A stretch of 64,000 nucleotides of DNA from Labilibaculum antarcticum (GTDB lineage Bacteria > Bacteroidota > Bacteroidia > Bacteroidales > Marinifilaceae). The position numbers and the translations under genes are program-made. Location of the stretch: the NCBI RefSeq assembly GCF_002356295.1, contig NZ_AP018042.1, positions 496,001 through 560,000 on the forward strand, given 5' to 3'. The notes below the pieces were generated by a model that saw only the letters and a list, made by a program, of their open reading frames with translations, had not been told where the DNA came from and searched no databases. Positions 1-64,000 of this stretch are shown one piece after another; within the stretch, counting starts at the first letter, position 1, and the number at the start of each line of letters is the position of its first letter.

Positions 1-674
1 CTTTGTGGTAACAATCGAGCAATATTTATTGAATTCGCTGAGGTCAAACTTAATTTAGCATTCAAATCATTATCACCAAAAGCTGTTTTCACCAAAGCCT
101 GACAATCATCAAAAGTACCATCTACCTCGAGAGCTGTAATGTTTTGTCCCATTGTGGTCAATTGCTGCTCCTGAATCTTACTTACTTTGCCTGCAGGATA
201 TAATATAATAACATTAACACCTTCAACTCCTAAAAAACCATTGGCAACCGCGCTACCAGTATCTCCGGAAGTTGCAACCAAAATTGTAACCGCTTCCTGA
301 TTCTGCTTTGCGAAAGCACTCAGGCATCGTGACATGAATCGGGCACCTACATCTTTAAATGCACAAGTTGGACCGTGAAACAGCTCTAAGGTGTAAACAC
401 TATCTTCTATTGGCACAACAGGAATCGGGAAATTAAGCACCTCCTCCGTAATTTTCTTCAAATCAGCATCTGAGATATCATCGCCAACGAAATGACGGGC
501 CACCTCGAAGCCAATTTCCGGAAGACTTAATCCGGGCAATCGTTTAAAAAAATCAGTTCCCAATTTTGGTATCGAAACCGGAAAAAACAAGCCCTTATCC
601 GGCGCAAGCCCTTTTATTACAGCTTCTTTAAAGCTATAACGTAAATCTATATTATTTGTACTAAAATATTTCAC
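1..674 (-). CDS. thrC: threonine synthase, N-terminal part (3' end outside window)
   Basis: PLP enzyme that converts O-phosphohomoserine to threonine, the last step of the pathway encoded here. I read this from the sequence: translation from a GTG at 674 gives MKYFSTNNIDLRYSF, the usual start of ThrC, followed by the phosphate/PLP segment HGPTCAFKDVGARF with the Schiff-base lysine and the TSGDTGSAVANG loop. About 224 codons are present and the frame is open to base 1, so the gene is cut by the window edge, not truncated. It lies 64 bases downstream of thrB in the same direction and is the third gene of the thr operon. The GTG start is chosen because it gives the conserved N-terminus; no upstream ATG does. 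Confidence 0.95.
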   Translation of the reverse strand, partial: MKYFSTNNIDLRYSFKEAVIKGLAPDKGLFFPVSIPKLGTDFFKRLPGLSLPEIGFEVARHFVGDDISDADLKKITEEVLNFPIPVVPIEDSVYTLELFHGPTCAFKDVGARFMSRCLSAFAKQNQEAVTILVATSGDTGSAVANGFLGVEGVNVIILYPAGKVSKIQEQQLTTMGQNITALEVDGTFDDCQALVKTAFGDNDLNAKLSLTSANSINIARLLPQ

Positions 675-738
675 AGTAATTTCTTTCTTCAAGTTCTTGA
701 ATTGAAATCTATCCGATTTCTTAACTAATATCTTCCTG

Positions 739-1665
739 TTACAGGATCTTCACTCCGTCTTCACTTACTTTGGACACGTAGATTTTGTAATCAATACCCG
801 TACGTTCATACACAGTATTCATAGCAGCAGCAATAGAATCTGCGGATTCCTTGCCGTTGGCCAATGCAAATACTGAAGGTCCCGAGCCGGAAATACTGCA
901 GCCCAAAGCTCCAGCTTTCATAACGGACAGCTTTAATTCATCAAATTCAGGAATTAACACTTTTCTTTGCGGCTCTACAATATGATCTTCAAGTGAGCGA
1001 CCTATTAAATCGTAATTTGAAGTATACAGTCCGGCCATCAAACCGGCGACATTTCCCCACTGACGAATTGCCTTTTTTAAAGGAATTTCAGGAGACAATA
1101 TTTCCCGTGCCTCTTTTGTTTTTATTTCGATTTGAGGATGAATAACAGCGCACCATAGATTTGCCGGTGGCTGAATATGAATCACATCCAAAGGATTATA
1201 TCCTCGGATCAGACAAAATCCACCTAGTGTTGCAGGAGCTACATTATCGGCATGCACATCACCCGAAGCAACTTCCTCCCCTTTCATGGCAAAATCAACC
1301 AACTGCAATCTGGTATAAGGCTTATCTAACAGTTCATTTACTGCAACAACGGCTCCTGCCGCACTTGCCGCACTGGATCCGATTCCACTACCCGGCTTGA
1401 TGTTCTTAATAATCTCAACATCAAAACCCTGATTGCTTCCTAATTCATCCAATAAAGCCTGAATGGCCACACCAGCAACATTTTTCTTTGGATCAGTAGG
1501 GAGATTCTCGTAATCCTTTACCGCTTGTATAACTATTTTATTCTGATCATTTTTTTTAATAATCATTTCGTCGCCCACCCCATCGATGGCAAATCCTAAT
1601 ATATCGAAACCACAACCAACGTTTGAAACGCTGGCTGGAGCAAAAACTTTCACACTATCTGACAT
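739..1665 (-). CDS. thrB: homoserine kinase
   Basis: GHMP-family kinase that phosphorylates homoserine with ATP in the cytoplasm. The protein starts MSDSVKVFAPASVSNVGCGFD, the normal N-terminus of the family, carries the ATP-binding GHMP motif as PGSGIGSSAASAAG (residues near 90-103), and ends with the GCSISGSGPSVFAL region typical of GHMP C-terminal domains. Length is 308 residues, normal for ThrB. A longer reading from 1722 is possible but would overlap thrA and add 19 unconserved residues, so I use the ATG at 1665, 25 bases after the thrA stop. Middle gene of thrA-thrB-thrC. Confidence 0.95.
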   Translation of the reverse strand: MSDSVKVFAPASVSNVGCGFDILGFAIDGVGDEMIIKKNDQNKIVIQAVKDYENLPTDPKKNVAGVAIQALLDELGSNQGFDVEIIKNIKPGSGIGSSAASAAGAVVAVNELLDKPYTRLQLVDFAMKGEEVASGDVHADNVAPATLGGFCLIRGYNPLDVIHIQPPANLWCAVIHPQIEIKTKEAREILSPEIPLKKAIRQWGNVAGLMAGLYTSNYDLIGRSLEDHIVEPQRKVLIPEFDELKLSVMKAGALGCSISGSGPSVFALANGKESADSIAAAMNTVYERTGIDYKIYVSKVSEDGVKIL

Positions 1666-1690
1666 GTTATTCAATTTTCTTTGTAGGTAA

Positions 1691-4126
1691 TTAATTGCTA
1701 GTAACTCTAATGATATCTCCAAAAATTCCTGAAGCCGTTACTTCTGCACCTGCTCCGGCTCCTTTAACAATCAGTGGTTGATCGTTATACCACTTCGTTT
1801 TTAAAGAAATCACATTGTCTTTACCGTGAATGTCATAAAATGGATGATCGGGCGTTACTTCTTTTAGGCTCACCTTAGCCTTGCCGTCTGCGAAGGAAGC
1901 AATGTATCGGTATCTGATGTTTTTTTCAGCCATAACAGTTCTCCAAGCCTCAAAATGATCATTATGAGCTTCCAAGTCACGAATTAGATCCTCTGGAGTT
2001 TCGCCATTCAAACAAGATAACGGAATCATAGGTTCATGCTCCACATCCTTTTCTTCCAGTTTGTATCCTGCTTCACGCGATAATATGAGAAGCTTTCTTA
2101 ATACATCCATTCCGCTCAGGTCAATTTTAGGATCCGGTTCGGTAAAACCTTGCTCCATTGCCATTTTAACTGCTTCAACAAATGATTTACCATTGTTAAA
2201 CTCATTCATTATAAAATTTAAACTTCCAGAAACGACAGCATCAATTCCAACAATTTTATCGCCGGTATTAATCAAACTGTTTATAGTGCTAATAACCGGC
2301 AAACCAGCCCCGACATTACTTTCAAACATGAATTCCACATTGTGTTTTTTTGCTGCGGCTTTAATTCTCATGTAATTATCAAATTCTGAAGAAGCGGCTA
2401 TTTTGTTGCATGCTACAATAGAAACGGTAGAATTCAAGACTTGTTGATATACCTTACTCACAACATCACTTGCAGTGATATCAACAAACACCGAGTTTCT
2501 CAAATTAGCCTGATCCATTCGTTTTACAAATTCCTGCAAGTCGGCCACCTCTGATTCATTCTCTAATTTCTGCTTCCAATTCTGAAGCATATTTTCATCC
2601 TGTGCAAAGTGCATTTTTCGACTGTTAGTCACAGCACGCACAATTAATTGCAACCCTTTCTCTTCAAGTAGATAATCGTATTGATTTTTAATAAACTCCA
2701 ATAACTTACCTCCTACGTTTCCAACACCGGCAATATATAGATTTACCTTTTTATGAGTTGAGATGAAGAAATCTTCGTGAATAACATTCAACACTTTCTT
2801 TACATCGAAAGTTGGAACCATGAAAGTAATATTCAATTCATTTCCTCCCTGAGCCATCGCACGAATGTTTACACCATTCTTGCCAAGCACACTAAATACT
2901 TTTCCGGAAATCCCAGGAGTGTATCCCATATCCTCGCCAACAACAGCAACAATTGATAGATTCTCCTCAACAGCAGGTTCATTTACCAAGTTCATTCTAA
3001 TTTCCATTTCGAATTCAGCACGAACAGCTTCGATTGCCAATTCTCTATCATCTTCTTTGATACCAACACTCATACTTTGCTCCGAAGAAGCCTGAGTAAT
3101 TAGAATGACATTAATCTTATTCTGAGCCAAACAGGTGAATAAACGGGCAGCAAATCCGCTAATCCCAACCATTCCACTACCCGCAAGGGTAAACAAATTA
3201 ATATGATCGATTGAAGAAAGTCCTCGAACTATAGAACGGTCACTTTTAGGTGTATCAGTAATTAGAGTCCCTTTTTCATCGGGAGCAAAAGTATTCTTAA
3301 TGCGAACATTAATTTTGTTCTGTAAAACTGGAATCAATGTTGGAGGATAGATGACTTTAGCTCCAAAATGGGAAAGTTCCATTGCTTCCTGAAAAGACAT
3401 TTGCTCAATTGGCAAGGCCTGCGATACTAGTCTTGGATCGGCAGTAAACATACCACTTACATCCGTCCATATTTCCAACTCACTGCAATTTAAGCCTGCG
3501 GCCAAAATAGAAGCTGTGTAATCCGATCCTCCACGCCCTAGCAATGTCATCTCGCCATTTTGACCAGAAGCTATAAAGCCAGGAAACACCGCAATTTGAA
3601 ATTCAATATCTTTTATTGCCTCTAAATTCTTATTGGTCTGCTGGCTATTTAAAAATACTCCTTTTCCATTCTGTGTTTTGATATATTCTCTAGAATCGAA
3701 AAGGACAGAATTCATCCCGCAATGATTCAGATAAGCTGAAAAAATCAGGGATGATAATATCTCACCTGATCCCATTACTGCATTTTTTATTTTCTGAGAG
3801 ATTTCCTCTAACAAATAAACTCCTTGAAGCAATTCTGCTAATTCATCAAATTTCCTTGATGTACTAATTTCTATTTCTACTGGTAAATTAAGTTCGTTTA
3901 TAACCTGAAAATGCCTTTCTTTTACTTTTAAAAGGGAATTTTCATATTCGTTACTCCTTTGACTGGCCAGATTAATGCACCTCTCCAACTCATCGGTAAC
4001 TCCACCAAAAGCTGAAACAACTACAACTTGCTTACAGTTGGCATAATCCCTTTTAATAATCTCCTGAACCCGCTTACAATTTTCTGCATTGGAAACTGAG
4101 CTTCCTCCAAATTTCAAAACCTTCAT
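1691..4126 (-). CDS. thrA: bifunctional aspartokinase I / homoserine dehydrogenase I
   Basis: Catalyses the first and third steps of threonine synthesis. The 811 residues have the full fused layout: aspartokinase with the N-terminal KFGGSSV motif and the GRGGSDYTA segment, a central ACT-type regulatory region (about 310-460), then homoserine dehydrogenase starting at the NAD-binding loop GVGNVGGKLL and including the catalytic region with NSLINTGDKIVGI and GSLNFIMNEF. Feedback inhibition by threonine is known for this architecture and is inferred here. It is the first structural gene of the operon, about 215 bases downstream of the leader peptide stop. Confidence 0.96.
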   Translation of the reverse strand: MKVLKFGGSSVSNAENCKRVQEIIKRDYANCKQVVVVSAFGGVTDELERCINLASQRSNEYENSLLKVKERHFQVINELNLPVEIEISTSRKFDELAELLQGVYLLEEISQKIKNAVMGSGEILSSLIFSAYLNHCGMNSVLFDSREYIKTQNGKGVFLNSQQTNKNLEAIKDIEFQIAVFPGFIASGQNGEMTLLGRGGSDYTASILAAGLNCSELEIWTDVSGMFTADPRLVSQALPIEQMSFQEAMELSHFGAKVIYPPTLIPVLQNKINVRIKNTFAPDEKGTLITDTPKSDRSIVRGLSSIDHINLFTLAGSGMVGISGFAARLFTCLAQNKINVILITQASSEQSMSVGIKEDDRELAIEAVRAEFEMEIRMNLVNEPAVEENLSIVAVVGEDMGYTPGISGKVFSVLGKNGVNIRAMAQGGNELNITFMVPTFDVKKVLNVIHEDFFISTHKKVNLYIAGVGNVGGKLLEFIKNQYDYLLEEKGLQLIVRAVTNSRKMHFAQDENMLQNWKQKLENESEVADLQEFVKRMDQANLRNSVFVDITASDVVSKVYQQVLNSTVSIVACNKIAASSEFDNYMRIKAAAKKHNVEFMFESNVGAGLPVISTINSLINTGDKIVGIDAVVSGSLNFIMNEFNNGKSFVEAVKMAMEQGFTEPDPKIDLSGMDVLRKLLILSREAGYKLEEKDVEHEPMIPLSCLNGETPEDLIRDLEAHNDHFEAWRTVMAEKNIRYRYIASFADGKAKVSLKEVTPDHPFYDIHGKDNVISLKTKWYNDQPLIVKGAGAGAEVTASGIFGDIIRVTSN

Positions 4127-4334
4127 TGATTAATTTCTTAAGATAGATTCCTTTCCGTACAAATGTCCAGTTGTCCATCGATTGATATAAATTTTGGTTA
4201 AATAGTTATTCTGCTTTGTTACTAAGAATGCTCCGACAACACCAATTATTGCGTAATTAGTATTGTACAAGGTATAATATACCCTATGGTTTTTTGAGCA
4301 ATCAACTACTCACCTGTGGCGATATGTAATAATT

Positions 4335-4352
4335 CAACCCCCTAAAGGGTTG
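4335..4352 (-). promoter_or_regulatory. hairpin overlapping thrL stop codon
   Basis: A six-base-pair stem with G-C-rich base (CAACCC pairing with GGGTTG) and a short loop covers the final threonine codons and the stop codon of the leader ORF. A ribosome stalled on the Thr run would occlude it, so it is a plausible part of the attenuation switch. The alternative partner strands were not resolved. Confidence 0.55.
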
Positions 4353-4437
4353 TGGTCGTAGTTGTGATTATTGTAGGAATAGTACAAATAGAAGCTTCAG
4401 ACATAGACATTCCCATGTTGGTTCCCAACATGTTCAT
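4342..4437 (-). CDS. thrL: thr operon leader peptide (31 aa)
   Basis: A short ORF between the predicted promoter and thrA. It starts MNMLGTNMGMSMSEASIC and ends TIPTIITTTTTTL before a TAG. Thirteen codons in a row thus hold eight Thr and three Ile, the product amino acid and its derivative. This is the hallmark of a ribosome-stalling leader peptide, as in the E. coli thrL type. A hairpin (CAACCC/GGGTTG, 4335-4352) overlaps the last Thr codons and the stop. I do not see a canonical U-tract terminator between it and thrA, so whether control is by transcription termination or by another RNA switch is open. Confidence 0.85.
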   Translation of the reverse strand: MNMLGTNMGMSMSEASICTIPTIITTTTTTL

Positions 4438-4495
4438 TTCAACCGCTATGTTATTTATCTGTTTCAAAAAAGCTATTCCTCATCTTTAAGAGTTT

Positions 4496-4503
4496 CAAAT
4501 ATA
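4496..4503 (-). promoter_or_regulatory. predicted thr operon -7 box
   Basis: On the minus strand this reads TATATTTG, a perfect match to the Bacteroidota -7 consensus TAnnTTTG. Transcription would begin near 4490, giving about 50 bases of leader before the thrL ATG at 4437. No good TTTG -33 box is present at the expected distance, so the call rests on the -7 box and on position. Confidence 0.5.
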
Positions 4504-4779
4504 TGCTTTTTTTTCTCTTATCTACACCATTTCTAAAGGATTCTTTCGAATAATATCGCTCCCTTTTACTATGTTGGCCATGCGCAAACGATATCAATCT
4601 ATCTTTCTTACGATTTTAACCATATGTATTTCAAGTAAATATCATTTTCATTTTCATATCAATGCAGAGCGCACAAAGACTCGCACAATACTCATCGTGA
4701 GATGTTTAAGAAATATTAATTAGAATTGTTCTAAATAAATATTGTAAATTGGATCATTATTCACCAAAACAATATTATC

Positions 4780-5511
4780 ATGAGAAAGAGAATAATTGGT
4801 TTGGCAATTGCTTTATGTTTAAGTTTTGCAGTTGTTGCACAAACCAGCGAGAAGACTGAAAAGACAGTTGTTGAAAGTGTTTACATTTTGCCAAAAAAAG
4901 GAATGGCTGATGAGTTTGAAAAAGCAATTAAGGCTCACAATGAAAAATTTCACCCAAAAGGTGATTACGTGGCTGGTTTGCGAAGAGTAGAATACGGAGA
5001 TAAATCCGGCTGGTATGTTTGGATTATGGGACCTACAACTTACGCTGCATTAGATAGCAGACCTGCAAAAGAAAATGGTCATGAAGCTGACTGGGACAAA
5101 ACGGTAGAACCTTTCGTTGAGAAATATGGCCCCGTGAATCTTTGGAATTACAATGAAAATTTATCGTTTGGAAAAGATATTTTAATGAATGCCAAGCATT
5201 ATGAAGCCTGGGCAATTGATCTAAAAAAAGGACAGTATTATCGTTTTAAGGAAATTGCGATTAAACTTATGAAGACTTCTGAAAAAATGGGAGTAGCATT
5301 CTTAGTTTTCAATAATCCATTGCACACAGCCCATAGTGCTGATGTTGGAATTGTGTGGGACTTTAAAAGCTATGCAGATTGGTCGACAGATGATGGATTT
5401 AAAAAAGAGTTTGAAAAGCTTTACGGAGAAGGTTCATGGCAAAACATGTTCAATGAATGGATGGATGTTACCATTGATTACAATGCCGAATTAAGAACCA
5501 TCATTAGATAA
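4780..5511 (+). CDS. exported protein of unknown function, two ABM-like repeats
   Basis: A 243-residue protein with a cleavable signal peptide (MRKRIIGLAIALCLSFAVVAQ). I do not recognise a named family. The mature part seems to contain two similar halves, each beginning with a strand and then a helix and with Trp-rich ends (GWYVWIMGP near 75 and GIVWDFKSYADW near 195), which is compatible with a pair of dimeric alpha/beta-barrel domains of the antibiotic-biosynthesis-monooxygenase type. That assignment is inference from pattern only. It stands alone between the divergent thr operon and a MITE-like element. Periplasmic location is likely. Confidence 0.75.
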   Translation: MRKRIIGLAIALCLSFAVVAQTSEKTEKTVVESVYILPKKGMADEFEKAIKAHNEKFHPKGDYVAGLRRVEYGDKSGWYVWIMGPTTYAALDSRPAKENGHEADWDKTVEPFVEKYGPVNLWNYNENLSFGKDILMNAKHYEAWAIDLKKGQYYRFKEIAIKLMKTSEKMGVAFLVFNNPLHTAHSADVGIVWDFKSYADWSTDDGFKKEFEKLYGEGSWQNMFNEWMDVTIDYNAELRTIIR

Positions 5512-5524
5512 ATAAAGACCAAAA

Positions 5525-5669
5525 GAGGCCATCCAAAAAGAACCATTCAATATGCTCTTGTCATGTTGAGCCTGTTGAAACATCTCAACCGTATTGTGAA
5601 TGTTTTTCGTCCCGATAACCATCGGGATCGCTTAAAATGACAATTCATTTGTTCTTTCTGGATAGCCTC
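5525..5669. repeat. palindromic MITE-like intergenic element
   Basis: A 145-base element bounded by imperfect inverted ends: GAGGCcATCCAaAAAGAAC on the left pairs with GTTCTTTcTGGATaGCCTC on the right. Nested inside are a second inverted pair (TTGTCAT/ATGACAA) and a small hairpin CCCGAT-AACC-ATCGGG at 5611-5626. There is no ORF. It could fold on either strand into one long cruciform and could also act as the terminator of the gene ending at 5511. It resembles the short non-coding palindromic repeats scattered through many Bacteroidota genomes. Confidence 0.65.
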
Positions 5670-5759
5670 ATTTTTATGCTTAAAAATTTGTGCAGTTCCT
5701 TTTGCATACTCAAACTTAGTTTTTAATATTTGTACTCCATAAACTTAATGAAGATTGTA

Positions 5760-6410
5760 ATGATAAAAGGAGTTGTTTTTGACCTCGATGGCACACTCGC
5801 TAACTCAATTGAAGATATTGCCGATTCAATGAATATAGTTCTAAGCGAAAAAGATTTTCCAATACATGACTACGACACATACAAAACTTTTGTTGGCCGA
5901 GGATTAAAAGCATTGGTAGAGAATGCTTTGCCGGAGTCCGGAATTGACGAAGCAACATTAGAAGCCTGTTATAACAGAATGATGAGTGTATATGATGAAA
6001 ATTGCGTTGCCAAAACTTGTTTGTATCCGGGAATTGCAGAACTTCTTACTGAATTACAGAAAAGAAACATCAAGATTGCCGTATTCTCGAACAAAGCAAA
6101 TGAATTAACTCAAAAGGTTGCAAAAGCTCTGCTTGCTGACTGGCAGCTTGAAATGGTGATTGGTGCTGGTGGAGATATTCCCAGAAAACCAAATCCTAAA
6201 GGAGCAATAATGATTAGCACAAAAATGCGCATTGCGCCTGAAGAAATAATGTATGTTGGCGATTCGGGTGTGGATATGCAAACGGCTGTAAATTCAGGAA
6301 TGTATGCAGCAGGTGTTCTTTGGGGATTCCGAAGCATGGAAGAATTACTCGAAAATGGAGCTGAAGTGCTTGTTGAAAACCCAATGGATTTATTGAATTC
6401 ACTAGACTAA
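5760..6410 (+). CDS. HAD-superfamily phosphatase, phosphoglycolate phosphatase-like
   Basis: A hydrolase that dephosphorylates a small phosphorylated metabolite; 2-phosphoglycolate is the usual substrate of the nearest family but is not proven here. Motif I is FDLDGTLANS at the N-terminus, motif II the FSN of VFSNKANEL, motif III the Lys of RKPNPKG, and motif IV GDSGVDM, so all catalytic residues are present with a helical cap between motifs I and II. Length is 216 residues. In-frame starts exist at 5730 (TTG), 5748 and 5760; I prefer 5760 because it places the catalytic Asp at the usual distance and because a promoter-like TATTTG lies over the TTG. Confidence 0.88.
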   Translation: MIKGVVFDLDGTLANSIEDIADSMNIVLSEKDFPIHDYDTYKTFVGRGLKALVENALPESGIDEATLEACYNRMMSVYDENCVAKTCLYPGIAELLTELQKRNIKIAVFSNKANELTQKVAKALLADWQLEMVIGAGGDIPRKPNPKGAIMISTKMRIAPEEIMYVGDSGVDMQTAVNSGMYAAGVLWGFRSMEELLENGAEVLVENPMDLLNSLD

Positions 6411-6423
6411 CAGTCAGCAAAAG

Positions 6424-6463
6424 CAGGAAAGAAGGCCTACTAATGAATATGTTTTCTTTCCTG
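6424..6463. terminator. hairpin between convergent genes
   Basis: CAGGAAAGAA at 6424-6433 pairs perfectly with TTCTTTCCTG at 6454-6463. The stem lies between the convergent HAD and CDF genes and overlaps the last codons of the CDF gene. It lacks a clear U tract, so bidirectional termination is only a reasonable guess. Confidence 0.4.
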
Positions 6464-7375
6464 TCTTACAACACTTTCATCTTCGCAAAAGCCATTCAAT
6501 TCAGGCTGAAGTGTTACATGACTTATTTCAAATTCATCATGAAGCATGTGTTCCAATCTGTCCAGAACATTATTTACTTCACTCAAAGCCAAATCGTTTC
6601 TGAAACTAATATGAGCTTCGAAATTAATTTGCTTGTCGTCTAATTGCCAAATGTGCACATGATGCATGTTTTCCACTTCTGCCAGTTCTTTAACTTTCTC
6701 ATGGATTTCATCCATATTGATATCAATTGGAGCAAATTGCATGAGAATACGTATGCTTTCCTTCACCAAAGCCCAACTAGAATACACCAAATAGAGAGCA
6801 ATAGCAATTGACAGAACACTATCAATCCAAGGAATTTCCCATAAGTACATTGCCAATCCTCCTAAAACAACAGCAACCGATGAAACCATATCGGATAATA
6901 GATGCAGATAAGCTGATTTCATATTAATATTGTTCTTAGCATCTTTCTTTACCAACAACACGCTAAGTCCATTTAAAAGGATTGATAATCCACCCAAAAT
7001 CATGACCAATCCCGATTCAATATCCTGAGGTTCTGAAATCCGCTGGACGGCCTCCTTTAAAAGGAAAAATGCAATTACAACTAATGATATTGCATTAAAT
7101 AAAGCCGCTAATATCTCTGCCCTTTTATATCCGAATGTTTGTTTAGCCGTTTGTCTCCTACTCGACAATTTACTTGCAAACCAGCTTATTATTAAAGCGA
7201 GAACATCACTGAAGTTATGCATGGCATCGGACAAAAGAGCCAAACTACCCGATACAATTCCTCCTATTACCTGCGCCACCGTAATTCCAACATTCAATAA
7301 AATTGCAATTCCCAAATTTCTTCCTTTCAACTCACCGTGATCGTGATGAGAATGTCCATGATTCCCTTTCCCCAT
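6440..7375 (-). CDS. cation diffusion facilitator (Zn/Co/Cd efflux), CzcD/ZitB type
   Basis: Inner-membrane antiporter that exports divalent metal, usually zinc, in exchange for protons. The 311 residues begin with a short His-rich tail (GNHGHSHHDHG), then six membrane segments between about 20 and 205, and a cytoplasmic C-terminal domain with the HVHIWQLDD region. The two metal-site motifs of the family are visible: SDAMHNFSD in helix 2 and HLLSDMVSS in helix 5. Length and order are normal. It is convergent with the HAD gene and divergent from the molybdenum-cofactor operon. Metal specificity cannot be read from the sequence. Confidence 0.92.
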   Translation of the reverse strand: MGKGNHGHSHHDHGELKGRNLGIAILLNVGITVAQVIGGIVSGSLALLSDAMHNFSDVLALIISWFASKLSSRRQTAKQTFGYKRAEILAALFNAISLVVIAFFLLKEAVQRISEPQDIESGLVMILGGLSILLNGLSVLLVKKDAKNNINMKSAYLHLLSDMVSSVAVVLGGLAMYLWEIPWIDSVLSIAIALYLVYSSWALVKESIRILMQFAPIDINMDEIHEKVKELAEVENMHHVHIWQLDDKQINFEAHISFRNDLALSEVNNVLDRLEHMLHDEFEISHVTLQPELNGFCEDESVVRQERKHIH

Positions 7376-7588
7376 GTTTCTTTCTAAATTAAATCAGCCT
7401 ATAAATATAGTCATGAATTCTATTTCTTAATCAAACTAATTATAAATTACAAAATAAAATACAGCCATTGCTGACTAATAACACAATCAGTTACATTTTA
7501 GAACCTAAAGACCATAGGCTTTCCGGAAGAACGCCATTATTATTGGGTTAACGAACTCATAACTCATTTTTTTTAATCTTCACACATA

Positions 7589-7596
7589 TACATTTG
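7589..7596 (+). promoter_or_regulatory. predicted promoter -7 box for Moco operon
   Basis: TACATTTG matches TAnnTTTG exactly. A T-rich stretch but no exact TTTG occurs near 7566-7571. Transcription would start near 7602, giving a leader of about 285 bases before the first gene. Confidence 0.5.
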
Positions 7597-7601
7597 TAGA
7601 T

Positions 7602-7885
7602 TCATTAATATTAATATCTTTACCCCAGTAATAAAGTGATCTCCGAGTTTACAATCTCTAAGCCATTGAAAAATGGAACGAATTATAAACCGATGGGTAA
7701 ATTTGGAAACGAATTTGCCTCCCGCTGGGCTAAGACCCTAAAATTGGAAAGGAGTGTTTTTTGTAATTTTAGACGATACCGACAGTTAAGTAATTGCACT
7801 TTAGCTTAGCAATTGACACACTATCGGGACTAAATACATAAGCCTCCGATTCTAAATTGAATTGGAGGTTTTTTATATTTAAGAA
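7602..7885 (+). ncRNA. structured leader of the Moco operon, or a free-standing small RNA
   Basis: The 284 bases between the predicted promoter and the mobB-like gene contain no ORF but several stems: GGGTAAATT/AATTTGCCT near 7696-7720, GGG/CCC around the GGGCTAAGACCCT loop, and a long arm CGATA...AATTGC/GCAATT...TATCG between about 7770 and 7826. They are followed by a strong terminator at 7843-7874. Two readings are possible: a cis-acting leader that decides whether the Moco genes are transcribed, or an independent small RNA with its own terminator. The bases do not clearly match a riboswitch class that I know. Confidence 0.45.
7843..7874 (+). terminator. intrinsic terminator just before the Moco operon
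   Basis: CCTCCGATTC pairs with GAATTGGAGG (ten base pairs, one G-U) around a six-base loop, followed directly by TTTTTT. It ends 12 bases before the ATG of the first Moco gene, so the operon can be transcribed from the upstream promoter only by reading through it. Confidence 0.85.
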
Positions 7886-8431
7886 ATGAGGAATATTAAA
7901 AAGAACATATTATTAATTGCAGGAACTGGCAGAAATGTTGGTAAAACCTTATTTGCATGTCGATTGATTGAAGAATTGGCGTGTAAAAATGAGTTGGTTT
8001 GCATTAAAGTATCCCCTCACTTTCATGAATTAAGCAAGGAATTGGAAATCATCAGAGAAACTGAAGATTTTATCATTGCAAAAGAAAATAATAAAAAAGG
8101 CAGTAAAGACAGCAATCGCTTGTTTCAGGCAGGAAGCAAAAAAGTGTATTATGTGCAGGCTAAAGATGATCATCTTCCTGAGGTACTCTCCTATTTCGAG
8201 AAAATACTTACGCCCGAAACACCTGTAATTTCTGAATCGGGAGGCTTGAGAGACTTTATTGAACCGGGTCTGTTTTTAATGATCAACAAAAAAAACAATA
8301 ACGACATAAAACCCAGAGCTATTGGTTATGGAAAATTAGCAGATAAATGGTTTGAATTTAATGGTGAGAATTTCAATTTTACTGCAGATAAAATTACTTT
8401 TGCCAATAATGAATGGAAAATAAAAAACTAA
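7886..8431 (+). CDS. MobB-like P-loop protein of molybdenum cofactor synthesis
   Basis: A 181-residue nucleotide-binding protein. The N-terminus carries a Walker A loop GTGRNVGKT (residues 14-22) of the MobB/dethiobiotin-synthetase kind, and ESGGLRDF near residue 115 fits the switch region. MobB proteins assist formation of the guanine-dinucleotide form of the cofactor; the exact role here is inferred from the loop and from position as first gene of an operon whose other members are all Moco enzymes. The C-terminal third is not conserved in an obvious way. It is 4 bases upstream of moeA. Confidence 0.75.
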   Translation: MRNIKKNILLIAGTGRNVGKTLFACRLIEELACKNELVCIKVSPHFHELSKELEIIRETEDFIIAKENNKKGSKDSNRLFQAGSKKVYYVQAKDDHLPEVLSYFEKILTPETPVISESGGLRDFIEPGLFLMINKKNNNDIKPRAIGYGKLADKWFEFNGENFNFTADKITFANNEWKIKN

Positions 8432-8435
8432 TAAT

Positions 8436-9611
8436 ATGATTACGTTTCACGAGGCATTAAAAACCGTAAAACATGCCACGAAAAAGTTAGATACAGAAAT
8501 TATCAATTTGGCTGACTGTTTAAATCGAGTTGTAGCAGAAGATGTACTTTCTGACATGTCACTTCCGCCCTTTAATAAATCGGCAATGGATGGATATGCC
8601 TGCAAACAATCAGATTTAGCTAATAATCTTGAAGTATTGGAGGTTATTGCTGCAGGATCTGCCCCAACTAAAACTGTTGGAACCAATCAGTGTTCTAAAA
8701 TAATGACCGGAGCAATGGTGCCTGAAGGTGCAGATACAGTAATCATGATTGAGCATACCGAACAAATTAATGACAATCACATTCACTTCACCAAAGAAAA
8801 AACGAAATCGAATATCTGCCTTAAAGGGGAAGATATTTTAGAAAATGATGTTGTCCTAAAAAAAGGAACCCGATTAAAAGCACAACATATATCAGTATTA
8901 GCAAGTGTTGGATGTGCAAATCCTGTTGTTTACAAACAGCCAAAAGTTGCAACTATTGCAACAGGAAGCGAATTGGTTGAACCCGATCAAAAACCAGAAA
9001 TATCTCAAATTCGCAATGTAAACTCCTGGCAACTTCAAGCTCAATTGCAAAAAATGGGCATTAAAGGTGATAATAAAGGGATTGTTTTAGATTCGAAGCA
9101 AGCTACAAAAGAGGCAATGATTAAAAGCCTTGAGGAAAATGATGTACTAATTATATCTGGTGGTGTATCTGTTGGTGATTTTGATTTTATACCACAAATT
9201 TTAAAAGAATTAGGTTTCAATATTTGGTTTCATACCCTTATGGTAAAACCCGGTAAACATACCGTTTTCGCAACCTGCAAGGAGAAATACGTTTTGGGCT
9301 TACCTGGAAATCCGGTTTCCTCTTTTGTGCAATTTGAATTACTCGGAAAACCATTACTATACCGCCTTATGGGCTATGATTACAATGCTCCAATGGTAAG
9401 AATGCCAATCGCATCAGATTACAAACGAAAAAGAGCTGACAGACTTGAATTTTTGCCTGTCCGCTTTAATGCAGACAATCAAGTTGTACCGATAAAATAT
9501 CATGGTTCAGCTCATATTAATGCTTTTACATCAGCCAATGGGATTATGCTAATACCTACTGATGTTGATGAATTTATGGAAGGAGAATTTGTTCATGTTA
9601 GACAATTATAA
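8436..9611 (+). CDS. moeA: molybdopterin molybdenumtransferase MoeA
   Basis: Inserts molybdate into adenylylated molybdopterin to make active cofactor. The 391 residues show the family layout: N-terminal PPFNKSAMDGYA motif near residue 50, the MTGAMVPEGADTVIMIE segment, the MPT-binding domain with TGSEL and SGGVSVGDFD, and LGLPGNPVSSFV, then the C-terminal barrel domain. Every expected motif is intact. The last 17 bases overlap the start of moaA, which suggests translational coupling. Confidence 0.95.
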   Translation: MITFHEALKTVKHATKKLDTEIINLADCLNRVVAEDVLSDMSLPPFNKSAMDGYACKQSDLANNLEVLEVIAAGSAPTKTVGTNQCSKIMTGAMVPEGADTVIMIEHTEQINDNHIHFTKEKTKSNICLKGEDILENDVVLKKGTRLKAQHISVLASVGCANPVVYKQPKVATIATGSELVEPDQKPEISQIRNVNSWQLQAQLQKMGIKGDNKGIVLDSKQATKEAMIKSLEENDVLIISGGVSVGDFDFIPQILKELGFNIWFHTLMVKPGKHTVFATCKEKYVLGLPGNPVSSFVQFELLGKPLLYRLMGYDYNAPMVRMPIASDYKRKRADRLEFLPVRFNADNQVVPIKYHGSAHINAFTSANGIMLIPTDVDEFMEGEFVHVRQL

Positions 9612-10395
9612 CAGAAATATAAATTACTTGCGAATTTCGGTAACAGACCGATGCAATCTTCGTTGTACTTATTGTATGCCCGAAGAAGGTATTGATTTAA
9701 TGGCTCATGATGAAGTATTGAGTTTTGAGCAGATTACCGATTTTGTGAAAGAAGCTGTTGCAAGTGGAATCACCAAAATACGGCTTACCGGAGGCGAACC
9801 CTTGGTTAGAAAAGGAATTGTCGATTTGGTACAGTTGTTATCTGATATTCCTGGTATTGATGAAATCGCAATGACGACCAATGGCATATTACTTGAAAAA
9901 TATGCTGATCGATTGGCTAAAGCCGGATTGCAACGAGTTAACATCAGTTTAGATACGCTTAAGCCTGAAAAATACAGAGAAATAACCCGTTTGGGTAATA
10001 TTGAAGATGTTTTTAAAGGAATTAAAGCGGCTCAAAAGGCCGGATTGAACCCCGTAAAAATAAACTGCGTTCGAATGCCTGATGCCGATTTGGATGATCT
10101 GGAAGATTTACGCAAATTTTGCAAGAGTAATAATCTGGATTTACGATTCATCAAACAAATGGATTTGGCAAGCGGCGAGTTCTCTGTTGTTGAAGGAGGT
10201 AAAGGTGGAAACTGTTTGGAATGCAACCGGATTAGACTTACGGCCAACGGAAAAGTTAAACCCTGTTTATTTAATGCCAGCGAATTCGATATCAAAGAAT
10301 TAGGAATTAAAAAAGCAATCGATAATTCGATCAATCAAAAACCGGAAGCTGGGACTAAGAATAAAAATGGTAGTTTTTATGGAATTGGTGGATAG
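9595..10395 (+). CDS. moaA: GTP 3',8-cyclase MoaA, compact form
   Basis: Radical SAM enzyme that starts Moco synthesis by rearranging GTP. The start at 9595 (MLDNYNRNINYLRISV) overlaps moeA and is preferred to an upstream in-frame ATG at 9562. Both iron-sulfur sites are present: CxxxCxxC at C20, C24, C27 and the second site at C207, C210, C224 in the CNRIRLTANGKVKPC region. The C-terminal double glycine needed by MoaA is present (YGIGG end). At 266 residues it is about 60 shorter than usual; the missing part lies between RFIKQMD and the second cluster, a clean in-frame loss, so the gene is probably functional. Confidence 0.9.
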   Translation: MLDNYNRNINYLRISVTDRCNLRCTYCMPEEGIDLMAHDEVLSFEQITDFVKEAVASGITKIRLTGGEPLVRKGIVDLVQLLSDIPGIDEIAMTTNGILLEKYADRLAKAGLQRVNISLDTLKPEKYREITRLGNIEDVFKGIKAAQKAGLNPVKINCVRMPDADLDDLEDLRKFCKSNNLDLRFIKQMDLASGEFSVVEGGKGGNCLECNRIRLTANGKVKPCLFNASEFDIKELGIKKAIDNSINQKPEAGTKNKNGSFYGIGG

Positions 10396-10397
10396 AT

Positions 10398-10480
10398 CAA
10401 GTGACAAGAAGAAAGGTATAAGGTACAAGGATTAAGGATTAAGGGACAAGTGGCAAGGATCAAGTGACAAGGATCAAGGA
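10398..10480 (+). repeat. degenerate CAAGGATCAAGTGA simple repeat
   Basis: The gap between moaA and moaC contains many imperfect copies of a short unit, with variants CAAGTGACAAG, CAAGGATTAAGG and GACAAGGATCAAGG. There is no coding potential. It looks like slippage-type low-complexity sequence. The next gene starts at 10520, so the repeat may separate two translation units of one operon. Confidence 0.7.
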
Positions 10481-10519
10481 GCTCTAACAGAAAACGTTTT
10501 CAGTAAACAACATTTAATA

Positions 10520-10978
10520 ATGGGAGAATTTAGTCATATAGATAAGGATGGTAAAGCCAATATGGTTGATGTGGGTCATAAAGAGCCACAAATAAGAGAA
10601 GCCAAAGCGGTTGGCATCATTCTTTTAGAGCCTCGCACCCTCGAATTAATAAATGAAAATGCAATGAAAAAAGGTGATGTTTTGACTATTGCAGAAATAG
10701 CAGGTATTCAGGCGGCTAAACGCACGAGTGATTTGATTCCTCTCTGTCATACGCTTCAGATAACAAAGGCTGAAGTAAAATGCAGCATTATTAAGAAGGG
10801 TATTCAGGTAAATACCCGAGTAAAATGCATTGGACAAACGGGAGTAGAAATGGAAGCGTTAACCGCTGCCAGCATAGCTCTGCTAACCATTTACGATATG
10901 TGTAAAGCTGTTGATAAATCAATGGTATTAGGTGAAATTACGCTTGTAGAAAAAACAAAAACCGATTTGAAGCAATAA
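10520..10978 (+). CDS. moaC: cyclic pyranopterin monophosphate synthase MoaC
   Basis: Acts directly after MoaA to form cyclic pyranopterin monophosphate. The 152-residue protein contains the family's signature segments: MVDVGHKEP near the N-terminus, the IPLCHTLQI substrate-binding motif, GVEMEALTAAS, and YDMCKAVDK with the catalytic lysine near residue 130. Length is normal. It is separated from moaA by 124 bases that include a simple repeat, and from the next gene by 6 bases. Confidence 0.95.
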   Translation: MGEFSHIDKDGKANMVDVGHKEPQIREAKAVGIILLEPRTLELINENAMKKGDVLTIAEIAGIQAAKRTSDLIPLCHTLQITKAEVKCSIIKKGIQVNTRVKCIGQTGVEMEALTAASIALLTIYDMCKAVDKSMVLGEITLVEKTKTDLKQ

Positions 10979-10984
10979 AACACG

Positions 10985-11932
10985 ATGAGCATGAGCACAA
11001 AAGAAGTATTAGTACTCTCTGTAAATATATCTGAGAAAAAAGGAGTCATAAAAAAACCTGTTGATTCTATAGAATTGAATTCACTAGGTGTTGTAAATGA
11101 TGCACATGCGGGAAACTGGCACCGTCAGGTTAGCTTGCTGGCTAAAGAAAGTATCGATAAATTTTCGATACAAGCCAAACGTAAAATCAATTTTGGCGAA
11201 TTTGCCGAGAACATTACCACTGAAGGGCTTTGGCTTCACCATACTGCTCCACTTGATCGTTTCCACATTGGTGATATGGTTTTGGAAGTAACTCAGATTG
11301 GTAAAAAATGCCATGGTGACAATTGCAGTATTTTTCGTGAAATAGGAAACTGCGTGATGCCAAAAGAAGGTATTTTTTGCAGAGTTTTAAATGGAGGTAA
11401 TTTGAAAGCTGGTGATGTGCTTAGTTATCATCCAAGAATTATTAAAACCATGGTAATAACTCTTAGCGACAGAGCTAGCCGAGGTGAATATGAAGACAAA
11501 AGCGGGCCTTTATTGGAGAAATTGGCTGAAGACTTCTTCAAATCTAAAAACCGCCATTATCAAATAGAAAAATTTATTATTCCTGACAAAGAATCCGACC
11601 TGACTAATTTGCTGGAAAAAGCAAAAAAAGAGAACTTCGATCTTGTTTTCACTACAGGTGGAACCGGAATAGGACCCAAAGATATTACTCCTGATGTAGT
11701 AAAAAGACACATCACAAAAGAGATAACAGGAATCATGGAGTTGATTCGGGTAAAATATGGGATGGAAAAGCCAAATGCATTGGTTAGTCGTGGCATTGCT
11801 GGAGTTATGAATGAATCTCTAATTTACACCATGCCTGGTAGTCCAAAAGCCGTAAATGAATACTGCGCGGAGATTTTTAAGACCATTGAACACTCGCTTT
11901 ACATGATGAATGAGCTGGATATTCATGGGTAA
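10985..11932 (+). CDS. MOSC domain fused to MogA/MoaB molybdopterin adenylyltransferase
   Basis: A 315-residue two-domain protein. Residues 1-150 are a MOSC domain, a beta-barrel fold linked to sulfur or molybdenum-cofactor handling; it includes NDAHAGNWHRQVSLL and FGEFAENITTEGL. Residues 155-315 form a MogA/MoaB domain with VITLSDRASRGEYEDKSGP, the TTGGTGIGPKDITPD loop and MPGSPKAV, which adenylylates molybdopterin before MoeA inserts metal. The fusion seems genuine, since no stop or start separates the domains. ATG codons at 10985 and 10991 are both usable. Last gene of the Moco operon. Confidence 0.9.
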   Translation: MSMSTKEVLVLSVNISEKKGVIKKPVDSIELNSLGVVNDAHAGNWHRQVSLLAKESIDKFSIQAKRKINFGEFAENITTEGLWLHHTAPLDRFHIGDMVLEVTQIGKKCHGDNCSIFREIGNCVMPKEGIFCRVLNGGNLKAGDVLSYHPRIIKTMVITLSDRASRGEYEDKSGPLLEKLAEDFFKSKNRHYQIEKFIIPDKESDLTNLLEKAKKENFDLVFTTGGTGIGPKDITPDVVKRHITKEITGIMELIRVKYGMEKPNALVSRGIAGVMNESLIYTMPGSPKAVNEYCAEIFKTIEHSLYMMNELDIHG

Positions 11933-11996
11933 ATAAAATTAATTGAATTGAGAATCAAGCTATTTCAAATTAATTACTCTCAGAAGTAAAATAATG

Positions 11997-12028
11997 TTTG
12001 GCTGTAAGTATTTTTTGTCCTACATTTG
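11997..12028 (+). promoter_or_regulatory. tRNA-Ser promoter
   Basis: TTTG at 11997-12000, a 20-base spacer, and TACATTTG at 12021-12028 match both boxes of the Bacteroidota consensus exactly. Transcription should start near 12035, about 55 bases before the tRNA. Confidence 0.8.
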
Positions 12029-12090
12029 CACCCGTTATCACAAGAGATATCAGGGTAATGATTTCAATAATCAAAGCTCAAAAAAATATT

Positions 12091-12178
12091 GGAGAGATGG
12101 CAGAGTGGTCGAATGCGGTAGTCTTGAAAACTATTGTGCGGCAACGTACCGGGGGTTCGAATCCCTCTCTCTCCGCCA
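12091..12178 (+). tRNA. tRNA-Ser (anticodon UGA)
   Basis: An 88-base gene. The acceptor stem GGAGAGA pairs with TCTCTCC, the anticodon loop is CTTGAAA with anticodon TGA inside a GTAGT/ACTAT stem, there is a long class II variable arm as expected for serine, and the T arm contains GTTCGAATC. The 3' CCA is encoded. It has its own promoter and terminator and marks the boundary between core genes and the rearranged region that follows. Confidence 0.97.
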
Positions 12179-12189
12179 GTATTTACGGA

Positions 12190-12220
12190 CAAAGCAGCAT
12201 CTAAGATGCTGCTTTGTTTG
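12190..12220 (+). terminator. terminator of tRNA-Ser
   Basis: A perfect 12-base-pair stem CAAAGCAGCATC/GATGCTGCTTTG with a three-base loop, followed by TTTG, 11 bases after the tRNA 3' end. Confidence 0.85.
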
Positions 12221-12268
12221 TATTAAATAATCTTTAGTTGCAACAAATCTCTTACTATTTTGCTCTAG

Positions 12269-12302
12269 AAAACAAAAAGCTGCTACGAAATTCGCAGCAG
12301 CT
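12269..12302 (-). terminator. terminator downstream of the DUF6266 pseudogene
   Basis: On the minus strand AAGCTGCT pairs with AGCAGCTT and the stem is followed by TTTTTGTTTTC. It lies just past the 3' end of the broken minus-strand gene and probably belonged to it. Confidence 0.65.
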
Positions 12303-12319
12303 TAAAGAATAGATTCTTT

Positions 12320-12930
12320 TCAAATGGTGCTGACTAGATGAAAATTCGCTTCCATCTGTAGAACCAAAATAAGCATACACCTGTACCATGCCATGCTAAA
12401 TGGTAATGTCACATCTGCAGTTTCGGCAGAACGTAAAGTTCCCGGATGCAAAACCTGAACATCATCATCTGACTTCAAAACGACTAGATCCAACTGGTCA
12501 TCGGCTTTGCCAATTCCATTTGCACTATCATCAGTCCAGGAGACTGTGATTCCAGAACTCACATCCATATCATTGGCAATACTAATACCAGATGGAAGAG
12601 CCAAAGGACCAACTGATACTTTGAAGTCCTTAAAATTGGTCAATTCACCACTTTCATCGAAAGCAGCAACATTGGTCTTTACAAAGAGGTTGTAACCGGT
12701 CATCTTCCCTGCAGAAAGATTCCATACCGGACGAATCAGGATTGCCAAAAGCAAGGATACTAACCTTACTACCGATTTAAACCAGCTTCTCTGCTCCTTC
12801 TATTTCTCCGTATTGGAGGTGTTTGGACCGGAAGTGACTTGATGTAATTTACACCTTTCCAACTGGAACCAACAACGGTTCCTATTTTTCCTGAGAACGG
12901 GCCCTGGATCCCTTGAGAGTATTTTCCCAT
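12320..12930 (-). pseudogene. DUF6266-family protein gene, frameshifted
   Basis: From the ATG at 12930 the product begins MGKYSQGIQGPFSGKIGTVV and continues as a typical DUF6266 N-terminus up to about residue 50, where the frame ends. The homologous reading resumes in another frame (RPVWNLSAGKMTGYNLFVKT) and continues to about 12390. A second shift follows: after SMAWYR the family-like continuation VYAYFGSTDGSEF lies in a different frame. At least two frameshifts therefore break a gene of about 200 codons. DUF6266 proteins are small Bacteroidota proteins of unknown role. The gene sits in debris directly after the tRNA. Confidence 0.8.
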
Positions 12931-13014
12931 GACAATAAAAAATTAAGGGTTAGTAATAAAAGATTAATTAACATAGAATTGGGAAAAGCAAGTGTAGAAC
13001 TGGTGGATTGACAT

Positions 13015-13275
13015 GCTAGAGATACTCTTTACCAGTCAGTATTCAAGGCTTTTTTAGAGAAGCTGGAATTGCAGAAAACCAAAGTGACCCGCATCGAAGC
13101 AACCATCTACAAGTTCTTTGAAAAGATGACCAAAACAGATATGCTAATACTTGATGATTTTGGACTCACTCATTTGGAACAACAGCAGCAGTTAGATCTA
13201 ATGGATATTATCGAGTACAGGTATGGAATAACCTCCACTATTATCGAACCAATTTTAAAACTACTTATTGACTAA
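13015..13275 (+). pseudogene. istB: IS21-family helper ATPase IstB, C-terminal fragment
   Basis: The reading DMLILDDFGLTHLEQQQQLDLMDIIEYRYG contains the Walker B core and the following segment of IstB, the ATPase that assists IS21 transposition. The N-terminal Walker A part is absent. The usual continuation after STIIASQLP is lost, since the frame reads STIIEPILKLL and stops. Upstream codons from about 13015 may be more of the same gene. No istA or terminal inverted repeats are visible, so this is a dead remnant of an insertion sequence next to tRNA-Ser. Confidence 0.75.
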
Positions 13276-13332
13276 GCAAAATTGAACTTGTAAACTTCCT
13301 TATATCCACAATTTAAAAATCATCCTAAAGTA

Positions 13333-13376
13333 AAAAGACTGTAAATCTGAATATTCACAGTCTTTTGTTTTATTTT
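13333..13376 (+). terminator. intrinsic terminator after istB fragment
   Basis: AAAAGACTGT pairs with ACAGTCTTTT and is followed by GTTTTATTTT. A strong plus-strand terminator about 60 bases past the end of the IS fragment; it also insulates the minus-strand sulfatase pseudogene that follows. Confidence 0.75.
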
Positions 13377-13454
13377 CCCCTAATCCATTATAAAACGGTT
13401 CAGGTATATATAAAAATATTTTTTAAGAAATGCTACCATAATATTAAAAGTCAA

Positions 13455-14100
13455 TTAATCTTTAACCACTTTTTTCCATTCTAAATTTTTTAATTCATAT
13501 AAGGACCCCGATAAATCTTTATATTTTTTTCTTAGCGGAATGTATTCTGGATTGATTGCATAATTACCCCATATTCCCAACATTAATTTTAAGGCTCCTT
13601 ATCTTTTCAGGAAATTGTCCTTTATCATCTGTTTCAATAATCCAATTCTTTAATATTTGGGAGTAATGTGATAATTCTTCAGAATATTTTGGATTTAATG
13701 CAAGATTATTTAATTCAAATGGATCTTCTTTTAAATCATATAACTCTTCGGAGGGTCTAAAATCCAACAAAAATAGATCTTAAATAGAATCCAGTTTATT
13801 TTAATCGTGCAACTGCTTCATAACTTTTACAAATCCTACTCCATCTGCATCCATATAACTGGGTTGCATGTATGGTCTATCTGTCATGAAATTACGAATA
13901 TACTTGAAGTCTTTAGATTGTACTGATCGAATTCTGTCAATGGAAAAATCGCAACGATCTCTAGTTGAAATAACATACTCTCTGGGAGTGTAATCTGATG
14001 CTAAGAAATCCTGATCTTCTGTGTATGAAGGTTTTTCAATACCCGCTAATCCTAATGTAGTAGTTCCAATATCAAGTCCACTCATTAAATCAGTATTAAA
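13455..14100 (-). pseudogene. broken sulfatase gene, C-terminal half only
   Basis: The three pieces match the downstream-half of the intact neighbour at 14285-15811: GLAGIEKPSYTEDQDFL...STRDRCDFSIDRIRSV (14085-13801), then after stops SEELYDLKEDPFELNNLALNPKY (to 13564), then after another frameshift NPEYIPLRKKYKDLSGS ending at a TAA at 13455. The N-terminal half with the formylglycine motif is missing. It is a decayed tandem paralog, truncated near 14100-14140 beside an inverted repeat. It cannot make an active enzyme. Confidence 0.85.
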
Positions 14101-14150
14101 CAGTCTTCACTATTTTGATTAGGAACCTTTGGAGGTGCCTTTTTAAAGAT

Positions 14151-14196
14151 ATTATAAACTTTTATTAGATATAAAAACCTAATAAAAGTTTATAAT
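14151..14196. repeat. perfect 18-bp inverted repeat, 10-base spacer
   Basis: ATTATAAACTTTTATTAG at 14151-14168 is exactly repeated in inverse at 14179-14196. It lies between the intact sulfatase and its truncated copy. It could form a long AT hairpin in the sulfatase transcript about 90 bases after the stop, or mark a recombination point. There is no U tract, so I do not call it a terminator. Confidence 0.75.
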
Positions 14197-14284
14197 TATT
14201 GATTGGATAATTATAGCAATAATAGGGTTTCAAAATATTAAAACACCATGTTGTATAATCTTAGCCTAATCGGTATTCATGATA

Positions 14285-15811
14285 TTAATTTTCTATAGCT
14301 CCCCAATGTTCGCTCTTCAACCAAAATTGAGATCCTGCTAGGTCTGGGTATTTTACTTTTAAAGCATCAAACTCAGGGTTGGTAGCATTATCGCCCCATA
14401 TACCAAGCATTAGTTTTAAGTTTTCTTCGTTTTCAGGATATTGACCTTTATCATCTGTTTCTTTAATCCAGTTCTCTAAAATATCAGCATGTTTCTTTAA
14501 TTCTGAAGCATATTTAGGATCTAGAGCAAGGTTATGAATTTCGTAAGGGTCATTTTTAAGATCATAAAGTTCTTCACTGATTCTGTCTTTGGCAAAGAAT
14601 ATTTTCTGAATACTATCTAGTTTATTGTCTCTATTTAACTCATTCATTGTTTTTACGAAAGCAATGCCGTCAACATCCATATAAGTAGGTTGAGTATAAG
14701 GACGATCTAACATGAAGTTTTTGATATACTTAAAATCTTTAGAACGAACAGATCTAATTCTATCAATAGTAAAATCACAACGGTCTCTAGTAGAAATTAC
14801 ATATTCTCTTTCTTTAGCACCTTTACTTAAAAAATCTTGTCCTTCAATATATTCTGGAATTGCAATACCTGCTAATGCAAGAGAACTTGGTCCAAAATCT
14901 ATTCCACTCACTAGACCCTCAAAAACTTCTCCTGATTTAGTAATTTTTGATTTAGTAAAGTCAGCAATAATTAGAGGAACTTTAATTCCACCTTCGTATA
15001 AAAATTGTTTGTGACGTGTTAAACGCATACCATGATCTGAAAAGAAAAATACGATTGTATTTTCTAGTAAACCATTTTCTTTTAATTTTTCAATTATATT
15101 ACCAAGAATTTCATCAGTAATTTGAATAGCATCAAGGTGATTAGCATATTCTTCAATAATTACGGGATTATTTGGTAAATATGGTGGAAGTTTAATAAGA
15201 GATCTATCTACAGGTGTTTTTACTCTTCCTTCAAAATTACCATTAAAGATTTCTTTTCCACCATCAAGTTGTATTTGTCCAAAAAATGGAGTTTTGCTAG
15301 ATAATGAATCAAGAGGAATTCTAACTCCACCTTTTCCATATAATGGATGTGCTCGGTGTTTTTGAGTATAAAGGTCAGATCTGTTATAAGTGAAGTTATA
15401 ATCATCTTTGCCATTATTGAAAGTAAAATATCCAGCATCTTTAAACAACTCAGGAATTGTTTTCATATACTCTGGTAGATAAATTGCAGACTCTTTAGTT
15501 CTTGCACTATGGTGATTATGACCACCGAATGTTGTAGACATTACTCCTGTAATCATACTAGATCTACTCGCAGAACAAACAGGTGCTGGCATAATTGCAT
15601 TTGTGAATGTAAGACCCTCTTTGGCAAGATTATCAATGTTTGGAGTTGAAATAATCTCTGTGCCATAACAGCCCATAAGTGGAGCTGTATCTTCTAGGAC
15701 TATCCATAGAACATTTGGCTTTTTATCCGGTTTTGATACTGAACTACATGCATTTAGAACTAAAGTAGACGCAATAATTAGTAATAGAATTACATTTTTA
15801 AAAAAATTCAT
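14285..15811 (-). CDS. S1-family sulfatase, lipoprotein (N-sulfoglucosamine-sulfohydrolase-like branch)
   Basis: Formylglycine sulfatase of 508 residues with a lipoprotein signal (LNACSS, lipid Cys 22). The modification motif is C79-S-A-S-R followed by MITG, so the Cys type with Ala replacing the common Pro. The metal site is visible at LEDTAP (Asp near 41) and FFSDHGMRL. The NxGCYG and GHNHHS segments resemble the S1_8-like branch, which includes heparan N-sulfatases, but the substrate here is not established. It is the last intact gene of the leftward locus and has a decayed copy immediately downstream. Confidence 0.88.
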   Translation of the reverse strand: MNFFKNVILLLIIASTLVLNACSSVSKPDKKPNVLWIVLEDTAPLMGCYGTEIISTPNIDNLAKEGLTFTNAIMPAPVCSASRSSMITGVMSTTFGGHNHHSARTKESAIYLPEYMKTIPELFKDAGYFTFNNGKDDYNFTYNRSDLYTQKHRAHPLYGKGGVRIPLDSLSSKTPFFGQIQLDGGKEIFNGNFEGRVKTPVDRSLIKLPPYLPNNPVIIEEYANHLDAIQITDEILGNIIEKLKENGLLENTIVFFFSDHGMRLTRHKQFLYEGGIKVPLIIADFTKSKITKSGEVFEGLVSGIDFGPSSLALAGIAIPEYIEGQDFLSKGAKEREYVISTRDRCDFTIDRIRSVRSKDFKYIKNFMLDRPYTQPTYMDVDGIAFVKTMNELNRDNKLDSIQKIFFAKDRISEELYDLKNDPYEIHNLALDPKYASELKKHADILENWIKETDDKGQYPENEENLKLMLGIWGDNATNPEFDALKVKYPDLAGSQFWLKSEHWGAIEN

Positions 15812-15930
15812 GATTATATTTTAAAAAAAAGAATTGACAAAATTATGTTTATTTATTAATTGTAATCATTATTAGTTAGTTAGTAAGATGAAGTTTTGGG
15901 ATTACAATACCTCATCCTACATATAACAAA

Positions 15931-17883
15931 TTATTTCATAGGAATCAATCTAGCAACCCAACCACCACCTGGCGCAAGATGAATTTTTAATTTATTTGTT
16001 GAATCAACAGTTTGAACTTCCTTTTTGTAGTCGATTGCATTACGATCAGCATTGTCACCATCACGATAAAGAATCATTTTATACTCTCCCTCATTCAAAA
16101 ATGATAAATCAAATTCCAAATCACGTGAATCCCAATCTGTCATTGCTCCAATATACCAATCAGTTCCTGATCTTCTTGCAACAGTTATATAGTCAGATAT
16201 TTTGGCATTTAAAATTTTTGTTTCGTCCCATACTGCAGGTACAGCAGAAAGGAATTCCATACATTCTGGCTCTTTCTTATAGTTTGATGGATTATCGCAA
16301 AGCATCTGTAAAGGGCTCTCGTAAACAACATACATTCCTAATTGATGACAACGAGTTCCCATACTCATAGGTGTATCAAAAATAGGCTTATAATCCTTTT
16401 TCTGTGCATTATTCATTGCTCCTGGAGTATAATCCATAGGACCTGCAACCATTCTCGAAAAGGGTGTTGTTAAGTTATGTTCTGGTGTTTGGTTCATGCT
16501 CCATTTGTACTGTTCCCCTCCATTTACACCTTCACGTGTCAATACATTAGGGTATTTTCTTCTGATGCCAGATGGTTTATACGAACCATGAAAGTCAACT
16601 AATAGTTCACGTTTAGCAGATTCACGAGCAATTTTATGGTAATAGTTGACCATCCATTGATCATCCTTATCCATGAAATCCACTTTTATTCCTTTAATTC
16701 CCCAATCCTGAAATTTATCTAAAGCTACTTCTAGTTGATCATCTAAAGTTTTCCAAACTACCCAAAGAATGATACCTACGCCTTTTTCCTTAGCGTACGA
16801 TGTCAATTCATCCATATCAATTTCAGGTACAATTTTTAATAAATCTCCCAGCTCATACCAACCTTCGTCCATAATGATGTACTCCAAACCATAGTCAGCA
16901 GCAAAGTCGATATAATATTTATAAGTTTCTGTATTTACACCAGCACGAAAATCTACCCCATAAATATTGTTTGCATTCCACCAATCCCAGGCGATTTTAC
17001 CAGGCTTAATCCAACTTGGATCTTCAATCACACAAGTGTCAGCTAATAACCAAGACAATTGATTGGTGATTAAATCACCATCATTTTCAGCAATGGCAAC
17101 ATAACGCCAAGGAAAAGTTCTTGTTCCTTCTGTTTTTGCAATGTAATTTTTTCTTGTTCGTACAAATACATCTCTATCTTCTACTTGTTCTGTTTTGTCA
17201 GGATAAGCTGGAAATGTTGAAACTAAAGCATTCCCTTCGGCTCCATGAAACCACATACCAGGATAGTCTTCAAGGTCAGTTTCTCCTATTAGAATACTTG
17301 GCGCATCTTCCGATGTCATAAGAACAGGTAGAGATCCAAGATCTTTTGATGATAGTTCACCTAAAGAAGTAAAATCATAATAAACCTGATTGTTTGAATG
17401 AAAACTTTTCTCTCTTGGCCAATAAACGAGCTTGTTATCAGGGAAATTAAATTCTCCTGTTTCCTTTTTGATCTTTATTTCATTTGGAAATTTAGTTTCA
17501 AAACGGTAAGCTATTCCATTGTCATAAGCTCTGAAAGTCAGATTGAAATTTTGTTTGAATGATAACTTTATTTCGTTGTAGTTTTCAACTATAATTTCAT
17601 TTTTTTCGCGAACTACTGGTCTTAGTTCTCGATTAACGCTTTTATCAATATCTTTAATAACCTGAGGATTTCCACCTAAAATAATGCCATTCCCCAACTC
17701 CATAGAAATAGTCGTTGGAGCAATAAGTTGCGTTTGATTATGAAATACTGAGAAACTTAATTTACTATCAGTTGATAAGTTTATGCTTATTTTTTTATTA
17801 GGCGATTGCAGTTTATAATCTTTTGCAAAAACTGTACTTATCAGTAAGCAAAAGCAAAACAATCCTAGTATTCTTTTATTCAT
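15931..17883 (-). CDS. glycoside hydrolase family 97, retaining alpha-galactosidase type
   Basis: A 650-residue secreted enzyme with a type I signal (LISTVFA). It has the three GH97 parts: N-terminal beta-sandwich (25-280), TIM barrel (290-560, starting WIKPGKIAWDWW) and a C-terminal sheet ending APGGGWVARL. The barrel strand reads VDFMDKDDQ (401-409). An Asp at this place is the nucleophile of retaining GH97 alpha-galactosidases, while inverting SusB-type enzymes have Gly. TREGV with E451 lies where acid residues are expected. Activity on terminal alpha-galactose is inferred. It follows the GH-D-like gene by 84 bases and is probably cotranscribed. Confidence 0.9.
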   Translation of the reverse strand: MNKRILGLFCFCLLISTVFAKDYKLQSPNKKISINLSTDSKLSFSVFHNQTQLIAPTTISMELGNGIILGGNPQVIKDIDKSVNRELRPVVREKNEIIVENYNEIKLSFKQNFNLTFRAYDNGIAYRFETKFPNEIKIKKETGEFNFPDNKLVYWPREKSFHSNNQVYYDFTSLGELSSKDLGSLPVLMTSEDAPSILIGETDLEDYPGMWFHGAEGNALVSTFPAYPDKTEQVEDRDVFVRTRKNYIAKTEGTRTFPWRYVAIAENDGDLITNQLSWLLADTCVIEDPSWIKPGKIAWDWWNANNIYGVDFRAGVNTETYKYYIDFAADYGLEYIIMDEGWYELGDLLKIVPEIDMDELTSYAKEKGVGIILWVVWKTLDDQLEVALDKFQDWGIKGIKVDFMDKDDQWMVNYYHKIARESAKRELLVDFHGSYKPSGIRRKYPNVLTREGVNGGEQYKWSMNQTPEHNLTTPFSRMVAGPMDYTPGAMNNAQKKDYKPIFDTPMSMGTRCHQLGMYVVYESPLQMLCDNPSNYKKEPECMEFLSAVPAVWDETKILNAKISDYITVARRSGTDWYIGAMTDWDSRDLEFDLSFLNEGEYKMILYRDGDNADRNAIDYKKEVQTVDSTNKLKIHLAPGGGWVARLIPMK

Positions 17884-17967
17884 AATTATCTTAAATTACT
17901 TGATATTTGGTTTCTTATTTATAGTCTTAAGCTTTAGCTAAAATGCCTTATTGGCTAGCTTTAATGT

Positions 17968-20349
17968 TTAGCGTTTCAATTCCAACATTTGCTCTACAAA
18001 TGGCGTAGGATTAGCAGAAATCCATACTTCGGGTTTTAAATCGATATTCTCGCTATCATATCCCATTACAAACACTTCAATTTCTTGCCCTATCATGGTC
18101 TCATCTAGAGGCAGGTAATAGGTATAATTACTATCTTTTTCGGCATTTACATACTCCCAAGTATTCGACGGGAATGAAACACTACGATCAAAACAACCTT
18201 GGTATTTGCCATTTATTTTGACTGCAGCATAAGCTCCTTCAACACCATGTTTTCCATTGATAGCAAACGACAGATACGAACCTTCAGGAATCTCATTTAA
18301 CTTGAATGTCGACATCCAGGTTTTCACAACTTTCATTTTATCGGCATGAGCAAATAAGTTAGATGCTCTCCACTTCTCTCTCTCTATATACTTACCCTCT
18401 TTTACTGCTTCAATTTCAACAATGCGTCCTGGCTGAGCCTTCAATCTTAGGTAACGAATAGAATCATTTACGTCAATCACCATTTCCTCGCCCGCATAAT
18501 AGGTAATGGTTGTCCAGTTTTTTAAATCCGAAGAAACTTCAGCATAATTACCCTCATCCTTTAAAAGTGGCTGAAGAGAAAAATCATCAGGTACTTTAAT
18601 AATGATCTGATCGATATCAGTGACTTCACCTAAATCAAGCCGAAAACAACCACCCTTTACTTTTAAGTCGATATCGTATTTTCTAGATGGCCAGAATCCT
18701 GTTTTCATATCACCATCGAACAAATTCTTGTCCCATATACCACGCTTTACAAATGCTGATTGCTCAAAAAAGGCATCTCTGGCTTTTTGCACTTCAGGAA
18801 TTGATGTAGCGCCCGATCGTTCAAGTGATCTCACTTCAAGAGCATTGTTGTCTGCCGCATAACAAGTAGCTTCGTATAATGCCTCTGCATCTGCAGGTGT
18901 TTCAATTGCTTTAAAATCAGCTATTTTTCGATGGGGTGCATTTTGCAACAATTCTCCTTTGAAATTTACTTTTACCGATTTATCATTTAATAATTCACTT
19001 ACATCTTTCCCGTTAAGGTTAGCCGTTTTATAATCACTTGCATTTTTAAGCTTAATTTTAGTACTGCCACCTTGCATTCCCAAAACTTTAATCAAAACAG
19101 ATTTATCCGGTACATTGCGTACCAATTGATAATCAGTACCTATTAAACTTGGTTCGTCATTCGGTTGAGAACTAGCAATAAGCAGACAAGAGCGAAAAGG
19201 TGCAACTTCAATTTCAAGCTCTGATCCCTTTTTATAATTCCCTATAATTTTTTCAGTTGGGTGAAGTTGTCTAAGTTCTATATCTATATCAGTATTCAAA
19301 CCGACCTCTTCATCAAGTTTGATTTTATAGCTAATCGGCTCCCATGTTAGATTCGATAAGGTAATCAAACGGGTATTGTCATCACCTCGGGATACGGCCG
19401 ATTTACCGTATTTCTCTTCTGGCAGGACTTTCCCATCCACCAATATCTTTCCATATTTCCGGTGGAGATTGTAGATTCTTGCCAGTTTCGCGAATTCACC
19501 ATCATTAAGTAACCATGGATTACCATAAATTTCGGGAGCAAGTATCATGGAGCGATTAAATGATTGCATAATCAGATCATCATCCCAATAGTCTATGCAT
19601 GATGAAATACATACACCATGATCTTCGGTTAATCGTTTTAAACCTGGTACTAAACCTCTATCCAAAGCTCCTGCTCTATGATGAGGCGCTGTTGTAGCAT
19701 TGGTTGTAAAGACATCAATATAGGTTTCCTGTCCACCCCATAAAAAGGTTGTTGCGTGTGCTTTACTTTTCTTTAAGCCTAATCGATGATTAAGCAATAT
19801 TAAATCTGGGCTATATCGACGACACTCCTTCATCATCTCAATAAAAGCATCTTCTTTTTCAGGACGCAAAGGCCCACAAACTTTATCGAATTTAAACAAG
19901 GCAAACTCATAATCCTTACAGAGACTTACCATCTGATTTATCCTAGCTTCCTTTTCAAACTCAGCATTTCCAAAACCATCGGGACCACCCCAAACGCCTA
20001 AACGTGTATTGATTGATTTTGCTTTTTCGTATATCGGATCAAAACCATTTGGAAATTGTTTTTTAAATCGTTCGGAATGAATGTCACCATAAAATCGTTT
20101 CCCATCAATCGCCCCGGCATCAAAAGCATAAATATCCAAAATCATACCATATTCATCTTGAAGCCACTTAAAAAACTCAAGATTTATTAGTGTTTGTTTT
20201 TCTGTAGCTCCTTCATTAGTATTATTGATCCATGAAAAATACTGAGCTCTGGAAGGAGTCTGTTCATTGGCTCCGGGGAACACCTTTTCCTGTCCAATGA
20301 CAGTTTGAAAGAGGTGTAAACAGATGATTAATAAAAATAGTCTATTCAT
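17968..20349 (-). CDS. putative clan GH-D-like glycoside hydrolase with discoidin-like domain
   Basis: A 793-residue protein with a signal peptide (FQTVIGQ). Residues 30-330 look like a TIM barrel: GVWGGPDGFG, then FKFDKVCGP, which resembles the KxD nucleophile strand of GH27/GH36 alpha-galactosidases, and SCIDYWDDD near 250. A beta-sandwich follows (about 340-400), and 500-620 fits an F5/8-type carbohydrate-binding domain (DGDMKTGFWPS, FRLDLGEVTDIDQI). I cannot place it in a numbered family. It sits directly after susD beyond a hairpin and before the GH97 gene, so a role in trimming the imported or surface-bound glycan is likely. Confidence 0.7.
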   Translation of the reverse strand: MNRLFLLIICLHLFQTVIGQEKVFPGANEQTPSRAQYFSWINNTNEGATEKQTLINLEFFKWLQDEYGMILDIYAFDAGAIDGKRFYGDIHSERFKKQFPNGFDPIYEKAKSINTRLGVWGGPDGFGNAEFEKEARINQMVSLCKDYEFALFKFDKVCGPLRPEKEDAFIEMMKECRRYSPDLILLNHRLGLKKSKAHATTFLWGGQETYIDVFTTNATTAPHHRAGALDRGLVPGLKRLTEDHGVCISSCIDYWDDDLIMQSFNRSMILAPEIYGNPWLLNDGEFAKLARIYNLHRKYGKILVDGKVLPEEKYGKSAVSRGDDNTRLITLSNLTWEPISYKIKLDEEVGLNTDIDIELRQLHPTEKIIGNYKKGSELEIEVAPFRSCLLIASSQPNDEPSLIGTDYQLVRNVPDKSVLIKVLGMQGGSTKIKLKNASDYKTANLNGKDVSELLNDKSVKVNFKGELLQNAPHRKIADFKAIETPADAEALYEATCYAADNNALEVRSLERSGATSIPEVQKARDAFFEQSAFVKRGIWDKNLFDGDMKTGFWPSRKYDIDLKVKGGCFRLDLGEVTDIDQIIIKVPDDFSLQPLLKDEGNYAEVSSDLKNWTTITYYAGEEMVIDVNDSIRYLRLKAQPGRIVEIEAVKEGKYIEREKWRASNLFAHADKMKVVKTWMSTFKLNEIPEGSYLSFAINGKHGVEGAYAAVKINGKYQGCFDRSVSFPSNTWEYVNAEKDSNYTYYLPLDETMIGQEIEVFVMGYDSENIDLKPEVWISANPTPFVEQMLELKR

Positions 20350-20444
20350 TTTAGTTTTTTCTTTCCTAATTCAACTCATTTCGCTAACAACTAAAAGTTA
20401 GATATAATTTGAAATATTCTGTTGTAAATTTGTGATTTTATGAA

Positions 20445-20474
20445 ATATTCCTGGAGTAATCACTCCAGGAATAT
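20445..20474 (-). terminator. hairpin after susD
   Basis: A perfect 13-base-pair stem, ATATTCCTGGAGT/ACTCCAGGAATAT, with a four-base loop, starting 11 bases after the susD stop. The U tract is weak (TTTCAT), so it may act as a partial terminator or an mRNA-stabilising end that keeps susCD transcript above the enzyme genes. Confidence 0.6.
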
Positions 20475-20484
20475 GTTCTAATTA

Positions 20485-22158
20485 TTACCATCCAGGATTT
20501 TGTTCTATGTGAGTCAGATCAATCTCTGTTTGTGGAATTGGCCACAAATAGTGTTTGCCTGGATCAAAGGAACGTGTTCCCCATGAAAGAGTTACCTCTT
20601 CTAAACTATTTGGGTCGGTATATGTAAGTCCTTTTGGAACTCCAGGCATTACCGTTTCAGCAATTCTCCATCGGCGGATATCTAGTAAACGCAATCCTTC
20701 AAAAGCTAATTCTACTCTACGCTCTCGTCTTACAATTGTACGCAGTTCCGTTTGACTTTTACCTGATGTTACAACTGGCATATTAACATCGGCCCGTTGA
20801 CGCACTTCATTAATCGCATCATAAACCGACTGATCAATTTCATTAGCTTCTATCTTAGCTTCTGCATAAGTTAATAACACTTCTGCATAACGGATCAGAA
20901 TATAATGAATGGAACCATTCCACAAATCACCATTATCAACATCCTCTTCAGAAATGTATTTTAACCAATTGTATCCAGTACCCGTTTTATTCCATTGACC
21001 ACCTGTTCCATCAGTTAAATCATCTCCAGTAACTATTTCCTTTCCTGGGTACGTAGCACCTGGTATAGAATTAAAAACTCCGGCTCTCCAGTCATGGCCA
21101 GGATAAAGAATAGAATAAGTTAATCTAGGATCACGATTTGTATATGGATTATTAGGATCAAACAAACCTGATTCACCAATAAGCTCTCCATCTATGCATT
21201 CATAAGCATCAACAAGAGATTGCATTGGACAACCACTACTCCATCCTCCTACTGAATTTGGGCCATAGTTTTTAACCGTAAAATTGTACTGCTTTTCTTT
21301 TAATTCCTGAAGATCAAATATCACTTCTGAATTTCCAATTCCTTCATACGTGAACATCTTTTCGTAACTCGGATAAATTGTGTAAACTCCTAAATCCATT
21401 ACTTCCTTTGCCGTACTAGCTGCCTCTGTCCATTTCTCCTGGTAAAGAAGAATTCTAGCCTTCAGTGAAATTGCAGCACCTTTCGTTACTCTTCCCTCAT
21501 CGTCACTACCATATGAACTTGGTAGAATAATAGCGGATTCTGATAAATCCTTCACGATAGCATCCAAAACAACACTTTTATCGGTACGTCGAGTAGTTTC
21601 AGAAGCAACTTTATTGCCCTCTGCATCTTCTTCTGGACTTGTATCTTCAGGAGTAAGACTAGAAGTTATAAATGGCACATCTCCAAACAAGTACACCAAA
21701 TCAAAATAGAAAAATGCTCTTAAAAATTTTGCTTCAGCTAATAAACGAGATTTGTAATCTGCATTTATATCCGTTACACCTTCAGCGCCTTCCAATATTC
21801 TGTTCACTCTCTGTATTCCTTTGTAGCGTTCCATCCAACGGCTTTCCACATACCAATCATAAGCAGATGCAGTTCCGTCAGCCAAACGGTAACCTTCATT
21901 CCAAGAGTGATGGTCAAGAGCATTATCCGTAATTGCTTCAATTCGCAATAAATCTGTCGAATAACCGTAATCTACTCCCCAGTTATTAAAACCAATGGAT
22001 GCGTAAGCTCCATTAACGGCATAAACTAAATCTTTTTCTTGAGTAAAGAATGTTGCTGAAGAAACCTGATCACTGGGAGTTCGCTCCAGAAAATCATCAC
22101 TACAGCCTGCGAATACCATCAAAAAAACTGTGGCTAAGCATATTATATTTGTTTTCAT
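20485..22158 (-). CDS. susD: SusD-family surface glycan-binding lipoprotein
   Basis: Outer-membrane lipoprotein that captures glycan and forms the lid of the SusC channel. The signal peptide ends at a lipid Cys followed by Ser-Asp-Asp (GCSDDFLERTPSD), which fits the Bacteroidota surface-export signal. The 557 residues contain the usual helical repeats with AEAKFLRAFFYFDLVYLFGDVPF near 140 and RYAEVLLTYAEAKIE near 420, and end in WPIPQTEIDLTHIEQNPGW. It is the direct partner of the upstream SusC gene, 64 bases away. The ligand cannot be read from the sequence. Confidence 0.95.
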   Translation of the reverse strand: MKTNIICLATVFLMVFAGCSDDFLERTPSDQVSSATFFTQEKDLVYAVNGAYASIGFNNWGVDYGYSTDLLRIEAITDNALDHHSWNEGYRLADGTASAYDWYVESRWMERYKGIQRVNRILEGAEGVTDINADYKSRLLAEAKFLRAFFYFDLVYLFGDVPFITSSLTPEDTSPEEDAEGNKVASETTRRTDKSVVLDAIVKDLSESAIILPSSYGSDDEGRVTKGAAISLKARILLYQEKWTEAASTAKEVMDLGVYTIYPSYEKMFTYEGIGNSEVIFDLQELKEKQYNFTVKNYGPNSVGGWSSGCPMQSLVDAYECIDGELIGESGLFDPNNPYTNRDPRLTYSILYPGHDWRAGVFNSIPGATYPGKEIVTGDDLTDGTGGQWNKTGTGYNWLKYISEEDVDNGDLWNGSIHYILIRYAEVLLTYAEAKIEANEIDQSVYDAINEVRQRADVNMPVVTSGKSQTELRTIVRRERRVELAFEGLRLLDIRRWRIAETVMPGVPKGLTYTDPNSLEEVTLSWGTRSFDPGKHYLWPIPQTEIDLTHIEQNPGW

Positions 22159-22222
22159 ATAATCAATTTTTAAATAATCCGATAACTATCGAAAATTTCA
22201 CTTATTTCTCTCTTGTATTCTA

Positions 22223-25200
22223 TTAAAAACGAATTTGTACTCCAACCGTGTAGGTTGAAACCGGAGGATAGTAACTTGGTCTACCGTCATAAGATTCCGG
22301 ATCAAGTCCAGATTCAACATCTGTAATGGTAAAAAGGTTTGTCGCTCCAGCATAAACTCTAAGCTTCTCAAGTTTTAATTTTTCGAGAACTGATTTTTGA
22401 AAAGAATAACCTATTTGTAGGTTTTTGAGTCTAATATATGAAGCATCTCTTATCCAAAAATCATTATACAAGTAGTTGTTTTTGTTCGAAGCAGCCTGTA
22501 ATCGTGGAAAAGATGCATCAGTATTTTCAGGTGTCCAACGATCTAAAACTCTTTTGGTTGTGAATATTTCATATGATGGACCTTCATTTGGTGCTCCATA
22601 GAAGTAATTCTCAGCTTCTAAAACACCTTGCACAAAAGCACTAAAATCGAAGCCTTTGTATTCCATATACAAATTTAAACCAAAGGTATAGTGAGGAATA
22701 GGAGAACCAATCACTTTTCGATCATCATCATTTATTTCACCATCTCCATTTTGATCAACCAACTTGATATCTCCAGGTCTTAAATCGGATTGATTTGGTT
22801 GAGTTGCATGTTGATCAATTTCATCCTGAGTTTGAAATAAACCATCAGATACATATCCATAGAAAGAATTAATCGACTCTCCCTCTTTTAAAATATTAAA
22901 ACCACTTATTGATGGTTCATTCCCAGCAAAATCGATCAATTCATTTTTTACATCGGAGATATTAAAACCAACTGAGTAAGTCAAATCATTAATCTTATTT
23001 CGATGAATAATCGCTAATTCCCATCCAGTATTTCGAACCTGTCCTGCATTTGTTTCAGACGCTTCTAAACCTGTTAAATAAGAAATTGGTAAATTCAGGA
23101 GCACATCTTTTGTGTCTTTTTGATACCAATCAGCTACAATTTCAATTTTGTTGTTGAATAAACTTACATCAAAACCAAAATCAATCATCTCAGTAGTTTC
23201 CCAGGTTACATCTGTATTTGCATAATATCTCTGAGAATATCCATTTACCTCATTATCATTGAAATTATATGAATAATCAGCATACACAGTAGATGTGAAT
23301 CTATAAAGTCCAATATTTTGATTGCCTAATTGTCCCCAACTGGCTCTCAACTTAAGGTTGTCAATTTCACTAAAGCGATCCATAAAGTTCTCCTCACTCA
23401 TTCTCCAGCCAGCTGAAAAAGAAGGAAAAACACCCCATTTATGTCCTTCTGCAAATCTTGAGGAACCATCGTAACGAATATTACCTTCTAAGAGATATTT
23501 CCCTTTGTAGGAGTAATTAACCCTCCCCAAATAAGATAGTAATGACCAATCTTCCTGATAGCCATTATTAGTTTGACCTTCAGCATCACCAGTATTTAGC
23601 TCATCATAGTTCTCAGCATATATATTTGTTCTCATACCTCTAAGTACATAGGCCGTATTTTCAGTAATTTCAGAACCAGCTAATAAATCCAATTGATGAT
23701 CTCCAAACGTCTTATTATAATTTAGTAGAGCTTTAAAATTTAATTCCTCTTGTTGCAAACGTCTATCAACCAATCTACTTGGCGACCATTTCTGTATAAC
23801 ACTCTCAGTATCTTGCGGATCTACAAAATCGTATTCAGCTCGGAACTCCTTATAGCGATTATTAATGCTCTTGTATGAAAGGTCTGTTTTTAAAGTTAAT
23901 CCGGAAAGAACCTCTAAATCAGCTCCAACTTTCATGTTAAGCGCCTCTTTTACAATTTTATTTGTTCCCCCGACCTCAAGTGAAGCAAGAGCATTTGTAT
24001 TGTCCTTGTTTAAACCATAAGCACCATTTGGATATTTTAATACCATAACGGGCGAGGTGTTAATCATTTCACTTAAAGCGGAGTTATACCTATATGGTCT
24101 TTCATTATTTTTACGACTAAATGAAATATCTGCTCTAATTTTTAAATTATCCTTTACCTGAAAGTCCGTATTCAATCTAAATCCAAATCTTTTTGACTCT
24201 ACATTCTTAAGCATTCCCTGTTGATCCATATGATTCAAGGATAATGCAATTCTTGACTTTTCATTTCCTCCACTAATACGAATTGATTGATTAAATATTG
24301 GAGCTGTTTCAAATAATTCATCAAGAATATTTACGTACGGATAGTTAATTGGATCATCTCCAGCTACTGTATTTCTGATATATTCATCAGTATACTTTGC
24401 ATTTAAGCCAGCATTTACAAGTGCCTCATTAACTAGATTAAGATAATCTTCGGCATCAACCAATTCAGGAAGTGTTGCGGGCGTCTGCCATCCATAATAA
24501 CCATTGTAATCAACTTTATACTCACCTACTTTTCCTCTTTTCGTGGTAATCAAAATAACGCCATTTGCAGCTTTTGCTCCATATATAGATGACGATGCTG
24601 CATCTTTCAATATAGATATACTCTCGATATCATTTGAATTAACATCTCGTAATAACATTTCAATTCCATCAACCAACACTAAGGGCGAAGTTTTTGAAGC
24701 ATTATTGGCATCTGGAATACTCGCAATTCCGCGAATATTGATGTTAAGATTCTCGTCTCCGGGAGCTCCTCCACGATCAACGATTGTTACACCTGTAGAA
24801 ACTCCTTGCAGAGCCTGTCGAGCATCGGTCATTGGTTTTTTAACCATCTCGTCTCCTTTAACAGAAGATACTGATCCTGTTAGATTTGCCTTCTTTTGAG
24901 TACCATAACCAACAACTATAACCTCGTCTAGTCCTAGGGCATCCATCAATAAACTAACATTAATTATTGCATTGTCCGTAACTACAATTTCTTGATTTAA
25001 GTAACCAATAAAGCTAAAAACAAGGGTCGAATTTTTCGGAACCTTAATTTGATAATTTCCATCAAAATCAGTAACGGTACCTGTTGTAGTTCCTTTAACA
25101 ATGATATTCACACCAATTAAAGTTTCTCCATTTTTGTCAACCACATTTCCCTGTACATTGTATTCCTGAGTTTGGAGTACAGTTGTTTCCATTTTTCCAT

Positions 25201-25327
25201 TATCGGAAGATGCATATGCTGGTGTAACCGAAATAAAAAAAACGGCGCAACACAAGCTTGCAATCCATGAAAAACTTTTCTTTAGAAGGCTACTTTGCCT
25301 TGCTAAAACTCTTGAGTTTTGATTCAT
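22223..25327 (-). CDS. susC: SusC-family TonB-dependent glycan transporter
   Basis: Outer-membrane importer of 1034 residues. Order: signal peptide, carboxypeptidase-like regulatory domain (VQGNVVDKNGETLIGVNIIVKG), TonB-box/plug start DEVIVVGYGTQKKANLTGSVSSV, plug domain (NINIRGIASI, ANGVILITTKRG) and a 22-strand barrel ending in a C-terminal Phe (VGVQIRF). It lacks the extra N-terminal signalling domain of sigma-factor-linked SusC proteins, which fits control by the AraC-type regulator upstream. It pairs with SusD. A candidate operator lies about 170 bases upstream of its ATG. Confidence 0.96.
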   Translation of the reverse strand: MNQNSRVLARQSSLLKKSFSWIASLCCAVFFISVTPAYASSDNGKMETTVLQTQEYNVQGNVVDKNGETLIGVNIIVKGTTTGTVTDFDGNYQIKVPKNSTLVFSFIGYLNQEIVVTDNAIINVSLLMDALGLDEVIVVGYGTQKKANLTGSVSSVKGDEMVKKPMTDARQALQGVSTGVTIVDRGGAPGDENLNINIRGIASIPDANNASKTSPLVLVDGIEMLLRDVNSNDIESISILKDAASSSIYGAKAANGVILITTKRGKVGEYKVDYNGYYGWQTPATLPELVDAEDYLNLVNEALVNAGLNAKYTDEYIRNTVAGDDPINYPYVNILDELFETAPIFNQSIRISGGNEKSRIALSLNHMDQQGMLKNVESKRFGFRLNTDFQVKDNLKIRADISFSRKNNERPYRYNSALSEMINTSPVMVLKYPNGAYGLNKDNTNALASLEVGGTNKIVKEALNMKVGADLEVLSGLTLKTDLSYKSINNRYKEFRAEYDFVDPQDTESVIQKWSPSRLVDRRLQQEELNFKALLNYNKTFGDHQLDLLAGSEITENTAYVLRGMRTNIYAENYDELNTGDAEGQTNNGYQEDWSLLSYLGRVNYSYKGKYLLEGNIRYDGSSRFAEGHKWGVFPSFSAGWRMSEENFMDRFSEIDNLKLRASWGQLGNQNIGLYRFTSTVYADYSYNFNDNEVNGYSQRYYANTDVTWETTEMIDFGFDVSLFNNKIEIVADWYQKDTKDVLLNLPISYLTGLEASETNAGQVRNTGWELAIIHRNKINDLTYSVGFNISDVKNELIDFAGNEPSISGFNILKEGESINSFYGYVSDGLFQTQDEIDQHATQPNQSDLRPGDIKLVDQNGDGEINDDDRKVIGSPIPHYTFGLNLYMEYKGFDFSAFVQGVLEAENYFYGAPNEGPSYEIFTTKRVLDRWTPENTDASFPRLQAASNKNNYLYNDFWIRDASYIRLKNLQIGYSFQKSVLEKLKLEKLRVYAGATNLFTITDVESGLDPESYDGRPSYYPPVSTYTVGVQIRF

Positions 25328-25497
25328 AAATTTTTAGGTTAGATTAAAATTAATACATCTGGTTAAGTGGGATGGTGGGAGCATTCCCAAGAATATTGAT
25401 CTAGTATTCACTCTTTCGAGATAATCCCACAAGTTTCTTATTGTCTCTTAAAGACCTTTCAAAACACGTGATTATAGGAGGGAAATGATTGTACGGA

Positions 25498-25526
25498 TTG
25501 ACCAAAATTGAGTACGAAATGACCAA
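25498..25526 (-). promoter_or_regulatory. candidate operator upstream of susC
   Basis: Plus-strand half-sites TGACCAA at 25499-25505 and 25520-25526 form a direct repeat of exactly 21 bases. The whole segment matches 28492-28520, upstream of the AraC-type regulator, at 22 of 30 positions, mostly with transitions elsewhere. The only two copies in the window are in front of the regulator gene and its likely target. AraC proteins commonly bind direct repeats with two-turn spacing. Confidence 0.6.
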
Positions 25527-25610
25527 TTTGCATTAAAATGCATGAGTTGAGAAAAAAGTTAATTCAAAACTCATGCATATTCAAAATAGAAGCTTTAAAA
25601 GTTGTGCGAA

Positions 25611-28259
25611 TTACTGTACTGGTTCTGGAATGCAACAAAGACTTTCGTAATAACTTTTGTATTCCGATGGGGAAATTCCAAATTGTTGTTTGAAACAACG
25701 GGTAAAATAGGAAGGTGAATTGAAACCCATATCATAAGCAATTTCGTTCACGCTTAATTTTGCTTCAATTAATAATTGGGTTGATTTTTTAAGTCTCACA
25801 AAACGAATTAATTCATTCGGAGATAATTCTGTATTGGTTTTTAGTTTACGGTAAAAGTTTGATTTGCTCATTTGAATTCCAGCATAAAGTTCATTTACAC
25901 CATAGGAACTATTAGAGAGGTTGTTTTCAATCAAAACAATTGCTTTTTGCATAAAATCACTTCTCATCCACCCATTGTAAATAATATCTACTGGTGTCTC
26001 TATTACGAAAGGTTCTTCATCTTCAACAATAAATGATGTAACAGCATTCTTTGATCTCCAATAGAGTAAAATAATTACGCCTGAAATAAAAGCAAAAACA
26101 AGCCACAATATCAGTGAGCCATTATAACTACGCTTCATCTTAAATTGGAATGAGGCATATTCCGGACTTACTATTCCATCTGAATTTATAGTAGTAATAT
26201 CAAGTTGGTAAGATCCTTTTCTAAAATGAGAAAAATCAAGAGTTGATTGATTTCCAGAAATATAGTTCCATGTAGAATCAGGATGAGAGAATCTATAAGC
26301 TACCCCATTTTCATCATGATGATTAAAAGAATAGCTATAAACCTTAAAAACAGATTCTGTCCCTTTTGTACCTTGTTCTACTTTATACAAAGATTCTGAT
26401 AAATAGCTATTTGAATTTGGAAGAATAGAAACAACCCCATCATTACTTCCGAAATACAACTCACCCAACTGACTATAAATCAATTTCCCATGATTAAAAC
26501 TATTCGCTTTTGAACCACCTGGTATCTGGTAACTTGCAAACAATTTGTTTTGGGAATCAAACCGATACATCCCCATTCTTGATCCCAACCAAAATTGCCC
26601 ATCCTTATCCTTTTCGATAGAAGTAAATTCAATTACCTTATCAGGGGGATTAAAAAAAACAGGTTTGGTTCCATCAATCTGAATTAATGCGAGTCCTTTT
26701 GATGTGGTAACCCATATTTCTTTACTATCTTCTATATAGAAATCCGAAACTTCTGTACCTAGTTCATATTTATTCAAATTATAGTACAGTTCCATATTTA
26801 AAGATAAAACCCACATATTATTTAAGGAATCCACTTCTATATCCATGCAAGACATACTATCCAGTCTTACTAAATCATCTGCTTCGCCCGAACAAACAAA
26901 ACTTCCTTTATTTGAACAAATATAAAGTTTCCCATTAAACTGCTTAAGTGCATAGATATAGTCATTTTTATTCAATCCTGCTTCAGCAGAAAACAATTGA
27001 CCTGATGCTTCAACTTTTTTCGAACTTACATATGGGTAATTAGCCGTAATAATACCCATATGTCTGGTTCCAATATACAGTTTGTTCTTGAACTGCAAAA
27101 TGGCTTCAATAAATAAATCATTCATATTCCCCTGTAAAATAGGAATCGGCTCTAACTCTACTTTTTCCTGATTAAGCAAGTACAAGCCTTTACCAGAGGT
27201 TCCAATCCATATCTGACCATCATCCCCTTGGGTTAAACCATTTATATAACCGGCGACACAATTTTGTTTCTGATCACAATTTCCATATTTTTTATATGTC
27301 AGTTTTTTGCGATCAATTCTATTTAATCCAGCTCTATTTGTCCCCATCCAAATAGCCCCGGAATAATCACTAAAAAGTACATTTATTTGAGAATCGTAAT
27401 AATCATTAAATATTTCATTTTCCCCGATAATGTAATTCTTTAAGCTATAAATCCCATTAGCAAACTGTACCTGTTTAATGAATTCATTATTTGTTCCTAT
27501 TACAATCTCGTCATTTTGCGAAATGCTCAAAGATGTAAAGAAACCAGATTCCTCCATTCTTATTTCCTCTTTACCAGAAATCCAAAGACCTTTATCTGTT
27601 AAAAACACAGGTGTTCCATCCTCCTGATATTCAATAGATATCAATTTTTCATCTTTAAGCTTTGGAAAAGAACGAACCAATAGTAATGTATCTGATTTTA
27701 AGTTTACTTCCCATATACCATTCGCCTTTGTCCCCAAGAACAGCTGCCCATTTGGTGATAACTGTTTACATATAGTTGCTTTATTTGATTTTTGTATTCC
27801 AGTTTGTTTGTTTTCATCATACTCGAATATTCCAGATTCACTTCCGATATATAATTTGTTTCTAATTCGAAAAAGAGTGGTTATCGAAGAATAAACCTTT
27901 TGAGGCAAATTAATTTTCACAAATCTTCTTTCAGAAATAATGAAAATATAATTTCCCTTATTAGTTCCCAATAGAAGTTGATTTACATTAATTTGGTCAA
28001 TAAAGTGAATGGCATGTCCTACAATAGAGTCTGACATTGGATAACTGACAAACTCCGCACCGTTATAACTACTTAAGCCCTCCAAAGTACCTATCCACAT
28101 TAAACCTGAAGAATCCTGAAATAAAGATAAAACTGTATTATTAGGAATACCATGTTCTGTGGTGAACTTAGCTAGTTTTTGAAAATACTGAATTCCCTGC
28201 AGCTTCGAGCTGAATATTAAAAGAAAAACAACACTGCAAACTAAAATCCTTCCTCGCAT
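25611..28259 (-). CDS. membrane-spanning regulator: propeller sensor, TM, AraC DNA-binding domain
   Basis: An 882-residue regulator. Residues 1-22 are a signal segment, 25-640 hold repeats of the two-component-propeller type (LSLFQDSSGLMWIGT, GQIWIGTSGKGLY, DGQFWLGSRMGMY), about 645-710 a Y_Y_Y-like domain, a single membrane helix lies near 716-735, and 775-875 are an AraC helix-turn-helix (VNEIAYDMGFNSPSYFTRCFKQQFGISPSEY). Unlike classic hybrid two-component regulators, it has no histidine kinase, ATPase or receiver domain, so ligand binding outside must act directly on the DNA-binding domain. It lies upstream of susC, same direction, and is flanked by matching candidate operators. Confidence 0.9.
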   Translation of the reverse strand: MRGRILVCSVVFLLIFSSKLQGIQYFQKLAKFTTEHGIPNNTVLSLFQDSSGLMWIGTLEGLSSYNGAEFVSYPMSDSIVGHAIHFIDQINVNQLLLGTNKGNYIFIISERRFVKINLPQKVYSSITTLFRIRNKLYIGSESGIFEYDENKQTGIQKSNKATICKQLSPNGQLFLGTKANGIWEVNLKSDTLLLVRSFPKLKDEKLISIEYQEDGTPVFLTDKGLWISGKEEIRMEESGFFTSLSISQNDEIVIGTNNEFIKQVQFANGIYSLKNYIIGENEIFNDYYDSQINVLFSDYSGAIWMGTNRAGLNRIDRKKLTYKKYGNCDQKQNCVAGYINGLTQGDDGQIWIGTSGKGLYLLNQEKVELEPIPILQGNMNDLFIEAILQFKNKLYIGTRHMGIITANYPYVSSKKVEASGQLFSAEAGLNKNDYIYALKQFNGKLYICSNKGSFVCSGEADDLVRLDSMSCMDIEVDSLNNMWVLSLNMELYYNLNKYELGTEVSDFYIEDSKEIWVTTSKGLALIQIDGTKPVFFNPPDKVIEFTSIEKDKDGQFWLGSRMGMYRFDSQNKLFASYQIPGGSKANSFNHGKLIYSQLGELYFGSNDGVVSILPNSNSYLSESLYKVEQGTKGTESVFKVYSYSFNHHDENGVAYRFSHPDSTWNYISGNQSTLDFSHFRKGSYQLDITTINSDGIVSPEYASFQFKMKRSYNGSLILWLVFAFISGVIILLYWRSKNAVTSFIVEDEEPFVIETPVDIIYNGWMRSDFMQKAIVLIENNLSNSSYGVNELYAGIQMSKSNFYRKLKTNTELSPNELIRFVRLKKSTQLLIEAKLSVNEIAYDMGFNSPSYFTRCFKQQFGISPSEYKSYYESLCCIPEPVQ

Positions 28260-28279
28260 CCAATTCTTTTCATGAATTT

Positions 28280-28310
28280 CAAAGATAATAAAAACAAAGT
28301 AGGCTCCAAA
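28280..28310 (-). promoter_or_regulatory. promoter of the AraC-type regulator
   Basis: On the minus strand TTTG at 28310-28307, a 19-base spacer and TATCTTTG at 28287-28280 match both boxes of the Bacteroidota promoter consensus. Transcription would start about 15 bases before the ATG at 28259. Confidence 0.75.
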
Positions 28311-28358
28311 TCTCCCACATTGTATGAGCCACTCTTATATTACATCTATATTGAAAAA

Positions 28359-28397
28359 ACCATTTACGAATATTTTAATACACCATTTACAAACATT
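28359..28397. repeat. direct repeat ACCATTTACRAAYATT, 23-base period
   Basis: ACCATTTACGAATATT at 28359-28374 and ACCATTTACAAACATT at 28382-28397 agree at 14 of 16 bases. They lie about 50-90 bases upstream of the regulator's -33 box, so they may be an activator or repressor site different from the TGACCAA pair. Confidence 0.5.
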
Positions 28398-28491
28398 CCA
28401 TATTGTAAAAAATATAGTCAAAAGAATATTCTATTTCTATTCGACCTTATTAGTAAAGCAACGAATAATAAGAATTCGCGACTAGTACAAA

Positions 28492-28520
28492 CTGACTAAA
28501 GTGGAGTATAATATGACCAA
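28492..28520 (-). promoter_or_regulatory. candidate operator upstream of the AraC-type regulator
   Basis: Half-sites TGACTAA (28493-28499) and TGACCAA (28514-28520) are 21 bases apart, the same arrangement and orientation as the site upstream of susC. It is about 230 bases before the regulator start. Autoregulation is inferred. Confidence 0.55.
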
Positions 28521-28545
28521 GAACATGTCCACTACTTGGCTAAAA

Positions 28546-28635
28546 TTCAGGAACTCGCTGCGCTCAAACAGCCCGAATATTTTGACGCCAATCCGTCTGA
28601 TTTTTTAACGAAAATTTTTGATGGAATTTTAATTT
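28546..28635. repeat. recurrent intergenic element (CGCTGCGCTCAAACAGCCCGA core)
   Basis: A non-coding stretch with higher GC than its surroundings (AACTCGCTGCGCTCAAACAG) and no intact frame. I recall similar short stretches in intergenic regions of Bacteroidota genomes, but cannot verify that here. The rest of 28521-28811 shows no gene. Confidence 0.35.
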
Positions 28636-28811
28636 AAAAGGTATCAAAGAACCATCGTTTTTCTGAAGCGGAAATGAGCCCTATCTTAATGCAATAACTC
28701 TCAAGGTTCTATAAATATAGAGTTGTGCGCATAATTTAAAAAGTTTAGCAGACACCAATGCCTGCTAATATCGTAATGTTTTAAAAACTTCTTTCTTGTA
28801 TAGGAGACCTC

Positions 28812-28967
28812 TTAGGGATAATGCCGTAGGTTTATATTTCTTTTGTAGCGCTTCTTAACTTCTTCTTTTAAATCCGAAATACCGGAAACGTAGATAAGTA
28901 CATAGCTTAAATAATGGCCTGGATGTGGTTCAACCGGAACTAATCGCTGGGTCTTGACCGTTCCTAT
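28812..28967 (-). pseudogene. short coding-like fragment, family unknown
   Basis: A 51-codon open stretch without a start codon: VKTQRLVPVEPHPGHYLSYV, then YVSGISDLKEEVKKRYKR and a stop. Composition is protein-like and not low-complexity, so it is probably the decayed end of a gene. I do not recognise the family. It lies in a 500-base gene-free stretch between the regulator and the esterase, along with a repeat element. Confidence 0.35.
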
Positions 28968-29032
28968 TTATTACAGCACGTTTTTTTCTTATCCTATTAA
29001 TCGTTTTTAAAACTTGGATAATTTATTATAGC

Positions 29033-30517
29033 TTAAAGAAATTCGTGCTTTTCTAAGAATGACTCAGAATCTTCTAATATTTTGTAGTAATAGTTTGACA
29101 CTCCTTTACGGTAATAAAATATTGGATGACCTGCTTTCTCATATAATTTCAACTCACATGATACCCCTGCATTTGTCATTTTTTCTTGATATAACTCAGC
29201 TTGCTTAACAGAGACCAAAGGATCATTGGTTCCCACTATTATTAAAGTTGGTGGTGTTTCCGAGTCAATATTATACATGGGTGAAATTTCTTCACACCTC
29301 TTCTTCATCTCTTTAGACCCATAACCACCAGGTCCGTTATCAACAACTGGATAGTAGAGTAATAAAAGGTTAGGTTTTGAGCTAATAGATAGATCTTCGC
29401 CAACTTCATCAAACTGACTAAGCGTTCCCGTTGCTGCAGCTAAATGCCCACCCGCTGATGCTCCAGCAGCAACAATTCTAGCTGTATCAATGTTGTAATT
29501 ATCTGCATTTCCCCTTATCCAGCGGATGGCAGATTTGGCATCACGAACACTCTCAAAAACACTTGTGCCATGCTCCTGTTTTATCCTATAATCGACACTA
29601 ATGGAAACCATTCCCTTCGATGCAAAGTAAGCACACTCCCTATAAAACTGAAGAGGTGTACCCACATTCCATCCACCACCAAAAAAATAAACAATGCATG
29701 CCTTCTTCTTTTCTGTATCAGATGGGTATGAGTTAAAAATATGTAGTTTTAATTCAGTTGAATCTATTCTCTTATAAACAACTTCTTCTGGATTGAATGA
29801 TTGTAAAGGTTTTTCTAAAACAGCCTCAAGGGCATCGAACCACTTATTGGCCATTTTTTTTGCCCCTTTTATGTTTGGATGTACTTTGTCTGGTAAACAG
29901 TCTTCTTTCCAATTAAACCCTTCAGCCTGATTAACCAAGGTTAGTGGATAACCTTCATTAGATAGCTGTTGTACCATCAGTGCTATTTTTTCATTTAATT
30001 CTGGTATATAGGAATATTTAGGCAACTTACCACTTTGAATAACTTGTGACACCAAAATCTTCACCTCTGGATTAATGGCAAAAATTTTTGCTATGATTGA
30101 TTTATGCATGGTAATGATACCAGGGATAGGGAGCTCTTCTGCAAGATGATTATGCCCTGCATGCAATAAAACGATATCAGCAGGATACTTTGTATAAATA
30201 CTATCAATGTGTGCATTCAGGTATTCTACATTTTCCCCACTAAAACCAGCATTCATAATGCTTCCTATTCGGCACTTATGCACATTAGGACCTATAAATT
30301 CAGTCCTATAACCTGCCGAAAAAAGTTTCTCCCAAAGAGGAAAAAGATAACTTTGTTTTTCACCTTTCCCTTCCGTAATAGAATCTCCTAAACCTAGGAC
30401 GGTATACGTTTTTTGCTTTTTGTCTTTTTCATCTTGTTTTTCTTTGTGTTGACAGCCTTGAAAAGGAAAAACTATTAGCAACAATAATATTTCTATTCTA
30501 TTAATTCTAAATTTCAT
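29033..30517 (-). CDS. two-domain esterase: SGNH hydrolase then alpha/beta-hydrolase
   Basis: A 494-residue lipoprotein (FQGCQHK, lipid Cys 22) with two esterase modules. Residues 38-230 are an SGNH/GDSL domain with the nucleophile in GLGDSITEG (Ser 46) and the acid/base pair in PDKVHPN (Asp 210, His 213). Residues 245-494 are an alpha/beta-hydrolase of the acetyl-xylan/feruloyl-esterase-like kind, with oxyanion loop FFGGGW, nucleophile in GASAGG (Ser 354), Asp 432 and His 464. Both triads look complete. It would remove acyl groups from the glycan. Last gene of the leftward operon that begins near 36142. Confidence 0.88.
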   Translation of the reverse strand: MKFRINRIEILLLLIVFPFQGCQHKEKQDEKDKKQKTYTVLGLGDSITEGKGEKQSYLFPLWEKLFSAGYRTEFIGPNVHKCRIGSIMNAGFSGENVEYLNAHIDSIYTKYPADIVLLHAGHNHLAEELPIPGIITMHKSIIAKIFAINPEVKILVSQVIQSGKLPKYSYIPELNEKIALMVQQLSNEGYPLTLVNQAEGFNWKEDCLPDKVHPNIKGAKKMANKWFDALEAVLEKPLQSFNPEEVVYKRIDSTELKLHIFNSYPSDTEKKKACIVYFFGGGWNVGTPLQFYRECAYFASKGMVSISVDYRIKQEHGTSVFESVRDAKSAIRWIRGNADNYNIDTARIVAAGASAGGHLAAATGTLSQFDEVGEDLSISSKPNLLLLYYPVVDNGPGGYGSKEMKKRCEEISPMYNIDSETPPTLIIVGTNDPLVSVKQAELYQEKMTNAGVSCELKLYEKAGHPIFYYRKGVSNYYYKILEDSESFLEKHEFL

Positions 30518-30609
30518 ATTATTACTTTTATGTAATGTCTACAATAAATACGACCTAATGTCAAAATATTTATATTAATAAGAGAACAAACCTTATTAAC
30601 AACAGACGT

Positions 30610-31692
30610 TTATTCTAAATCAAAGACATCAATACCCCAAGTATCCCGCCATGAGATTAACATTTTAGCATCCACAAATTTAATGGGCAACCAAATGTAT
30701 CTTCCTGTTATGGGTTGTTTGGGTCTCCAAATATCAAACATCGCAATGTAGGCATCATTCTTTCCCTGAACTGGAATTATGTAGGAGGCTTGTCCACCAA
30801 ACGTTTTTTCGACACCTAGGCTATCAATAGCATTGAAACCGCGACAAGGATTGCCGTGATAAGTCCATGTCCCTAGAAGGTTATCTGTTGTATGGTAACG
30901 AGCTGGGTTGGGATTCCATCCTTTCGATCCAGACCCCAACATATGGTACACCCCATTTCTTTTAATGACTGCTGGTGCTTCGGTGTGTACTTTAACACCT
31001 TCGGCTATCTGATATTCGCCATCGGGATAGTAGTAATCGGCATCCAGTTTCCCTATAACAAATGCCTTATCTGGTTTACGCACTGCTAAGTGATAAAGCG
31101 TACCATCATCATCCTTAAACATGGAAAAATCGCCTGAGCCTTTTGAGGTACCTCCCCCACGAAATTTATGGTGATAGGTGAATGGTCCTGCTGGTTTATC
31201 GGCAACAGCTACACCCACATAATTACTCTCGTATCCAACGCCCTTCAAATAAAGTTTAAAGAAAGCCACAAACTGCTTATTCTTTTCGTTGTAAACGACT
31301 TTTACACGTTCTAAGATACAACCATAAGCCAAATCGTGGTCTTCATCCTCATAGTCCACACTCAGTACAAGACCTTCATCATTCCAATTGAGCAGATCTG
31401 TGGAAGAATAACAATGAATACCGCCATCAGCAAATTGAGCTTCCGACTTGCCTTCCAATTTATGCTCGCCATACCAATAGTAAACACCATCATGAAAGAG
31501 GACACCTCCACCATGAGCATTGATCTGATGGCCGTTGGTATCCACCCAAATCTGCGCTGGTTTTATTTCTACTTGAGTTTCTTGGGCTGTTAATAGTTGC
31601 TGACTAAAACCCGTCAATAAAACTAGAAATAGTAATATTCGAACATCAATTATTTTGCACATATTATACTTTTTTAAAGAGAGAATTTTCAT
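30610..31692 (-). CDS. glycoside hydrolase family 43, galactanase-like subfamily
   Basis: A 360-residue secreted five-bladed propeller enzyme. The start of the first blade reads INAHGGGVLFHDGVYYWYGE, the form seen in GH43 subfamilies 24/34 (exo-beta-1,3-galactanase and relatives), in which the usual catalytic-base Asp of GH43 is not at its normal place. The probable acid is in HTEAPAVIKRNG near residue 240. The signal peptide favours either the ATG at 31692 or the one at 31662 (MCKIIDVR), which gives a shorter n-region. It lies 25 bases after the sulfatase gene, in the same operon. Confidence 0.82.
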   Translation of the reverse strand: MKILSLKKYNMCKIIDVRILLFLVLLTGFSQQLLTAQETQVEIKPAQIWVDTNGHQINAHGGGVLFHDGVYYWYGEHKLEGKSEAQFADGGIHCYSSTDLLNWNDEGLVLSVDYEDEDHDLAYGCILERVKVVYNEKNKQFVAFFKLYLKGVGYESNYVGVAVADKPAGPFTYHHKFRGGGTSKGSGDFSMFKDDDGTLYHLAVRKPDKAFVIGKLDADYYYPDGEYQIAEGVKVHTEAPAVIKRNGVYHMLGSGSKGWNPNPARYHTTDNLLGTWTYHGNPCRGFNAIDSLGVEKTFGGQASYIIPVQGKNDAYIAMFDIWRPKQPITGRYIWLPIKFVDAKMLISWRDTWGIDVFDLE

Positions 31693-31717
31693 TATTTGAA
31701 TGCAGTATCAACTATTA

Positions 31718-33265
31718 TTAACGTTTCAATGGCCACCTCTGAACACCATGTTCATCGGCCCAAATTTTATATTTTTTAAGCAGTTCATTTTTCTCATCAG
31801 GATGTGATTCTACCAAGTTATCCATTTCATAGGGGTCTGCCTTAAGATTATAAAGCTCCCAATCTTTTTTATGAAGACTAACTAGTTTCCAGTCACCCAC
31901 ACGAACAGCGCGGTTACCTTCGTGCTCCCAGAAATAAGCCCTATCTTTATCTTGTTCAATTCCACGAGTAAGAGGCATGAAGCTTCTACCATCTAAAGGA
32001 TCCAATACCTTATTCTTATATGACACGGGGTATTTAGCTTCCGCAATATCGAGACAAGTAGGCATGATGTCTGTGATATGTGCCGGCTCTGAAATACGTA
32101 CCCCTCGTCCTTTTAAACCCTCTGGCCAATGCATTATTAAAGGAGTTATTATTCCGCCTTCGTGCTCTTGAGACTTTCTCATCCTATAAGGTGTATTACT
32201 CACATTATACCAAGTTCCATAAGCAGCATTACAATCCCGACTTCCCAGTCTGGCTTCTGGTGTTTTGTTCCATGAAGTCTGACAAGCGCCATTATCCGAC
32301 AAAAACATGACCACTGTATTTTTATCAATATGCTCATCTGCCAGTGTACTCATTAACTTTCCTATGTTTTGGTCTAGACAGTCAACCATGGCGGCATAAA
32401 CAGCCATCTTAAGGGCTTCATTATTCTTATTCTCTACTGTTTCCCAATCGCCGTATACCGGTTCTGACGCAGGCAAATCAGCTGACGCTATGCCTAGCTG
32501 CTTTTGCTTTTTAAACCGCGCCTTTCGAATCACATCGTAACCGACCTTATAGGTATCACGGTATTTATCGATGTCTTCCATTTTAGCCTGAAGAGGAAAA
32601 TGTGGTGCAACATAGGCCAAGTACATAAAAAAGGGCTTTCCCTTATCTCTACGATTTTTAATGTAGTCAATAGAATAGTCAGTAAAAGCATCGGTAGAAT
32701 ACCAAGTACTGTCTGGTGTTTGCTCTTCACCATTCCAATAAACCGGGCGATCATAAAACTGTGACGGGTAAAAATAAAGCCCCCCTCCTGCCGGAGTTCC
32801 ATAAAATTGATCAAAGCCTCGATGATCGGGCCACCATTCGCGTTGTTTGTTGCCGACATGCCATTTACCACTCATAAAAGTCTGGTAACCATTATCTTTT
32901 AGAGCTTCAGCAATGGTTATACTCTGATTATTCAAGTAGCCCTGATATTCGGGCAATTCAGACTTTGTATAATCCATGTGTCCGATACCGGCATCCCACT
33001 GGTACTGGCCTGTGAGCAAACTGGCGCGCGAAGGACAACAACGCGAGGCATTGTAAAAATGGGTAAACAAGACTCCTTCCGAAGCCATTTTATCGAGATT
33101 TGGGGTTTTTATCTCGGAACCCGTACAACCCAGATCAGAGTAACCCATGTCATCAACTAAGATGACTATGATGTTGGGTTTATCATTTTTTGCTGATAGA
33201 AAACAACTAGAGAAGCCAATTATAGTTATCAGAATTATTCGATAATAGATTGTCCTAGAGATCAT
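31718..33265 (-). CDS. S1-family sulfatase (arylsulfatase, S1_4-like)
   Basis: A 515-residue secreted sulfatase. The formylglycine motif is C76-C-P-S-R with ASLLTG, and the metal-binding residues are in LVDDMGYSD (Asp 38, Asp 39) and FLSDNGACQ. KWHVG carries the conserved active-site Lys and His. The RCCPSR variant and the GHMDYT, WWPDHRGFD segments fit the S1_4 branch. The signal peptide ends near CFLSA. One base separates it from the FMN-motif gene, so the two are cotranscribed and probably coupled in translation. Confidence 0.9.
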   Translation of the reverse strand: MISRTIYYRIILITIIGFSSCFLSAKNDKPNIIVILVDDMGYSDLGCTGSEIKTPNLDKMASEGVLFTHFYNASRCCPSRASLLTGQYQWDAGIGHMDYTKSELPEYQGYLNNQSITIAEALKDNGYQTFMSGKWHVGNKQREWWPDHRGFDQFYGTPAGGGLYFYPSQFYDRPVYWNGEEQTPDSTWYSTDAFTDYSIDYIKNRRDKGKPFFMYLAYVAPHFPLQAKMEDIDKYRDTYKVGYDVIRKARFKKQKQLGIASADLPASEPVYGDWETVENKNNEALKMAVYAAMVDCLDQNIGKLMSTLADEHIDKNTVVMFLSDNGACQTSWNKTPEARLGSRDCNAAYGTWYNVSNTPYRMRKSQEHEGGIITPLIMHWPEGLKGRGVRISEPAHITDIMPTCLDIAEAKYPVSYKNKVLDPLDGRSFMPLTRGIEQDKDRAYFWEHEGNRAVRVGDWKLVSLHKKDWELYNLKADPYEMDNLVESHPDEKNELLKKYKIWADEHGVQRWPLKR

Positions 33266-33266
33266 T

Positions 33267-34373
33267 TTATATTTTATTTAAAAACTCTCTTAATAAATAA
33301 TGATAAGTAAACCCCGTATTTTTACTTGCTTTTTTTAGATTAGACAGACAATTTTTACTGATAAAGTTGGGATCAGAATTTAAGCACTTTAGATAAAGCT
33401 TCAGTTGATTTCTGGTCATACGATCTAAATAATTTGAAAGTATTTCTATTGCATCTGGGTGTGCCGATTTTAATCTATTAATCAGCAATGTCCTTGAATT
33501 GACATCTATTAGCGAAAATTCATTATAAAATTGGCTCGTTATTTCTTTTTCAGATAAAATATCACTGGGTATCTTTTTTAGAATATAAGCTTTGCCTACC
33601 CCATCAGCTGTCCTAAATATGTTTAAGATTTGTGTGGCATGTTCTTTAAAATCTTCTTTAGGCAATTCCCTTAAAGCAAACATCTGATAATCGTTATATG
33701 GCGCATATAAAAAATAATGCATCAACGTATCAGAACTTATCGATGTCAAATATTTTTCCATTTTCTCTTGTGCTTCGCCATGTACTAGGTGCCATATCGT
33801 ATAACAGGAATACAAGCCACCTTTCACAAGCGATTCTGCAATTTCTGTTTTTGTAGCTCCAGAAATTCCATCAATAACTTCTGAGTCTATAGTTGAAGTC
33901 GCCACTGGTGCTTCATCAATTAAGTCAGATACTTTTCGCCTTTTAAGAATCGAATTATCATCTAATAATAATTGATGCAGCTTAATATAATCCTCTTTTC
34001 CAAATTGTTCGTGTTCAAACTTAGTCAGTTGAAACTCTGGAGATATACCGTACCCCACATAATTACCCAATAAATCCCAGTACACATTAATATGTGCTAG
34101 TTGGCACACACCATCAGCACAAACTGGCGTTTCTATTTCTGAGAAAAATAATCGAGGTGCTCCTGCACTATTAGATAACAATCGCACCTGATGACTTATT
34201 TGAGTATGGTAAACAGTGTCTAAAGATTCAAATTCGAAAATGAACTCATCTTTAGAAATATCTTTCCATTCATTCGTCATACTAAAAAACATAGGGCTAT
34301 AATCAGATTTACGTTGTTCCTGGAACCCCACGCTAATGAATAGTATAATTATGAATGCTAACTTTTTACACAT
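33267..34373 (-). CDS. exported protein with ApbE-type flavinylation motif
   Basis: A 368-residue exported protein, not in a family I can name. It has a signal segment, a Cys pair C85-x4-C90 followed by a strand-rich part (HINVYWDLLGNYVGY, then LTKFEHEQFGKEDYIKLH), and D168-G-I-S-G-A-T174. That heptad matches the Dxx(S/T)GA(T/S) motif where ApbE attaches FMN to Thr in FMN-binding domains. The C-terminal 170 residues are helical, perhaps HEAT-like. The start overlaps the stop of the FAD oxidoreductase by one base, so the two should work together. Covalent FMN is inferred. Confidence 0.65.
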   Translation of the reverse strand: MCKKLAFIIILFISVGFQEQRKSDYSPMFFSMTNEWKDISKDEFIFEFESLDTVYHTQISHQVRLLSNSAGAPRLFFSEIETPVCADGVCQLAHINVYWDLLGNYVGYGISPEFQLTKFEHEQFGKEDYIKLHQLLLDDNSILKRRKVSDLIDEAPVATSTIDSEVIDGISGATKTEIAESLVKGGLYSCYTIWHLVHGEAQEKMEKYLTSISSDTLMHYFLYAPYNDYQMFALRELPKEDFKEHATQILNIFRTADGVGKAYILKKIPSDILSEKEITSQFYNEFSLIDVNSRTLLINRLKSAHPDAIEILSNYLDRMTRNQLKLYLKCLNSDPNFISKNCLSNLKKASKNTGFTYHYLLREFLNKI

Positions 34374-36142
34374 TATTGTTGCTTCTCTATTACCTCTAAG
34401 TATTCTTGAAGGTGTTTTGTATATACCTCTCTTGGCGTCACGTTATACTTCTCGCATATTGCGGCTGCAATTCCAACGGCAGCCCCCATTTGTCCAGTAG
34501 TAAGCATTACTCTTGGACCGCCTAAACCTATATGAGAACAACTAAAATTTCGACCCGCCATAAATAGGTTGCTTATGTTTTTGGAATACAAACTTCTGTA
34601 CGGAATATAATACTTCGGGCCTTTATAAAAGAGCGCTTCCGAAAGGAAATCGGGTTCTTCGCTATCTTTTAGATTTATTTGATAATGAACATCAACGGCT
34701 CTTTTTTCCTCTACTACAGCATCTTCAAATTTTGTAAGATTCTTTACATCGTTAAAAGTGTATATATAATCTCCTATTAATCTTCTAGATTCCCTTTTTC
34801 CTACTAAATAAGAAACCCACTCCAATTTATAATTCTTGTTCTCATCTAATTTCTTTGCATTAGCAAACGAGCCATAGATGGCACGTAACATATGATCTCT
34901 AATTTCTTCGGCATCATCAATTTGATGGAGGTCATTTCTTGAGAACTCCCACTGCCATTCGCCTGCAATAGCTTTATGTTCTTTAGCTACATCCGCAGCC
35001 CACGGTAATTCTGGAAAATCATGCACTTCATTTGTTTTTTCATTCTGCCAAAGCACAGAAGCTCCCATAACAAAATCATCCCCTTCTTCGGGGCTCCACA
35101 GCTCTCCCCATTTATCCCAAGCCTCGCCATAGGTTTTTGAACTCTCTCGGCCATATGAAAACTCGGCCCCAGCCCAAAAACCAATCCATCCATCACCTGT
35201 TGAATCAACAAAACGCGGTGCTTTAAAGCGGATACGTTCCCCTGTAGCTGTATTCCTCGCATCTACATATTTGATAGCGTTATTCTCAGATATAGCATCG
35301 TATGCTCTCCAATCCAAAAAGAGATCTATGTTTTTATAACTCTTAACATTTTTATCGCGTCTTTCCTGGTCATATTTTGCCTTATAAGAACCATTAGGGT
35401 AGTGCTCAGTATCAATCATTTTTAAGATGCGTTCGAACTTTCCATATATACCTAAGGTATGCACTCGAATTTCGTCACTGGCATTACCTCCTAACACTGG
35501 TCTATCATGAATTAAAGCTACATTTAATCCTTGTTCTGCGGCAGAAATAGCCGCGGCACAGCCTGCAAGACCACCTCCAACGATGACTAAATCGTAAGAT
35601 TTTTGTTGTTCAGGAATGGTAGTCTCTCCTAATTTAGCTTTTCTCCAAGAAGCCAAATTAGTTTCCGCCTCTGTGGGCATTTTCTTTGATTGACTAAAAT
35701 AGATAGCATCACATCTACCATTAAATCCTGTTAGATCGGACAATTGGATTTCGACCTCATTAGATTCTATATTGACTTTCCCAGCATATTCCCAAGTCCA
35801 TCCACTAGTAAGGCCAAGTGTGTTTTTTAAGACCTTTCCATTAACAGATATTTTGAATTGCCCAGGAGCATCCCAATTTCCTGGAGCCCAGTTCTTAGTT
35901 CTAGCCCAAACATGATACTTTCCTTTTTCTTTAAAATTCACATTAGTAATGGCATTCTCCACCGGAACTCCCATACCATGAGCCATTAAATAAGGTGACC
36001 CCATTTGTTCCACAAATTGAGGGTCTACAACCCATCCTCCTTTATCAACAAAACTTTCAGCTTCTATTAATACATCCTGTGCTACACTATTTGTATAGAA
36101 TGATGTTATACAAATAAATAGAATTAATTTTAGTGTTTTCAT
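34373..36142 (-). CDS. secreted FAD-dependent oxidoreductase with N-terminal sandwich domain
   Basis: A 589-residue exported flavoprotein. After the signal peptide (TNSVAQ) residues 24-150 form a beta-sandwich of carbohydrate-binding type. The FAD_oxidored-like domain starts with the dinucleotide loop VIVGGGLAGCAAAIS (G189-G-G-L-A-G194), continues with RPVLGGNASDEIR, RFVDSTGDGWIGF, and ends with MAGRNFSCSHIGLGGPRVMLTTGQMGAAVG. This kind of protein is common in polysaccharide loci, but its reaction is unproven. It overlaps by one base the downstream gene with a flavinylation motif, suggesting an electron-transfer pair. Confidence 0.82.
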   Translation of the reverse strand: MKTLKLILFICITSFYTNSVAQDVLIEAESFVDKGGWVVDPQFVEQMGSPYLMAHGMGVPVENAITNVNFKEKGKYHVWARTKNWAPGNWDAPGQFKISVNGKVLKNTLGLTSGWTWEYAGKVNIESNEVEIQLSDLTGFNGRCDAIYFSQSKKMPTEAETNLASWRKAKLGETTIPEQQKSYDLVIVGGGLAGCAAAISAAEQGLNVALIHDRPVLGGNASDEIRVHTLGIYGKFERILKMIDTEHYPNGSYKAKYDQERRDKNVKSYKNIDLFLDWRAYDAISENNAIKYVDARNTATGERIRFKAPRFVDSTGDGWIGFWAGAEFSYGRESSKTYGEAWDKWGELWSPEEGDDFVMGASVLWQNEKTNEVHDFPELPWAADVAKEHKAIAGEWQWEFSRNDLHQIDDAEEIRDHMLRAIYGSFANAKKLDENKNYKLEWVSYLVGKRESRRLIGDYIYTFNDVKNLTKFEDAVVEEKRAVDVHYQINLKDSEEPDFLSEALFYKGPKYYIPYRSLYSKNISNLFMAGRNFSCSHIGLGGPRVMLTTGQMGAAVGIAAAICEKYNVTPREVYTKHLQEYLEVIEKQQ

Positions 36143-36292
36143 ATGTTTCTATTTGTCTTTCAATGGTCATATGGAACTTTCAATTGGCTACGCCGATTTA
36201 TCAATTCGCAAATAATCATTAATTTCGTCGATCTGGCGATTCTCGTGTGTGAATTAATAATTATTTACTCTTGCTTCATATTATATTTAGTG

Positions 36293-38776
36293 TTATTGAT
36301 AAACCAGCCAAGCTGTTGCAGAACAGTCTTTATCAGATACAAATCGTATCCAACGTGCCTGAAAGCTTGTAGGAAATTCATATTCGAATGTTTCTCCAGG
36401 TTTTACCTGCACCTCTTTATAGTTCATCCAAGGTCCATGCCCAATAGGTTCAACCTCAATTTTAAAAGTAACTGTTTCTTCCGAATCATGCGAGAGGGAC
36501 AAAGATCTTTTATCGTAAAACCCAATTAGATAGGCATCAGAAGGAACACTAGCTTTTACAGCCGTATTTTTCCATGGCCCACCTCTACCTACGGGTTTAC
36601 CCAAAGTCCAAAGATCATCAATAGCACCTAACCAAAGGGCTGCCTTACCATCATCAGAACGCACAATGTGTTCTCCAGCTTTTGCGTCAGTATCTATACC
36701 TGTCATCACAAGCATACCTCTGTACGAAGCGTAATCATGAATGCGGAAATGATGAGACGAAATAGGTCTTATCTTAGCAAAGCCATCAGCATTTTCGGCT
36801 GGTAATTCGTAAAATGTACCTGAACAACTTAGTAGGTCACGTTCTGTGGCTACCTCGCGACAGATTCTTAATTGTGCCTGATTAGTTAATCCTTCATACA
36901 GCTCACTGCCCAAAGGCAAACGCCATCTACGATCTCTATCATCAACAATTAAAACCGACGATTCTTGAATATCTACTGCATTCTCGGGTATAGCAAATTT
37001 TTCATTGATGAATGTATTGGTTTTAACATCCTCTTTCTTAACAAGATTAAACGCATCATCCAGTTCGTAATATCCTGTTTCTTTTTCCACTCCATTCTCA
37101 AAAGTCTTAGACGAAACACCAAGCGCACGACGGTTATCACCCAAACCATATAACAAGCCACCCATTACATTGGCTTCTTCAACTTTCGCTAGACCATTAA
37201 ACATGGCTGCAGCTTGGTTTTGTCTTTCATCTATATCAGAGTAGTTAAAACTAACTGTAGCCACCGTTTTCGATGTAGAACGTACGCGAATCCACTCCCC
37301 TTTTTCTTCTGAAGTAAACTCAACATTTGCTGATGCTCCAGCTTTTAATGCTACCGTTTTTATTTCATCCCAATTCTGATTCCCCATTTTATCTACCTCA
37401 AAAACGAATTTAGTATCCGAAGCTCCTCCATTCTGAATCCAAGCCATTCGTTTAGGCCATCCAGCAAAGAGCATAGGTTCTGACGTTTCATTGGCAGCTA
37501 CTTTATCATTTAACCACACTGAACCAGATGCCGTATTAGGTCCCAGTTGGTCAGGTTTATCGAACGAAGTAAACCATAGGTTTGAATTGGATTGTCCAGG
37601 TCCTTCTATATTGCCTTTTTGCTTTCTTTTATTCAGAAATTCCTTTTGAGCAGAATCATCGCAGCCAAAAACCAATTGATCATTCCATCGTGTAAAATCA
37701 CCAATAACCTTTAAATAAGCTGATCGTGGACGAATCCCCGCAGAGTTTTTAGCTGTAAACGTTTCTGGAAATTTCCAAAACATACCGTGCATAGTCATTA
37801 AATAATCGGATTTTTCTGTGGTGCCTACATTTCTAATACGTGGCCATTCTGTATTCCAACCATGCGCCCCATCGTAACTATGACTGGCTTTTGGTAAGCG
37901 GTAAAAATCCCAGCCCGTTGTGGCATTTCTAACACCTAAAATAATAGATTTGTAATCAAAACCTGTTGCCCATATGGGATCAGTTTCAGGATTCTTATTA
38001 CCATAAATACCACCAGGCCCGGTAACTTCGACAAATTGGTTACGGCGTGCAACCTTCCAGTCTTTACCATCCCACTCAGCAAGCACTCCAGCTTCTGTAT
38101 CAAAATCGGTTTTAGCTTTTTTACCAGCTTCTCCATTATTAGAAAATACCATAACACCCTGTCCTGAATACAAACCTTTACCATGTGCCCCTGGTAAATC
38201 AGCCAATTTTTGATTGGCATTAAGCTTAGGATGTTGAGCAATCCTTCCTTTTTCATTATTTCTGTCTTTATACAATTCATTATGCTCGAGAGTCTTGACA
38301 TCCACTTCATAAAAACCCTCCTCCATTGTTCCGTAATAAATCTTATTCTCGGGATCAGTGAGGTGACGTGCATTCCCCGTGTGGCGACCTGGCATATCTG
38401 TGTAAGGAATAGCTCGAACATTCCTCGCTGTATCAACAGCATAAGGTCCAATAAAAAGCTGTTGGCTTTCTTTGTGGATCATACGATTAGCAGGGGTTCC
38501 TCCAAGACTTTCTTCTCTCACTATTTGCTGTAAATCAGGTGTTATTTCGTACAGTTTATCATCGGTATAAACAGGCCAATGAGGAGCATAAGTAATCACC
38601 CATAGCCTATCGGCCCAGGGCACAATAGCACCTGTTCCACACTCACCTTGGCTGTTATACATCGCCAAGTGTGGATAAATCCCACTCACTTGACGGGGAC
38701 TTTTCGTTGTCGTCTGTGTGCTCTGACACGAAAAAAGAAGTGTAATTAGTGCTAATAAGCAAAGTGAATTCCTCAT
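36293..38776 (-). CDS. large lipoprotein of unknown function, propeller-like
   Basis: An 827-residue lipoprotein (LFSCQSTQ, lipid Cys 17). I do not recognise a family. The first 650 residues have repeated strand patterns rich in W, G and D (ADRLWVITYAPHWP, KIYYGTMEEGFYEVD, LPGAHGKGLYSGQG, NDQLVFGCDD), compatible with a seven- or eight-bladed propeller and with surface exposure. The last 100 residues form a jelly-roll-like domain ending RWIRFVSDKDCSATAWLVY. It may be a binding protein, a lyase or a hydrolase; conserved Asp, His and Tyr residues are scattered in the propeller part. It lies between the FAD oxidoreductase and a sulfatase, same strand. Confidence 0.6.
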   Translation of the reverse strand: MRNSLCLLALITLLFSCQSTQTTTKSPRQVSGIYPHLAMYNSQGECGTGAIVPWADRLWVITYAPHWPVYTDDKLYEITPDLQQIVREESLGGTPANRMIHKESQQLFIGPYAVDTARNVRAIPYTDMPGRHTGNARHLTDPENKIYYGTMEEGFYEVDVKTLEHNELYKDRNNEKGRIAQHPKLNANQKLADLPGAHGKGLYSGQGVMVFSNNGEAGKKAKTDFDTEAGVLAEWDGKDWKVARRNQFVEVTGPGGIYGNKNPETDPIWATGFDYKSIILGVRNATTGWDFYRLPKASHSYDGAHGWNTEWPRIRNVGTTEKSDYLMTMHGMFWKFPETFTAKNSAGIRPRSAYLKVIGDFTRWNDQLVFGCDDSAQKEFLNKRKQKGNIEGPGQSNSNLWFTSFDKPDQLGPNTASGSVWLNDKVAANETSEPMLFAGWPKRMAWIQNGGASDTKFVFEVDKMGNQNWDEIKTVALKAGASANVEFTSEEKGEWIRVRSTSKTVATVSFNYSDIDERQNQAAAMFNGLAKVEEANVMGGLLYGLGDNRRALGVSSKTFENGVEKETGYYELDDAFNLVKKEDVKTNTFINEKFAIPENAVDIQESSVLIVDDRDRRWRLPLGSELYEGLTNQAQLRICREVATERDLLSCSGTFYELPAENADGFAKIRPISSHHFRIHDYASYRGMLVMTGIDTDAKAGEHIVRSDDGKAALWLGAIDDLWTLGKPVGRGGPWKNTAVKASVPSDAYLIGFYDKRSLSLSHDSEETVTFKIEVEPIGHGPWMNYKEVQVKPGETFEYEFPTSFQARWIRFVSDKDCSATAWLVYQ

Positions 38777-38856
38777 AATTATTAGTTTGCAGTTAATTAA
38801 GTGATCTGTATTAGTATTATTTGAGTCTAGTTAAATTTCGGAAAACGGGAAAGAGA

Positions 38857-40254
38857 TTATTGAATACCGAGTACTTCCTCTTTATGCTTGTCAATCCATT
38901 TCTGAAGCTCTTTAATAACTTTTTTGTAGGAAGACTTTTCAATAAGATTATCCATTTCGTCGACATCGTATTGTTGGTTATATAACTCTCTGAAAACAAC
39001 CTTTTTCAAGCTTTCATCTTCGTAGGTTACAATGTATCTGTATTCTTTTGACACCACCGTAAGGTTTGGTAAGGTTCCTCCATAATTCCCCAAGCCTTCG
39101 TAAACAAAAGCATCACGAATCGACAGTTTTTCACCAGAAAGAATGCCAGCAATACTTTTCCCATGAATAGCACTCGAACTTTCAATACCTGCTAATTCCA
39201 TAATTGTGGGAGCCATATCAATATTCAAGACCAGGTTATTGTTTAAACCGGGTTTAATATCTGGACCTACAACAAAAAGAGGAACAGATGAACACGGCTG
39301 ATAAGGTAATACCTTGCTAGTAAAACCATGTTCGCCAAGCATCCAACCGTTATCACTCATAAAGAATATGTAGGTATTTTCCATTAAATCCAGTTCCTCA
39401 ATTGTCTTAAACAAGCGCCCAAGAGCATCATCCATCTCGGTGATTACCGAATAATACTCTTTGGTGTGTTTTTGAATGGCTACAGAATCGGGATATCCGT
39501 AATCTTTGGATTTCGTACAATTTCGTACTGTTTTTAGGTAATCTGGCTTATTGTTCAGGTTATCAAGACGAGTTGTAGATACCGGCATCTCTTCCTGCTT
39601 GTACTTATCAAGCGTTTCCTGTTTTGCATTCCAAATTAATTTGCCATTCATGTGTGGTAGCTGGGTGTTATGAAAAAGAAAAAAGGGTTGATCTTTCGAC
39701 GCGGCATCTTTTAAAAAGTCGATTGAACGATTGACACAATATTCGTCACAGTGGATTTCAGGATTCACTTTTTTGCCCATATCGAAAATTGACCTTCCGT
39801 AATAAGCTCCATTTCCTTTAAAATAACAGTAAAAATCAAATCCAGCCTCCTCTGGTTTTGTTCCTAAATGCCACTTTCCTGACATGGCCGTATTGTAGCC
39901 CGCCTCTTTCAGATAAGAAGCAATAGTAATTTCATTTTCGTTTAAATCGCTATTTAAATGCAAAACACCATTTGCACTTCCATAACGACCGGTGAGCAGT
40001 GCTGCACGACTTGGGCTACAAAGGGCAAATACAACATTCGCATTTAAAAATCGTATGCCTTCTTGTGCAAACCGGTCTAACTCAGGGGTAATAATTATCT
40101 CATTCCCATTAAATCCAGTTGCATCTTGCCGTTGATCGTCGGAATAAATAAAAATAATGTTAGGTTGATTTTTCGATTCTTTCTCAGGTACTTTGAATGA
40201 AAAAAATAGTAAAGCCAAAAGAAGAATTGCTAAAAAAGAAAGTATTTTATTCAT
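38857..40254 (-). CDS. S1-family sulfatase (iduronate-2-sulfatase-like branch)
   Basis: A 465-residue exported sulfatase. Formylglycine motif C79-S-P-S-R with AALLTG; metal site in YSDDQRQDATG (Asp 39, Asp 40) and MSDNGWMLGEHG; active-site Lys/His in SGKWHLG. The SDDQR form of the first motif and the MLGEHG segment are typical of the S1_7-type and related branches that include iduronate-2-sulfatases and algal-galactan sulfatases. The C-terminal end is duplicated as a decayed fragment just upstream (40338-40480). Confidence 0.9.
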   Translation of the reverse strand: MNKILSFLAILLLALLFFSFKVPEKESKNQPNIIFIYSDDQRQDATGFNGNEIIITPELDRFAQEGIRFLNANVVFALCSPSRAALLTGRYGSANGVLHLNSDLNENEITIASYLKEAGYNTAMSGKWHLGTKPEEAGFDFYCYFKGNGAYYGRSIFDMGKKVNPEIHCDEYCVNRSIDFLKDAASKDQPFFLFHNTQLPHMNGKLIWNAKQETLDKYKQEEMPVSTTRLDNLNNKPDYLKTVRNCTKSKDYGYPDSVAIQKHTKEYYSVITEMDDALGRLFKTIEELDLMENTYIFFMSDNGWMLGEHGFTSKVLPYQPCSSVPLFVVGPDIKPGLNNNLVLNIDMAPTIMELAGIESSSAIHGKSIAGILSGEKLSIRDAFVYEGLGNYGGTLPNLTVVSKEYRYIVTYEDESLKKVVFRELYNQQYDVDEMDNLIEKSSYKKVIKELQKWIDKHKEEVLGIQ

Positions 40255-40337
40255 AATTATAAGTTTACTATTTTTTAATAAAGGAATATGTATTTCAATT
40301 ATAAGTACTATTCAAATTCTAGGAAAGCGAAAAGAAA

Positions 40338-40480
40338 TCATTCAATAGTAAGGATCTCCACTTTAGAATTGTCAACCCGTTTTTGTAATTCTTCAATTGC
40401 ATTTTTACAGGATGAGTTTTTAATAAGATCCTCCATTTCACCGATATCTTCTTCGAAACTATTAAAATGTCCACAAAAAT
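40338..40480 (-). pseudogene. C-terminal tail of a duplicated sulfatase
   Basis: In one minus-strand frame the end reads DIGEMEDLIKNSSCKNAIEE followed by LQKRVDNSKVEILTIE, which lines up with the last 40 residues of the sulfatase at 38857 (DVDEMDNLIEKSSYKKVIKE...). The codons before 40480 have no similarity. So only the 3' end of a tandem copy is left. The plus-strand regulator gene starts at 40557, so its promoter region now lies in this remnant. Confidence 0.75.
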
Positions 40481-40556
40481 TACGATCTTCAGCTGTCCAT
40501 AGTGAAAACAGAACTATGGACAACTTAAATATTTGACTAATTGATGGTTGTAAATT

Positions 40557-41792
40557 ATGGTTTTGATCACTAATAAATATAAAAAACGTCTTAACTTCAT
40601 AAAAAAAGGAGTTATACAAAAGTTTGGAAAAGGTCAATCCACAAACTGGCGAAATCGTGATTTTGAAGATTTAAGTTTTGACATTAATAAGGCAAGCAAG
40701 GTTTTAATCAGTGCTACCACCTTAAAAAGAATTTTTGGTAAGAGTAAAACTTCTGACAAATACTATCCACAGGAATCGACACTAGAAGCGATGGAAAAGT
40801 ATGCGACAATAACAGTAAATGAAAAGATCACGATTCTGCATTTCTTTAAAAAGACAACTTTCTTATTACTAATTGTTCCCATTCTGATTGCTGGTATACT
40901 ACTTCTTTATCGATTACAAATATCTTCCTCAGATAAATTAATCTCGGCAAAAATTGAATTAAAAAAAATAGATGGAGCCAACCCGGCAACGGCATTTTTT
41001 CATTATGAAATTCCAGATACGAAAGACTCCCTTTTTGTTTCGTTTGGCGATGAATACCCACTAAAGCATCTTTTGGCAACAAAGCAATTAATTTCACATT
41101 TCTATCGCCATCCGGGAATTTTCAATGTTAACGTAAGCACTAGAAGACAAGTATTATCTGATACACTTAAACTATTTATTCCGACTACCGATTGGCAAGC
41201 TTTGGCCCACTATTATCATCAAAACTATACCGAAAGGTATTTTCCCGTACCCATAGAATTGACAACAGGTGATGAAGGATTCCATCCAACACGAAAAGAT
41301 TTAGCAAATATTGGAATGGACACCACTCAAATCATTGTTCTACGTTTGGATAATTTCAAAAAAACAGGAATAAATGGCGATACATTCAACTTAAAAACGC
41401 GGATAAAAAACATAAACTACTGGCCAACTATTCGCTGTTATTCTGCCTACATTAATGTCATTGGTGAAAGTGGATTGATAAGTTTTAAACTTACCAACGA
41501 AGGATGTAGCCAATTTGGGGAGTTTACTTTAAGTGAAAAAACAGCACAGGGGTCTTATGCCGACTTAACAAATTTTTCACTGAATATTAAAAGCTGGAAT
41601 GAAATTGAAATTAAAAACACGAATCAACACGTTCAGGTAAACATCAATTCGGCAATAGTCTTTCAGGAAGAATACAATAACTCAATAGGTGAAGTACTGG
41701 GTGTTTCGCTAAGATTTCATGGCAGTGGTTATATCGATTACTTCGAATTACTGGATAAAAATAACGCGCCAATCTTTGAACAAAACTTTTAA
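40557..41792 (+). CDS. membrane-anchored one-component regulator with periplasmic sensor
   Basis: The only long plus-strand gene in the polysaccharide locus. Residues 1-98 form a cytoplasmic domain with FGKGQSTNWRNRDFEDLS and SATTLKRIFGKSKTSDKYYP, a pattern known from N-terminal putative DNA-binding domains of Bacteroidota membrane proteins. One membrane helix follows at about 101-120 (FLLLIVPILIAGILLLY). The outer 290 residues are strand-rich and end with a concanavalin/LamG-like part (WNEIEIKN...GYIDYFELLD). Function as a glycan-sensing transcription regulator is inferred from architecture and location. It is divergent from the sulfatase genes on its left and convergent with the GH42-like gene. 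Confidence 0.72.
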   Translation: MVLITNKYKKRLNFIKKGVIQKFGKGQSTNWRNRDFEDLSFDINKASKVLISATTLKRIFGKSKTSDKYYPQESTLEAMEKYATITVNEKITILHFFKKTTFLLLIVPILIAGILLLYRLQISSSDKLISAKIELKKIDGANPATAFFHYEIPDTKDSLFVSFGDEYPLKHLLATKQLISHFYRHPGIFNVNVSTRRQVLSDTLKLFIPTTDWQALAHYYHQNYTERYFPVPIELTTGDEGFHPTRKDLANIGMDTTQIIVLRLDNFKKTGINGDTFNLKTRIKNINYWPTIRCYSAYINVIGESGLISFKLTNEGCSQFGEFTLSEKTAQGSYADLTNFSLNIKSWNEIEIKNTNQHVQVNINSAIVFQEEYNNSIGEVLGVSLRFHGSGYIDYFELLDKNNAPIFEQNF

Positions 41793-42004
41793 GACTTAAA
41801 TCTTAGTCATTAACTTCATTCAATTTCGAATTAGAAATATTAATTTAGGGTTCTACTACCATTTTAGTGGAAGATTGAATAATATTATAGCAAACGATAT
41901 TTTGCAACTGAAGTGAATCTCTTAAATTGCACAATAATCAATATGTTTAAACCTATTGATAATATCAAGAAATAACCTGTTATAACTTTTACCCACTAAA
42001 TTAG

Positions 42005-42020
42005 TAGTAGTAGTAGTACT
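42005..42020 (+). repeat. (GTA)n microsatellite
   Basis: Five tandem GTA units in the 399-base gap between the plus-strand regulator and the GH42-like gene. Apart from this and the terminator at 42093-42124 I see nothing in the gap. Confidence 0.7.
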
Positions 42021-42092
42021 TAATTTATAATACTTTTTCCAAAGCAAAACCACAACTCAAAGTACAGATATTTGTAACAATTATTCTTTTAT

Positions 42093-42124
42093 AAAAAAAG
42101 GCAGTACTCCTAGGAAGTACCACC
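42093..42124 (-). terminator. terminator downstream of the GH42-like gene
   Basis: On the minus strand GGTGGTACTTCC pairs with GGAGTACTGCC (some wobble), followed by TTTTTTT. It lies about 70 bases beyond the stop of the gene ending at 42192 and would insulate it from the convergent regulator. Confidence 0.65.
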
Positions 42125-42191
42125 AATTCTGATTTGAGACTACAAATATAAAAACTAATATTCTATTGTACCCCCAATATATATGTCCATA

Positions 42192-44603
42192 TTATAATTT
42201 TACCCTTATGAGCCGAACACCCTCAAAAGACATGTTGATATTATCGCCCTTTACTTCCTCTCCACTTAGCATATCATAGCCGTCGATTGCTCTTCCTTTT
42301 TTCGATTGCAATTGCACCTGTACAGGTTTGTCAGACACATTTACTAGCAATACCACCCTTTTGCCATTGACTTCAACCTGTCTGTGCATGACGCCGAAAG
42401 CACCTTTGCTATTTACGACACTAACCTTTACAGGTAAATCTTTACTATAAGGTGCAAGCATAGATTCAAATGCCATTGAAAGCTCTGGTGCTGATGCATA
42501 TTTATACGTAGGCACATCCTCTAAAAATTCAAGTCTTGACGGAGCATGTGGTAAGCCATGGGGATCAAAAGCAGGAGTTATGTCGCCAAACCGTACCAAC
42601 TGTACACCCTGTTGCAAAGACTCTTGAAGTACTTGCAAGGCTGATTCACTTACATACTCAACATCGGGGATAATGATCATTTTGCACCCTTCTGGAATCC
42701 CATTGACTTTTAGCATGTCTTCGGTTACAAAACCAATACGCCTACCATGAAAACAGGTGGCTTCATATACTCTATGCAAAGCATCGATATGCGCCTGATT
42801 CTGAATAAAGGACGGTTTAGAAACCAGTAACCTAACTGGTCCAATCGGATCGGTTGCCAAGGCTTCCACTTCCTCAGCGAATGTGTTAAGTCTTAACATG
42901 GTTTGAAAATACTCTGCGGCAACCAAGGGTTGCGTAGAAATGTTTCCATAAAACCACAATCGAGCTCTTTCATTATAAAAGGGGTTGGGGCCGTAGCGAC
43001 GATGCCAATACCAGGTAATGTTGCTAATTTGTCCGTGAAGTTGAGCCAACCAAAGCGAAGCTTTGGAATGATTCTGTGGCATATCAGGAATGCGAATGCC
43101 ATTGATAGAAAAAGCATGGTATTCGAAATCTACCACTGAGTGTTGGGGCTCCAGGGAGGTCAGATAGTCATATAAAAACGATTGGCCTAACCAGTGAAAT
43201 CCATAGATAGATTCATCATAGTTACTTGCAGCCATACGAGGTTCAGTTACTGGCAGCGGACGGGTGTCAACCCCCTGCAGACTCAACAAAGGTGTCAACA
43301 TTTCACGATCTATGCCATCAGTCACTGCGTTTGGCCTAGGCCCAAGGCTTGAATTATCCTGGGCTTTCATGTGAATAGTGGCATCAGGCACATATTTACG
43401 AATACTGCTCTGTGCTAATTCAAAAAATAGCTTCACCCTGTAACTCTGGAATGTCGCAATATCGTACCATTCACCAGGCGAACATTGATTCGGCTTTTTA
43501 GCCGTAGGAAGAGGAATCGACGCAAAGCTAGAATAATTTGATTTCCAAGCTGTATTCAACCGTTCTACCGTTGTATGTTGTTCTTTAAGCCGTGCTTGAT
43601 ACTTCGTTAAGGTATGTGGACTCCACATATGAAGATAGAATCCTGGTTCATTGGCCAAGTCCCAGGATATGATTGCAGGAAGTTTCTGCAGTTCGGGCAT
43701 CAATACGTCCATAGCTTTTGACATCATTGCATTGACCCCTGGGTGATCAATATCAAAAGGGACAGAATGTGCATAATATTTGGTGATACCTGGCCAGAAC
43801 TTTTCCAGAACATCCCTACTTCCACTCCATCCTAATCTAACATCAACTTTAAAACCCATTTGATCATAGCTTTGGATCTTATCAGTAAATACCTTGATAC
43901 TCGCTCTATCGATACTCCCGTCGCTCATTATCAAATTAGGGACATTTATATTCATGTTGATAATACCAACACCTAGCCCCTGCATTTTTTTAAGAAATAA
44001 TGGTATTAAGGTCTTATCCTTTTCTGCCCACTCGGGGTATTTGTCGGCATCCACCAAACTGTGATCTATTACATTAAATCCTCCAGAAAAAACCGGACGG
44101 TCATTTATGCGAAAGTAGCCATTTTCGAACTTCATCTGGTCCCATTGGATGTCCTCTTGATCTGGCCACACTGCGTCTTTTTTTAGACGTATCAATGCTT
44201 GGTCAAGAATCTCCATGGAACTTGTCAGCTCAAAATTTATAAGATGATGGTAACGTTTTTCACGCTCCAAAGAATCGATATTTGCACCCGTTTTAACTGC
44301 AAGAGATGAGGCTCCAACAGAAATAACAATTGCTTCGTTACCCATAAGAGCGTCTTTAGTAATTTCAGGATTGTCAATTTCCCAAGCAATATATTCAGAA
44401 AAGAACTCTGCAGTCTGCAGATCGATGTTTCCTGATTTCTTCTGAAATCCTTCAGCGTCTTCAAGAACTGATTTTACGTCGCTAATTTTCTCATTTAACA
44501 AGGAAAGACGTTGCTGATAAGTGTCTGGTTGTTTTTCGGTGAATCCGCTAAGCACGACCCAAAAAAGAATTAGGCCGATTACGGAATGTGTGAAGTTTCT
44601 CAT
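42192..44603 (-). CDS. clan GH-A glycoside hydrolase, GH42/GH167-like
   Basis: An 803-residue exported enzyme. A TIM barrel begins near residue 175. ISWDLANEPGF has the Asn-Glu pair of clan GH-A with acid/base Glu 319, and VVDFEYHAF supplies the likely nucleophile Glu 494. Residues 600-730 fit the beta-galactosidase trimerisation-like domain (LVSKPSFIQNQAH, MIIIPDVEYVSESAL), and a small C-terminal sheet follows. This order is that of GH42 and the related GH167, which includes enzymes acting on carrageenan. An extra N-terminal helical region of about 150 residues is unusual. Exo-beta-galactosidase activity is the best inference. Confidence 0.75.
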   Translation of the reverse strand: MRNFTHSVIGLILFWVVLSGFTEKQPDTYQQRLSLLNEKISDVKSVLEDAEGFQKKSGNIDLQTAEFFSEYIAWEIDNPEITKDALMGNEAIVISVGASSLAVKTGANIDSLEREKRYHHLINFELTSSMEILDQALIRLKKDAVWPDQEDIQWDQMKFENGYFRINDRPVFSGGFNVIDHSLVDADKYPEWAEKDKTLIPLFLKKMQGLGVGIINMNINVPNLIMSDGSIDRASIKVFTDKIQSYDQMGFKVDVRLGWSGSRDVLEKFWPGITKYYAHSVPFDIDHPGVNAMMSKAMDVLMPELQKLPAIISWDLANEPGFYLHMWSPHTLTKYQARLKEQHTTVERLNTAWKSNYSSFASIPLPTAKKPNQCSPGEWYDIATFQSYRVKLFFELAQSSIRKYVPDATIHMKAQDNSSLGPRPNAVTDGIDREMLTPLLSLQGVDTRPLPVTEPRMAASNYDESIYGFHWLGQSFLYDYLTSLEPQHSVVDFEYHAFSINGIRIPDMPQNHSKASLWLAQLHGQISNITWYWHRRYGPNPFYNERARLWFYGNISTQPLVAAEYFQTMLRLNTFAEEVEALATDPIGPVRLLVSKPSFIQNQAHIDALHRVYEATCFHGRRIGFVTEDMLKVNGIPEGCKMIIIPDVEYVSESALQVLQESLQQGVQLVRFGDITPAFDPHGLPHAPSRLEFLEDVPTYKYASAPELSMAFESMLAPYSKDLPVKVSVVNSKGAFGVMHRQVEVNGKRVVLLVNVSDKPVQVQLQSKKGRAIDGYDMLSGEEVKGDNINMSFEGVRLIRVKL

Positions 44604-44785
44604 TTATCCTTGGGTCTAAGTTTCTATTTCAATTAATATTAAAAAAAATTGCACTAATATAAAATCCTCCTGAATTGTCAAGTGAACCAATTTAGTCGGT
44701 ACTGTTTTATTGAGTCAGCTCCTAAAATAAAATAAGCATATATTTAATTTTATAATAGAAGCAAAACATCCATTTAATTTTGTGT

Positions 44786-48064
<3,279 letters not shown>

Positions 48065-48239
48065 TTAACGAGCCCACGCTAAAAAAATAGGCTAGTAAAA
48101 ATTGATTAATTTTATTATATACCTTTAAAACATAACAACCTGAATAAAATAAATCTAACAATTAGAAAACTTAAATTATAAATATCAAACTCCATAAACC
48201 TTCAATTCCTCTTTAGTACTTTTAATAGAAATTCAGAAT

Positions 48240-48401
48240 TTAGTGTACCACACAGATTTGGCTTGTAGAATCAGGAAAAACAGTCTTGATTGTATCGGTG
48301 AAACTATTGAGATTATCTGTGCCTGTGATTATAACATCTTTGGGCCTGATATGAAAAACAAAGCCAACTTCAAAAGAATATAAATCTATTGTCGTTTTCA
48401 T
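48240..48401 (-). pseudogene. IS256-family transposase fragment
   Basis: The reading RPKDVIITGTDNLNSFTDTI, then KTVFPDSTSQICVVH followed by a stop where Gln is expected, matches the central region of IS256-type (mutator) transposases, which usually continue HQIRNS. The bases after the stop still resemble that continuation with a shift. No ends or other parts are seen. It begins in the stop codon of the sulfatase at 48398, so insertion and decay shaped that gene's 3' border. The remaining bases 48047-48239 show no gene. Confidence 0.7.
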
Positions 48402-49807
48402 TTGTCTTTTGACAATACTTGCCTCATTTTATAAGGATTAGAATACAATACCTTCTTGTTTTGCATTAAACGTTTATGAATATGATAGGTAACATCCATC
48501 CAATCTCTAGGCTCAATCCAAAGGGGTGTAATCATTTCAGATTCCCATGTTTTTAATGCTTCCTCTACTTTATTAAATTCATTTTTATTAGAATCTTTTA
48601 AATCGTCCATTTCACCTAAATCAGTTTCAAGATTATATAAAGTAGATCCGTAATCTTTAAGACGTATCATCTTATAATCTCCCACTCTAGCTCCTGCTTC
48701 TTCTAATTTTCTCCAAAATAGTTTTTCATGAGGGTCTCCTTTTTTCTCTCCTTTTAAATATGGCAAAAGATTAACACCATCTAAAATTAAATCCTTATCC
48801 TTTTTAATCTGAGCAGCAGCCAAAGAAGTTGTGAAAATATCTAAAGAAGATGAAAGCCCACCAAATGTTTGTCCTGATTTAATATGTGATGGCCAGCTAA
48901 CAATAAATGGCACTCGATGTCCTCCTTCAAATTTATTTCCCTTCCATCCTTTTAATGGTCCGCTACTCGAAGTGTTATTTGCAGCTCCTCCATTATCACT
49001 TAAAAAATAAATTAACGTATTCTCTGCTATTCCAAGTTCTACTAATTTCTTTTGTAGCTTTCCAATATTCTCATCTAAAGACCAAGTCATAGCTGCCAAA
49101 TTTTGTCTTGAATGATTTTTGTATTTTTCTAAATGCTCAGCCTTAGCTTCCAACGGTGTATGTACTGCATTGTAAGCAAGATACATAAAGAATGGATTGT
49201 CTTTATTTTCTTCAATATATTTGACCGATTGATCGCCTAAAACATCCGTTAAATAACCTTCAAATTGTACACGTTTTAGATTATGCTGAAGCATTTTAGC
49301 TTTACTAGGATTTTTTATCTGAAAATAAGATCTACTTCCTGCCTCAAAACCATAAAACTCATCAAATCCACGCTTATTAGGATGATCAGTCTTATGTGCT
49401 CCTAAATGCCATTTACCTAATGCTATTGTTTTATATCCGTTTTCTTTAAAAACATCTGCCATTGTTACTACATCATCTGAAAGCCCAATATCTCCTGAAT
49501 TTTCATCTCCAGTATTATTAGCTTCAAAACCAAAACGTTGTTGGTATTTACCTGTAATTAAACCTGCTCTACTTGGTGCACAAACTGTTGCGCTTACGTG
49601 TGCATCCGTAAGTACAACACCACTTTTTGCGAGTTTATCAATGTTAGGAGTTTCTAAATCTTTACAACCCATAAATCCAAAATCTGCATAACCAGCATCA
49701 TCAATTAAAATAACAATGACGTTTGGTTTACTATCTTTTTTTTCTAGCTTTTGCGAACTACATGATAATAAAAGTCCACAAAATACTATGATATATAAAT
49801 TCTTCAT
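48398..49807 (-). CDS. S1-family sulfatase, lipoprotein (S1_19-like)
   Basis: A 469-residue lipoprotein sulfatase (LLLSCSSQK, lipid Cys 16). Formylglycine motif C76-A-P-S-R with AGLITG; metal residues in LIDDAGYADFG (Asp 36, Asp 37) and FLSDNGGAANN; KWHLGAH carries active-site Lys and His. The DAGYADFG and SDNGGAANNTSSSGPLKGWKG segments are like S1_19-type sulfatases, a branch with carrageenan-active members, but this is recognition from memory. It is 40 bases downstream of the esterase gene. Confidence 0.88.
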   Translation of the reverse strand: MKNLYIIVFCGLLLSCSSQKLEKKDSKPNVIVILIDDAGYADFGFMGCKDLETPNIDKLAKSGVVLTDAHVSATVCAPSRAGLITGKYQQRFGFEANNTGDENSGDIGLSDDVVTMADVFKENGYKTIALGKWHLGAHKTDHPNKRGFDEFYGFEAGSRSYFQIKNPSKAKMLQHNLKRVQFEGYLTDVLGDQSVKYIEENKDNPFFMYLAYNAVHTPLEAKAEHLEKYKNHSRQNLAAMTWSLDENIGKLQKKLVELGIAENTLIYFLSDNGGAANNTSSSGPLKGWKGNKFEGGHRVPFIVSWPSHIKSGQTFGGLSSSLDIFTTSLAAAQIKKDKDLILDGVNLLPYLKGEKKGDPHEKLFWRKLEEAGARVGDYKMIRLKDYGSTLYNLETDLGEMDDLKDSNKNEFNKVEEALKTWESEMITPLWIEPRDWMDVTYHIHKRLMQNKKVLYSNPYKMRQVLSKDK

Positions 49808-49847
49808 TTTAAAAAAATCTAACTTTAATAATTAAACAAAAAGTATA

Positions 49848-51329
49848 TTACCTTATTTTCTTTGCAATTTTTTTCGCCAATACTTTATACCCTTCACGAC
49901 TAAGATGTACGCCATCAATAGTGTATTTAAATCCTTTCTTCATTAATTTATGTACATCTAGCAATTTGACGTTTTGCTCTTGTGCAATTTCTTTAACCAT
50001 AGGAATTACCCATTTATTGAGTTGCTCTTTACGCCCTACTATATTTTCTTTTTTAGGATTTTCATTTGCCCAAATCGGCATAGGAGTTAAAACATAAATT
50101 TGAGCTTTATTGTTCTTTTCCTTATATGTATTTATCAATTTAATAAATTCACTTTTAAATTCCTCTTGAGGTGAACCTTTAAATTTAGTTTTACGAGTAG
50201 CATCTGAGCTCCATCTGGGGTTTGCATCATTTGTACCAAACATTATTAAAACAACATCGGGAATAAATTTCAGCGAGTTTTTGTATTCGCTTGTTTTAAA
50301 GTATGGATATAAGGATCCATCAATGAGGGTTGCTCCACCCCTTCCATAATTTTTCACCTGATATTCATCACCTAGTTCTTGCTGCAGGAATTGGGGATAT
50401 TTGCGTTTGGTATTGCTATCGCCAACACATGATACGTGTTTTAAATCTCTTGAAATCACTGGCTTACCAGTAAGATAGCCCATTTTCGCTAGAAATAAGT
50501 CAGTATCATACATTGTTAAATTAAAGTATTTATTTCCAGTGCCTTTTCTAAAAAAATCACCGTTAAAGAACCCATGCCCAACGTCACCTATTGCTATAAG
50601 CTCAATTGAATTCCCTGCTTCTTTCATCAGTGTTCTAAAACGATTAGCGTTTTCAAAAGGAACCGTTTTGTCTTCTTTTCCATGAAACAATAACATGGGA
50701 GGCATATTCTTTTTTACTTGATGACAAGGAGATATTTCCGTTTCGCGACCAGCAACTTTTTTATGGCCATAGCCTTTGTCTGTCGTATCATACACCGGAT
50801 TGTATCCAATCACAGCATTTGGAACTGAGCTTATGGATAAGTCCTCGTTAGGATTTTCTAATCCGTTAACTACAGCAGTGCATAAAGCAACATGTCCACC
50901 AGCAGAACCTCCACTAGCAACAATTCTATTCGGATCAACATTTAGTTCCGAAGCATGTTTGCGAATCCAACGAATGGCCGATTTCCCATCTTCAACACAA
51001 TCAAAAGGAGAAGTGCCATGAACACTCTTTATTCTATATTCAGCAGATATCGCCAACATGCCTCTCGAAGCCAAATATTTACTTTGTTGGTAAAATTGTT
51101 TGGGATTACCACCTGTCCAACCTCCTCCAAAAAAGAATACGATAACAGCTGTCGGTTCTTTCGATAATTGCGGTTCAAACACATGCAAATAAAGGCTATC
51201 CCCATTTATTTCTTTGTATAGTAATTTTTTATCCGGCACAATATTTTGAGCTTCAACAGTAAAAATTGTGCATACTAATAGTAAAAGCGTTAATCTGATT
51301 TTTCTTGATTTCATTTTACTAATTTTCAT
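49848..51329 (-). CDS. two-domain esterase: alpha/beta-hydrolase then SGNH hydrolase
   Basis: A 493-residue exported protein with the same two modules as the protein at 29033-30517 but in reverse order. Residues 35-275 are the alpha/beta-hydrolase with oxyanion loop FFFGGGW, nucleophile in SGGSAGG (Ser 142), Asp 220 and His 252. Residues 295-493 are an SGNH domain with nucleophile in CVGDSNT (Ser 305), FGTNDAN for the oxyanion Asn, and DGVHLS for Asp/His. Signal peptide ends FTVEAQ. Both triads are complete. Deacylation of the glycan is inferred. Confidence 0.88.
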   Translation of the reverse strand: MKISKMKSRKIRLTLLLLVCTIFTVEAQNIVPDKKLLYKEINGDSLYLHVFEPQLSKEPTAVIVFFFGGGWTGGNPKQFYQQSKYLASRGMLAISAEYRIKSVHGTSPFDCVEDGKSAIRWIRKHASELNVDPNRIVASGGSAGGHVALCTAVVNGLENPNEDLSISSVPNAVIGYNPVYDTTDKGYGHKKVAGRETEISPCHQVKKNMPPMLLFHGKEDKTVPFENANRFRTLMKEAGNSIELIAIGDVGHGFFNGDFFRKGTGNKYFNLTMYDTDLFLAKMGYLTGKPVISRDLKHVSCVGDSNTKRKYPQFLQQELGDEYQVKNYGRGGATLIDGSLYPYFKTSEYKNSLKFIPDVVLIMFGTNDANPRWSSDATRKTKFKGSPQEEFKSEFIKLINTYKEKNNKAQIYVLTPMPIWANENPKKENIVGRKEQLNKWVIPMVKEIAQEQNVKLLDVHKLMKKGFKYTIDGVHLSREGYKVLAKKIAKKIR

Positions 51330-51492
51330 TTATTTTAATCACATTATTATCACTGACTCCCTTGTATATAGTGGCCACAAATAAAAATTCAGGTTTACCT
51401 TCATCATCCTATTTTGATAATTACTTCTTTTTATAGAAAATCCTAATCCATAATTGGTATCAACGCTTTGCCTGACCGTGACCATTGTTATA

Positions 51493-52548
51493 TCATTCAA
51501 AACTAATTTTGAATACATGCGAACTACTGCCATAACCGGGTTTTACTTGAACGCCAGTAGCCAAATATAGGTACGCAGGTTTGTTCTGGATAGATAATAT
51601 TTGTGCTCGTTCAAGGTGTCCATCTTTTTTCCCTCTATAGGCCGTAGCGTTTTCTAGATGTGCTTTACCTACATAGTGCTCTAAGTCTTCATAAGCTCTC
51701 TTTGTACTTTTGCTGTCAAAGTGAAATCCATCTGCCGATTGCCATAAAAGACCTCCTCCTCTGCTTCCTAACGAACCCACGAAATCACGACTCATAAGAT
51801 ATACAGAATCGTTCATCGTAAAGGCATAAGCATCTTCGAGCTGCATTTTAGGGGGCGTTATTTTTTCAGGGTAAGGAATGTATGGACCTTCCAATTTATT
51901 GGCTACAGAAACGCCATAAGTATAAGCAGAACCCTTTGGCTGTTTTGGGATAACCGATTTATGATACAAAAGATATTGACCTTTGTATTTTATTAATGAT
52001 GGATTCGAAACGCCTAGTTTTGCATTGTAGTTCCATATGGTAGAGTCTTGGGGTTTTCGTATTACTGTCCCATCTGCCTCAGCTCCTTTTGCTGGACGCC
52101 AGTTGTCATTGAGGTCGTCTGCCACATACATCACAATACGTTGTGTGGTTAATTTACTATTTTCGTTTACAATGAAACAAAGTACATATTTACCATCGAT
52201 ATAATTAATGGTAGGGTTATGTGGTGAGTTGAATAAGCTATCTCTATCATGTACAGCCACACCTAAATATTTAAAAGGACCTTCGGGACTATCGCTCACG
52301 TAATGACCTATTTCACAATCTTTGAACCATCCGCTAAAATTTGTTTGTGTGGACGTTGGCCACTGAGCTGCGTAAAGATGCACTTTGCCTTCTTTGTCCA
52401 TAACGGGAGATGATCCCCATACATGCATGCCTTCCTGTTCTGCTGCTACACCAACATAGGTTAATTTCATCTTCTTAGTCTTGTTTGTACAGCTTAAGCA
52501 TATACCCAACAGTATCGCTACTATTGCAAACTTTTGTATTTTCATCAT
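51493..52548 (-). CDS. five-bladed propeller glycosidase-like lipoprotein (GH43/GH117 fold)
   Basis: A 351-residue lipoprotein (ICLSCTNK). Repeated blade motifs are seen: HVWGSSPVMDKEGKVHLYAAQWP, SPHNPTINYIDGKYVLCF, SNPSLIKYKGQYLLYHKS, LEDAYAFTMNDSVYLMSRD. This is the GH-F/GH-J-type propeller with acidic residues in the usual places (Asp before GK in blade 1, Glu-Asp-Ala in blade 4). I cannot assign a numbered family with confidence. A decayed relative lies at 61027-61236. Two adjacent ATG codons start the frame. Bases 51330-51492 after it show nothing convincing. Confidence 0.65.
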   Translation of the reverse strand: MMKIQKFAIVAILLGICLSCTNKTKKMKLTYVGVAAEQEGMHVWGSSPVMDKEGKVHLYAAQWPTSTQTNFSGWFKDCEIGHYVSDSPEGPFKYLGVAVHDRDSLFNSPHNPTINYIDGKYVLCFIVNENSKLTTQRIVMYVADDLNDNWRPAKGAEADGTVIRKPQDSTIWNYNAKLGVSNPSLIKYKGQYLLYHKSVIPKQPKGSAYTYGVSVANKLEGPYIPYPEKITPPKMQLEDAYAFTMNDSVYLMSRDFVGSLGSRGGGLLWQSADGFHFDSKSTKRAYEDLEHYVGKAHLENATAYRGKKDGHLERAQILSIQNKPAYLYLATGVQVKPGYGSSSHVFKISFE

Positions 52549-52852
52549 GCTTTTTTTTATATAATTTTATAATTTCTTAAATAGTGCCTATTGCGAATGC
52601 GCAATTAATATTGTTGCTTAGGTTTTAATATGAACAATTCTTTTTATGATGTAGTAATGGAATATTTCCCCCTAACAATTAAACAGTCCTAAATGATCTT
52701 CATTCCACCATTTTGTATGTTCGTGATATTATTCGACTCCTGAGTAAGAACTAACTTAAGTAAAGTCAGAACAAACTGTAATAGCAAAATAAACAAATGT
52801 TGGTATGTGGTGATTCTTTTCACAACCTGGCTTATTTAAACTCATCAAAATA

Positions 52853-54766
52853 TTAGTTAATTATTTCAGGACGAATCCACATACAATGACCACCACCAGG
52901 AGCCAGCTTTGCCTGAATCAAATCACCTTTTTTAACTTTAGCTTTTCGAATTTGATATGCCTCCGGATTGGTTCTACAATTGGTGTCTTCGGTATCTTCG
53001 TAAAAAGTTGCTTCGTAGGTCTGACCTCCTTCCAGAAAATCGAGTTTTATATCCAATGTGCCACCATGCTGGACGATAACACTACCAATAAACCACTCTT
53101 TTCCATGTCGTCGGGCAGTCGTGATAAATTTGTTTATGTTTGAATTCAACACCTGAGTTTCATCCCATTTTCCAACAGGCATCTTCTGAATGAAATCGAA
53201 TAAGTCAGCTTTGGCTTCGTACGCCTCAGGTGCATCAGGAATGCATACCAAACCACTAAAAATGACTAAAGTACGAGCCATTTCTGAAACTACGGTTGAT
53301 AAATAAGAATTCAACTTCTTAGGACCTTTTTGCCTTTTGCCACTGTTAATTCCATTCAAATCAAAGTTGCCGTTATTCATATCCAAAGGCCCTTGCAAGG
53401 CATTTATATGCGCCATTTTAATAAAAGCTTCGGGTGTAAATGCTCTTCTTGAATCTTGTTGAGCGTGGCAATATTCACGTGTAATTGCATTGGGCGATGT
53501 TCTACGAACACCAGTGTAAGGAACGGGCCCATCGTGAAAATCTATGAGTAACTCATTTTGTGCACTTAAACGAATAGCATCGCGCGAAAAATCTGTATTA
53601 TTTCCCATAAAACCGTACTTTATTCCTTTCATGCCAAGTGATTGATAATAGGAGAACAATTCGGCATCGCCGTACTCTCCATGTTTTCGGTCGTAATAAA
53701 GTATGAGCTCTACATTTTTATCGGCTGCATAATCAATTACTGTCTGCAAATCAAGTTCGTCCGACAATTCAAAATGACCTTTGCTTGCATGTTTATACCA
53801 GGAATCATCAATCAAAAAATATTCAATCCCTTTTTCGTCAGCAAAATCAATAAATCTTTTGTAGCTCTCGGTATTAATGCCATATACAAATCCATCGGGT
53901 GCAGTATAACCATGAACACGCCAATCCCAAAGTGTTTTTCCGGGTTTAATCCAATCTGTATTTTTCAACTCGCATGGTGCTGCCAGATTAATCGTAACTG
54001 AATTGGTAAGCATATCTCCAGCAGTTTCGCCCAATAAAATAACTTTCCATGGTGTTACGACTTTTCCTTTTTGATCCTTAAGTTTACTTGTTGACGAAAG
54101 TTGCCCGGTTTCTGCATTAACTTGCATTCGCATGGTAGCGAATCCTCTCGCAGAATACAGATCTGACTCTAATATAGAAAGGTGTTTTTTATTTGTTCTC
54201 TCAACAACCACTGGTATGGCTATTTTTTTAGCATTTGAATTCAGATTTATCAAATCTGATATGGCGATAGGCCCTTTAGGTTCATTTTCACCCGAAGGAT
54301 AATAAACCTTATCCCCATCTGCAAGATTGTATTCGCAAAAAAAGTTTAGGGCGTCCTCTGCTTTTACGTCGTTTAATAAAAATCGAAATCCAATCCCATT
54401 GTTATAAACCCTGGCCAATAGTTTACCTGACTTGCCGTTTACATCAAGGGTCATAACAATTTCGTTGTAATTATCACGAATTTCACTAAACTGACCCCAC
54501 ACCGGATTCCATGTTGAATCTATTATTTGAATTTTGGTATTCAGTATTTTAACTGGAACATCTTGTGATATCGAAATTGTAGACGAATCTATAATTAGTT
54601 CGTTTTGCCAACGTAGCTCATATTTAATTGTGCCACCTATATTATTAATTGATAGTTGAACTAAATTATCGGGCGATTGCACCGAAGTATGATTCGATTG
54701 GTCAGAACATGCATTCAGAAGTCCGCCGAGTACTACTATTGATATAATAAAGACAATTCGTTTCAT
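52853..54766 (-). CDS. glycoside hydrolase family 97, inverting (SusB-like) type
   Basis: A 637-residue lipoprotein (LLNACSDQ, lipid Cys 20). It has the GH97 order: N-terminal sandwich, barrel starting WIKPGKTLWDWRV near 273, and C-terminal sheet ending APGGGHCMWIRP. At the place where the GH97 of 15931-17883 has VDFMD, this one has YGFMG (384-388), so the retaining nucleophile Asp is replaced by Gly 385. This is the state of inverting GH97 enzymes. ITREYCHAQQ with Glu 431 supplies a likely catalytic Glu. Substrate is an alpha-glycoside of unknown type. The 304 bases upstream of the neighbouring gene, 52549-52852, hold nothing I can identify. Confidence 0.88.
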   Translation of the reverse strand: MKRIVFIISIVVLGGLLNACSDQSNHTSVQSPDNLVQLSINNIGGTIKYELRWQNELIIDSSTISISQDVPVKILNTKIQIIDSTWNPVWGQFSEIRDNYNEIVMTLDVNGKSGKLLARVYNNGIGFRFLLNDVKAEDALNFFCEYNLADGDKVYYPSGENEPKGPIAISDLINLNSNAKKIAIPVVVERTNKKHLSILESDLYSARGFATMRMQVNAETGQLSSTSKLKDQKGKVVTPWKVILLGETAGDMLTNSVTINLAAPCELKNTDWIKPGKTLWDWRVHGYTAPDGFVYGINTESYKRFIDFADEKGIEYFLIDDSWYKHASKGHFELSDELDLQTVIDYAADKNVELILYYDRKHGEYGDAELFSYYQSLGMKGIKYGFMGNNTDFSRDAIRLSAQNELLIDFHDGPVPYTGVRRTSPNAITREYCHAQQDSRRAFTPEAFIKMAHINALQGPLDMNNGNFDLNGINSGKRQKGPKKLNSYLSTVVSEMARTLVIFSGLVCIPDAPEAYEAKADLFDFIQKMPVGKWDETQVLNSNINKFITTARRHGKEWFIGSVIVQHGGTLDIKLDFLEGGQTYEATFYEDTEDTNCRTNPEAYQIRKAKVKKGDLIQAKLAPGGGHCMWIRPEIIN

Positions 54767-54856
54767 CCGTTAAATTTTTCCATTAAGATGTTTTATGATC
54801 TGATATTGAATGTAATAACTCTCGCTAAACCTTTTTCATACTTTCTAAAGTAAAAT

Positions 54857-56257
54857 TTAATTAGCGGTGTTTATTTCTGGCATCTCAGCACCAACTTTTG
54901 CTTGCCATTCTCTCAAATCACTTGAAAGCTCTTTTGCCTTTTTAGGATATTTCTCCATCAAATTAAATTGTTCTGTAATGTCTTCTTCTAGGTTATAGAG
55001 GTATTCTTTTTCAGATTCAAACCCATAAATATATTTCCACTTACCATTTCGAACAGCAGCACCCATAGATAATCCTTCTTTACGGTGATGTGGAAAATGC
55101 CAATAGATGGATCTTTCAGGAAACTTATTTTTTCCTTTTAGTAAGGAGAGTAAACTAAGTCCTTCTAATTGTGGATAATCCGAAGGTGAAACTCCTACAG
55201 CATCAAGCATTGTTGGAAAAAAATCGACTGTTGTAACAGGTTTATCGCAAGTTGTTCCGGCTTTAATATTATTATCCCATCTAAAAATTAAAGGAACACG
55301 TATGCCACCTTCATTCAAAGTTCCCTTTTTGCCTTTCAACGGAGGGTTACCCCATAATCCACCATTGTCGGAATAAAAAATAACGATCGTATTTTCCAAT
55401 AAATCCAATTCCTTTAACTTATCCATTACTTTACCAACATTTTGATCAAGCTTTTCAATCATAGCAAAATATTTATTCCCTCCGTATTTTTCAACGTATT
55501 CGGTAGGAGCTGCTAAAGGAGTATGCACGGTATATGTGGCCAAGTTGAGGTAAAATGGTTGATCTTTTTTTTCTTCAATAAACTTTACAGCTTCGTCACC
55601 AAGTCTGTCTGTAAGATATTCTCCGTCGGGGCCATCCGGAATGGTGCCATTACGATAAGGGGAGAAATAACTCGCAGGTTGTCCATATGCACAACCTCCA
55701 ATGTTTACATCAAATCCTTGAGCATCGGGATTGTAAGCTCTATTTACAATTCCATCTTTTGTATAGATAGAACCCTCACCACCTAGGTGCCATTTTCCTA
55801 AGTACCCAGTAGCATATCCTTGTTCTTTTAAAACTTCAGCAATGGTTACTTCTTCATTTGGTAAATGATCTAAAAAGAAAGCTTCTTTTAACTTTTTTCC
55901 TTTATTAAGCTTCGCTAGATACTTATCCATTCCCATTCCCGGAATGTGACATGTGATTTTTAAGCTTGCTGGGTATTTACCAGTCATCAAGCTTGCCCTT
56001 GTTGGTGAACACACCGGACAAGCAGCATAAGCATCACTAAAAACGATTCCCCTTTTAGCTAGCTGGTCAATATTTGGCGTTTGTATCTCAGATTTTTGAT
56101 GCATGTAATTCACATCAGAATAGCCAAGATCGTCAGCAATTATTAAAACAATATTGGGCTTTCTTTTTTGTTTATTAATTGATTTGTTAGCTCCTTTGCA
56201 TCCATAAATAATAAATATAAGTAGGATGATTGTACTAATTTCTCTTGTGTATTTCAT
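54857..56257 (-). CDS. S1-family sulfatase, lipoprotein (CxPTR type)
   Basis: A 466-residue lipoprotein sulfatase (IIYGCKGAN, lipid Cys 20). The formylglycine motif is C83-S-P-T-R with ASLMTG, Thr replacing Ser. Metal residues are in IADDLGYSDVN (Asp 42, Asp 43) and FYSDNGGLWG; KWHLGGEG holds Lys/His. NPPLKGKKGTLNEGGIRVP is the usual C-terminal-domain loop and resembles S1_16-type enzymes. It has close similarity in layout to the partial sulfatase at the right edge. Three bases separate it from the GH117-like gene, so they are cotranscribed. Confidence 0.9.
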   Translation of the reverse strand: MKYTREISTIILLIFIIYGCKGANKSINKQKRKPNIVLIIADDLGYSDVNYMHQKSEIQTPNIDQLAKRGIVFSDAYAACPVCSPTRASLMTGKYPASLKITCHIPGMGMDKYLAKLNKGKKLKEAFFLDHLPNEEVTIAEVLKEQGYATGYLGKWHLGGEGSIYTKDGIVNRAYNPDAQGFDVNIGGCAYGQPASYFSPYRNGTIPDGPDGEYLTDRLGDEAVKFIEEKKDQPFYLNLATYTVHTPLAAPTEYVEKYGGNKYFAMIEKLDQNVGKVMDKLKELDLLENTIVIFYSDNGGLWGNPPLKGKKGTLNEGGIRVPLIFRWDNNIKAGTTCDKPVTTVDFFPTMLDAVGVSPSDYPQLEGLSLLSLLKGKNKFPERSIYWHFPHHRKEGLSMGAAVRNGKWKYIYGFESEKEYLYNLEEDITEQFNLMEKYPKKAKELSSDLREWQAKVGAEMPEINTAN

Positions 56258-56260
56258 ATA

Positions 56261-57295
56261 TTATTTCTTGCTCATTATATATCTCATTAAATAAACCCGT
56301 TTATTTTTATGAGTCATAGCAATACCCCAGCCTGGTACTTGAGCATTTCTATTACCATCGTTTAAACTCGGACGGTACAAACCAAGAGCTTTGGGAATGT
56401 TTACTAAGCCTATATATATAGGCGAAAAATGAATGCCATCATCTGCAAAATGAATAGATTGGCTCAGAGATGCTAGTGATGCAATTCCTCCATTTTGATT
56501 CCAAATCATTACCTCATGTCCTTTATCGATCAAGGGTTTAGTCTGTTTTATGAATGGTCCTTCAGGTTTATCAGCAATTGCAAGTCCCATTTTTGTATGT
56601 TTTGGCCCTTCTTTTCCATAAAGAATAGATCGTCCTTTATAATACAACCACACTTTATTGTCGCGAACCAATAAAGCTGCATCATCAATTCGGTAGCTAT
56701 CAAAATCTTCTGCTACCTGGCTTATTTCCAAAACAGGATTGTTTTTAGACCGAAGAAATGGTCCATTTGGACTATCTGCAACAGCAAGTCCAATGGCTGT
56801 ATAATCGTTTGTCGAATTACTTTCAAAAATATTATCCTTGTTTCCTGGAGTAGGTTTTACCCCAGTGTAATACAAATAATATTTACCTTCGTATTCAAGT
56901 ATATTTGGCGTAAATACCGAATGGCTATCGAATGTTCCTTTTTCGCCAAGACCTAAAGCGATGCCTTGTTCTTGCCACGTATATCCCTCATCTTCAGAAG
57001 TTGCATACCAAATGCTTGCCCAATAACCAGATGTTGTTAAGCTGTCCATTTTTGAATAATACACGTAATATTTATCATCCACCTTTATGATGTCGCTATT
57101 GTCGCGCCGATTACATCCAGAATCGAATCCGACACCACTTATTTTGGAATAATGGAAACTAATAGAATCAGCTTTAATACTATTAGTTGTTTCGATAACT
57201 TTGAGCTTTTTATTTACCGAACAAGCATAACACAAAAAGAGCGTAATTATAACAACTCCTACACCTTTCAATGTTCGTAATAAATGGTGTTTCAT
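56261..57295 (-). CDS. GH117-like 3,6-anhydrogalactosidase candidate, lipoprotein
   Basis: A 344-residue lipoprotein from the ATG at 57295 (MKHHLLRTLKG, lipid Cys 25); an in-frame ATG at 57334 adds 13 residues in front of the signal and is less likely. The blade motifs GCNRRDNSDIIKVDDKYYVYYSK, SIWYATSEDEGYTWQEQG and HSVFTPNILEYEGKYYLYY are very like GH117, the family of alpha-1,3-(3,6-anhydro)-L-galactosidases. Asp 65, Asp 204/205 and His 260 stand where that family has its Asp-Asp-His set. GH117 releases anhydrogalactose from agar-type oligosaccharides; activity here is inferred. Confidence 0.72.
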   Translation of the reverse strand: MKHHLLRTLKGVGVVIITLFLCYACSVNKKLKVIETTNSIKADSISFHYSKISGVGFDSGCNRRDNSDIIKVDDKYYVYYSKMDSLTTSGYWASIWYATSEDEGYTWQEQGIALGLGEKGTFDSHSVFTPNILEYEGKYYLYYTGVKPTPGNKDNIFESNSTNDYTAIGLAVADSPNGPFLRSKNNPVLEISQVAEDFDSYRIDDAALLVRDNKVWLYYKGRSILYGKEGPKHTKMGLAIADKPEGPFIKQTKPLIDKGHEVMIWNQNGGIASLASLSQSIHFADDGIHFSPIYIGLVNIPKALGLYRPSLNDGNRNAQVPGWGIAMTHKNKRVYLMRYIMSKK

Positions 57296-57409
57296 ATTCG
57301 TATTTAAATAAATACAATTGATTGTATATGGCAACCCCTTCCTTTATTGATTTAGAGAAGAAGTTGCCTTACATATTATAATTAGAACAATCGGTTTACG
57401 GATTAGCAG

Positions 57410-58984
57410 TTAATTAACAATATCTTCAATTTGCTTCCAGCCTTCCATCCCTTCATTTGTCTGAATTGCCCCAGGCGTGCTACGTCCATCGAGAATGATT
57501 TTTTTCAAAGCTGCTTTTAATTCAGCTGCCTTTTCAGGATTTGTATTTATTAAATTGTTCGTTTCAGCTACATCTTCTTTTATGTTATATAACTGCATTG
57601 ATGGTAAATTTAAGTTTTCCTTTTTTACATCACGCTTTCTTGGGTAACTCCATCCGCCTGATCCAGCGGTGGTACATAATTTCCAGTCACCTTTCTTTAT
57701 AGAAAATGCACCATCTATAGAGTGATAAATAATGTATTCGCGTATATCTTTTCCGTTTTCACCTGTTATTAAAGACAACATACTGTAGCTATCTTCGGCT
57801 TCAATATCTGTAGTTTGATAGTTGGTTAATTCGGCACAAGTAGCAAAAAAGTCGGTGGTACAAATTGTTTTATCAGAGCTTGCATTTTTTAGCGCTTTAT
57901 TGGGCCATTCAACAATAAAAGGCACATGATGACCGCCTTCGAAGATATCAGATTTCATTCCTCTAAAAACATAACTTGGGTCGTGACCTACCTCGGCTAG
58001 TTCTTTAAAATCAGCTTTGGGAGAACAACCATTGTCACTAGTGAATACCAAAATTGTATTTTCTGAAATACCCTGATTTTTAAGTGTTTCTCTGATCTGT
58101 CGCAGTACATCATCTACCTGCATTACAAAGTCCCCATATTCATTAGTTTTGCTTTTGCCTAAAAATTCAGCAGTAGGTAAAATAGGTGTGTGTGGAGCAG
58201 GTAGAGGAAAGTATAAAAAGAAAGGCGATTCTCCGTTTGCTTTTTTCTCGATGTAATCAATAGCCCTGTTGGTTAGGTCTTGTAGTATATTTGCATGTAC
58301 AAAATCATCAGCAGTGAGTCCTTTTCTCCAAACACCTTTTTTATCATTAGAAAACGTAGTTTTTGTTGGTACCATAGTCGGCATGTCGTTTTCAACAAAT
58401 ACATACGGCGGCATATCTAGTGATCCGCAAAATCCAAATGAATAGTCAAATCCGTGTGTAGAGGGCCCATTTTTAATAGGGGCGCTAAAATCTACTTTTG
58501 GTCTTGCTTTTGGTGTGTCTAGGTTTAGATTTGAATCTTCATTTTCAATAGCCCAATCCCAGCCTAAATGCCATTTGCCAATATAAGCCGTTGCATATCC
58601 TTGTGTTTTTAGCATCTGAGCAACGGTAACACGATCTGGTTTTATCAGTGATTTTGAGTATCCTCCCAATACCGATTCTTTTAATCTAGAGCGCCAGTTA
58701 TAGCGACCTGTTAAAATACCATATCGTGTTGGTGTACAAACGGCAGATGAGGTATGTGCATCAGTAAACATGACGCCATTAGCAGCCATACCATCCATAT
58801 TTGGTGTAGGTATTTTTCCTTCAGCGTTGAAGCATTGTACATCGCCATATCCCAAATCATCAGCTAGGACATAGATGATATTTGGTTTATTTAATTTATC
58901 CTTTTGCTTTGATTTTGCACTGCAAGCAGATAGAATAATTATAAATAAAATTAAAAAGCAATTAATCGTTTTTTTCATTTTCAC
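57410..58984 (-). CDS. S1-family sulfatase, lipoprotein (S1_15-like, CTPTR)
   Basis: A 524-residue lipoprotein sulfatase (ILSACSAKSK, lipid Cys 21). Motif C83-T-P-T-R followed by YGILTGRYNWRSR, a form typical of the S1_15 group. Metal residues in LADDLGYGDVQ (Asp 42, Asp 43) and FTSDNGCSPKAD; KWHLGWDW has Lys/His. The MKSDIFEGGHHVPF loop is usual. C-terminal DGRSTPGAIQTNEG is also usual for the group. It is a paralog of the next gene (59193-60719). Confidence 0.9.
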   Translation of the reverse strand: MKMKKTINCFLILFIIILSACSAKSKQKDKLNKPNIIYVLADDLGYGDVQCFNAEGKIPTPNMDGMAANGVMFTDAHTSSAVCTPTRYGILTGRYNWRSRLKESVLGGYSKSLIKPDRVTVAQMLKTQGYATAYIGKWHLGWDWAIENEDSNLNLDTPKARPKVDFSAPIKNGPSTHGFDYSFGFCGSLDMPPYVFVENDMPTMVPTKTTFSNDKKGVWRKGLTADDFVHANILQDLTNRAIDYIEKKANGESPFFLYFPLPAPHTPILPTAEFLGKSKTNEYGDFVMQVDDVLRQIRETLKNQGISENTILVFTSDNGCSPKADFKELAEVGHDPSYVFRGMKSDIFEGGHHVPFIVEWPNKALKNASSDKTICTTDFFATCAELTNYQTTDIEAEDSYSMLSLITGENGKDIREYIIYHSIDGAFSIKKGDWKLCTTAGSGGWSYPRKRDVKKENLNLPSMQLYNIKEDVAETNNLINTNPEKAAELKAALKKIILDGRSTPGAIQTNEGMEGWKQIEDIVN

Positions 58985-59087
58985 TTAATTTATTTTTCAT
59001 ATAAATATGAACCTCTATACTTTAATTATCATAAATAAGTCTCTGTTTTCTATCGAAGCACAGTTAATCTTCGGTATTCAAGATTAG

Positions 59088-59195
59088 TTCTATCACAGAA
59101 ATATCAATATTTGATTTTTACCACAGGTAGTTTCATGTTAATATCATTCTCACCTAAACTTCCTCCTACACCGAGTTTAAATCCAAGAGATTTTA
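59088..59195 (-). pseudogene. possible tail of an unknown exported protein
   Basis: Past the sulfatase stop the other frame reads KSLGFKLGVGGSLGENDINM then KLPVVKIKY and a stop. It overlaps the last codons of the sulfatase at 59193. The stretch is protein-like with balanced composition. I do not know the family. It could be the end of a deleted gene joined to the sulfatase by recombination, or chance. Confidence 0.3.
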
Positions 59196-60719
59196 TTGCT
59201 TTAAACTCGCAAAAATCTCAATCATTTCTTTTAGTTTTTTAGGATTTTCATCTGCTAAATTGTGTTGTTGTCCAATATCTTTATCAAGATTAAACAATTT
59301 ATATTCTAGTGAGTTTCCTGTTTCTATACCTACTTTTTTATTCATAGAGCTCCCCTTATAAGGAGGAATCATGATCCAATCGCCACTTCGTAAAGCAGTC
59401 TTAGATTTTGCTTCTAGAATTAAATGATCACGCCCTTTGTTGGATTCACCCATAAGTGAACCTAGTATATTTTCACTATCTGTTGTTACATCATCTATAC
59501 CTACAAGATTACCTAAAGAGGCCAACAAATCAATCTGACATACAATGGCGTTAGACACATTCGGTTTTATATGACCTTTCCAATATGTAATAAAGGGTAC
59601 ATGTGTACCAGCTTCAAAAAGGCTGTATTTACCACCACGCAAACCTCCTTTAGGATCATGATTACCTAATTTCTCTACAGCATCATCAAAATATCCATCG
59701 TTTAAAACTGGACCATTATCACTAGAAAAGATAATAAGTGTATTTTCTAAAAGATCTTCTTTTTTTAAGGTTTTTAGAAACTCACCTACACACCAATCTG
59801 CTTCTAAAATAACATCACCTCTGGGTCCCATACCTGATTTACCTACAAATCTAGGGTGTGGTGTTCTTGGAACATGTGGCTGGTTCATAGCGTAATATAA
59901 AAAGAATGGTTCATCTTTATGCTCTTTAACATACGTTTGCGCTTTTTCTAAAAAAGTATCAGCAATATCTATATCACTCCACTTTGCAGCATCTCCACCT
60001 TTCATATAGCCAATTCTTGGAATGCCGTTTACAATACTATTATTGTGACCATGATGCCATTTCATGCTTGTTAGTTCAGGATTAGATAGTGCTGTAGGTT
60101 CTCCTTGAAAATTCTTTTTATAATTAACCTCTAGCGGATCTTTTTTATCTAAATCAACAACATTTCCATTTTCAATATATACTGTAGGCACACGATCTTG
60201 AGTTGCTGCAAAAATATAAGATTCATCAAAACCTACTTCATTGGGTCCCGGTTTTATAGTCTCATTCCAGTCAACAGAACCTGAACCTAAACCTAGGTGC
60301 CATTTACCAACAATTGCAGTTTGGTAACCTGCTTTTGAAAGTAATTTAGGTAATGTTTGTTGGTGGGTATCTATTAATAAAGGAGCATCTCCTGGTAAAA
60401 TTTTAGCATTTTTATTACGCCACGGATATATACCAGTTAGCAAAGCATAACGACTGGGAGTACAAGTAGCCGAGGATGCATAACCATTAGTGAATTTTAG
60501 ACCTCCTTTTGCCAAAGCGTCAATATTAGGAGTTTCTATTTCGGTAGCACCATAACAACTTAAATCTCCATACCCTAAATCATCAAGCTCGATGACTACG
60601 ATATTTGGTTTTTGTTTTTCATCAGTAGATGTTGAAGTTGTAGTTTGATGATTTTTACAACTAAAGTTTACAAATATTAAAAATGCTGTTAAAAGCAATA
60701 TGTGTAGTTTAATTTTCAT
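59193..60719 (-). CDS. S1-family sulfatase, lipoprotein (S1_15-like, CTPSR)
   Basis: A 508-residue lipoprotein sulfatase (FVNFSCKNH, lipid Cys 21). Motif C86-T-P-S-R with YALLTGIYPWRNK; metal residues in IELDDLGYGDLS (Asp 46, Asp 47) and FSSDNGPVLND; KWHLGLGSG has Lys/His. RGGKYSLFEAGTHVPF is the usual second-domain loop. The closing DGRSTPG-type segment of its neighbour is absent, and the gene ends with IFASLKQ about 25 residues short of it; the bases after the stop look like a fragment of another gene. Confidence 0.9.
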   Translation of the reverse strand: MKIKLHILLLTAFLIFVNFSCKNHQTTTSTSTDEKQKPNIVVIELDDLGYGDLSCYGATEIETPNIDALAKGGLKFTNGYASSATCTPSRYALLTGIYPWRNKNAKILPGDAPLLIDTHQQTLPKLLSKAGYQTAIVGKWHLGLGSGSVDWNETIKPGPNEVGFDESYIFAATQDRVPTVYIENGNVVDLDKKDPLEVNYKKNFQGEPTALSNPELTSMKWHHGHNNSIVNGIPRIGYMKGGDAAKWSDIDIADTFLEKAQTYVKEHKDEPFFLYYAMNQPHVPRTPHPRFVGKSGMGPRGDVILEADWCVGEFLKTLKKEDLLENTLIIFSSDNGPVLNDGYFDDAVEKLGNHDPKGGLRGGKYSLFEAGTHVPFITYWKGHIKPNVSNAIVCQIDLLASLGNLVGIDDVTTDSENILGSLMGESNKGRDHLILEAKSKTALRSGDWIMIPPYKGSSMNKKVGIETGNSLEYKLFNLDKDIGQQHNLADENPKKLKEMIEIFASLKQ

Positions 60720-60843
60720 TTTTTTTGAAATATTAAATAATATAAGTCTTTTAATTTTATAGAGTTAAAACTAGTGTTTTTTTAAGGTGAAAACTTCTCA
60801 ATAGAGGGTTCATAATGTTGCATAAAACTTTCAGAATAGCATA

Positions 60844-60889
60844 ATTCCCTATTTTATCTAAGATAGATGAAATTGGGAATCATTTTTTT
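60844..60889 (+). terminator. orphan plus-strand terminator
   Basis: ATTCCC...ATTT...ATCT pairs with AGAT...AAAT...GGGAAT (60844-60880), then CATTTTTTTA. The U tract is on the plus strand, but there is no plus-strand gene before it. It may end a small RNA or be a leftover of lost genes. The remainder of 60720-61026 is AT-rich without coding signs. Confidence 0.45.
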
Positions 60890-61026
60890 ATAAGATATTA
60901 CAGTAAAATTTACATTTTTCATTTATTATTCTTCCTGGTATGATATAGCTTGTTTTATAAAAAAATTGCTTTTTTATAAATTAAAGGAACCCAATCACAC
61001 TTTATATTTTTAGAACGAAATAGATT

Positions 61027-61236
61027 TTATTCTTGAATATTGGAGACTTTTAAACGGTAAATAGTAATCTTGTTTAGATGTATTAACTTAGCTTCTGATG
61101 CGTTTAATAAACTAGGGAACAGTATTCGTGGTATTTCCCTATTCCATACAACTACAGATAATCCCCAAACGTAATAATCAGGTTCTACCAGTACTTGTTT
61201 GGTTTTTGAATAATTAAAAATCTCTGCCGATAGCAA
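61027..61236 (-). pseudogene. decayed fragment of a propeller glycosidase
   Basis: The ORF holds PDYYVWGLSVVVW, and one base shift later the other frame reads GIGKYHEYCS; together these restore the first-blade motif (Y)VWG-S-V-x-G-KYH-x-x-S of the GH43/GH32-like propeller enzymes, compare HVWGSSPVMDKEGKVHLYAAQW at 51493-52548. The following SEAKLIHLNKI could be the next strand. So this is a frameshifted remnant of about 70 codons of a gene once in the operon between two sulfatases. Confidence 0.55.
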
Positions 61237-61367
61237 TAAAATTTATAATCCAGAAACAATGCTGATATAAAATGAAAATCATAAAATAACCTACACAATC
61301 ACTTAAATAAGTAGCTTCTGTAGGTTATTTTTAATCTGATAATTTATTTTGGAGTGATAATTTTGAA

Positions 61368-62828
61368 TTATAACGGGAAGACAGAAGAATCGGTATGTGC
61401 GCTTTTCATTATATCCTCCAGCTCTTTTACTTTCTCAGGATTAGATTTAAACAAATCCTTTGTTTCACTCTCGTCATCCTTAATGTTGTAAAGTTCTTCC
61501 CTCGGACCTTTTTTACTGCCAATACCAAGCCTGATTAATTTCCAGTCTCCTTTACGGACAGCTTGTTTGTTGGTTGTATGGCTATGAAATTCCCAATAAA
61601 GATAGTCATGTATTCTCTGAATTTCCACATCAGAATCACCTTCTTTTTTATTAGAATTTTGCAAGGTTGGAAGAAACGAAATACCATCAGTAGTTTCAGG
61701 ATAACTGCTACCTATCAAATCTCCAAGTGTAGGCATAACATCCCAGAATGCACTTATAAGATTAGTTGTGGAATTGGCTTTAATCATATTAGGAGCCCAC
61801 GCAATCATAGGCTCACGAATACCGCCTTCATAAAGATCGCGTTTGATACCACGAAATTGAGCATTACTATTAAAAAACTTCGGATCGGCACCACCTTCAT
61901 TGTGAGGGCCGTTATCACTTGAAAAAATAACTAGCGTATTTTTATCAAGACCAAGTTCTCTTAATTCTGTCAGAACTTCTCCTACACTTTTGTCTAGACG
62001 AGAAACCATCGCCGCAAAAGAAGTATGTGGACGATCAGATGGATAATAAGTATCTTTCTCTGTTGGTTCCCGATTCGTACTGTTCTCTTTAAATATAGCC
62101 TGATATTTAGAGTAAACAGAATCGTGAGGTAAATTTATCTCTGCATGAGGCAATGTATAAGTAAGCATGGCAAAAAATGGTTTGCCTTTGTTGTCTTTAA
62201 TAAATTTAAGAGCCTGCTTATGAATCAGATCGTGAGAATATGTTTTACGACCATAATTTTCATTTTCAGGAAATTCTACTCTTTTTCCGTTATGCCATAA
62301 ATGATCTGGATAATAATCATGAGCCTGGCGCTGGCAGTTATATCCATAAGATTCATCAAAACCCAATTTATTCGGAGTAGAGACAGATCCAGGTAAACCA
62401 AGTCCCCATTTGCCAAAAATGCCAGTAGTAAAACCTTTAGATTTAAACATATCAGCCAAAGTAAAAGTATTGGCTTTCATTGGAGCTTGTCCTTCGGGCT
62501 CAATTTCTTTATTACCACGGATTTGAGCATGTCCTGTGTGAAGCCCCGTCATTAAAGAACAACGAGAAGGAGCACAAACGGTACAGCCTGCATAATGTTG
62601 GGTGAATTTCATTCCTTCTTTGGCCATCTCATCAATATTAGGTGTTTTGATGATTTCCTGACCATTGTAGCCTACATCTCCGTATCCCAAATCATCTGCA
62701 AGAATGTAAATGACGTTCATAGGCTTCGTGTTTTCCACTACTTTTTTCTCAGAACTACTGCAACTGGTAATTAAAACCATAGAAGTTATGGCAATACCAG
62801 AAACTAAAAGTATGTTAATTAATTTCAT
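61368..62828 (-). CDS. S1-family sulfatase, lipoprotein (CAPSR)
   Basis: A 486-residue lipoprotein sulfatase (LITSCSSSEK, lipid Cys 23). Motif C85-A-P-S-R with CSLMTGLHTGHAQIRGN, typical of S1_20-like and related arylsulfatases. Metal residues in LADDLGYGDVGYNG (Asp 44, Asp 45) and FSSDNGPHNEGG; GKWGLG replaces the usual KWHLG, so the His is Gly here, as is common in this branch. RGIKRDLYEGGIREPM is the second-domain loop. Intact and of normal length. It lies 159 bases downstream of the edge sulfatase. Confidence 0.9.
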   Translation of the reverse strand: MKLINILLVSGIAITSMVLITSCSSSEKKVVENTKPMNVIYILADDLGYGDVGYNGQEIIKTPNIDEMAKEGMKFTQHYAGCTVCAPSRCSLMTGLHTGHAQIRGNKEIEPEGQAPMKANTFTLADMFKSKGFTTGIFGKWGLGLPGSVSTPNKLGFDESYGYNCQRQAHDYYPDHLWHNGKRVEFPENENYGRKTYSHDLIHKQALKFIKDNKGKPFFAMLTYTLPHAEINLPHDSVYSKYQAIFKENSTNREPTEKDTYYPSDRPHTSFAAMVSRLDKSVGEVLTELRELGLDKNTLVIFSSDNGPHNEGGADPKFFNSNAQFRGIKRDLYEGGIREPMIAWAPNMIKANSTTNLISAFWDVMPTLGDLIGSSYPETTDGISFLPTLQNSNKKEGDSDVEIQRIHDYLYWEFHSHTTNKQAVRKGDWKLIRLGIGSKKGPREELYNIKDDESETKDLFKSNPEKVKELEDIMKSAHTDSSVFPL

Positions 62829-62883
62829 CTATTTTTAATTTTTATTTACTATCAATAATTTAGGCGACAATACACTAAAAAAT

Positions 62884-62912
62884 AATAAACACCCTCGGAG
62901 CAAGCCCACGAG
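62884..62912. repeat. short hairpin CCTCG...CGAGG
   Basis: CCTCG-GAGCAAGCCCA-CGAGG followed by TATTT. A small GC-rich stem in AT-rich surroundings between two sulfatase genes; it may be a mobile-element end or a processing hairpin. I see no gene in 62829-62987. Confidence 0.35.
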
Positions 62913-62987
62913 GTATTTAACAAGCTTGTGAAAAGTAAAGAATTGAATGACTTTGGTATTTCAATCGTATATTGACGTGTTTCATCT

Positions 62988-64000
62988 TTAATCAATTGTC
63001 ATTGAACTACCCCACCAACTATTATCTGGGTCAAAGTCTTTTGAAAGCATTTTCATTCGTTGTTTTTCTAATTTAGGCCATTGATTTTTCACAACCGATT
63101 CCAAATATTGTTTCTCCAACTCTGCATTATACTCATCATCTTTTTCTGGAAATTTTGCACCAACTTCATGTAAGTAATCAAAAAGTTTTTTATTCATCTT
63201 TTTTACTAATCCAGGGTTATTCTCAGCAATATTTATAGATTCTTCTATATCATTTTTAAGATTGTACAACTCATTATGTCCATCTTCATAATAATGGATT
63301 AATTTATAATTTCCTTCTCTTATAATACTAGAAGGTTCTCCTCCCTGATTTCCATAGTGCGGATAATGCCAAATTAGTGGACGTTCAGCAATAGTTCCCC
63401 CCTTAAGAAGCGGCACCAAACTCACTCCATCAGAATGTTCTTCTGGCAAAAGATCAGCCCCTACCAATTCCAATAAAGTTGGAAAAAAGTCGGTCCCAGT
63501 TACAGGAGTGTTGTTTTTTTGACCATTTGTTAAACCTGGAACTTTTATAAAATAAGGTTCCCGAATTCCACCTTCAAATTGATACCCTTTTCCTCCACGC
63601 AATGGAAGGTTAGATGTAGAAAATGAATCTCCAGAAGCCACACCACCATTGTCTGATGTAAATATTACAATTGTATTTTCATCAAGTCCCATTTCTTTTA
63701 ACGTATTCATTACTTTCCCAATGGCATCATCCATTGTTTCAACTAGTCCGCCATAAATTGGGTTATCTTGCACCTGTCTGATTGGAAGAAAATGCCCCAT
63801 TTTAAAGCCTTGTTCTGCAATACCCAGATCTTTAGCCTTCTTTTGATATTTACCCCATTTTTCCTGAGTAGTTTGAATAGGACCATGTACAGCATAAAAT
63901 GAAAGAAAAGCGAAAAAGGTGGTATCCTTATTTTCTTTCATAAAATTTATTGTCTCATTCGCTAGGCGCATAGACAAGTTTTCACCTTTTTTTACATTTG
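62988..64000 (-). CDS. S1-family sulfatase, C-terminal part (5' end outside window)
   Basis: About 337 codons are present. The frame is open to the right edge (VKKGENLSMRLANETINFM), so the start and the formylglycine motif are outside. Seen here: FYAVHGPI with the conserved His, the second metal motif IFTSDNGGVASGDSF, the LPLRGGKGYQFEGGIREP loop and the LIHYYEDGHNELYNLKND end section. The layout is like the sulfatase at 54857 (S1_16-type), with an extra C-terminal stretch of about 60 residues (KYLESVVKNQWPKLEKQ) that most relatives lack. Confidence 0.9.
   Translation of the reverse strand, partial: NVKKGENLSMRLANETINFMKENKDTTFFAFLSFYAVHGPIQTTQEKWGKYQKKAKDLGIAEQGFKMGHFLPIRQVQDNPIYGGLVETMDDAIGKVMNTLKEMGLDENTIVIFTSDNGGVASGDSFSTSNLPLRGGKGYQFEGGIREPYFIKVPGLTNGQKNNTPVTGTDFFPTLLELVGADLLPEEHSDGVSLVPLLKGGTIAERPLIWHYPHYGNQGGEPSSIIREGNYKLIHYYEDGHNELYNLKNDIEESINIAENNPGLVKKMNKKLFDYLHEVGAKFPEKDDEYNAELEKQYLESVVKNQWPKLEKQRMKMLSKDFDPDNSWWGSSMTID

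Follow-up and report, generated by a model that had tools for sequence, protein, structure and literature searches.

A putative flavinylated electron carrier encoded beside a PF12831-type FAD oxidoreductase in Bacteroidota

Introduction

Covalent-FMN carriers that serve extracytosolic FAD reductases are already known, as set out in the covered parts of two studies (PMC8238504, PMC11334425). In the solved FMN-bind domains SaFMN3-D2 and CbFMN4-D1, as described in the covered part of PMC10339131, three antiparallel strands are followed by a helix and then, after a loop, by a final helix beginning at the flavinylated Thr, and the covered part of PMC4348036 places Thr229 of NqrC at a helix start. 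Mutational work in the portion of PMC12052999 considered here indicated that the acceptor Thr of the ApbE-type motif is essential and that its Gly and Ala are important, with only minor effects of an Asp to Ala change. In the parts covered of PMC8238504 and PMC11334425, neither the carrier family described below nor the Pfam family PF12831 is named, and none of the terms PF12831, FAD_oxidored and carbohydrate was found when the main text of PMC8238504 was searched for them. The pairing of this carrier with an FAD oxidoreductase was not described in the titles and abstract openings searched, a coverage outside which most subscription journals fall.

Here we describe a 368-aa protein encoded in a 64,000-nucleotide stretch of the Labilibaculum antarcticum genome, the whole of which is referred to as the window. 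The customary view of polysaccharide-utilisation loci (PULs) is that they combine hydrolases, lyases, sulfatases and transporters. In many Bacteroidota, frequently in gene sets that serve the digestion of sugar polymers, an apparently secreted flavin enzyme is encoded beside an unnamed protein that probably bears a second, covalent flavin, and this suggests that a poorly known electron-transfer step outside the cell belongs to sugar breakdown. We propose, with a probability of about 0.7, that the 368-aa protein is a secreted covalent-FMN electron carrier for the adjacent FAD oxidoreductase, itself probably secreted. The observations behind this proposal are conservation, pairing, hydrophobic N-termini, a frequent PUL setting and apbE linkage in some lineages.

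Results

Organization of the locus

The features of the locus are collected in Table 1. The start of the carrier ORF and the stop of the FAD oxidoreductase ORF overlap in one shared base (34373), and the gap between the carrier stop and the downstream sulfatase ORF is also a single base (33266), so that the ORF coordinates agree with the layout described in an earlier note on this DNA. The region also holds GH2, GH97 and further sulfatase genes beside those for the GH43-like protein and the esterase. Divergent from the cluster is a gene for a 411-aa protein (40557-41792, + strand) whose N-terminal pattern, judged by eye, suggests a regulator; its close homologs were found in 2 of 89 loci, L087 and L015, in the latter beside the pair formed by a carrier paralog. 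Downstream of that pair in L015 (12176-14329) is a 717-aa protein with, by eye, the look of a LamG-type sensor, a transmembrane segment and a DNA-binding-like C-terminus.

Table 1. Features of the carrier locus, in window positions.
Feature	Position	Strand	Basis or remark
Putative flavinylated electron carrier, 368 aa	33267..34373	(-)	Hydrophobic N-terminus, beta-rich domain, C-terminal alpha-solenoid (about 200-367)
Codons of the ApbE-type motif D168-T174 (DGISGAT) in the carrier gene	33852..33872	(-)	D and T invariant, 94/94 homologs
Partner FAD oxidoreductase, 589 aa, PF12831	34373..36142	(-)	Pfam; N-terminal region possibly carbohydrate-binding
Sulfatase directly downstream of the carrier	31718..33265	(-)	Pfam PF00884
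Second sulfatase, upstream of the carrier	38857..40254	(-)	Pfam PF00884
827-aa protein without a Pfam family over cut-off	36293..38776	(-)	Homologs in 17/89 loci
GH43-like protein and esterase (BD-FAE/GDSL), same cluster	29033..31692	(-)	Pfam
SusD and SusC-type genes of the surrounding polysaccharide-utilisation region	20485..25327	(-)	

The FAD neighbour matched Pfam FAD_oxidored (PF12831) over residues 184-582 at 8.8e-66, with 223.3 bits against a cut-off of 27. A match to PF00890 also exceeded its cut-off (39.2 bits), with its best stretch confined to residues 184-220, the FAD-binding start; no full-length PF00890 (fumarate-reductase-like) match to this protein was present in the Pfam scan. 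From Golvesin_C matches in two relatives of the partner, which were below the cut-off of that family (E 0.0007 and 0.19), we weakly infer that the N-terminal region of this protein may be carbohydrate-binding. The only two Pfam matches of the 368-aa carrier itself, to NOT2_3_5_C and UPF0058, were both under cut-off and in its helical tail, and were taken as chance. An NCBIfam scan likewise gave no family, or none convincing, for the carrier.

Distribution of the carrier

Among 96 genomes comprising L. antarcticum and its relatives, four had the carrier, with three copies in L. antarcticum. A search of 392 genomes of the phylum with the carrier profile identified nine with a carrier (ten before G362 was left out, its match being confined to the helical part, positions 239-353 of 377 in the profile). 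A pattern scan of public genomes returned 195 places, the best 80 of which were used, so that the counts given here lean to closer relatives. Removal of four repeat copies and four identical sequences from the 101 ORFs matching the core profile left 93, which with the window protein made an alignment of 94 carriers. The places found in public genomes lay in Flavobacteriaceae (Zobellia, Arenibacter, Maribacter), Saprospiraceae and Lewinella relatives, and also in Algoriphagus, Echinicola, Spirosoma, Larkinella, Runella, Dyadobacter, Chitinophaga and others. On a Flammeovirga plasmid, a distantly related protein with 27.6% identity across half of the query is annotated "hypothetical protein" and is flanked by genes annotated "FAD-dependent oxidoreductase" and "sulfatase-like".

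Conservation of the motif and of two cysteines

The sequence DGISGAT, which begins at residue 168, and the pair C85/C90 are present in the carrier as the earlier note had read them, that is, as an ApbE-type motif with a preceding Cys pair; the remaining cysteines are at residues 2, 190, 330 and 342. The strict motif, Dxx[ST]GA[ST], occurs once among the 38 window ORFs (18,577 aa). In shuffled window ORFs its rate is 0.083 per window, and when the carrier sequence itself was shuffled 20,000 times it arose in 19 cases. The motif alone would be weak evidence on a genome-wide scale, and it is its conservation that constitutes real evidence.

Conservation in homologs, on which the earlier note had made its reading depend, was found: among the 94 aligned carriers D168 and T174 were invariant (94/94 each), G172 was conserved in 99% and A173 in 98%, and the two cysteines were near-invariant (C85 93/94, C90 94/94). 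The strict motif was kept in 61/94 and the wider form Dxx[STA]GAT in 91/94. The strict motif was broken in 33/94, and 30 of these breaks were an Ala at motif position 4 (residue 171), which is otherwise Ser or Thr. The three carriers outside the wider form read DALSGST, DIHSSAT and DAVTGET.

The DIHSSAT sequence is that of a carrier paralog in the L. antarcticum genome (L016 9282-10424; C1 about 943294-944415), in which the Gly is lost and the Asp and Thr are kept, and which is still adjoined by a Tat-type FAD gene. DAVTGET is found in the second carrier copy of Flagellimonas algicola (L064 13364-14500), in which Tyr replaces C85.

A hydrophobic N-terminal segment, scored by a hydropathy count rather than by a signal-peptide predictor, was present in 91/94 carriers and in 83/89 FAD proteins, some of the sequences being cut by contig ends.

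Pairing with the FAD oxidoreductase

A PF12831-like gene was directly adjacent, and on the same strand, to 91 of the 93 non-window carriers (61 upstream, 29 downstream and one on both sides). The two exceptions were L072, truncated by the start of its contig, and L035, for which a wider stretch (L202) has the order FAD-ApbE-carrier. The order of carrier and FAD genes varies between lineages and the pair stays together. The L. antarcticum genome has 16 PF12831 matches, of which three span the full length, and these three adjoin the three carriers one to one. Across the 392 genomes, a strong match to PF12831 (E of 1e-35 or lower) was found in 9/9 carrier genomes and in 85/392 overall. The converse did not hold, as 76 of the 85 genomes with a strong match had no carrier match. 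This comparison is a fairer control than one made with 30 other PF12831 loci, in which no carrier was found in the flanks (0/30), as those loci were the highest-scoring rather than a random set and partner types score lower.

Of the 129 PF12831 proteins placed in a tree, 90 were partners and 89 of these fell into one clade of 98 members (SH-aLRT 98), none of the 30 other PF12831 proteins was inside this clade, and its remaining nine members came from carrier loci. The tree came from a quick search, contained several long branches and was rooted at the midpoint; nine rows had been dropped as duplicates or short. The FAD neighbour in L038 lay outside the clade on a very long branch, and its status as a partner is weak. 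L038 has the most divergent carrier, which is beside a 1056-aa FAD protein with a Tat-like start (L204 5521-8691, G257); it is a fragment of this protein that is on the very long branch. Distances between carriers correlated with those between their FAD proteins (r=0.85, 90 pairs), the best of 500 permutations reaching 0.19. Adjacency and mirrored distances partly reflect shared descent. Together, these data bear out the co-occurrence of the gene pair in other genomes that the earlier note had looked to.

Locus setting

The 76 loci of 9 kb or more included 48 with SusC, 44 with SusD and 21 with a sulfatase; 61 had at least one of the three and 15 had none. The sulfated-glycan setting of the earlier note is one of several settings across the family. 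Homologs of the 827-aa protein were found in 17/89 loci and in 15 of 18 cases were encoded one or two genes upstream of the carrier, and this protein may be a third part of the carrier-FAD module. A CstA transporter gene was present in 21/89 loci, usually right after the pair and mostly in Flavobacteriaceae (L040-L044, and Arenibacter, for example L075 9089-10528). The neighbouring genes are too varied for any single substrate to be named. With neighbours so mixed, we adopted neither a 3-keto glycoside chemistry such as that of the GMC glycoside 3-oxidases (PMC10646112, in the part covered) nor a reduction of lyase-made double bonds.

Linkage to apbE

The L. antarcticum genome has two apbE genes, the absence of which would have counted against the motif reading; neither is near the window pair. 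The first is at the end of an NQR-like operon and the second (apbE2) is in what appears by eye to be a thioredoxin/ApbE/DUF4266/DUF3570 cluster. NQR, RNF and three FMN_bind-polyferredoxin genes were also recognized by eye in this genome. An apbE gene was present in 12/12 carrier genomes tested; as apbE is found in 256/392 genomes of the phylum generally, presence alone is weak evidence and linkage is stronger. An apbE gene was within five genes of 16/93 carriers, 15 of them from Spirosoma, Runella, Rudanella, Dyadobacter and Chitinophaga; the other, L035, is from another family and has a different gene order. The order in the wider stretch of G285 is carrier-FAD-ApbE, and in Dyadobacter bucti (L114) it is carrier-FAD-ApbE-carrier-FAD, with the two FAD proteins on different branches of the partner clade.

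Predicted fold and relation to FMN_bind

An AF2 model made from the 94 sequences (mean pLDDT 91.6) had strands at residues 41-51, 58-67, 73-86, 89-99 and 105-110, a helix at 126-137, the motif loop, a helix at 172-181 with T174 near its start, and then an alpha-solenoid. The motif loop (160-171) was the least certain part, with pLDDT under 50. Compared by element order from published descriptions, the sheet-helix-motif-helix arrangement agrees with the solved FMN-bind domains. A Foldseek search with the whole carrier model returned mostly helical-repeat proteins among the best 50 of 442 rows; no FMN-bind protein was among these 50, and in none was E below 0.001. With respect to the FMN_bind fold looked to in the earlier note, the order of elements in the model agrees and the best 50 structural matches include no such protein.

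The sequence-level check named in that note was a profile search against the FMN_bind family. Pfam FMN_bind (PF04205) did not match the window carrier, and no member of the 94 exceeded its cut-off; more members nevertheless matched it than any other Pfam family (14/94 at E up to 1, with a best E of 0.017). In a PDB profile search with the carrier, CbFMN4 domain 1 (8p2b) came second (E 0.13), aligned on the motif. An hhalign comparison of the carrier with 31 FMN_bind-locus proteins gave 79.8%, against at most 2.1% for controls (154 windows, 18 families), and 31% was obtained with the six FMN_bind proteins of the L. antarcticum genome. The alignment of 31 retained two rows (L189, L191) without the motif in the aligned columns, and one of 32 loci (L179) was lost as it had no ORF. 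When the seven motif columns were masked the value fell to 0.2%, which indicates that the profile similarity to FMN_bind rests on the motif only. Based on this loss, and on Pfam and NCBIfam giving nothing convincing, we rejected membership of FMN_bind by sequence.

Discussion

Under the proposed mechanism, ApbE would attach FMN to Thr174 of the carrier, a step suggested by the invariant motif and the clustered apbE genes, and the beta-rich N-terminal domain would hold the FMN in a manner similar to that of FMN-bind domains. The C-terminal alpha-solenoid probably docks the FAD partner. Electrons would then pass between the membrane pool and the FAD of the partner by way of the covalent FMN, and the FAD enzyme would oxidise or reduce what is presumed to be a glycan unit during breakdown in the periplasm or at the surface. 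The core idea of the earlier note withstood most of the refuting conditions that it had set, and its FMN-to-FAD direction and dehydro-sugar substrate are conjectural within this scheme. In L. antarcticum, NQR, RNF and the three FMN_bind-polyferredoxin proteins are possible membrane links.

The carrier may be a diverged FMN_bind carrier like those beside fumarate-reductase-like enzymes, with only the oxidoreductase family and the substrate differing, and we rate this a little short of an even chance. It would account for the common secondary-structure order with the Thr near a helix start and for FMN_bind being the family matched by most members, and the covered part of PMC8238504 describes PF00890 reductases that have an FMN-binding domain either fused to them or encoded no more than two genes away. 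However, similarity outside the motif was not detectable, no FMN_bind match exceeded the cut-off, no NCBIfam family was convincing, and the carrier has extra strands, a near-invariant Cys pair and an alpha-solenoid tail. The vanishing of FMN_bind similarity without the motif would instead fit an ApbE substrate of a new class that has no relation to FMN_bind and acquired the motif on its own, in the way that DUF2271, DUF3570 and Flavodoxin_4 did. Several unrelated ApbE substrates are documented in the parts covered of PMC8238504 and PMC11334425, but the sheet, helix, motif, helix order matches that of FMN-bind domains, and we consider such an independent origin unlikely.

A different role for C85 and C90 would be as a redox centre or electron entry, in which a thioredoxin-like protein reduces the pair, which passes electrons to FMN and then FAD. 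The near-invariance of both cysteines is in keeping with this, as are a TlpA-like thioredoxin gene that follows the carrier in four Algoriphagus loci (Pfam confirmed on one), a redoxin gene that precedes the carrier-FAD pair in Flammeovirga, and the apparent DUF3570-thioredoxin cluster of apbE2 in L. antarcticum, a set of genes described in the covered part of PMC8238504. However, the adjacent thioredoxin is found in just 4/89 loci, and the two cysteines lie at what is predicted to be a hairpin of strands 73-86 and 89-99, a position at which a structural disulfide is equally likely, so that we regard this role as distinctly improbable. That no flavin is attached, and that the carrier serves the FAD oxidoreductase as a structural or maturation factor with a motif kept for another reason, is very doubtful, as the Asp and acceptor Thr are invariant and apbE is near 16/93 carriers, even with Ala at motif position 4 in 30/94, one paralog reading DIHSSAT and flavinylation itself being a prediction.

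For the Bacteroidota as a whole, we judge the odds to be evenly balanced that an unrecognised family of ApbE substrates acts as dedicated covalent-FMN carriers for a clade of secreted FAD oxidoreductases, making a membrane-linked redox step routine in extracellular glycan breakdown, perhaps fed through the Cys pair by thioredoxin in some lineages. If the proposed flavin relay exists, it would add a step outside the cytosol that consumes or produces electrons, and would tie glycan breakdown to respiration. It would also account for the "hypothetical protein" and "FAD-dependent oxidoreductase" that recur as a pair, and would supply some apbE genes with a target. The carrier-FAD pairing opens the function of a little-studied clade of oxidoreductases to direct tests.

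Comparison with known systems

With the FMN_bind (PF04205) carriers NqrC, RnfG and SaFMN3/CbFMN4, the 368-aa carrier has in common the ApbE-type motif and the predicted sheet-helix-motif-helix order with the Thr near a helix start. It differs from them in having no match over cut-off and no similarity outside the motif, and in its Cys pair and alpha-solenoid tail. The DUF3570/DUF4266/thioredoxin-like system (PMC8238504) likewise brings together flavinylation, predicted here, Cys chemistry and thioredoxins; in contrast, DUF3570 was not among the matches of the window carrier, and the section of PMC8238504 covered describes no FAD oxidoreductase partner. The DUF2271 and Flavodoxin_4/FMN_red substrates (PMC11334425, PMC8238504, as far as covered) resemble the carrier in being outside FMN_bind and found by apbE linkage and motif, but belong to other Pfam families, which are absent from the matches of the window carrier and from the 25 families listed for the 94 members. 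The flavinylated fumarate-reductase-like enzymes (PF00890 with an FMN-binding domain), as presented in the covered part of PMC8238504, resemble what is predicted for the present pair, namely an FAD oxidoreductase outside the cytosol with a covalent FMN carrier to serve it. The present pair differs in that the partner belongs to a PF12831 clade, the carrier forms a family of its own without a name, and the setting is often a polysaccharide-utilisation region.
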